A stretch of DNA of 33,892 bases from Chthoniobacterales bacterium (GTDB lineage: Bacteria > Verrucomicrobiota > Verrucomicrobiia > Chthoniobacterales > DASVRZ01). The notes beneath the pieces were generated by a model. The model saw only the letters and a list, made by a program, of their open reading frames with translations. It did not search any database and was not told where the DNA came from. Shown here in pieces: positions 1-33,892 of the stretch (the stretch's first letter is position 1; each line of letters opens with the position of its first letter). The DNA is taken from contig JBDSQB010000011.1 in assembly GCA_039930045.1 (NCBI GenBank), positions 1 through 33,892 on the forward strand. Direction: 5' to 3'. The position numbers were made by a program, and so were the translations under genes.

Positions 1-1541
1 TCGGAGGCGTTGTTAAAAACGGGACAGGAACCCAGATCCTCTCCGGTTCAAATACCTATTCGGGAGGTACCACGATCAACGGCGGGATCTTACAAGTGGG
101 TAGCGGAGGCACAACCGGCACGCCCGGGCCCGGCACCATCACCATCAACAACAACGCCAGCCTCGTTTTCAATCGCACCAACGACGTCGTCCAAGGCACG
201 GATTTTAGTTTGATCGACGGTACCGGAACAGTCACCCAGGCTGGCACTGGCGCAGTCACCTTGTCCTTTGGTAACACATACAGCGGAGGCACCGCCATCA
301 CTTCAGGCACGCTACTTCTCGGCAACGATACTGGCGCTGGCTCGGGAACGATCGCCCTGGCCGATGGCACCACCCTCGGTGCCAGTGCCAACAATTTGAC
401 GGTCGCGAATCCCATCAACGTCACCGGCACCGCGAGCCTCGGTCAGAATGCAAACAACGTCCTGACATTGACCGGGGCGCTGACCGGCTCCGGCACGCTT
501 CAGAATAAAACCGCCTCCGGCTCTACCCCCAATCTGTTTCTTAAGGGCGACCTCAGTGGTTTTATCGGGACGCTGGCAATCACCAACGGTAATACAAACA
601 CTACGGCTTTTTGGCGGTTTGGAGCTACGGGAGGAGCCACCATTGATCTCTCGCACGCCACGGTGAATTTGATTTCCGGGCCGAGTGCCAATGTCTCCCC
701 CGGCTTTATTGATGCCACCACCGTTGCCAACACCATGAAAATAGGCACGCTCACCGGCGGTGGCACCTTTCAGGGTTCGTTCAATGGCACCGCCAACGTT
801 TTCAACATCCTTGAAGTCGGCAACCTGAACACAAATTCCACTTTCTCGGGAGTGCTGGGCCGGTCTAGCAATAATATGATGCAGCTCAGCCTGACCAAAG
901 TCGGCACGGGCACGCTCACCCTCTCCGGCACGAATATCTATACCGGCGACACCACCGTGAATGCCGGGGTTCTCGCCGTGAGTGGAAATGCCATTGCTAA
1001 CGCCAACAAGCTCGTGATCAATGGCGGCAAAGTGGACCCAATGGGCGCTACCGAAGTGGTGGGCACCCTCTACTTCGGCGCCACGCAGCAGGCCACTGGC
1101 ACTTGGGGAGCCACCGGTTCCACCGCGACGCATATCGATGACGTCCACTTTACCGGCACGGGAGTCGTCAGTGTCACCACCGGTCCTCCCGCCGGCTATT
1201 CCGCCTGGGCGGATCTCTACGCATCGGGGCAGACGATGGATCAGGACCATGACAACGACGGCGTGAAAAACGGCGTGGAGTACTTCATGGGCCAAACCGG
1301 CTCGACCTTCACCGCCAACCCGGCCCCGGTAAATGGAGCCGTCACCTGGCCGATGGGAGCCACTTACACCGGCGTCTATGGCACCGACTACGAAGTGCAA
1401 ACCTCCACCGACCTCGTGAACTGGACGCAGGTCCCGATCGGCACCGGCGACAACACTGTGGCCGTCACTGCCGGCACCTCGGTCGTTTACGACATGCCCG
1501 CCGGTGGCAAGAGCTTCGTCCGCCTCGTCGTCAAGAACTGA
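1..1541 (+). CDS. PATR (autotransporter-associated beta-strand repeat) protein, 3' part; 5' end outside window
   Basis: The frame starting at base 3 is open from the window edge to the TGA at 1539-1541, so this is the C-terminal part of a longer protein. It is rich in G, T, S and N and carries repeats of the type 'LSGSNTYSGGTTINGG' and 'LTLSGTNIYTGDTTVNAG', the signature of PATR repeats, which form a right-handed beta-helix in secreted or surface proteins. After the repeats comes a junction near 'SAWADLYASG', then an acidic loop 'DQDHDNDGVKNGVEYF' resembling a calcium-binding thrombospondin type-3 repeat, then a beta-rich tail. There is no PEP-CTERM or beta-barrel translocator domain, so 'autotransporter' names the repeat only. 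The neighbour at 1596 is another PATR protein, 54 bases downstream. The role is probably structural or glycan-binding at the cell surface; no catalytic motif is visible. Confidence 0.88.
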   Translation, partial: GGVVKNGTGTQILSGSNTYSGGTTINGGILQVGSGGTTGTPGPGTITINNNASLVFNRTNDVVQGTDFSLIDGTGTVTQAGTGAVTLSFGNTYSGGTAITSGTLLLGNDTGAGSGTIALADGTTLGASANNLTVANPINVTGTASLGQNANNVLTLTGALTGSGTLQNKTASGSTPNLFLKGDLSGFIGTLAITNGNTNTTAFWRFGATGGATIDLSHATVNLISGPSANVSPGFIDATTVANTMKIGTLTGGGTFQGSFNGTANVFNILEVGNLNTNSTFSGVLGRSSNNMMQLSLTKVGTGTLTLSGTNIYTGDTTVNAGVLAVSGNAIANANKLVINGGKVDPMGATEVVGTLYFGATQQATGTWGATGSTATHIDDVHFTGTGVVSVTTGPPAGYSAWADLYASGQTMDQDHDNDGVKNGVEYFMGQTGSTFTANPAPVNGAVTWPMGATYTGVYGTDYEVQTSTDLVNWTQVPIGTGDNTVAVTAGTSVVYDMPAGGKSFVRLVVKN

Positions 1542-1595
1542 GCCCTGCGTTCATCGAAATCCAAACCTCTCTATTAAGACCCCTCCCTATCACCC

Positions 1596-4085
1596 ATGAA
1601 ACCTAAGAACAAAACAGTACAGCACCTCGGCCTCATCGCACTCGCGTTCGCCGGAGTTTCCTCCCCACTCGCCCACGCCGCCAACGACGTCTGGATCGGT
1701 AATACCGATTCCAACTTCGCCACCCTGTCCAACTGGACGGGATCGGTTAGCCCCAATAACAACACACCCGTGTTCGGAACAGCCGGCCCCTTCGGCACCA
1801 CCCTGAACAACGACCTCTCGGGAGCCACCTTCGCCGGCCTCACCTTCAACAGCGGCGCCAGCGCCTTCACCATCGGCGGCAACAGCTTCGCGCTCACGGG
1901 GACCATCACCAACAACTCGACGAACACCCAGACGATCAACACCGCGATGACGATTGCAGCCGGTCGCACAGTCACTGCGACGAGCGGCCAGTTGGTTCTG
2001 GGTGGCAACATTACCGGTGCGGGTGGTCTGACACTGAATCCGACCAACAAGATCACCCTGGGGGGAACCAACAACTTCGCGACGAATACTGCCTTTGCTA
2101 ATTTGACCATCAATGGGGGAGCGGGTGGCGTGGACATCACGGGTTCTACGACTGTAGGCAACGCAGCAAACGTGAATCAAGGCGGCTACCTCAGCGTTGG
2201 GGGCACTACAACAGTTACGATTCAGTCGGGTGGTTCGCTCGCGGTCAACGGAGCGACGAACACGCAGCCCGCCTCTGCCATTGGCCAGAATATAGCCGGC
2301 ACGAGCACGATCCTTGTGAACGGTGGAACCCTCACCTTCGGCGCGAACACGGCCCTCCTCCTCGGCAACGGCTCAACCGGATCGGGTGTGCTGACGATCG
2401 CCTCCGGCACCGCCACGATCAATCGCGGTACCCTGGCGACGACAGGGGCCGGCACGGATACACGCCTTATCATGATGGGTAGGGACCCTAGTGCCGCCAA
2501 CGGCAATAACGGCACGATCAATCTGAATGGTGGCACCCTTGCCACGGACCGCCAGTTTGTTCGTGATGGAAGCACCGGTAGTGCAAATTCGGGAACCGCG
2601 AATTTCGTGTTCGGTGGCGGCACGCTGAAAGCGCTCGGAACCCAGACAGATTGGCTCCAGTCAACGACCGCATCGGACGTCGGCCAGAACCAAGGCGCTA
2701 CCGGCGGGACCGTCAACACCGGCGCGCTGGCGCTCTCCTCGGTCACAACTACGGCCGTTTCGACGATTGATGCCAACGGTTTCGCCGTCGCCATCAACAG
2801 CGCCATCAGCGGCGGGGGCGGTTTCAACATCAACAGCAACACGGGTACCGGCACCGTCACCTTTGGCGGCGCCCAAAGCTACACCGGCGGGACCACCGTA
2901 ACCGCAGGCACTTTGGACGTGACCGGCACCTTGGCTGACTCCGGCGCGGTGACTGTGAGTGGCGGCACCTACAAGGTGAGCAACGATGACACCGTGGGCG
3001 CGGTCACCCTGACCAGCGGCACCATCTCCAACGCCAGCGGCAAAGTCCTGACCGGCTCCTCCTATGCCGTGCAAAGCGGCGCCGTGAGCGGCATCCTCGG
3101 TGGCTCCGGCGTTCTCACCAAGTCCACCGGCGGCACCGTGACCCTCTCCGGCGCGAACACCTATTCCGGTGGCACATCGGTGGGCAACGGCACGTTGACG
3201 CTCTCCGGCAGCGGCACCTTCGGCTCCGGCGCGCTGACGGTTTCCGGCGGCACCGCGAATCTGGGTGGTGCCAGCATCACCAACACGCTCGGTGCCCTCA
3301 CCGGTGGCGGTGCGGTCAACAACGGCACGATCACTAACAACAGCGGCACCTATGACGTACAAAACGGCTCGGTCGGTGCCGTCCTCGCGGGCTCCAATGG
3401 CCTGACCAAAAGCACGTCAAACACGGTGACTCTTTCCGGAGCAAACACCTACGGAGGAGCCACGCTCATCAATGGTGGAACACTTGCCCTCGGCTCCACG
3501 GGTTCCATCAGCAACACCAGCGGCGTTTCGCTCGGCACGTCAGGAACCTTCGATGTTTCCGCCAAGGTCGGCGGCTACACAGTGACGAATCTATCGGGAT
3601 CCGGCACAGTCGTCGGGTCACTGACGGTTTCCACCCAACTGGCGATCGGTAACTCACCCGGAACCATCAATTTCGGCAGTCTGACATTGGGCTCAACTTC
3701 GACCTATACCTACGAACTGATCGGAGGTGGAAGCAGCGCCGATCTAGGAAATGTTTCGGGCTCACTCGCGATTCTATCCGGATCGATTCTGGACCTTGTG
3801 CAACTGGGAAGCTACACCCCGGGCCAGACGTTCACCTTGTTCGGATACAACACGGGATCGCTTTCCGGAACCTTCAAGGATACCGGCAACGTCACACTCA
3901 ATGACGGCGATACCTTCACCGATGCGGGCGGCAGTTGGTTGATCGACTATGATAACGCGTCTGCCGGACTCAACGGCGGCACGGGTTCGAGTTTCGTGAC
4001 CATCACTTCCGTGCCCGAGCCCGGAGCAGCCCTGCTCGGAGGCCTCGGTGTGCTCGCCCTGCTCCGCCGCCGCAGGGTTGGTTGA
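1596..4085 (+). CDS. PATR repeat protein with PEP-CTERM sorting signal
   Basis: 829 residues. The ATG at 1596 gives a signal peptide (residues 1-28, basic start, hydrophobic core, cleavage near 'AHA-AND'). The mature protein is nearly all G/T/S/N-rich beta-helix repeats; clear PATR units are 'GAQSYTGGTTVTAGTLDV', 'LSGANTYSGGTSVGNGTLTL' and 'LSGANTYGGATLINGGTLAL'. The last 25 residues form a PEP-CTERM signal: VPEP at 806-809, a hydrophobic stretch, then RRRR. In PEP-CTERM systems an exosortase cleaves this tail and sorts the protein to the envelope or exopolysaccharide; no exosortase is encoded here. The neighbouring PATR protein at 1-1541 lacks this tail. No enzymatic motif is seen; a structural, adhesive or matrix role is inferred. 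No Shine-Dalgarno motif precedes the start. Confidence 0.92.
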   Translation: MKPKNKTVQHLGLIALAFAGVSSPLAHAANDVWIGNTDSNFATLSNWTGSVSPNNNTPVFGTAGPFGTTLNNDLSGATFAGLTFNSGASAFTIGGNSFALTGTITNNSTNTQTINTAMTIAAGRTVTATSGQLVLGGNITGAGGLTLNPTNKITLGGTNNFATNTAFANLTINGGAGGVDITGSTTVGNAANVNQGGYLSVGGTTTVTIQSGGSLAVNGATNTQPASAIGQNIAGTSTILVNGGTLTFGANTALLLGNGSTGSGVLTIASGTATINRGTLATTGAGTDTRLIMMGRDPSAANGNNGTINLNGGTLATDRQFVRDGSTGSANSGTANFVFGGGTLKALGTQTDWLQSTTASDVGQNQGATGGTVNTGALALSSVTTTAVSTIDANGFAVAINSAISGGGGFNINSNTGTGTVTFGGAQSYTGGTTVTAGTLDVTGTLADSGAVTVSGGTYKVSNDDTVGAVTLTSGTISNASGKVLTGSSYAVQSGAVSGILGGSGVLTKSTGGTVTLSGANTYSGGTSVGNGTLTLSGSGTFGSGALTVSGGTANLGGASITNTLGALTGGGAVNNGTITNNSGTYDVQNGSVGAVLAGSNGLTKSTSNTVTLSGANTYGGATLINGGTLALGSTGSISNTSGVSLGTSGTFDVSAKVGGYTVTNLSGSGTVVGSLTVSTQLAIGNSPGTINFGSLTLGSTSTYTYELIGGGSSADLGNVSGSLAILSGSILDLVQLGSYTPGQTFTLFGYNTGSLSGTFKDTGNVTLNDGDTFTDAGGSWLIDYDNASAGLNGGTGSSFVTITSVPEPGAALLGGLGVLALLRRRRVG
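4011..4085 (+). other. PEP-CTERM C-terminal sorting signal (coding segment)
   Basis: This segment encodes VPEP, then a glycine/alanine/leucine-rich membrane-spanning stretch, then an arginine cluster before the stop. That is the three-part PEP-CTERM layout recognised by exosortases. It is the only such tail among the proteins whose C terminus lies in this window. Confidence 0.88.
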
Positions 4086-4094
4086 TAGATTTCT

Positions 4095-4106
4095 ATTCGG
4101 CCGAAT
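4095..4106. promoter_or_regulatory. 12-bp perfect palindrome between PATR gene and GH43 gene
   Basis: ATTCGGCCGAAT is a perfect 12-bp inverted repeat 10 bases after the PATR/PEP-CTERM stop codon and about 80 bases before the GH43 start. It could be an operator half-site pair or a short hairpin. There is no following T-tract, so it is not a classical terminator. It sits where the enzyme run begins, but one copy alone is weak evidence. Confidence 0.2.
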
Positions 4107-4184
4107 GGAAGGGTTGGCTGTCGCGGCGTAATGGGTTTCTCCGCGGCGGCTAGCCCACCTCTGTTCGCCCGGAATTGGACCTCA

Positions 4185-5345
4185 ATGATGAAACTCTTCC
4201 GCTCACTCTTAACGCTCATGCTCCTCGCTTGCGCCGCGATGAGCACCTTCGCGGCGGAAGCGGTGCAGGACAAATTTCGTCCCGGCGAACTGTGGCCAGA
4301 CAACAAAGGCGTTCCCATCAACGCCCACGGCGGCGGAATCCTGTCTCACGACGGCGTTTATTACTGGTTCGGCGAGCACAAGATCGAAGGCGACGCGGGC
4401 AACTATGCCCAAGTGGGCGTCCATGTTTACAGCTCCCGGGATCTGGTTCATTGGCAGGACGGTGGGATCGCGCTGGCCGTTTCGGACGCCCCCAAGAGCG
4501 AGATTGCAAAGGGCTGCATCATCGAGCGGCCCAAGGTCATTTACAACGCGAAGACCAAGACCTTCGTGATGTGGTTTCACGTGGATTGCCGAAACTACGC
4601 AAACGCCCGCGCCGCTTTGGCAGTCAGCGACAAGGCGACCGGCCCCTACAAATTTGTGGGCTCGTTTCGCCCCAACCCAGGCGTGCTGCCGCCCGGTCTC
4701 GAGCCGGGCCCGCCGCCTGATCCCAACCGGTTTAAGAACAGAAAAAAATGGCCCGAGGCCGCTGTCGCCGGCGATTTCGTGCGGCGGGATTTGGAGCGCG
4801 GCCAGATGTCCCGCGACATGACGCTTTTTGTGGACGACGACGGCAAAGGCTACCTGCTGACCTCCGGCGAGGACAACCTGACGCTCCACCTTCACGAATT
4901 GACGGACGACTACCGCGGTTTCACCGGCAAATGGACGCGGATCTTTCCCGGCGAATCCAACGAGGCTCCGGCACTCTTCAAGCGCGCCGGAAAATACTAC
5001 CTGTTCGCCTCCGGCACCTCCGGCTGGTTTCCCAATCCGGGACGCTCCGCGATGGCCGACTCGATCTGGGGGCCATGGACCGTGCTGGGGAATCCCTGCC
5101 GGGGCACGGAGCCCGAAAACGCCATCACCTTTGAGTCCCAGTCCACCTACGTCCTGCCCGTGCCCGGTCATCCCGGTGAGTTTATTTACATGGGTGACCG
5201 CTGGCGGCCGAAAAACCCCATCGACGGCCGCCATGTCTGGCTCCCGGTTGAATGGGAAAATGACCGCCCGGTCCTGCACTGGCACGCCGAATGGGACCTG
5301 TCGATTTTCACGCGTCAAAACGCATCTCCTGTTACGAAGAAATGA
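4185..5345 (+). CDS. Secreted GH43 family glycosidase, exo-beta-1,3-galactanase-like (subfamily 24 type)
   Basis: 386 residues from the ATG at 4185. An in-frame ATG at 4131 would add an 18-residue non-signal-like leader, whereas 4185 (or 4188) begins a clean signal peptide cleaved near 'TFA-AEA'. The start of the fold, 'LWPDNKGVPINAHGGGILS' followed by 'YYWFGEHK', is the hallmark of GH43 enzymes related to exo-beta-1,3-galactanases. The five-bladed propeller continues with 'NEAPALFKRAGKYYLF', where Glu260 is the likely catalytic acid. 'ESQSTYVLP' contains Gln319, matching the glutamine proposed to replace the usual aspartate base in GH43_24 galactanases. 'YMGDRWRPKN' closes the domain. No carbohydrate-binding module follows. 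It probably releases galactose from beta-1,3-galactan, exported to periplasm or outside. Specificity is inferred from motifs only. A related domain forms the second half of the protein at 20249-22291. Confidence 0.88.
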   Translation: MMKLFRSLLTLMLLACAAMSTFAAEAVQDKFRPGELWPDNKGVPINAHGGGILSHDGVYYWFGEHKIEGDAGNYAQVGVHVYSSRDLVHWQDGGIALAVSDAPKSEIAKGCIIERPKVIYNAKTKTFVMWFHVDCRNYANARAALAVSDKATGPYKFVGSFRPNPGVLPPGLEPGPPPDPNRFKNRKKWPEAAVAGDFVRRDLERGQMSRDMTLFVDDDGKGYLLTSGEDNLTLHLHELTDDYRGFTGKWTRIFPGESNEAPALFKRAGKYYLFASGTSGWFPNPGRSAMADSIWGPWTVLGNPCRGTEPENAITFESQSTYVLPVPGHPGEFIYMGDRWRPKNPIDGRHVWLPVEWENDRPVLHWHAEWDLSIFTRQNASPVTKK

Positions 5346-5407
5346 CCTGACCGAACCTCAATTAAGCTAACCCCCGGCGTCCATGAAAACTTAAATCATA
5401 CACACTC

Positions 5408-8400
5408 GTGAAAAACCCAATCCAGTTTCTTTGCTCCCTAATCGGCGGGCTGCTCTTGTCGAATGCGGCGCTGGCGCACCCGCTCACCTTCAACTCCACG
5501 ATCACCTATTCCGCCGCCCAGCCCTCCGGCGCGGCCGATAGCGTCGCCCAGTGGAGCGGAGCCGCCTTCGACGCCGCGAACATCGGTGGCTCGGGCGTCA
5601 ACTCCGATGGCGGTGCGAACAACGGCACGGCCAACGACGCGAGCACCTACGTGGCCAATGGCCGGCCGGCGCAGGGCCAGACCTTCACGACCGGGAGCAA
5701 CCCCAACGGCTACGAGGTGAGCGGCCTCACCGTGCGCCTCGCGGGCTACACGAACAACACGGCGACCGGCGCCAACCAGATCGCTTGGGACCTCAGGCCG
5801 GCACCCTCGCCCATCATAGTGACCTTCGGCAAGGTAAACGGCACGACGCATTCGCTCCTATCGATCCAGAACTTCATCGCGGGAGGCGAGGGCACTCCCG
5901 GCTCGGGAACCAGCGCGAACGGGCCGGGCACCTACCTCACCTTCAACCTGCCCTTTCCGGTCCACCTCGATCCGAACACGACCTACAGTTTCGATCTTAC
6001 CACCCAAGGCAAAGGCTTCAACTACTTCGAGCTGCTAGGAACGAGCGCCGATCCCTACGCCGGCGGCACGGCTTACACGCGACCCTCGAAGGGGGCGACG
6101 ATCACGCCGCTGTCCGGAGACCGGGTGTTCCAGGTGAACATGACGGCATCGACGATGCCCTACGCGCCCTTTGCGCACCCGGGCACCTTGCACACGGAGA
6201 CCGACTTCGACCGCATGAAAGCCAAGATTGCCGCGGGCACCTCGCCGTGGAAAACCAGCTTCGACCAGTTTACGGGCAACCGCTTAGCGTCACTGGGTTG
6301 GGGGCCCACGGCATACGAATATATCATTCGCGGCGGGCCGGAGCAGAACAACTACACCCGCACCCAGTGGGACGGGAACGCGATCTACGAACTCTCCCTG
6401 CGCTGGAAGCTCACCGGCGACGTGGCCTATGCCAACCAAGCCGTGTGGATCGCGAACGCCTGGTCGGGCAAACTTCTGGGCATCACCGGCGACAGCAACC
6501 AAGCCCTCGCCTCCGGCATCTGCGGTTATCTCTTCGCCATTGGCGGCGAAATCCTCAGCACCTATCCCGGCTGGCCCGCGGCGCAAAAGCAGGCCTACAA
6601 GGATATGATGATGCGCGTGTTCTACATCGCGAACGTCGAGTATCTCTGGTATCACTTCGGCACGCCCGTTAACGCTGGCGGCAACACGCATTACCGGCTC
6701 AACTGGGACTCGGACAACATGGCATCGATGGCCGCCATCGGCATCCTGTGCGACAACCGCGCCGTTTACCAGCAGGCGGTGGACTACTTCAAATTCGGCG
6801 CGGGCAACGGACGAGTGGAGCGCGCGGCGTGGTATATCCACCCCGACGGCACGTCGCAAACCGAGGAGAGCGGGCGCGACCAGTTCCACAATCAGGGCGG
6901 CTGGTATTCGATGGGACTGCTTTGCCAGATGGCCTGGAACCAGGGCGACGACCTCTTCGGCTACGACAACAACCGGGTGCTGCGCGCCTACGAATACATC
7001 GCGAAATACAACCTCTACAACGATGACGTGTTCTGGGTTTATCACAGCAACACCGATAGCGCCACCAACGAGACGCTCTCGAGCAATGGCCGATGGGCGG
7101 GCAACTACCCCGCCTGGGAGCTGGTTTACAACCACTACGCAAACGTCCAAGGTGTCGCCGCGCCGTGGAGCAAGCTCGCGATGAACCGGATCCGGCCCGA
7201 GGGGTTCCCCACGATCTACAGCACTCCCTCCGCAGCGGATTCCCTCGGCCTCGGCAGTCTCACCTACGCCCGGGAGGACACGACCACCAGCGCCGCTCCC
7301 AGCGGCCTGCTCGCGCAATGGAGCAAGAACCAGCTCATCCTGAACTGGTGGGGCAGCGCCACCGCGACGAGCTACCAGATCCAGAGAACCGCCAGCGGCG
7401 CCAGCGCCGCCGGTCCCTACGCGACGCTCGGCACGGCCGTCGAACCCAACCTCAATTTCACCGACACCACCGTCGCCCAAGGCGGCAGCTACTACTACAA
7501 AGTCGTCGCCATCACTCCGACGGGCAACCTCGAGAGCACCCCGCTGCTCGCCAACCAGGCGCTCGTCGCCAGCTACAGCTTCGAAGGGAGCACCAACGAC
7601 GGCACCGGCACCCGCCACGCGACCGGCAAGGGAACCACCGCGCCTGGCTACGCCGCCGGCTTCGGCGGCGGACAGGCGATCTCCCTCAACGGCGTCGATC
7701 AATACGTCCAGTTCCCGGTCAACTCCGGCCTCTCCCGCGACGTCACCCTCTCAGCCTGGGTGTATTGGAACGGCGGCAACGCCAACCAGCGCGTCTTCGA
7801 TTTCGGCAGCGAGATCGAGAAATTCATGATGCTCACCCCCAAGGACGGTTATGGCAAAATCGCCTTCCAGATGACGACCTCCCGCGGCAACAACGGCTCG
7901 ATCTATCTCACCGGCCCCGCGATGCCGATAGCCACCTGGACACACCTCGCCGTCACCTTCAACGGCGAAACCGCGACCCTTTACGTCAACGGCTTGCCGG
8001 TCGCGGCCGGTTCCTCTCCCCGGCTCGCCCCGATGTTCAGCCAGCCCTTCTGCTACCTGGGCAAGAGCATGTGGAACGGCGACCCCTACTTCAGCGGTCG
8101 CATCGACAACTTCCGCATCTCCAATTACGCGCTGTCCGGTTCCGACGTCTATGCCCAATGGGGGCAGAGCGCTAACCACGCGCCCAAATTCACGGGCAAT
8201 CCGCTGTTCCGCGCCAACGCCACTCAGGGCACGGCTTACACGACCCAATCCATTTACACCAGCGCCACGGATGCCGACGGAGGAACGCTGATCTACGAGA
8301 AAGTCTCCGGCCCGTCCTGGTTGGGCGTGGCAGCGAACGGCGCGCTCTCCGGCACTCCCGCGAACAGCGACAACGGCAAAAACCTGCTCGTCGTGCGCGT

Positions 8401-11400
8401 GACCGACCCCGTCGGCGCCACCGACGACGCCAATCTCTACGTCACCGTTAACAACACCAACGAGGCGCCCACCTGGCTCTCCGGCACGGTCACCAAACCC
8501 GGTGTCACCCGCGGCCAGGCCTACGCCTCTTCGCTCGCGGCGAACGCGACGGACCCGGATCTTCCCTACGGCGACAGCCTTTCATTCAGCAAGGTCGGCG
8601 GCCCGGCCTGGCTCATGATCGGGATCAACGGCGATCTCACCGGCACGCCCGGCGCAGGCGACGCTGGCCTCAACAGTTTCACCGTCCGCGTCACCGATGC
8701 CGGCGGACTTTACGCGGACGCGACGCTGGAAATGAACGTGTTTCCATTCGCCCAGCGCTCGAGCTATCAGTTTGAGCAAAATCTCACAGACAGCGTCGGC
8801 AACTTCCCCGGCACGATCACCGGCACGCCCAACTATGTGTCCGGGCGGACCGGGCAGGCGCTCTCGCTCGATGGCGCGACTCATTACGTCACCCTGCCCG
8901 CCGGTGCGGCGAGCTACCACGAGATCTCGATTTCGACGTGGGTCTATTGGAACGGCGGTGGAAACTGGGAGCGCATCTTCGACTTCGGCAACAGCACGTC
9001 CAGCTTCCTGATGCTCACGCCCAACTCGGGCAGCGGCATGCGTTTCACCATCGCCCATGGCGGCCTCGAGCAACAGCTCAACACCACCGCCCTGCCGACC
9101 GGGCGCTGGATGCACGTCACCGTCACCTTGAGCGGCAGCACCGCCACGCTCTATGTGAACGGAGCCGCCGTCGCGACCAACAACGCGATCACACTCGCAC
9201 CCGATGCGTTTAACCCCGCTCTCAATTACATCGGCAAGAGCCAGTTCTCCGATCCGCTCTTTAACGGCCAGATCGACGACTTTCGCATTTACAATTACGC
9301 GCTGAGCGCGGCGGAGGTGGGCAGCATCGTTTCCAGCATTCCGCCCCCCACGCCTGGCAGCGTGACCGCGAGCGGCGGCAATGGCACCTCGCAGGTTTCC
9401 TTGGGCTGGGGTGTCGCGAGCGGTGCGACGAGCTACATCGTCAAGCGCTCCATCGCCACTGGCGGCTCCTACACCCCGATCTACACCGGCACCGCCACCA
9501 GCTATGCGGATACCAGTGCAAGCCCCGGAGTCACCTACTACTATGTCATCGTGGCGGTGAACGCCGCCGGCGAAAGCGTCGGCACCACCGAGTTGTCCGG
9601 AATGGCCAACATCGTGATGCCCAAGGTCCACCTGCGCTTCGACGAAACCACCGGCTCCACCGCCGCCGACGCGAGCGGCAACGGTTGGAACGGCACGCTC
9701 GTAGGCGGCTACACTTGGACGACCGGCAAGATCAACAACGCGGTCAGCCTGAGCGGCACTACGAATTACGCGACCCTGCCCTCCGGTGTGATCGCCGGAC
9801 TGGGTAACTACACCCTCTCGACTTGGGTGAAGCTCAACAGCATCTCCACGTGGGCGCGCATCTTCGATTTCGGAACCGGGACGACCAATTACATGTTCCT
9901 GACGCCGTCCAGCGGAGCAAGCAAGATGCGGTTCGCCATCCGGACCCCATCGGCGAGCGAACAACAGATCAATAGCGCCACCATCGTCAGCACCACCGGC
10001 GTGTGGACCCACGTGGCCGTCACGTTCTCCGGTTCCGTCGGCACTCTCTACATCAACGGCGTCTCCGCCGGCACCAACACAGGGATGACGCTCACTCCGT
10101 CGAGTCTCGGTCTCACCACCCAGAACTACCTTGGAAAATCCCAGTTCAGCACCGATCCCTATCTGAACGGCTCTTTGGACGAATTCCAGATCTATGGCCG
10201 CGCCTTGAGCGCCTCGGAAATTTCCGCGCTGGCCGCGCCTCTAGCCGCTCCTGGTGGACTTGCCGTGAGCATTGGAAATGCCCAGGCCGCCTTGACCTGG
10301 AACGCCGTTTCCGGCGCAACCGGTTACAACGTCAAGCGTGCGACCGTTAGCAGCGGCCCTTACACTGTGGTCGGAGCCAACCTTGCTGGCCCGAACTGGA
10401 CGGACACTGGAGTGATCAACGGCACTAGCTATTTCTATGTGGTGACCGCGCTCAATGGCCTGGCCGAAAGCGTGAACTCCACCGAAGTCAGCACGACTCC
10501 CGTCGGCCCTCCGCCGGTCCCTGCCAACTTCACGGCCGTCAGCGACAACGGCCTCGTCACCTTGACCTGGACCGCTTCCTCCGGAGCGACCAGCTATAAC
10601 ATCAAGCGCTCGACCACCGACGGCAGCGGTTACCTAACTATTGGCATTTCCACCTCGGCGACGTATGCCGACAGCATCGTCACCAATGGCACCGCGTATT
10701 ATTACGTGGTGACCGCAGTCGGCCCGAATGGCGAAAGCGCCGCCTCGGTCCAGGCCTCGGCCACCCCCCTTGCCCCGCCTGCGGCCCCGGCCGGACTCAC
10801 CGCAACCGCGAGCAATGCCACCGTGACCCTCGCTTGGAGCGCTGCCTCCGGAGCGACAAGCTATAACATCAAACGATCCGATACCAGCGGCAGCGGTTAC
10901 GAGCTCGTCGGCACAACCTCGGACACCGGCTATGTTGATACCGATGTCGTGAACGGGGCTCCGTATTACTACGTGATCTCGGCCCAAAACGCCGTCGGCG
11001 AAGGAGCCGATTCGACGCAAGCCACCGCGACTCCGGTGGACGTGCCCGCAGCCCCTTCCGGAGCGATCGCCTCTGCCGGCAACGGCCAAGCCGGGTTGGT
11101 CTGGCAGGCCGTGGGCGGCGCGACCAGCTACACGATCAAGCGCTCCACCGTTTCTGGCGGCCCCTACACCGTCCTCGCCAGCGGACTGACGACCACCAGC
11201 TACTTCGACAGCACGGTAGTCAACGGCACGACTTATTATTATGTGATCTCCGCGGTGAACGCCGGTGGCGAAGGTGACTCCAGCACTGAGTTGGTGGTGA
11301 CACCCAACAGCAATCCCCTGCGCGCCCATCTGCGCTTTGATCAAATCAGCGGGGCGACCGTCACCGATTCTAGCGGAAATGGATGGAACGGCACGCTTGT

Positions 11401-13999
11401 GGGCAGCTCCACCTACACGGTCGGCAAGATCAACAACGCGGTCAGCCTGAGCGGTTCCACCAATTACGCGACCCTGCCCACCGGAGTGATCGCAGGGCTG
11501 AATAACTTCACCATCTCCGCTTGGGTGAAGTTGAATAGTGCGGCACTCTGGCCACGGCTCTTCAATTTCGGCACGGGCACAACCAGTTTCATGTATCTGC
11601 TCCCTAGGAATGGATCGGGCAATGTGCAGTTCGGAATCACAACAAATGGATGGAACGGGCAGCAGCAAATCAACACCGCCTACACATTCCAAACTGGAAC
11701 ATGGACACATGTGGCAGTGACGTTGTCGGGAACCGTAGGAACGGTCTATGTGAACGGAACCTCGGTTGGAACCAACAGCACACTGACGCTAAATCCATCC
11801 AGCTTGGGAATCACAACGCAGAACTATATCGGAAAATCGTACCTTGGCAGCGATCCGTATCTCAATGGTCTGGTGGACGAGTTCCAAATCTACGGCCGTG
11901 CCTTGAGTTCCTCGGAAATCTCCGCCTTGGCAACAGCCTCGTTGAACGCGCCCGCGAACCTTGCCGCGTCCCCGGGCCAAACCCAGATCGCGCTGAACTG
12001 GAGCGCGGTCCCGGGAGCGACCGGCTACAACGTCAAACGCGGCTATGCCAGCGGAGGCCCCTTCACGACGATCCTCGGTCCGGTTACCGGCACCAGTTAC
12101 ACCGACACCAGCCTCGCCACTGGCAGCCCCTATTATTACGTGGTGAGCACGCTCAACGGAGTGGTGGAAAGCGCCAACTCCGCCGAAGCCAGCGCCACCA
12201 CGATGGCCCCGCCCCTTGCTCCGGCTGCTCTTACTGCGACCGGCGGGGACGCTCAAATAGCTCTCACCTGGGCCGCTTCTCCCGGAACCGCCAGCTATCA
12301 AGTCAAGCGTTCTCTGACCTCCGGAGGTTCGTATGCCATCGTTGCATCGGGTCTAACCGGAACGTCCTGCAACGACACCGGCCTGACCAATGGCACGCCG
12401 TATTTCTACGTGGTCTCTGCGGTCAATCCCGCTGGCGAGAGCCCGAACTCCGGTCAAGCCTCGGCGACTCCCCTGCCGCCCGTGCCCAACGCCCCGTCCG
12501 GCCTCACCGCCACGCCGGGCAACGGCCAGATTGCGCTCAGTTGGTCGGCCGCCAGCGGCGCGGCGAGCTACAACGTCAAGCGCTCCACCGTTTCCGGCGG
12601 CCCCTACACCGTCATCGCCAGCGGGCTGACGGCCACCAACTACGTTGACAACCCGGTGGTCAACGGGACGATCTATTTTTACGTCATCACCGCGGTCAAC
12701 CTCGGCGGCGAAAGCGGCGCCAGCACTCAGTTGGCGGTGACGCCCAACCCGCTGCGCGCCCATCTGCGCTTCGATGAAATCAGTGGGACGACCGCCACCG
12801 ATACCAGCGGAAACGGCTGGAACGGCACGCTCGTCGGCGGATCCACCTACACGGCAGGCAAGATCAACAACGCGGTCAGCCTGAGCGGTTCCACCAATTA
12901 TGTAACGCTGCCAACAGGGGTCATTGCTGGACTAACAAATTACACCATTTCGGCGTGGGTGAAATTGATCAGCACGTCGAACAACACGAGAATTTTTGAT
13001 TTTGGAACGAGTACCTCGAATTACTTGGAGCTGTGCCCGAAGAACGGAAACAACGGCTTTTTGCGCCTTGAAGCAGTCAAGGGAGGAGTGGTACAGCAGA
13101 TTAATACAACCTACACGTTCCCAACCGGGACGTGGACGCACGTGGCAGTGACCCTGTCGGGTTCCACCGGCACGCTCTATGTCAACGGAACAGCGGTCGG
13201 ATCCAATGCGGTGATGAGCCTCAATCCATCGAGTTTCGGTAACACCACCAAAAATTATATCGGAAAATCGCAATGGAGCAACGATCCCTATCTGAACGGC
13301 TCTCTGGACGAATTCCAAATCTACGGCCGCGCCTTGAGTGCCGCCGAGATCTCCGCCGTGGCAGCAGCCTCGCTGACTGCGCCCACGAATCTTGTCGTTA
13401 CCCCGGGCGAAACTCAGATCGCGCTGAACTGGAGCGCCGTGTCCGAAGCGGCCGGCTATAACGTCAAGCGCGCCGATGTGAGCGGCGGTCCCTACACGAT
13501 CCTCGGTCCGGTGACCAGCACGAGCTACATCGACACCAATCTCTCCTCCGGCAGCCCCTATTATTACGTGGTTACCGCCCTCAATGGGATGGTTGAAAGC
13601 GCAAACTCCGCCGAGGCGAACGGGACCACTTACACCTCCGTCCAGACGTGGCGGCTGACCAACTTCGGCACGGTCGCCAATGTCGACGCCGCCGCCGACA
13701 CGGCCGACCCTGATGGCGATGGCTGGACCAACGCCGAGGAATTCATCGCCGGCACCGATCCCACGAACGCAGCCAGCACGCTGAAAATCAGCCAACTCCA
13801 AATGAGCGGCAGCAACATCACCGTAAGTTTCTCCACCGTATCCGGAAAAACCTACCGCGTGGAACGCTCCGACACGCTGGAAAACGGTTCGTGGACAATC
13901 GTGCAGGGCAACATCGCCGGCACCGGCGGCACTGTTCAGGCCACGGATGTCGATGCGGCGGGCCAGGCCAAACGCTTCTACCGGATAGTCACCCCCTGA
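5408..13999 (+). CDS. Giant secreted modular protein: alginate-lyase-superfamily domain plus LamG, FN3 and Ig-like arrays
   Basis: 2863 residues from a GTG start whose product begins with a signal peptide cleaved near 'ALA-HPL'; the copy at 32479 uses ATG at the same place. Approximate domains: beta-sandwich 24-250; alginate-lyase-like (alpha/alpha) domain 255-620; FN3 625-715; LamG 718-915; two Ig-like (cadherin/He_PIG-type) 925-1115; LamG 1116-1312; FN3; LamG 1407-1605; four FN3 1608-1967; LamG 1970-2177; three FN3; LamG 2448-2656; FN3; a C-terminal module with 'DPDGDGWTNAEEF' and a beta tail to 2863. The lyase-like part has 'NWDSDNM' and E487-S-G-R-D-Q-F-H494, a signature shared with the two other lyase-like proteins here. 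Such proteins cleave uronate polymers by beta-elimination, but the actual substrate is unknown. The LamG/FN3 arrays suggest glycan binding and a long surface stalk. It lacks PEP-CTERM and SLH tails. LamG cores are AT-richer than their flanks. Confidence 0.92.
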   Translation: MKNPIQFLCSLIGGLLLSNAALAHPLTFNSTITYSAAQPSGAADSVAQWSGAAFDAANIGGSGVNSDGGANNGTANDASTYVANGRPAQGQTFTTGSNPNGYEVSGLTVRLAGYTNNTATGANQIAWDLRPAPSPIIVTFGKVNGTTHSLLSIQNFIAGGEGTPGSGTSANGPGTYLTFNLPFPVHLDPNTTYSFDLTTQGKGFNYFELLGTSADPYAGGTAYTRPSKGATITPLSGDRVFQVNMTASTMPYAPFAHPGTLHTETDFDRMKAKIAAGTSPWKTSFDQFTGNRLASLGWGPTAYEYIIRGGPEQNNYTRTQWDGNAIYELSLRWKLTGDVAYANQAVWIANAWSGKLLGITGDSNQALASGICGYLFAIGGEILSTYPGWPAAQKQAYKDMMMRVFYIANVEYLWYHFGTPVNAGGNTHYRLNWDSDNMASMAAIGILCDNRAVYQQAVDYFKFGAGNGRVERAAWYIHPDGTSQTEESGRDQFHNQGGWYSMGLLCQMAWNQGDDLFGYDNNRVLRAYEYIAKYNLYNDDVFWVYHSNTDSATNETLSSNGRWAGNYPAWELVYNHYANVQGVAAPWSKLAMNRIRPEGFPTIYSTPSAADSLGLGSLTYAREDTTTSAAPSGLLAQWSKNQLILNWWGSATATSYQIQRTASGASAAGPYATLGTAVEPNLNFTDTTVAQGGSYYYKVVAITPTGNLESTPLLANQALVASYSFEGSTNDGTGTRHATGKGTTAPGYAAGFGGGQAISLNGVDQYVQFPVNSGLSRDVTLSAWVYWNGGNANQRVFDFGSEIEKFMMLTPKDGYGKIAFQMTTSRGNNGSIYLTGPAMPIATWTHLAVTFNGETATLYVNGLPVAAGSSPRLAPMFSQPFCYLGKSMWNGDPYFSGRIDNFRISNYALSGSDVYAQWGQSANHAPKFTGNPLFRANATQGTAYTTQSIYTSATDADGGTLIYEKVSGPSWLGVAANGALSGTPANSDNGKNLLVVRVTDPVGATDDANLYVTVNNTNEAPTWLSGTVTKPGVTRGQAYASSLAANATDPDLPYGDSLSFSKVGGPAWLMIGINGDLTGTPGAGDAGLNSFTVRVTDAGGLYADATLEMNVFPFAQRSSYQFEQNLTDSVGNFPGTITGTPNYVSGRTGQALSLDGATHYVTLPAGAASYHEISISTWVYWNGGGNWERIFDFGNSTSSFLMLTPNSGSGMRFTIAHGGLEQQLNTTALPTGRWMHVTVTLSGSTATLYVNGAAVATNNAITLAPDAFNPALNYIGKSQFSDPLFNGQIDDFRIYNYALSAAEVGSIVSSIPPPTPGSVTASGGNGTSQVSLGWGVASGATSYIVKRSIATGGSYTPIYTGTATSYADTSASPGVTYYYVIVAVNAAGESVGTTELSGMANIVMPKVHLRFDETTGSTAADASGNGWNGTLVGGYTWTTGKINNAVSLSGTTNYATLPSGVIAGLGNYTLSTWVKLNSISTWARIFDFGTGTTNYMFLTPSSGASKMRFAIRTPSASEQQINSATIVSTTGVWTHVAVTFSGSVGTLYINGVSAGTNTGMTLTPSSLGLTTQNYLGKSQFSTDPYLNGSLDEFQIYGRALSASEISALAAPLAAPGGLAVSIGNAQAALTWNAVSGATGYNVKRATVSSGPYTVVGANLAGPNWTDTGVINGTSYFYVVTALNGLAESVNSTEVSTTPVGPPPVPANFTAVSDNGLVTLTWTASSGATSYNIKRSTTDGSGYLTIGISTSATYADSIVTNGTAYYYVVTAVGPNGESAASVQASATPLAPPAAPAGLTATASNATVTLAWSAASGATSYNIKRSDTSGSGYELVGTTSDTGYVDTDVVNGAPYYYVISAQNAVGEGADSTQATATPVDVPAAPSGAIASAGNGQAGLVWQAVGGATSYTIKRSTVSGGPYTVLASGLTTTSYFDSTVVNGTTYYYVISAVNAGGEGDSSTELVVTPNSNPLRAHLRFDQISGATVTDSSGNGWNGTLVGSSTYTVGKINNAVSLSGSTNYATLPTGVIAGLNNFTISAWVKLNSAALWPRLFNFGTGTTSFMYLLPRNGSGNVQFGITTNGWNGQQQINTAYTFQTGTWTHVAVTLSGTVGTVYVNGTSVGTNSTLTLNPSSLGITTQNYIGKSYLGSDPYLNGLVDEFQIYGRALSSSEISALATASLNAPANLAASPGQTQIALNWSAVPGATGYNVKRGYASGGPFTTILGPVTGTSYTDTSLATGSPYYYVVSTLNGVVESANSAEASATTMAPPLAPAALTATGGDAQIALTWAASPGTASYQVKRSLTSGGSYAIVASGLTGTSCNDTGLTNGTPYFYVVSAVNPAGESPNSGQASATPLPPVPNAPSGLTATPGNGQIALSWSAASGAASYNVKRSTVSGGPYTVIASGLTATNYVDNPVVNGTIYFYVITAVNLGGESGASTQLAVTPNPLRAHLRFDEISGTTATDTSGNGWNGTLVGGSTYTAGKINNAVSLSGSTNYVTLPTGVIAGLTNYTISAWVKLISTSNNTRIFDFGTSTSNYLELCPKNGNNGFLRLEAVKGGVVQQINTTYTFPTGTWTHVAVTLSGSTGTLYVNGTAVGSNAVMSLNPSSFGNTTKNYIGKSQWSNDPYLNGSLDEFQIYGRALSAAEISAVAAASLTAPTNLVVTPGETQIALNWSAVSEAAGYNVKRADVSGGPYTILGPVTSTSYIDTNLSSGSPYYYVVTALNGMVESANSAEANGTTYTSVQTWRLTNFGTVANVDAAADTADPDGDGWTNAEEFIAGTDPTNAASTLKISQLQMSGSNITVSFSTVSGKTYRVERSDTLENGSWTIVQGNIAGTGGTVQATDVDAAGQAKRFYRIVTP
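11042..12199 (+). repeat. Internal direct repeat, copy A (FN3-LamG-FN3 cassette)
   Basis: This part of the giant gene encodes FN3, LamG and FN3. It matches 12482-13629 in domain order, with long stretches of near-identical DNA at the FN3 edges (for example the segment encoding 'IKRSTVSGGPYTV') and at LamG borders ('AGKINNAVSLSGS'-like). The offset between copies is about 1.43 kb. The LamG centre is more divergent and AT-richer (line 11641-11700 counts 29 G+C of 60). Confidence 0.8.
12482..13629 (+). repeat. Internal direct repeat, copy B (FN3-LamG-FN3 cassette)
   Basis: Partner of 11042-12199. Borders are nearly identical while the LamG centre differs and is strikingly AT-rich (12961-13020 counts 24 G+C of 60). 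A related LamG at about 9628-10230 shares the same edges with a GC-rich centre, so at least three cassettes form one family. Confidence 0.8.
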
Positions 14000-14064
14000 T
14001 CACCGTCCGCCAATCCATCCTTCATCCTCGTTCGTCATCCACTCGCAACCCTCTTCTTTTTTCC

Positions 14065-15825
14065 ATGCGTTTCATCCCCGTCCTCGTCACCACCACCGCC
14101 CTGCTGGCATCCCTCGCGTCCGCAGCCGACACCGTCGGCACCGCGCTACCGCCGCTGCCACCCTTCCCTGCGCTACCCGCCTCCCAGCCCGTGGACAGCG
14201 TGCCTATGGCCGACTCCAAGTCCGCCGCCGAGGTGAAGCTCGACCTCCCCATCACCCCCGGCCCTTACGCGCCGACCTGGGACTCCATTGAGAAAAACTA
14301 TCCCGGCACCCCCGCCTGGCTGCGCGACGCCAAGTTCGGCATCTGGGTCCATTTCGGCCCGCAGGCCGCCGGCAAGAGCGGCGACTGGTATGCCCGCAAC
14401 CTCTACAAGCCCGGCACCGACGCCTACAAAAACCATCTCGCCAACTACGGCCACCCGTCGGAAGTCGGCTACAAGGAGGTCCTGCGCGACTGGAATCCCA
14501 CCAAGCTCGACCCCGCCAAACTCGTCGAGATCTACAAGGACGCCGGCGCCCGCTATCTAATCATCCAAGGGGTTCACCATGACGAGTTCGATATGTGGAA
14601 CTCCAAGTATCAGCCTTGGAACTCCACCCGTCTCGGCCCCAAGCGCGACCTCCTCGGCGAATGGACCAAGGCCGCCCGCGCCGACGGCATCCGCTTCGGC
14701 GTCACCTTCCACCATGAATATTCCTGGTGGTGGTGGCAAACCGCTTTCGCCGCCGACAAAAACGGCTCCAAGGCCGGCGTCCCCTACGACGGCCACCTCA
14801 CCCTCGCCGACGGCAAGGGCAAGTGGTGGGAAGGCCTCGACCCACGCCTGCTCTACGGCGTGGACCTCCGCGAATACAAAGGCGTCGTCGCCGCCGCCAA
14901 CGATAGTTGGAAGCCCCCGGCCGCCGGGATTTTTCAAAACCACGCCGCCTACGCCAAGTGGTATGCCACCTGGTGGGCTCTGCGTATGATGGACGTCGTC
15001 GACAAATATCAACCGGACTTCATCTACACCGACGGCACCAACATCCAGCCCTTCAGCGGCGCGGGCACCGGCACCGGTCAAAAGTCCGACGCCATGCAGC
15101 GCGTCATCGCCGACTTCTACAACAAGACTCTCCAGCGCCGCGGCAAGGTGGACGTCTTCAGCATCGTCAAGTTCCGCCCCAAGACCAACGGCACGGTCAA
15201 CACCCAGGAAGGCACCATCCCCCGCGACATCAAACGCGATCAGGACTGGATCGCGGAAACGCCCGTCGGCGACTGGTTCTACGCCCCCGGCTTCACCAAC
15301 GACTCCGGCGCCGTCATCCGCTACCTCCTCGAACAAGTCTCCCGCGACGGCAACGTCGGCCTCTGTATCTGCCCGCTCCCCGACGGCTCGCTCGACGACA
15401 GCACGGTCAAGATGCTCAAGGAAACCGGCGAATGGATGCGCCTCAACGGCGCCGGCATCTACGGCAGCAAAGCCTGGACGCGCCTCGGCGAAGGCACCGG
15501 CGGCAAGCTCAACGTCCTTCCCGGCGGCAAGATCGGTCGCAACCAAGCCGACCATCGTTTCTCCGCTTCCGACATCCGCTTCACCGTCGGCAAAGACGGC
15601 AACCTCTACGCCTACTGCATGACCGTGCCCGCCACCGGCACCCAGGTGCGGATCACCTCGCTGGGCACCACGGCCAACGCCCTCGGCAAGCCGGTCAGCT
15701 CCGTCACACTCCTCGGCTACACCGGCACGCTCACGTGGAAGCAGGAACCCGACGCGCTCGTCGTCACCTTGCCCGACACCTCCACCTTCAGGACCGCGCT
15801 GGGCTTCAAAATCGAAACGAAATAA
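14065..15825 (+). CDS. Secreted GH29 alpha-L-fucosidase (copy 1)
   Basis: 586 residues. The frame is open from 13891, overlapping the previous gene, but the ATG at 14065 begins a proper signal peptide (cleavage near 'ASA-ADT'), so it is preferred. GH29 enzymes remove terminal alpha-L-fucose with retention. Family features seen: 'AKFGIWVHFGPQA' at the start of the barrel, 'DWYARNLY', 'GVHHDEFDMW' and 'FGVTFHHEY'. Asp323 in 'DFIYTDG' is the expected nucleophile. The acid/base residue cannot be assigned by eye. The C-terminal 120 residues form a beta-sandwich typical of the family. A 65-base pyrimidine-rich gap precedes it; no Shine-Dalgarno motif is present. It is roughly 85% identical by eye to the protein at 18433-20196; GH31 lies between the copies, so the pair arose by duplication. 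Confidence 0.92.
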   Translation: MRFIPVLVTTTALLASLASAADTVGTALPPLPPFPALPASQPVDSVPMADSKSAAEVKLDLPITPGPYAPTWDSIEKNYPGTPAWLRDAKFGIWVHFGPQAAGKSGDWYARNLYKPGTDAYKNHLANYGHPSEVGYKEVLRDWNPTKLDPAKLVEIYKDAGARYLIIQGVHHDEFDMWNSKYQPWNSTRLGPKRDLLGEWTKAARADGIRFGVTFHHEYSWWWWQTAFAADKNGSKAGVPYDGHLTLADGKGKWWEGLDPRLLYGVDLREYKGVVAAANDSWKPPAAGIFQNHAAYAKWYATWWALRMMDVVDKYQPDFIYTDGTNIQPFSGAGTGTGQKSDAMQRVIADFYNKTLQRRGKVDVFSIVKFRPKTNGTVNTQEGTIPRDIKRDQDWIAETPVGDWFYAPGFTNDSGAVIRYLLEQVSRDGNVGLCICPLPDGSLDDSTVKMLKETGEWMRLNGAGIYGSKAWTRLGEGTGGKLNVLPGGKIGRNQADHRFSASDIRFTVGKDGNLYAYCMTVPATGTQVRITSLGTTANALGKPVSSVTLLGYTGTLTWKQEPDALVVTLPDTSTFRTALGFKIETK

Positions 15826-15833
15826 AGCCCGCC

Positions 15834-15854
15834 GCGGCCGGGCACCTCGGCCGC
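15834..15854 (+). terminator. GC-rich hairpin between GH29 and GH31 genes (possible attenuator or mRNA-end stem)
   Basis: GCGGCCG and CGGCCGC form a perfect 7-bp stem around a 7-base loop, starting 9 bases after the GH29 stop codon. It is followed by a C/T-rich rather than a pure T tract, so factor-independent termination is doubtful. Partial read-through control or 3'-end protection is possible. Confidence 0.3.
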
Positions 15855-15886
15855 TTCCTCCCCTACCTCGCTCCTTGAGTTTCACC

Positions 15887-18406
15887 ATGATAAAACTGAA
15901 CCATACCACCCTCCCGATCTTGCTCGTTTGCCTCATGAGCACCGCACCGATCACTTTGCGGGCCGCAGTCGAGCAGGTGCAGCCTCATTCCCGCGGCGCC
16001 TCGCTCCAGCTCACCGAGGGCCGCCTTCAGGTTGATTTTGTCACGGACCGCATCGCCCGCGTGCGCGCTACCAAGAACGCCGATTGGTCCAAGACGCCCA
16101 GCCTGATGCGCGTCGAGGTCGCCGAAGTCCCCGGCCGGATCCGCGTCAAAGAATCGTCCGCCACCGTCGAACTGCGCTCCGACCAGCTCATCGTCCGCAT
16201 CGACCGCGCCACCGAGGCGGTTTCGTATTTCGACGCGGACGGCAAGCCGCTCCTCACCGAGCACCCCTCGCAACCCCGGACGCTCGAACGCGTGGAGGTG
16301 ATCAAGTCGCTCGCCGATCCCGCCTCCGTCACAAAAGTGACGACCGTTGACGGCGAGCGCGAACGGGTGGGCAACTACATCCAGCGCAAAGATCGCGACG
16401 CATGGCGGGGCAAAGTCTCCTTCCGTTTCGCCAAGGACGAAGCGCTCTACGGCCTCGGCTTCGATGAAACGTCCGACCTGAACCTGCGCGGCACCACCAA
16501 GCGGCTCTACCAGCACAACCTGCGCATCCTTATTCCGTCGCTGGTTTCCACTCGGGGCTACGGGCTGCTCTTCGACGCCTACTCGGCGATGACTTTCGCC
16601 GATGGGACCAACGGCGGTTCGATGACCTTCGACGTGATCGACGACCTCGACTACTATTTCATCGCCGGTCCCGACATGGACGGCGCGGTCGCCGGCTACC
16701 GTCAACTCACCGGCCAGGCGGCGATGTTGCCCCGCTGGGCCTACGGCTACGTGCAGTCCAAAGAACGCTACAAAACGCAGGACGAACTGGTGGCCACGGT
16801 GAAGGAGTTCCGCGACCGCAAGATCCCCCTCGATGTCATCGTGCAGGACTGGAGCTACTGGATCTCCTCCCAGTGGGGCGGCGACGTTGATACCAAGCGC
16901 TATCCGGACGTCGCGAAAATGATCCGGGACATCCACAAGCAAGACGCCCGCGTGATCATTTCCATCTGGCCCAACCCCAGCGACCTCTCCACCGCCGGCA
17001 AGGCGCTCAAGGACGCCGGCCACACGCTAGCCGGCACGCCCTTCATCGACTTCTCCAATCCCGAGGCGCGCAAACTCTACTGGGAGACCGCGGCATGGAA
17101 GCCCTTTGGTCAACACGGCATGGACGGCTGGTGGTGCGACTCGACCGAACCTGAAAACGTGGACTGGCAAAAGGACCGACCGGCCGATCCGGATTCCGTC
17201 AACATTGCAGGCCTGGCCAAGATCATCGACCCGCAATACCTGAACGCCTACGGCCTCTGGAGCGGGACCGGCATCTTCAAAAACCAGCGCGCCTCCGCGC
17301 CCGACCGACGCGTGCTCAACCTCACTCGTTCCACTTATGCCGGAGGCCAGCGCACCGGCTCGGTCATCTGGACCGGCGACATCACCGCGAGCTGGGAGAC
17401 GCTCGCCAAGGAAGTGGCCTCCATGCAGAGCATGAGCGCAGCCGGCTACCCCTATGTCACCACGGACACCGGCGGCTTTTTTGTGGCCCGCAAGGCGCAA
17501 TGGTTCTGGCGCGGACAGTTCGACAAGGGCGTGGCCGACCTCGGCTATCGCGAACTCTACACGCGCTGGCTCCAGTTCGGCGCGTTCCTGCCCATGTTCC
17601 GTAGTCACGGAACCGATACGCCGCGCGAGCCCTGGCGCTTTGGCGAGCCGGGCACGCCGTTTTACGACGCCATCATCGGCACCATCGACCTGCGCTACCG
17701 CCTGCTGCCGCATCTCTACTCGCTGAGCGGACGGGTTGCCCGGCAGAACGCCTCGTGGATTCGCCCCGTCGCCTTCTCGTTCCCCGAGGATGCGAAGACC
17801 CACGACCTGAAGACCCAGTTCATGGTCGGCGACGAACTCATGATCGCCCCCGTGCTCGCGCCCAAGCTTTACGGGCGGGACTCGACGCCGGTGAAGGACG
17901 CCCCCGGCAGCGTGGACGTTTACCTACCCAAAAACTCGGCGTGGATCGACTTCTGGACCGGTCGTCCTCTGTCCGGCGGACAGACCGTCAAGGCCGACGC
18001 CCCGCTGTCGCATTCCCCTCTCTTCGTGAAAGCCGGCTCGATCCTGCCGCTCGGTCCCCGCGTGCAACACTCCGGCGAAGCCCCCTCGGCCCCGCTTGAG
18101 TTGCGCGTGTATCCGGGTGCCGACGGTTCCTACCTCCTCTACGAAGACCAAGGCGACGGCTGGGGCTACGAAAAAGGTGCCTACTCCGTGATCCCTATAA
18201 CCTGGAACGACCGCACCCGCACCCTCGTCATCGGCGCGCGCCGAAGCGAGTTCCCCGGCATGTTAAAAATCCGCACCTTCCGCGTCGTTCTCGTCGCCCC
18301 CGGCGCGGGCACGGGTATCGAAGCAGCCGATACCGCTGCGGAAGTCCGCTACGACGGACGCACCTTCAATGTGCCTCTCCCCGCCTCAGCCCAACCCACC
18401 AAGTAA
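15887..18406 (+). CDS. Secreted GH31 alpha-glycosidase (alpha-xylosidase/alpha-glucosidase/alpha-galactosidase type)
   Basis: 839 residues from the ATG at 15887. An in-frame TTG at 15875 would add four residues; the ATG directly starts the signal peptide (cleavage near 'LRA-AVE'). N-terminal beta-sandwich at about 30-270, barrel at about 280-620, C-terminal beta domains to the end. Catalytic motifs are clear: Asp418 in 'GWWCDSTEPE' is the nucleophile and Asp498 in 'WTGDITASWETL' the acid/base. 'VQDWSYWISSQWGG' and 'TTDTGGFF' are also GH31-like. The 'WWCDSTEPE' form resembles alpha-xylosidase-type members more than maltases, but the exact sugar is not decidable. It lies between two GH29 genes, 61 bases after the first and 26 before the second, so co-transcription is likely. 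It probably trims alpha-linked caps from side chains after export. Confidence 0.92.
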   Translation: MIKLNHTTLPILLVCLMSTAPITLRAAVEQVQPHSRGASLQLTEGRLQVDFVTDRIARVRATKNADWSKTPSLMRVEVAEVPGRIRVKESSATVELRSDQLIVRIDRATEAVSYFDADGKPLLTEHPSQPRTLERVEVIKSLADPASVTKVTTVDGERERVGNYIQRKDRDAWRGKVSFRFAKDEALYGLGFDETSDLNLRGTTKRLYQHNLRILIPSLVSTRGYGLLFDAYSAMTFADGTNGGSMTFDVIDDLDYYFIAGPDMDGAVAGYRQLTGQAAMLPRWAYGYVQSKERYKTQDELVATVKEFRDRKIPLDVIVQDWSYWISSQWGGDVDTKRYPDVAKMIRDIHKQDARVIISIWPNPSDLSTAGKALKDAGHTLAGTPFIDFSNPEARKLYWETAAWKPFGQHGMDGWWCDSTEPENVDWQKDRPADPDSVNIAGLAKIIDPQYLNAYGLWSGTGIFKNQRASAPDRRVLNLTRSTYAGGQRTGSVIWTGDITASWETLAKEVASMQSMSAAGYPYVTTDTGGFFVARKAQWFWRGQFDKGVADLGYRELYTRWLQFGAFLPMFRSHGTDTPREPWRFGEPGTPFYDAIIGTIDLRYRLLPHLYSLSGRVARQNASWIRPVAFSFPEDAKTHDLKTQFMVGDELMIAPVLAPKLYGRDSTPVKDAPGSVDVYLPKNSAWIDFWTGRPLSGGQTVKADAPLSHSPLFVKAGSILPLGPRVQHSGEAPSAPLELRVYPGADGSYLLYEDQGDGWGYEKGAYSVIPITWNDRTRTLVIGARRSEFPGMLKIRTFRVVLVAPGAGTGIEAADTAAEVRYDGRTFNVPLPASAQPTK

Positions 18407-18432
18407 ACGTGCATCAATCACACTCCCTTTCC

Positions 18433-20196
18433 ATGCGCCTCCTACCCGCCCTCCTCACCGCCACCGCCCTGCTGGCATCCCTCGCGTCCGCAGCCGCCAC
18501 TGCCTGCGCCGCTCTGCCGCCACTGCCTCCGTTCCCCGCGCTACCCGCCACGCAGGCGATCGACAGCGTGCCCATGGCCGACTCCAAGAATGCGGCCGAG
18601 GTAAAGCTCAACCTCCCCATCGCCTCCGGCCCCTACGCCCCCACCTGGGAATCCATCGAGAAAAACTACCCCGGCACCCCCGCTTGGCTGCGCGACGCCA
18701 AGTTCGGCATCTGGGTTCACTTCGGCCCGCAGGCCGCCGGCCAAAGCGGCGACTGGTATGCCCGCAATCTCTACAAACAAGGCTCCATCGCCTATAAAAA
18801 CCACCTCAGGGACTACGGCCATCCTTCCGTATCCGGCTACAAGGAGGTCCTACGAGACTGGAACCCCACCAAGCTCGACCCCTCCGCCCTCGTCGCCCTC
18901 TACAAGGAAGCCGGCGCACGCTTCCTCATGATCCAAGGCGTCCACCACGACAACTTCGACATGTGGGATTCCCGCTACCAACCGTGGAACTCCACCCGCC
19001 TCGGACCCAAGCGCGACCTTCTTGGCGAATGGACCAAGGCCGCCCGCGCCGCCGGAATCCGCTTCGGCGTCACCTTCCACCACGAATACAATTGGTGGTG
19101 GTGGCAGACCTCCTTCGGCTCCGACAACAAGGACGGCCCCAAGCCCGGCGTTCCCTACGACGGCAAACTCACGCTCGCCGACAGCAAGGGCAAGTGGTGG
19201 GAAGGCCTCGATCCGCGTCTGCTCTACGGGGTCGATCTGCGCGAATACAAAGGCGTCGTCGCTGCCGCCAACCACCCGTGGAATCCCCCGCCCGACGGAC
19301 TGTTCCAAAACCACGCCGCCTACGCCAAATGGTATGCCACCTGGTGGGCTCTCCGCATGATGGACGTCGTTGATAAATACTCCCCCGACTTCATCTACAC
19401 CGACGGCACCAACACCCAGCCTTTCAGCGGCGCGGGCACTGGCACCGGCCTCAAAGCCGACGCCATGCAGACCGTCATCGCCGACTTCTACAACCAGACC
19501 CTCCAGCGCCGTGGCAAGGTTGACGTCTTCAGCATCGTCAAGTTCCGCCCCAAGACCAACGGCACCGTCAACACCGAGGAAGGCGGCATCCCCCGAGGCA
19601 TCAAAATCGACCAGCCCTGGATCGCCGAAACCCCCGTCGGCGACTGGTTCTACGCTCCCGGCTTTACCAACGACTCCTCCGCCGTCATCCGCTACCTCCT
19701 CGAAGAAGTCGCCCGCGACGGCAACGTCTGTATCTGCATCGCCCCGCACCCCGACGGCTCCCTCGACGACAGCACCGTCAAGATGCTCAAGGAAACCGGC
19801 CAATGGATGCGCCTCAACGGCGACGGCATCTACGGCAGCAAGGCGTGGACACGCCTCGGCGAAGGCGCCGACGGCAAGCTCAACGTCCTTCCCGGCGGCA
19901 AGATCAGCCGCCGACAGGCCGACCACCGCTTCGCCCCTTCGGACATCCGCTTCACCGCCGGCAAGGACGGCAACCTCTACGCCTACTGCATGACCGTGCC
20001 CGCCACCGGCACCGCATTGCGCATCACGTCGCTCGGCACCACCGCCAACCTCGCCGGCAAGCCCGTCAAATCCGTCACCTTGCTCGGCTACACCGGCTCG
20101 CTCACGTGGAAACAGGAAGCGGACGCCCTCGTCGTCACCCTGCCCGACACCTCCACCTTCAAGACCGCGCTCGGGTTTAAAATCGAGACGAAGTGA
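18433..20196 (+). CDS. Secreted GH29 alpha-L-fucosidase (copy 2)
   Basis: 587 residues from the ATG at 18433. A GTG at 18409 in frame is possible, but the ATG begins the signal peptide and aligns with copy 1. The protein aligns end to end with the GH29 at 14065-15825, including the identical 'ALPPLPPFPALPA' linker, barrel start 'AKFGIWVHFGPQAAG' and Asp324 nucleophile in 'DFIYTDG'. Differences cluster in loops such as 'SDNKDGPKPG' versus 'ADKNGSKAG', which may alter linkage preference; the end 'TALGFKIETK' is the same. All family motifs are kept, so both copies should be active alpha-L-fucosidases. The gene follows GH31 by 26 bases and precedes the double GH43 by 52. Confidence 0.92.
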   Translation: MRLLPALLTATALLASLASAAATACAALPPLPPFPALPATQAIDSVPMADSKNAAEVKLNLPIASGPYAPTWESIEKNYPGTPAWLRDAKFGIWVHFGPQAAGQSGDWYARNLYKQGSIAYKNHLRDYGHPSVSGYKEVLRDWNPTKLDPSALVALYKEAGARFLMIQGVHHDNFDMWDSRYQPWNSTRLGPKRDLLGEWTKAARAAGIRFGVTFHHEYNWWWWQTSFGSDNKDGPKPGVPYDGKLTLADSKGKWWEGLDPRLLYGVDLREYKGVVAAANHPWNPPPDGLFQNHAAYAKWYATWWALRMMDVVDKYSPDFIYTDGTNTQPFSGAGTGTGLKADAMQTVIADFYNQTLQRRGKVDVFSIVKFRPKTNGTVNTEEGGIPRGIKIDQPWIAETPVGDWFYAPGFTNDSSAVIRYLLEEVARDGNVCICIAPHPDGSLDDSTVKMLKETGQWMRLNGDGIYGSKAWTRLGEGADGKLNVLPGGKISRRQADHRFAPSDIRFTAGKDGNLYAYCMTVPATGTALRITSLGTTANLAGKPVKSVTLLGYTGSLTWKQEADALVVTLPDTSTFKTALGFKIETK

Positions 20197-20248
20197 AAAG
20201 TCTGGCCGACGGTTACCACCTCCTTCCCGTTCAATAAATTTCTTCCTT

Positions 20249-22291
20249 ATGACAATACCCACCTTATCCTCCACCCTCCGCCTGTTCTCCGCCTGCGCGA
20301 CCTTCGCCGCCCTCGTTTTCGCCGGTGGCGGCCTCCACGCCGCCGCCGCGTCCGAGCCGACGAACGCGTATCTGATGGTCCACTTCACCGGCGAGTCCCC
20401 GCGCGGCGAGCAGATCTACTTTTCCGTGAGCGAGGACGGCCTCCACTGGAGCGAACTCAACAACTCCGAGCCCGTGCTCGTCTCCACGATCGGCGACAAG
20501 GGCGTGCGCGATCCCGCGCTCGTCCGTTCGCCCGACGGGAAAAAGTTCTACCTGCTCGCCACCGATCTTCGCATCGCCAACCGCAAGGGTTGGGGCGCGG
20601 CCCGCGCCCAAGGCAGCACCTCTCTGGTCATCTGGGAATCGACCGATCTCGTGAACTGGTCCGCGCCCAGGATGGTCGATGTCGCGAGCGCGATTCCCGA
20701 AGCCGGCTGCGCCTGGGCCCCCGAGGCGATCTACGACGAGAGCAAGGGCGACTACTTCGTTTACTGGACCACGATGTCCCCGCGCGACGGCGTGCGCGAG
20801 GGTCGCATCTATTACGCCCGCACCAAGGATTTTCGCACCTTCACCCCGCCCGAGCTCTACATCGAGCGCAAAGGCCCCAGCGATATCATCGACACGCAGA
20901 TCATCGCGGTGAAGGGGCAGAAGCACCACTTTTATCGCGCCTCGCGCGACACCCAGATCACGATTGAAGGTGCCGATTCCCTCACCGGCCCCTGGGAGCG
21001 CATCGGCGACATTGCCCACCTCGGCTACACTGGCCGCCAGGTTGAGGGCCCGGCTTTCCTCCAGTTCAACCAGGAGCAAAAGTGGGCCCTCCTCGTCGAT
21101 AAACCCGGCCAGGGGGGATACTTCCCCATCGTTATCACGAACTTCGACGACCCGCGCGGCTACCAGCTGCTGCCGGCCGACGCCTATTCGTTTGGTGCCG
21201 GCGAAAAACGCCACGGCGGTGTCCTGAACATCACCCAGAGCGAACTCGCCGCCCTCCGCGCCAAGTGGCCCTCGCACCCGGCACCTCTCACTTCAATGGC
21301 AAACCAGCCGGCCGTCCCGGATGTTGCCGTCGGCGCGCCATCCGATCCGTCCTCGCTGATCCATCCGGGCGAAACCTGGCCGGACAACCGTGGCAAACAC
21401 ATCCAGGCGCACGGTGGCGGCGTCATCCAGGTGGGCGACACGTGGTATTGGTTCGGTGAGGACCGGGAGAACCAGACGACGGCGACTAAACCGAACGAGC
21501 GCTACGTCTCCTGCTACGCCTCCCGGGATCTAATCCATTGGGAGTTTCGCAACAAAGTCGTGGGCGGGCTGCCACCGGTGCCCGAGATCAAGGCACCTTA
21601 CGCCTTCGAGCGACCCAAGGTGTTCCCCAATGCAAAGACCGGCAAATTCGTGATGTATATCCATCTGGACGACAGTTCCTACAAACTCGCCCGCGTCGGC
21701 GTCTATGTGTCGGACAAGGTGGACGGGAACTACAAATTCGTGCGCAGCTTCCGGCCGCTCGGAAAAGAAAGCCGCGACATCGGTCAGTTCATCGACGACG
21801 ACGGCTCCGCCTATCTGATCTTTGAATGCCGTCCGACGAAGGGCTTCTTCATCGCGAAGCTCTCCGCCGATTACCTCGATGTGGAAAAGTCGGTCTGCTT
21901 CATCAAGTCGCCGCTCGAAGGCGGCTCTCTGGTCCGATACGAGGGCCTCTATTACCTGATCGCATCCCACATGACCGGCTGGTTCCCCAATCCGAATCTC
22001 TACGCCACCGCCAAGCGTCTCGAAGGCCCGTGGTCGGAGTTCAAAGACATCGCGCAGCCGGAGATGAAGACCTACGGCTCGCAATCGTCCTATCTGCTGA
22101 AAGTCACCGGATCGAAGAAGACCTCGGTCATCTACATGGGCGATATCTGGACCCCCAAGAATCACGCGGACAGTCGCTACCTCTGGATGCCGCTCGAAAT
22201 CAGCGGCGGCCAGCTCCGACTGCCTCCGCCGACCCCGTGGACGCTCGACGTCAAAACGGGCGAAGTGCGCATCGCACCCTCACAAAATTGA
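20249..22291 (+). CDS. Secreted double GH43 fusion protein (arabinosidase/xylosidase-like + exo-beta-1,3-galactanase-like)
   Basis: 680 residues with a signal peptide (cleavage near 'HAAAA-SEP'). Two five-bladed propeller domains of different GH43 branches lie in series. Domain 1, about 30-340, has 'AYLMVHFTGESP', 'GVRDPALVRSPDGKKFYLLATD', 'CAWAPEAIYD' and 'VEGPAFLQF'; the EGP glutamate is the likely acid. This resembles GH43 proteins annotated as arabinosidases or xylosidases. A short linker leads to domain 2, about 370-675, which starts 'LIHPGETWPDNRGKHIQAHG', has Glu557 in 'LEGGSLVRYEGLYYL' (likely acid), Gln612 in 'GSQSSYLL' and 'YMGDIWTPKN'. Domain 2 is related to the GH43 at 4185-5345. 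Fusion suggests two linkages of one side chain are cut together, for example arabinose and galactose. Specificities are inferred. Confidence 0.88.
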   Translation: MTIPTLSSTLRLFSACATFAALVFAGGGLHAAAASEPTNAYLMVHFTGESPRGEQIYFSVSEDGLHWSELNNSEPVLVSTIGDKGVRDPALVRSPDGKKFYLLATDLRIANRKGWGAARAQGSTSLVIWESTDLVNWSAPRMVDVASAIPEAGCAWAPEAIYDESKGDYFVYWTTMSPRDGVREGRIYYARTKDFRTFTPPELYIERKGPSDIIDTQIIAVKGQKHHFYRASRDTQITIEGADSLTGPWERIGDIAHLGYTGRQVEGPAFLQFNQEQKWALLVDKPGQGGYFPIVITNFDDPRGYQLLPADAYSFGAGEKRHGGVLNITQSELAALRAKWPSHPAPLTSMANQPAVPDVAVGAPSDPSSLIHPGETWPDNRGKHIQAHGGGVIQVGDTWYWFGEDRENQTTATKPNERYVSCYASRDLIHWEFRNKVVGGLPPVPEIKAPYAFERPKVFPNAKTGKFVMYIHLDDSSYKLARVGVYVSDKVDGNYKFVRSFRPLGKESRDIGQFIDDDGSAYLIFECRPTKGFFIAKLSADYLDVEKSVCFIKSPLEGGSLVRYEGLYYLIASHMTGWFPNPNLYATAKRLEGPWSEFKDIAQPEMKTYGSQSSYLLKVTGSKKTSVIYMGDIWTPKNHADSRYLWMPLEISGGQLRLPPPTPWTLDVKTGEVRIAPSQN

Positions 22292-22293
22292 AC

Positions 22294-22365
22294 ATGAAAC
22301 GCCACGTGATCCAACTTGTCGTCGCCCTCGCCGCGGCGGTTTTTACCTTCCATCCTCAGTGCTAA
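22294..22365 (+). other. Orphan signal-peptide-like mini-ORF (23 residues) upstream of GH97
   Basis: ATG at 22294 encodes a basic start and a hydrophobic run, 'MKRHVIQLVVALAAAVFTF', then stops at 22363-22365, overlapping the GTG start of GH97 in another frame. The DNA for its core is almost identical over about 26 bases to the signal-peptide region of the GH51 gene (about 24339-24365; 'FALAAAVFTPHAYA'). It starts 3 bases after the preceding stop codon. It may be a remnant left by duplication or recombination, or a translated leader coupling GH97 to the upstream gene. Confidence 0.35.
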
Positions 22366-24290
22366 AATTCACCTTCATTCTTCTCTCTGTTCTCCCACTG
22401 AGTCTCCTCGCGGCGGTTAAAAGCCCCGACGGCAAACTGGAAGCAGACTTCACGCTCAACGCCGACGGCGCGCCTCGCTACACCGTGAGCAAGGCCGGTC
22501 AGCTCGTGCTGCGTGAATCGCGGCTTGGCCTCGTGCGCGACGACGCCGACTTCTCCCAAGGCCTCACCCTGATCGAGACGTCCCCGACGGAGCCGGTGGT
22601 GGATCGCTACGAAATCCTGACCGCCAAACGCCGCCTCAACGACTACCGCGCCAATCGACAAGTTTATCACCTCGCCACCAAGGCCGGCAAAAAAATGGAC
22701 GTCATCTTCCAAGTGTCCAACGAAGGCGTCGCCTTCCGCTACTTCTTTCCCGAAACCTCCGCCGAAATTCGCACGCTCACGGCCGACGCCAGCTCCTTCC
22801 ATTTTCTGGCCGACACGAAGGCGTGGCTCCAGGCCATGCAAACCGCCAAGTCAGGCTGGGTGCAGACCAATCCCGCCTACGAGGAGTTTTACCAGAAGGA
22901 GATTCCCGTCGGCACGCCGTCACCGTTGAAACAGGGCTGGGTTTACCCCGCTTTGTTCCGCACCGGCGACACCTGGCTGCTTGTCTCCGAAGGCACCTTG
23001 GCGCGCACCGCCTGCGCCACGCACCTCGGCGACGCGTCTCCGGACGGCGACTACGGCATCGGTTTCCCCGATGCCCGCGAAACCATGCACGGCGAGCCCG
23101 TGAACCCCGCATCGCCCCTCCCGTGGCTCACGCCGTGGCGGTTCATCGCCGTCGGCAGTCTCAAAACCATCACCGAATCCTCCCTCGGCACCGACCTCGC
23201 CGACAAGCCGGCCGTCACCCTGCCCGCGGGCTCGGTCAAACCCGGCAAAGCCTCCTGGAGCTGGCCGTTGCTCGGCGACAACTCGGCGAACTTCGACACC
23301 CAAAAGGAATTCATCGATTACGCCGCCGACATGGGCTGGGCCTACACGCTCATCGACGCCCAGTGGGACAAACAAATCGGCTACGAAAAGATGAAGGAAC
23401 TCGCCGACTACGCGCAGACCAAGCACGTCGGCCTCCTCCTCTGGTATAATTCCAACGGCAACTGGAACGGCGCCCCCCAGACGCCCAAGAATAAACTCCT
23501 CACCCACGAAACCCGCCTCGCCGAATTCGCCCGCCTCAAAGCTATGGGCATCAAGGGCCTCAAGATCGATTTCTTCGGCGGCGACGGCCGGCCGGTGATC
23601 GCCTACTACCACGACATCCTCGAAGACGCCGCGCCCTACGGTCTGCTTATTAACTTCCACGGCACCACGCTCCCGCGCGGCCTGCAACGCGCCTACCCGC
23701 ACCTCATGACCGCCGAGGCGATCAAGGGCCTGGAATACATCACCATGAATCAAAAGGTCGCCGACCAGGAGCCGACGCACGCAGCCATGTTGCCCTTCAC
23801 GCGGAATGTTTTCGACCCGATGGATTTCACCCCGGTCGCGCTCGACCGCATCAACAACAAGATCAAGCGCCGCACCACCGGCGCGTTCGAGTTGGCCCTC
23901 TCGGTCGTCTTCACCTCGGGCATCCAGCACTACGCGGAAATCCCCGCCGGCATGGCCAAGATGCCCGCCTACGTGAAGGATTTCATGAAGCAAGTGCCCT
24001 CCGTGTGGGATGACACTAAATTCATCGACGGCTACCCGGGTAAATTCGTCGTCATCGCGCGCAAGGGCGACGGCCGCTGGTTCATCGCCGGCATCAACGG
24101 CGAGCCCGTCGCGAAAACCGCCACACTCGACCTGCGCGAGCTGCCCGCCGCCACCAGCGGCCGCCTCATCACCGATGATGAACGCGGCTCGTTCACTGGA
24201 GAAACCGTGACGCTTACGCCTGACCGCAAGCTCACCGTCACGCTCAAACCCAACGGCGGCTTCGTCCTGGTGCTCCCGCAGCAGCCTTAA
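22359..24290 (+). CDS. Secreted GH97 alpha-glycosidase, retaining alpha-galactosidase type
   Basis: 643 residues from a GTG start; no ATG gives a signal peptide in this frame, and from GTG the product has a short one (cleavage near 'SLLA-AVKSP'). 'SPDGKLEADFTLNADG' is the classic start of the GH97 N-terminal beta-sandwich. The barrel follows with 'MGWAYTLIDAQWD' and 'GIKGLKIDFFGGDG', then 'LLINFHGTTLPRG' and 'EAIKGLE'. Asp404 in 'KIDF' sits where retaining GH97 alpha-galactosidases have their aspartate nucleophile; inverting SusB-type alpha-glucosidases lack it. The enzyme is therefore predicted to be a calcium-dependent retaining alpha-galactosidase. Alternative: another alpha-linked sugar. 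The start overlaps the orphan mini-ORF at 22294-22365, which may couple translation. GH51 follows after 24 bases. Confidence 0.9.
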   Translation: MLKFTFILLSVLPLSLLAAVKSPDGKLEADFTLNADGAPRYTVSKAGQLVLRESRLGLVRDDADFSQGLTLIETSPTEPVVDRYEILTAKRRLNDYRANRQVYHLATKAGKKMDVIFQVSNEGVAFRYFFPETSAEIRTLTADASSFHFLADTKAWLQAMQTAKSGWVQTNPAYEEFYQKEIPVGTPSPLKQGWVYPALFRTGDTWLLVSEGTLARTACATHLGDASPDGDYGIGFPDARETMHGEPVNPASPLPWLTPWRFIAVGSLKTITESSLGTDLADKPAVTLPAGSVKPGKASWSWPLLGDNSANFDTQKEFIDYAADMGWAYTLIDAQWDKQIGYEKMKELADYAQTKHVGLLLWYNSNGNWNGAPQTPKNKLLTHETRLAEFARLKAMGIKGLKIDFFGGDGRPVIAYYHDILEDAAPYGLLINFHGTTLPRGLQRAYPHLMTAEAIKGLEYITMNQKVADQEPTHAAMLPFTRNVFDPMDFTPVALDRINNKIKRRTTGAFELALSVVFTSGIQHYAEIPAGMAKMPAYVKDFMKQVPSVWDDTKFIDGYPGKFVVIARKGDGRWFIAGINGEPVAKTATLDLRELPAATSGRLITDDERGSFTGETVTLTPDRKLTVTLKPNGGFVLVLPQQP

Positions 24291-24314
24291 AAACCGGCGC
24301 GTCTTCACTCATTT

Positions 24315-26708
24315 ATGTTTCAAAAAATCTCGCTCCTGTTCGCCCTCGCCGCGGCGGTTTTCACCCCTCACGCCTACGCCGCTCCCGCGACGATTTTCGT
24401 CCAAGCCGATCAGTCCGGCCACGCGATCTCGCCGCTGCTTTGGGGAATCTTTTTCGAGGACATCAACCTCGCGGCCGACGGCGGTCTCTACCCGGAGTTG
24501 GTCCGCAACCGCTCCTTCGAGGGCAGCGACGGTCTGCGCTATTGGAGCATTTCCGGCGGTGGTGAAGGGGCGAACGCACCGGCCATCGACCAATCTCGGC
24601 CGTTGAACGCATTCAATCGCAGCAGCCTGCGCGTACGTCAGGGCAGGGGGGTCGTGCTGGAAAATACCGGCTACTGGGGCATGAACTTGGTCGCCGGCGA
24701 GACCTACACTTTCCGGATCGCCGCGCGAGGCGACTCCGACCTCCAAGGATCCCTGAAGGTCGAGCTCCGTGACGCCGCCGATGGTGTGGTCGCCTCCGGC
24801 AATCTCGCTCTCAACTCCAAGGGCCATGCGTGGAATCAATACTCGCTCAAGCTCGTGCCGTCCCGGACCGCCGCCTCCGGCAAGCTGCGACTCTCCCTGT
24901 CCGGCAACGGCGATGTGTTTCTCGACATGATCTCGCTGAAGCCCAAGCGGACCTGGAAGGGGCATGGTCTGCGCGTGGACCTCGCCGAGTCTATGGATGC
25001 GCTCAAGCCGGCCTTCTTCCGATTCCCCGGTGGATGCTGGGTCGAGGGCGATGAACTCGCCGGTGCTTTTCAATGGAAAAACACCATTGGCGATGTCGCC
25101 TCCCGCACCACCCAGCAAAACCTCTGGGACTACGTTTCCACGAACGGCCTCGGCTACCACGAATATCTGCAATTGTCCGAGGACCTCGGTGCCGAGCCCG
25201 TGTTCTGCATCAATGTCGGTATGGCGCACCATGAGTCCGTGCCGCTCGACCGCATCGGGCCCTACATCCAGGACGCGCTCGACGCCATCGAATACGCCAA
25301 CGGCCCGGTGGACTCCGTGTGGGGTTCGCTGCGTGCCAAGAATGGCCACCCCGCGCCGTTCAATCTCCGCATCGTGGAGATCGGCAATGAAAACGGCGGC
25401 CCCGACTACGCCGAGCGCTGGCCGCTCTTCGTCAAGGCGATCAAGGCCAAGTATCCCGAGATCACCCTGATCGGAAACTACTGGGCGAGGGGATACCCGA
25501 AGGAACCCATGCCCGAGATCATCGATATACACATTTACGACAGCCCCGAAGGTTTCATGCGCAGCGCCACGAAATTCGACGACTACGATCGCAAAGGTCC
25601 GAAAGTCTTCATGGGCGAATACGCGGCGACCAAGCGTGCCGGCTTCGGCAACCTCCGCGCCGCGCTCGGTGAGGCCGCCTTCATGACCGGCCTCGAGCGC
25701 AACGCCGATGTTGTGACGATGGCCGCCTATGCGCCGCTGTTCACCAACATCAACCACCGGGCCTGGAACCCGAACATCATCAACTTCGATAGCTCCGACT
25801 GGTATGGCACCCCGAGCTACTACGTGCAGCAGATGTTCAGCCGCAACGCGGGTCACACAACGCTGCCCGTCAAGGTGAGCAGCGATGAGCTGATCCAAGG
25901 CGAGGCGAGTGGTGGGATCGGTGTCGGCACTTGGGATACCCAGGCCGAGTTCAAGGACATCAAAGTGACCGCGCCCGACGGCAAGATTCTGTTCCAGTCG
26001 GACTTCGCTAAAAACGGCCTCGCGGGCTGGAAATTCAAGGGTGCCGGCGAGTGGAGCGTGCACGATGGCGTGCTGCGCCAGACGGCCGAGAAACAGAAGG
26101 TGCGCGCCCTGATCGGCGACCCGTCCTGGAAGGACTGCACGATCGAGTTGAAAGCGCGAAAACTCGCAGGCCTCGAAGGTTTCATGGTGCTTTTTCAAAT
26201 CCGTCACGAGGAGGACCGCACGGGTTGGAATCTCGGCGGTTGGGGCAACAAGGCTTATTACGTGGGTCTCGACGACGCGGAGAACCGTCTCGACGGATCG
26301 ATCGAGACCGGTCGCTGGTATGACCTGAAAGTGGAGCTGAACGGCGACCGCGTCCGTTGCTGGCTCGACGGAAAACTCATCCACGATTTCCGCCGCCCCA
26401 AACTGACGACCCAGGCGATCTACGCCAGCGCCACGCGCGACACCGCGACCGGCGAGATCATTCTCAAAGTGGTGAACACCGCCGCGAGCCCGACCGAGAC
26501 GAGCATCGATCTCGTCGGCATCGCGAAACTCTCCGGCCCAGCCCGCGCCCTCGTGCTTACATCCGAGAGCCCGAATGACGAGAACTCCCTCGCTGCGCCG
26601 CACAAGATCGCGCCGCGAACCGAGGAGTTCACGCTCTCGGGCACGCGCTTCACTCGCAGCTTCCCCGGCAACTCCTTCACCGTGCTGCGCATCCCCGTCG
26701 CCAAGTAA
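24315..26708 (+). CDS. Secreted GH51 alpha-L-arabinofuranosidase with inserted LamG-like domain
   Basis: 797 residues with a signal peptide (cleavage near 'AYA-APA'). 'ISPLLWGIFFEDIN' opens the fold. A CBM4_9-like beta-sandwich occupies about 70-215, as in plant-type GH51. The barrel carries 'FRFPGGCWVEGD', 'EIGNEN' with Glu359 as acid/base, and 'FMGEYAA' with Glu435 as nucleophile. Between the barrel and the last beta strands lies an extra region at about 523-695 ('GTWDTQAEFKDIKVTAPDG', 'NGLAGWKFKGAGEWSVHDG', 'LNGDRVRCWLDGKLIHDF') resembling a LamG/DUF1080-type jelly roll. The GH51 C-terminal part then resumes ('GEIILKVVN' to 'FTVLRIPVAK'). The enzyme removes terminal alpha-L-arabinofuranose from arabinan, arabinoxylan or arabinogalactan. 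The insert may bind substrate. It is about 130 residues longer than plant GH51 enzymes. Confidence 0.92.
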   Translation: MFQKISLLFALAAAVFTPHAYAAPATIFVQADQSGHAISPLLWGIFFEDINLAADGGLYPELVRNRSFEGSDGLRYWSISGGGEGANAPAIDQSRPLNAFNRSSLRVRQGRGVVLENTGYWGMNLVAGETYTFRIAARGDSDLQGSLKVELRDAADGVVASGNLALNSKGHAWNQYSLKLVPSRTAASGKLRLSLSGNGDVFLDMISLKPKRTWKGHGLRVDLAESMDALKPAFFRFPGGCWVEGDELAGAFQWKNTIGDVASRTTQQNLWDYVSTNGLGYHEYLQLSEDLGAEPVFCINVGMAHHESVPLDRIGPYIQDALDAIEYANGPVDSVWGSLRAKNGHPAPFNLRIVEIGNENGGPDYAERWPLFVKAIKAKYPEITLIGNYWARGYPKEPMPEIIDIHIYDSPEGFMRSATKFDDYDRKGPKVFMGEYAATKRAGFGNLRAALGEAAFMTGLERNADVVTMAAYAPLFTNINHRAWNPNIINFDSSDWYGTPSYYVQQMFSRNAGHTTLPVKVSSDELIQGEASGGIGVGTWDTQAEFKDIKVTAPDGKILFQSDFAKNGLAGWKFKGAGEWSVHDGVLRQTAEKQKVRALIGDPSWKDCTIELKARKLAGLEGFMVLFQIRHEEDRTGWNLGGWGNKAYYVGLDDAENRLDGSIETGRWYDLKVELNGDRVRCWLDGKLIHDFRRPKLTTQAIYASATRDTATGEIILKVVNTAASPTETSIDLVGIAKLSGPARALVLTSESPNDENSLAAPHKIAPRTEEFTLSGTRFTRSFPGNSFTVLRIPVAK

Positions 26709-26742
26709 GCCGACGACTACGTATCCATAAATCAACGACACC

Positions 26743-29700
26743 ATGTATCGCACCATCCCCATTTCCTGTCTCGTGTTCTCGCTATTCGCCACGGCGGGCG
26801 CGGTGGCGGCGAAACCCGAACCGACCATCCTCACGAACAACGTCGTCGAGCTGCGCGAGACGCTCTCGCCGCAGGGCTTCGTGCACCCGGGCATCAGTTG
26901 CAACGCCGAGACGCTCGCGATCATGCGGGAGAAGGTGCTCCAGGGCGTTTCTCCGTGGGTCGATTACTTCGAGGGGATGCGCCGCACCCGTTTCGCGGAC
27001 CTGAAGGAGCGTCCGAAATTGGTCGGGCAGATCACGGACGACCCCGGCATCGGCGCGTTCGCCCACGACGCCCAGCTGGCCTGGGCGCAAACCATCCTCT
27101 ACGTCGTCACCGGCGACGAGGCCTATCGCAAGACGCCGCTGGAGATTGTCCGCTGGTATGGCTCTCGCACGGACGAAAGTTTCTTCCCGCAGTATTTCAC
27201 CGACAGCCACATCAAGATCGGAAAATACGTTTACACCCTGGCCAGCGCTGCGGACATCCTGCGCGCGACCACTCCGAAGAATGCCAAACTCGCCGTGACG
27301 CCGGCCATGATCGACGCGCTTCAGCAGAACTGCCTTCTCCCGATCCGGAAGAACTGCATCGAGCGCAACGATTACTTCATGAACCAGCATTCCTACGCTA
27401 TCATGGGGTTCCTCGCGTCCACGATCCTCGGCGATGAGGTCGAAGACTACAAGCGAGCCGTCGAATGGACGACCGTCAATGCCACATCCCCGAACCAGGG
27501 GCGCAATGGTTCGATCAAGCAACAGATTCGCCTGGTCACGCGCAATGACAAAACTGGCGAAGCCGTTCCGCCGAATCTTCAGCTTGTGGAAATGGGACGC
27601 GACATGGCCCACGCGGAGGGCAATCTCACCAATTTATTGATGATGTCGAAAACCATTGATTTTCAGAAAACGAAAGTTGATCCGGTGAGCGGCACGGTCA
27701 GCGACAAAGCGGATGGGGTTTCGCCGATCCATTTTCTGGACGACCGCCTGCCCAAAGGCGCGGCGCTGTTCGCAAAGTACAACCTGGGGTATGGCCTACC
27801 CTGGATACCCACCTATACCGAGACCGATCCAAAGCATCCAGATTATTTGGCCAGATTCGATCAGCCCAGTTGGCGTGGCGGGATCGGAGGCAGCGGATTT
27901 GTCGGTGGTTATTACTATTACAAAACGCTGGGTCTCGATATGGAGTCGGGGCCATTGCAGTATATCAAAGTCGCTTTTGACGCCACGGCTGCCAGTCGGG
28001 AGAGTGTGAGATCCGGCGGCTATTTAGATACTCTCCACAATTACGGCTTCGATTTCTGGATCGGGTTGCCCGCAGCCGCATCCGGCGCCGCACCCGACCC
28101 GGAGAAAGCTAAGCGCGCCCTGGCGACAGTGCTCCCACCATTGGAAATAACCTATAACGGCATTCCGGTGCAGGGCCAGCAGTTCGAGTATCACTTCGTG
28201 GATTTGTCGGCCCACGCCCAGCCTGGCGACATCTATCCGGGTTCGCCCATGGATATTCCCTTGAAGGTCGTGCGAGATGCCGATGGCACAGGCTATGTCC
28301 GGATGACGCTCGAAAAGGAGCCGCGCAGCATGGCGGTGTTTGCCAGTTTTCCGGCTGGATCCGGGTTGCGTGTGCGTTCCGATAACTTCGTGAAACTCGA
28401 CTTCTATGGGAATGAGGACTACGCGAAGCAATCTCCCAAGCAGACGATCTATCTTCCCAATACCCGCGGCGAATGGAAATACGTGACGATCAACCGCGGC
28501 GGTGGTGGTCGCTATATTCAAGCCACTCCGATGGACGGGGCTGCGTCTCTCGATTTTGATCGAATCGACACGGAGGCTGCTAAAGTCCTGCCGCTGAGTT
28601 TTGATGTGGCAGAGGACTCCAAATCGTTTCCAACGTATGCCGGTGCGAAGCTTGAAAAGGATTATACGGCAACCTATGCGGACAAGCGGTTGGCTGGAGA
28701 AACCAGTGTTGGAAGTGAGAAGGAAAAGATCGAATACGCGGCACGAAATCTTCCAGTGGGCGCGGCTCTGGACGGCACTTCGGGCAAATTCACATGGACG
28801 CCATCCGTCAATCAGGCCGGCGATCACACGCTCTACATTACCGCACAGACCCCCGTCTCCCTTAAAACCATACGCGTGGACATCCACGTTGCTAAGAACT
28901 TGCAGGCCGCATTGGATTACGTGGCCAGGGTCTATGATCCAAAGGAAAAATACGAGTCAGCAACAGTAAAAGCATTCAAAGCGGCTTTGCAAACCAAGGA
29001 CCTTGCCACAGTCAGGAAGGCCGCCGACCAGTTGGCGCTGTTGAATCCGAGGTTGGCGGACGGCAGCCTGGATTACCGCATGGCATCTGCCGGACCTGAA
29101 CGTGGACTCAGCAAGATGGCCGATAACGACCCCCTTAGCTGGGGCGGCCTCTGGGGCTTTGACAAGAACGTCACGATGGATTTCGGCAATCACTTCAAGG
29201 TCAAGTCCGAGGCGTTCCGCATCCAGTGCCGCGATGGTTTCCCCATTCGAGTGGCGGAGTCCGTGGTCTATGGATCGAATGACCGCAAACACTGGACGCT
29301 CTTAACCGAGAACAAGGCCAAAGCCTCCGCCGAGTTGCAGACCTTGACAGTCAAGGAGGAGGAGCGGGACAAGCCTTACAGGTATATCCGTCTGTTCATG
29401 CCGGCCAAACCGTTCCCCATTTTCGAGATCGCGGAGTTTCGCATCGTCGGCGAACGCATCGAGGACTACAGCCCCGATCAACGCGTGGCCTACATCTCGG
29501 GTTATGCCGACGGCACCTTCCGTCCGGACCAGAAACTGACCAAGGCCGAGGCGGTCTCGCTGCTGGCCGGTTTGGTGGACGACTACACCGACAAGGGTGT
29601 CTACGAATGCGCTTTCGTCGATGTGCTCCCCGCCGCGCCTTACTTCGACGATGTGGCCTATATGTCGAGCAAGAAGCTCGTCTCCGCGGACGGGGACAAG

Positions 29701-30078
29701 CGCTTCCACCCGGATGCGCTTATCACGCGCGGACAGTTGGCCGCCATCATGGCACGCATGCAGGCTCCAAAGAGAAAAGACGGCCCCGCCGCCTTGGAGG
29801 ATGTGCGCGCCGACACGCCCCATGCCACCGACGGCGCGTTCCGCCCGAACGCCCCGGTGACCCGCGCCGAGTTCGTGGTGGCCGTAAACCGGATGAGCGG
29901 GCGGGCTGCCACCGAGCAACCGCGCGAGGGCCTGCCGAAGTTCTCGGACGTAAGCGCTTCGCACTGGGCCTACGCCGACATCATGAGAGCCGCCACCACC
30001 TATCCGCTCCCGTCGGCTCCGGCCTCCACCGCGTCCCCGGCGATGCCCGCCGTATCGCGAATCCTGATGGCGGAGTGA
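26743..30078 (+). CDS. Secreted alginate-lyase-superfamily protein with F5/8-type C-like domain and C-terminal SLH repeats
   Basis: 1111 residues with a signal peptide (cleavage near 'VAA-KPE'). A lyase-like (alpha/alpha) domain spans about 55-450: 'FVHPGISCNAETLAIMREKV', 'NDYFMNQHSYAIMG' and E283-M-G-R-D-M-A-H290, equivalent to the ESGRD..H motif of the other lyase-like proteins here. A beta-rich region follows ('YVRMTLEKEP', 'WTPSVNQAGDHTLYITA' of Ig-like type), a short helical linker ('ALDYVARVYDPKEKYESA'), then a discoidin-like domain about 770-905 ('VYGSNDRKHWTLLTENK', 'YRYIRLFMPA'). SLH-like repeats run from 910 to 1090 ('GYADGTFRPDQKLTKAEAV', 'FVDVLPAAPYFDDVAYM', 'FRPNAPVTRAEFVVAVNRM', 'FSDVSASHWAYADIM'). 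SLH repeats anchor proteins to wall polymers, mainly in Firmicutes. The central DNA is AT-richer than its neighbours (28621-28680 counts 28 G+C of 60). Substrate unknown. Confidence 0.85.
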   Translation: MYRTIPISCLVFSLFATAGAVAAKPEPTILTNNVVELRETLSPQGFVHPGISCNAETLAIMREKVLQGVSPWVDYFEGMRRTRFADLKERPKLVGQITDDPGIGAFAHDAQLAWAQTILYVVTGDEAYRKTPLEIVRWYGSRTDESFFPQYFTDSHIKIGKYVYTLASAADILRATTPKNAKLAVTPAMIDALQQNCLLPIRKNCIERNDYFMNQHSYAIMGFLASTILGDEVEDYKRAVEWTTVNATSPNQGRNGSIKQQIRLVTRNDKTGEAVPPNLQLVEMGRDMAHAEGNLTNLLMMSKTIDFQKTKVDPVSGTVSDKADGVSPIHFLDDRLPKGAALFAKYNLGYGLPWIPTYTETDPKHPDYLARFDQPSWRGGIGGSGFVGGYYYYKTLGLDMESGPLQYIKVAFDATAASRESVRSGGYLDTLHNYGFDFWIGLPAAASGAAPDPEKAKRALATVLPPLEITYNGIPVQGQQFEYHFVDLSAHAQPGDIYPGSPMDIPLKVVRDADGTGYVRMTLEKEPRSMAVFASFPAGSGLRVRSDNFVKLDFYGNEDYAKQSPKQTIYLPNTRGEWKYVTINRGGGGRYIQATPMDGAASLDFDRIDTEAAKVLPLSFDVAEDSKSFPTYAGAKLEKDYTATYADKRLAGETSVGSEKEKIEYAARNLPVGAALDGTSGKFTWTPSVNQAGDHTLYITAQTPVSLKTIRVDIHVAKNLQAALDYVARVYDPKEKYESATVKAFKAALQTKDLATVRKAADQLALLNPRLADGSLDYRMASAGPERGLSKMADNDPLSWGGLWGFDKNVTMDFGNHFKVKSEAFRIQCRDGFPIRVAESVVYGSNDRKHWTLLTENKAKASAELQTLTVKEEERDKPYRYIRLFMPAKPFPIFEIAEFRIVGERIEDYSPDQRVAYISGYADGTFRPDQKLTKAEAVSLLAGLVDDYTDKGVYECAFVDVLPAAPYFDDVAYMSSKKLVSADGDKRFHPDALITRGQLAAIMARMQAPKRKDGPAALEDVRADTPHATDGAFRPNAPVTRAEFVVAVNRMSGRAATEQPREGLPKFSDVSASHWAYADIMRAATTYPLPSAPASTASPAMPAVSRILMAE

Positions 30079-30100
30079 TCCCGCTTCTTACTTTTCCAAT

Positions 30101-32143
30101 ATGATCCATCGTTTGCCCCTCATCGGCTGTTTCCTCCTCGCTCTGTTCATCGGCCAGGCCGTCCCGGCTTGTGCCAAAGAGTTCATTCATCCCGGTGGAC
30201 TGCACTCCCAAGCCGATCTCGACCGCATGAAAGCCAAGGTGTCCGCGGGCGAGAGCCCGTGGATCGACGGGTGGAACGCGCTCATTCGGGACTCCAAAGC
30301 GCAGAGCGATTACCGCGCCGCCCCGCACCCTCACATGATGGACCGAGGGCGGGCACAACGGGACGCCAGCGCCGCCTACCTCAATGCCCTGCGCTGGATC
30401 ATCTCCGGCGACAAGGCGCATGCCGACTGCGCCGTGCGCATCCTCAACGCTTGGTCCGAAACGATGAATGAGGTTTCCCATGGCAATGATCAGCCGGGCC
30501 TAGGCGGCATCCCCATCGGCACCTTCGCCGTCGCGGCGGAGTTGATGCGTTCCTACCCAGGCTGGCCCGCCACCGAACAAGTCCGCTTCAAGCGCATGCT
30601 CGTGGATTTCATGTATCCCGTTTGCCACGACTTCCTCACCCGGCACAACGGTCGCGGCGACTCGGCCTTTTGGGCGAATTGGGACACCTGCAACATGCGC
30701 GCGGTCATGGCCATCGGCGTCTTCTGCGACGACCGCGCGAAATTCGACGAAGCCGTCGAGTATTTCAAAAACGGTCGCGGCATGGGCTCGATCCGCAACG
30801 CCGCACCCTTCCGCTTCGAAGACGGCCTCGTCCAATGGCAGGAAAGCGGCCGCGACTACGCCCACGTCATGGGCGGTCAGGGGCTGCTCTTTGAGTTGTG
30901 CCAGATCGCCTGGAACCAAGGCCTCGACCTCTTCGGCTACGACGACAACCGCCTGCTCGGCGCCGCCGAACACGCCGCGCAATACACTCTCTGGAAGGGC
31001 GTGCCTTATCGCTATTACACCAACAGCGATAGCGCCAACCAGTTCTACATCTCGGAGAACTACCACGGCCGCCTCGACGCCTCGCACTTTGAGTTAGTCT
31101 ATAATCACTACGTCGTGCGGAAGGGGCTGAAGGCTCCGCACGTCCAGCTCTTCGCCGCACTCCGCCGCCCCGAACCCGGCGAGATCGACGTCATGGGCTA
31201 CGGCACGCTCACCTTCACCCTCGATGCCGCCGCGTCCCCGCTGCAGACCGAGGCGCCGCCGACACCACGCGAGGTGATCGCGAGCTCGGGCCTGCAACGC
31301 GTCGAGCTGAAATGGTCGCCCTCCGGCGCCTACAATGCGCACGGCTACGAGGTCAGCCGCGCCACCGCGCCGGGCGGCCCTTTCACCTCCATCTACTCGA
31401 CCACTCGGTGGACCACGCCCCTCTACACCGATACCGACCTCGAGCCCGGCCGCAGCTATTACTACACCGTCTCCGCGCTCAACAACGCCGGCAAAAGCGC
31501 CCCCTCCGCGCCCGTGAACGCCATCCCCGCCAAGGGAGAGCCGTTGCCCGCGCTCAGTCAGCGCATCTCCGTTAAGGGCGCGCTCTATTCCAAAGCTGCG
31601 GGCAACTCGTTCCTGGTCCCCGCCACGGGCCGCGAGTTGGACGGGAGCTTCGCCGGTCAACCCGTGGACGGCGATTTCTGTATCACCGCGCGATTGGCGG
31701 ACTGGAATGGATCCGTTGGCATGATGGGGCTGACGGTTCGGGAACCGGGTGCGAAGAAGCCGCGTGCTCTAGCGGTGACCTTGGGCGAAATCGGTGGACG
31801 CCTCGCGCGCTTTCGCACGCGGGTCGATGGCAAAACCACGGTCCAGCGCGGCTGCGACTATACCTGGCTGCCCGTCTGGTTCCGCATTCGGCGCGTGGGC
31901 GACGCGTTCACCGCCTACCAATCTTCCGATGGCATCGAGTGGTTTGAGATCGGCAAGAGCACCGTCGCGCTGCCCCGCACCGCGTTGGTCGGCCTGCTCG
32001 CGAGCGGCGGCGCAACTCCGCCCGGACGAAAAGCGACCGATTCCCCCCAAGGCGTCATCGACCACGTCGCGATCGAGCGGAGCCGGCGGCCCCGCCACCC
32101 GCGCCCGGCGCGCTCGCCACGACCGTGCTCGATGACGGCGTGA
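30101..32143 (+). CDS. Secreted alginate-lyase-superfamily protein with FN3 and DUF1349-like domain, frameshifted near 3' end
   Basis: 680 residues as read, with a signal peptide (cleavage near 'ACA-KEF'). The lyase-like domain covers about 28-375 and is clearly related to the catalytic part of the giant protein: 'HPGGLHSQADLDRMKAKVSA', 'NWDTCNMRAVMAIGVFCDD' and E248-S-G-R-D-Y-A-H255. It lacks the giant protein's N-terminal beta-sandwich. FN3 follows at about 388-475, then a beta-sandwich at about 480-660 resembling DUF1349 or LamG ('DGDFCITARLADW', 'YQSSDGIEWFEIG'). The last residues after 'GVIDHVAIE' become arginine- and proline-rich and end abruptly, while another frame just downstream continues with a good FN3 domain to 32382. 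A single missing base near 32072-32100 would explain this. The lyase-like part and the FN3 are intact, so a truncated active protein is possible. Confidence 0.85.
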   Translation: MIHRLPLIGCFLLALFIGQAVPACAKEFIHPGGLHSQADLDRMKAKVSAGESPWIDGWNALIRDSKAQSDYRAAPHPHMMDRGRAQRDASAAYLNALRWIISGDKAHADCAVRILNAWSETMNEVSHGNDQPGLGGIPIGTFAVAAELMRSYPGWPATEQVRFKRMLVDFMYPVCHDFLTRHNGRGDSAFWANWDTCNMRAVMAIGVFCDDRAKFDEAVEYFKNGRGMGSIRNAAPFRFEDGLVQWQESGRDYAHVMGGQGLLFELCQIAWNQGLDLFGYDDNRLLGAAEHAAQYTLWKGVPYRYYTNSDSANQFYISENYHGRLDASHFELVYNHYVVRKGLKAPHVQLFAALRRPEPGEIDVMGYGTLTFTLDAAASPLQTEAPPTPREVIASSGLQRVELKWSPSGAYNAHGYEVSRATAPGGPFTSIYSTTRWTTPLYTDTDLEPGRSYYYTVSALNNAGKSAPSAPVNAIPAKGEPLPALSQRISVKGALYSKAAGNSFLVPATGRELDGSFAGQPVDGDFCITARLADWNGSVGMMGLTVREPGAKKPRALAVTLGEIGGRLARFRTRVDGKTTVQRGCDYTWLPVWFRIRRVGDAFTAYQSSDGIEWFEIGKSTVALPRTALVGLLASGGATPPGRKATDSPQGVIDHVAIERSRRPRHPRPARSPRPCSMTA

Positions 32144-32382
32144 TTCGCTTGGACTGGAAAAAACCATCCGTCACCTCGCAAAGCGGCGTGAAGATCGAGG
32201 CCTCGCTCGATGGTGCGCCTTTCTATGAAATCGCCGATCTCGCTGCCGCAGCCTCGCGTTTCGAAAACACCGGCATCAAGCGCCCCGCCGCCCTCCGCTA
32301 CCGCATTCGCACCTACAACACCGGAGGCTACTCGGCCTACTCGAACGTCGCTCCGGGCGAGCCCGCGCCGCAGGCCAAATGA
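32077..32382 (+). pseudogene. C-terminal FN3 domain of the preceding gene, displaced by a frameshift
   Basis: In the frame one base behind that of 30101-32143, the DNA reads a proline/alanine-rich linker ('AEPAAPPPPAPGALATTVLD') and then an FN3 fold ('GVIRLDWKKPSVTSQSG' to 'NTGGYSAYSNVAPG'), ending at TGA 32380-32382. Proline-rich linkers between beta domains are typical, and it joins naturally to the upstream DUF1349-like domain. It has no signal peptide or convincing start of its own (GTG at 32125 is the first candidate). It is therefore best read as the lost end of the upstream gene, by natural mutation or sequencing error. Confidence 0.7.
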
Positions 32383-32417
32383 GCCGCTCGTTCCATGTGA
32401 TTGGGATCGAGCGGGGG

Positions 32418-32447
32418 GCCTCTCCGCCCGGAGGCTACACTTAGCCT
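32418..32447 (+). terminator. Two overlapping, mutually exclusive hairpins before the second giant-gene copy
   Basis: Stem 1 pairs GCCTC (32418-32422) with GAGGC (32431-32435) around an 8-base loop. Stem 2 pairs AGGCTA (32432-32437) with TAGCCT (32442-32447) around CACT. They share bases 32432-32435, so only one can form at a time, a layout like an attenuator. No T-tract follows. This is in the 96-base gap before the start at 32479. Short stems occur by chance in GC-rich DNA. Confidence 0.25.
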
Positions 32448-32478
32448 ACGCCAAGGTTTCAACCGCCCTAGACCATTT

Positions 32479-33892
32479 ATGAAAAACACAATTTGGATTC
32501 TTTGCTCCGTAGTTTGGGGGCTGCTCTTGTCGGATGCGGCGCTGGCGCACCCGATCACCTTCAACTCCACGATGACCTATTCCGCCGCCCAGCCCTCCGG
32601 CGCGGCCGATAGCGTCGCCCAGTGGAGCGGAGCCGCCTTCGACGCCGCGAACATCGGTGGCTCGGGCGTGAACGCCGACGGCGGCGCGAACAACGGCACG
32701 GCCAACGACGCGAGCACACGGGTGACCAACCAGACGACCCAGGGGCAGACTTTCACGACCGGGAGCAACGCCAATGGCTACGAGGTGAGCGGCATCACCG
32801 TGCGCCTCGTGGGCTACACGAACAACACGGCGACCGGTGCCAACCAACCTTCCTGGAACCTCGGGGCCGTGAACTGGCCGACCACGGTGACCGTCGGCAA
32901 AGTGAACGGCACGACGCATTCGCTCCTGTCGATCCAAAACTTCATGCCGGGAGGCGAGGGCAATCCCGGCGTCGGCAGCAGCGCGAACGGGCCCGGCACC
33001 TACCTCACCTTCAACCTGCCGTTTCCGGTCCACCTTAATCCCAACACGACCTACTGCTTCGACGTGGCCACTGGCAGCTCCTTCGAGTGGCTCGGCACGA
33101 GCAGCGATCCTTACGCTGGCGGCACGGCCTACACTCGCAGCGGATCAACGATCACGCCGTTGTCCGGAGACCGGGTGTTCCAGGTGAACATGACGGCATC
33201 GGCGGCACCCTACGCGCCGTTCACGCACCCCGGTGCCTTGCACACGCAGTCCGACTTTGACCGCATGAAGGCCAAGATCGCCGCAGGCACCGCGCCGTGG
33301 AAAACCAGCTACGACCAGTTTGTTGGAAGCCGATTCGCGTCAACGGGTTGGGGGCCCACTCCATACGAATATATCAACCGAGGCGGGACGGCGCAGAACA
33401 ACTACACCCGCACCCAGTGGGACGGGCAGGCGATCTACGAGCTCTCCCTGCGCTGGAAGCTCACCGGCGACGTGGCCTATGCAAACCAAGCCGTGGTGAT
33501 CGCCAACGCGTGGTCGGGAAAACTTTTGGGCATCACCGGCGACAGCAACTTCGCACTTGCGTCCGGCATCTGCGGCTATCTCTTCGCCACGGGCGGCGAA
33601 ATCCTGAGCACCTACCCCGGCTGGCCCGCGGCGCAAAAGCAGGCCTACAAGGACATGATGATGCGGGTGTTCTACCCCTTGAACCAAGAATTTCTTTGGC
33701 GGCACAACGGCACTCCCACCAACGCTGGCGGCAACACGCATTACCGGCTGAACTGGGACACGGACAACATGGCCTCGATGGCCGCCATCGGCATTCTTTG
33801 CGACAACCGCGCCGTTTACCAGCAGGCGGTGGACTACTTCAAATTCGGCTCGGGCAACGGCCGCGTGGAGCGCGCGGCGTGGTATATCCACC
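32479..33892 (+). CDS. Second copy of the giant lyase-like gene, 5' part (continues beyond window)
   Basis: ATG at 32479 opens a frame that stays open for 471 codons to the last base. The product has a signal peptide cleaved near 'ALA-HPI', the same N-terminal beta-sandwich as the protein at 5408-13999 ('AAQPSGAADSVAQWSGAAFD'), then the start of the alginate-lyase-like domain ('HPGALHTQSDFDRMKAKIAA', 'NWDTDNMASMAAIG'). Alignment with 5408-6842 is end to end with a net loss of seven codons; DNA stretches of 90 bases or more are identical in the signal-peptide-proximal part. The ESGRD..H motif lies just beyond the window edge. Whether the LamG/FN3 arrays are repeated cannot be seen. This looks like a recent duplication or gene conversion. 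Confidence 0.9.
   Translation, partial: MKNTIWILCSVVWGLLLSDAALAHPITFNSTMTYSAAQPSGAADSVAQWSGAAFDAANIGGSGVNADGGANNGTANDASTRVTNQTTQGQTFTTGSNANGYEVSGITVRLVGYTNNTATGANQPSWNLGAVNWPTTVTVGKVNGTTHSLLSIQNFMPGGEGNPGVGSSANGPGTYLTFNLPFPVHLNPNTTYCFDVATGSSFEWLGTSSDPYAGGTAYTRSGSTITPLSGDRVFQVNMTASAAPYAPFTHPGALHTQSDFDRMKAKIAAGTAPWKTSYDQFVGSRFASTGWGPTPYEYINRGGTAQNNYTRTQWDGQAIYELSLRWKLTGDVAYANQAVVIANAWSGKLLGITGDSNFALASGICGYLFATGGEILSTYPGWPAAQKQAYKDMMMRVFYPLNQEFLWRHNGTPTNAGGNTHYRLNWDTDNMASMAAIGILCDNRAVYQQAVDYFKFGSGNGRVERAAWYIH

What the first reader, a model, noticed from the sequence alone, without database searches (positions are those of the whole stretch)
9628..13375. LamG cassettes with conserved edges and divergent, AT-rich cores
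Three LamG units (about 9628-10230, 11317-11940, 12749-13375) share near-identical DNA at both borders, while the centres differ in composition: 35 of 60 G+C at 9781-9840, 29 of 60 at 11641-11700 and 24 of 60 at 12961-13020. This looks like swapping or diversification of ligand-binding cores by recombination between flanking repeats.
Basis: seen in the sequence. Interest (0 to 1): 0.72.

Follow-up and report, generated by a model that had tools for sequence, protein, structure and literature searches.

The report
Mosaic repeated sugar-binding domains
In a giant, probably secreted, sugar-degrading enzyme of a bacterium, two neighbouring copies of a probable sugar-binding domain share fairly recent DNA on both sides but carry much older, very different centres, which looks like patchwork left by recombination inside the gene; the process is a known one and no active swapping system was found.

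Summary
The three LamG units are real parts of one 2863-aa protein (5408-13999: alginate-lyase-like domain, five LamG, many fn3). Their edges are similar, not near-identical (70-92% DNA, one shared 32-bp exact run). The edge/core contrast is nevertheless real and strongest for units 4 and 5: where both encode the same residue they use the same codon 75-81% of the time outside 11465-11824/12899-13255 and 31% inside (0 of 3000 permutations); dS is 0.27 (N), saturated (core), 0.56 (C). Silent sites argue against selection on the protein alone. The segment is not hypervariable in the LamG family at large: W4/W5 show the largest core drop of 1176 homologue pairs. Both cores have low GC3 (0.62-0.64; other seven units 0.84-0.90). 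The shared DNA runs on into the flanking fn3 modules, so LamG borders are not special. Unit 3 is weaker: its core is that of a paralogue on another contig. No donor, silent cassette or DGR was found; tree tests cannot reject W4+W5 sisterhood in the core; no population data exist. Best reading: an old intragenic recombination mosaic. Ongoing core swapping is untested.

The parts
5408..13999 (+). gene A: 2863-aa multidomain protein; alginate-lyase-like domain, 5 LamG, several fn3, He_PIG, TSP3-like C-terminus
   Evidence: ORF, translation, Pfam
9620..10234 (+). LamG unit 3 (W3)
   Evidence: Pfam PF13385, unit alignment
11318..11932 (+). LamG unit 4 (W4)
12752..13363 (+). LamG unit 5 (W5)
11105..11464 (+). 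upstream shared tract of cassette 4 (3' part of fn3 plus LamG codons 1-49); partner 12545-12898
   Evidence: nt 0.76-0.92 in sliding windows; dS 0.27 over the LamG part
11465..11824 (+). diverged tract of W4 (LamG codons 50-169)
   Evidence: same-codon agreement 0.31 inside vs 0.75-0.81 outside, 0/3000 permutations; dS saturated
12899..13255 (+). diverged tract of W5, partner of 11465-11824
11534..11656 (+). most diverged protein segment of W4 (codons 73-113); aa identity W4/W5 0.29-0.31
   Evidence: scan; largest core drop of 1176 homologue pairs
12968..13093 (+). most diverged protein segment of W5
11825..12201 (+). downstream shared tract of cassette 4 (LamG codons 170-205 plus next fn3); partner 13256-13629
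   Evidence: nt 0.69-0.85; dS 0.56 over the LamG part; D7 82%
9689..9800 (+). short N-edge tract that W3 shares with W4 (and in part W5)
   Evidence: nt 0.83-0.90, dS 0.36 W3/W4; permutation 52/2000 only
9725..9756 (+). about 32-bp run identical in all three units (also 11423-11454 and 12857-12888), in the shared N-edge; its first 20 bases occur nowhere else in the assembly
   Evidence: exact matches, genome pattern search
9812..10171 (+). W3 core, closest to LamG 3 of the paralogue on contig C15 (L009:3771-4130): aa 0.82 inside vs 0.52 outside
   Evidence: scan, 12/2000

Best explanation
Gene A encodes a probably secreted polysaccharide-degrading enzyme whose C-terminal half is an array of probable carbohydrate-binding LamG domains spaced by fn3 modules. 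Units 4 and 5 are neighbouring fn3-LamG-fn3 cassettes. Homologous recombination inside the gene (gene conversion or unequal crossing-over between cassettes) has given them common, fairly recent DNA across the fn3 modules and LamG edges, while the central ~360 bp has a much older or separate history. SHOWN: the difference in silent-site divergence and its two boundaries in W4/W5; the low GC3 of both centres; the extension into fn3. INFERRED: that recombination made it (the most ordinary process that changes silent-site age abruptly); that the exchange is old rather than ongoing; that the centre carries ligand-contacting strands. NOT RESOLVED: whether edges were homogenised around old cores, or low-G+C cores were inserted between existing edges.
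For: W4/W5 same-codon agreement 0.31 inside 11465-11824 and 0.75-0.81 outside, 0/3000 permutations. dS 0.27 / saturated / 0.56. Protein identity 0.83-0.96 across the upstream boundary where codon agreement falls to 4/19. Family background inverted: codons 73-113 are as conserved as the rest across 49 homologues (0.43 vs 0.41), yet W4/W5 have 0.31 vs 0.79, rank 1 of 1176 pairs; codons 21-49, weakly conserved in the family (0.33), are 0.93 in W4/W5, also rank 1 for excess. Low GC3 in both centres, not in the other seven units. W4's core scores higher against LamG of other families (60-62 bits) than against W5 (49.5), though the whole domains are 70% identical. W3's core is closest to paralogue L3; W3+W4 is rejected in core codons 66-128 (AU 0.017). 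Control: of 16 tandem LamG pairs in other genomes the one look-alike lost significance once flanks were included.
Against: No significant topological conflict: ((W4,W5),W3,(L3,L4)) is not rejected in any segment (AU 0.776, 0.184, 0.613); W4+W5 has 82% support in core codons 57-128 and is not rejected in the core with more taxa (AU 0.38-0.75). Tract limits and the 73-113 segment were chosen from the data they are tested on, and homologue pairs are not independent. Unit 3 gives only marginal silent-site evidence. No donor found. GC3 dips also occur in other genes of the window.
Confidence: 0.78

Rival explanations
1. Core replacement: the central ~360 bp of units 4 and 5 were replaced by lower-G+C LamG cores through recombination in the flanking homologous edges, changing sugar specificity.
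For: Both centres, and no other unit's, have GC3 0.62-0.64. Both are less like outside homologues at codons 73-113 than over the rest of the unit (W5 0.38 vs 0.45, W4 0.36 vs 0.43; W3 0.47 vs 0.43). W4's core scores higher against LamG of other families than against W5. The diverged segment contains the stretch that aligns with AbnA Domain4 residues 751-758.
Against: No donor above 56% in 384 genomes of the class and none in the assembly. W4+W5 sisterhood in the core not rejected. The tract's outer parts (codons 50-72, 114-150) are still 0.73-0.87 identical in protein, far above outside homologues.
Confidence: 0.36
2. Edge homogenisation (the other sub-form): units 4 and 5 are an old tandem duplication with ordinary old cores; gene conversion keeps the fn3 modules and LamG edges alike, as in concerted evolution of tandem domains.
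For: W4+W5 group in edges and core. Shared DNA runs through the fn3 modules, not only LamG edges. The edges exceed family background by more than the core falls below it.
Against: Does not explain the low GC3 of both cores or W4/W5 identity of 0.31 at codons 73-113, below the 0.47 seen between LamG units of other genomes.
Confidence: 0.4
3. Selection without recombination: vertical tandem duplication, with diversifying or relaxed selection on the central, perhaps ligand-facing, strands.
For: Protein divergence peaks in a 41-codon segment inside the wider diverged tract, so some extra protein-level change there is likely on top of the tract.
Against: Silent sites change with it: 4/19 identical codons where the protein is 83% identical; dS saturated vs 0.27.
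Confidence: 0.12
4. An active diversification system (DGR, invertible or silent cassettes, site-specific recombinase).
For: Superficial likeness only: conserved edges, variable core.
Against: No reverse transcriptase family match in the genome; no copy of the junction sequence outside the three units; differences at all codon positions; the annotated neighbours are glycoside hydrolases and surface proteins. The assembly is broken at two paralogues, so a silent copy cannot be excluded.
Confidence: 0.04

Closest known systems
Periscope proteins and other tandem-domain bacterial surface proteins (PMC8201768)
   Same: Tandem folded domains in a bacterial surface/secreted protein, with DNA similarity between repeats that permits intragenic recombination
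   Different: There the repeats are nearly identical (82-100% protein identity between neighbours in Sgo_0707) and repeat number varies; here the LamG units are 70% identical with a sharply older centre, and no length variation could be examined
[quoted passage not shown]
   Same: What it might work like: specificity regions exchanged by recombination between homologous copies
   Different: There switching by recombination between copies is described; here no switching and no silent copies were found, and the protein is a polysaccharide enzyme
Domain4 of AbnA, GH43 arabinanase of Geobacillus stearothermophilus (PDB 5hon, 5ho2; PMC9110388)
   Same: Nearest solved fold (TM 0.84-0.86, 27% identity); a carbohydrate-binding domain attached to an extracellular polysaccharide enzyme
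   Different: The aligned Trp residues of AbnA are mostly absent in W3-W5; the ligand of W4/W5 is unknown
S-layer domain-containing protein, residues 221-444, Clostridium thermocellum (PDB 4qvs)
   Same: Closest solved sequence (E 3e-38; 36% identity)
   Different: No ligand or recombination history in the sources read

Membership tests
LamG / concanavalin A-like lectin domain (PF13385) | Profile match above the curated cut-off | tested here: met
   W3 123.8, W4 119.2, W5 130.6 bits, cut-off 27.6
LamG / concanavalin A-like lectin domain (PF13385) | Beta-sandwich (concanavalin A-like) fold | tested here: met
   AlphaFold2 model of W4, pLDDT 89.8, nearly all beta; top matches AbnA Domain4, TM 0.84-0.86
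Carbohydrate-binding module | Measured carbohydrate binding | not testable with these tools
   Only fold likeness to AbnA Domain4, which binds arabinopentaose (PMC9110388)
Intragenic gene-conversion / recombination mosaic | Abrupt change of silent-site divergence along a pair of repeats | tested here: met
   W4/W5 only, 0/3000 permutations
Intragenic gene-conversion / recombination mosaic | Significantly different trees for different segments | tested here: inconclusive
   One topology is accepted in all segments; W3+W4 is rejected in the core (AU 0.017) and only borderline in the N-edge (AU 0.057)
Cassette-swapping specificity system (hsdS-like) | Alternative donor copies in the genome | tested here: not met
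   No junction copy outside the three units and no further close LamG unit besides the C15 paralogue; the assembly is broken at paralogues B and C
Cassette-swapping specificity system (hsdS-like) | Variation within a population | not testable with these tools
   Single genome held for its GTDB family; no reads
Diversity-generating retroelement target | Reverse transcriptase in the genome | tested here: not met
   No PF00078 match; control genomes ring

The most novel reading that the evidence does not exclude
Carbohydrate-binding LamG arrays in this lineage evolve specificity by exchanging the central beta-sandwich segment between cassettes through recombination in conserved fn3/LamG-edge homology, an hsdS-like logic for polysaccharide recognition, with cores drawn from lower-G+C relatives.
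Probability: 0.2. Interest if true: 0.62.

Novelty: new member of a known kind. Interest (0 to 1): 0.36.

Why it matters
If cores are exchanged between conserved edges, multi-LamG enzymes would be modular libraries of sugar-binding specificities, and W4/W5 a natural pair for testing which segment sets specificity. If only the edges are homogenised, it is a clear example of concerted evolution that stops at a possibly functional core. Either way the inverted conservation profile gives exact boundaries to test.

Tried and rejected
Near-identical borders: not so. Family-wide hypervariable core as the whole explanation: rejected, codons 73-113 are as conserved as the rest in 49 homologues. Selection only: disfavoured by silent sites. 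Topology conflict as proof of mosaicism: five-unit AU tests inconclusive; a larger tree run timed out and a reduced one had little power. The L031 pair looked like a second case but was not significant when flanks were added; L047 shows the opposite, a shared centre. DGR: no reverse transcriptase. Silent cassettes: none in the assembly. Close orthologues: none in the family or order, best lyase match outside the genome 49%. Paper searches for LamG or carbohydrate-binding modules with gene conversion or domain shuffling found nothing directly relevant.

Full report
WHAT IS THERE. The three LamG units lie in one open frame, 5408-13999 (2863 aa), with a signal-like N-terminus, an alginate-lyase-like domain (PF05426), five LamG domains (PF13385), fn3 and He_PIG modules and a TSP3-like C-terminal region. 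Neighbours include GH43 genes, two alpha-L-fucosidases, GH31, GH97, an arabinofuranosidase, an SLH protein and a second alginate-lyase-like gene: a polysaccharide-degradation locus. The window is numbered from base 1 of contig C11 of a 3.52-Mb genome in 23 contigs.

CHECK OF THE OBSERVATION. The borders are similar, not near-identical: 70-76% against unit 3 over 242-289 nt, up to 0.92 between units 4 and 5. The edge/core contrast is real in all three pairs at nucleotide level (0-1 of 300 permutations).

SILENT SITES. The critical test is whether silent sites follow the same pattern, since protein constraint alone could give conserved edges. For W4/W5 they do: same-codon agreement at identical degenerate residues is 0.31 within 11465-11824/12899-13255 and 0.81 outside in the unit (0/2000), or 0.75 outside over the whole cassette (0/3000). 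NG86 dS is 0.27 upstream, not computable (saturated) in the centre, 0.56 downstream. In the windows from 11429 and 11465 the protein is still 96% and 83% identical while codon agreement falls to 13/23 and 4/19. For W3/W4 the effect is marginal (52/2000) and for W3/W5 not significant (399/2000). The shared DNA is not bounded by the LamG domain: it starts in the upstream fn3 near 11105 and continues into the next fn3.

COMPARISON WITH THE FAMILY. In 49 LamG units codons 73-113 are as conserved as the rest (0.43 vs 0.41) and codons 21-49 are the weaker part (0.33). W4/W5 invert this: 0.31 in 73-113 and 0.93 in 21-49, the most extreme of 1176 pairs on both counts; the three W pairs rank 1, 2 and 4 for the core drop. 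Segment limits were chosen from these same units and pairs are not independent, so the rank is descriptive. Over codons 50-169 W4 and W5 have GC3 0.64 and 0.62; the seven other units of this gene and its paralogue have 0.84-0.90. The dip is significant within gene A (0/500) and absent in the paralogue (p 0.49), but other genes of the window also have dips.

PARALOGUES. A second copy of the gene lies at the start of contig C15 (77% DNA identity over 4.3 kb) and the start of a third at the window's end. Unit 3's core matches LamG 3 of the C15 copy (protein 0.82 in 9812-10171 vs 0.52 outside, 12/2000), whereas its N-edge is nearer to units 4 and 5. Formal tree tests are weak: ((W4,W5),W3,(L3,L4)) is accepted for every segment. 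With more taxa, W4+W3 is rejected in the core (AU 0.017), W4 with an outside unit is rejected in the N-edge in three of four cases, and W4+W5 is not rejected anywhere.

DONORS. Whole W4 and W5 are 70% identical, but W4's centre scores higher against LamG domains of other families (62.5, 62.3, 61.7, 60.2 bits) than against W5 (49.5), and W5's centre scores higher against one of them (53.1) than against W4 (47.4). No outside match exceeds 56%, so no donor is identified.

STRUCTURE. The W4 model (pLDDT 89.8) is nearest in fold to Domain4 of the arabinanase AbnA (TM 0.84-0.86), a carbohydrate-binding domain that holds arabinopentaose in a concave cleft rich in aromatic residues (PMC9110388). In the sequence alignment AbnA 751-758, which includes Trp758 at the face toward the catalytic domain in the closed form, falls on about W4 residues 105-113, inside the most diverged segment. 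That this segment sets specificity is inference; exact ligand contacts were not available.

CONCLUSION. Recombination inside the gene best explains the sharp change in silent-site divergence. Direction is unresolved: edge homogenisation fits the tree results, core replacement fits the composition and the below-background core. The two are sub-forms of one explanation (0.40 and 0.36 of the total). Nothing points to an active system: no reverse transcriptase in the genome, no silent cassette in the assembly, and the annotated neighbours are enzymes and surface proteins. The kind of process is known from tandem-domain surface proteins (PMC8201768) and, with actual switching, from hsdS genes (PMC7394358, abstract). 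Moderate interest.

Noticed in passing
window 32401-33892 and L009:1-7124 (contig C15 start): Two further copies of the lyase-LamG gene, both cut by contig ends inside the lyase region; the lyase parts of the three copies are 87-90% identical in DNA with patchy exact runs up to 95 bp (5504/32575) and 81 bp (6935/L009:885).
   Followed up: partly
window 30101-32143: A fourth, distant alginate-lyase-like gene (38% identity) with an fn3 domain lies directly upstream of copy B.
   Followed up: no
L009:4325-5870: The C15 paralogue has four LamG units and a stretch without LamG before its last one, where gene A has cassettes 4 and 5; the C-terminal arrays of the copies differ in make-up.
   Followed up: no
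window 26743-30078: The SLH-domain gene has a low-GC3 stretch (66-codon minimum 0.48), lower than the LamG cores.
   Followed up: no
window 12212-12409: The fn3 module between the two cassettes also has low GC3 (0.59), so composition is patchy along gene A.
   Followed up: no
L047:808-933 and 1687-1824: A tandem LamG pair in another genome of the class shows the opposite mosaic: a shared centre (codon agreement 0.95) between diverged edges (0.41), 4/3000 permutations.
   Followed up: partly
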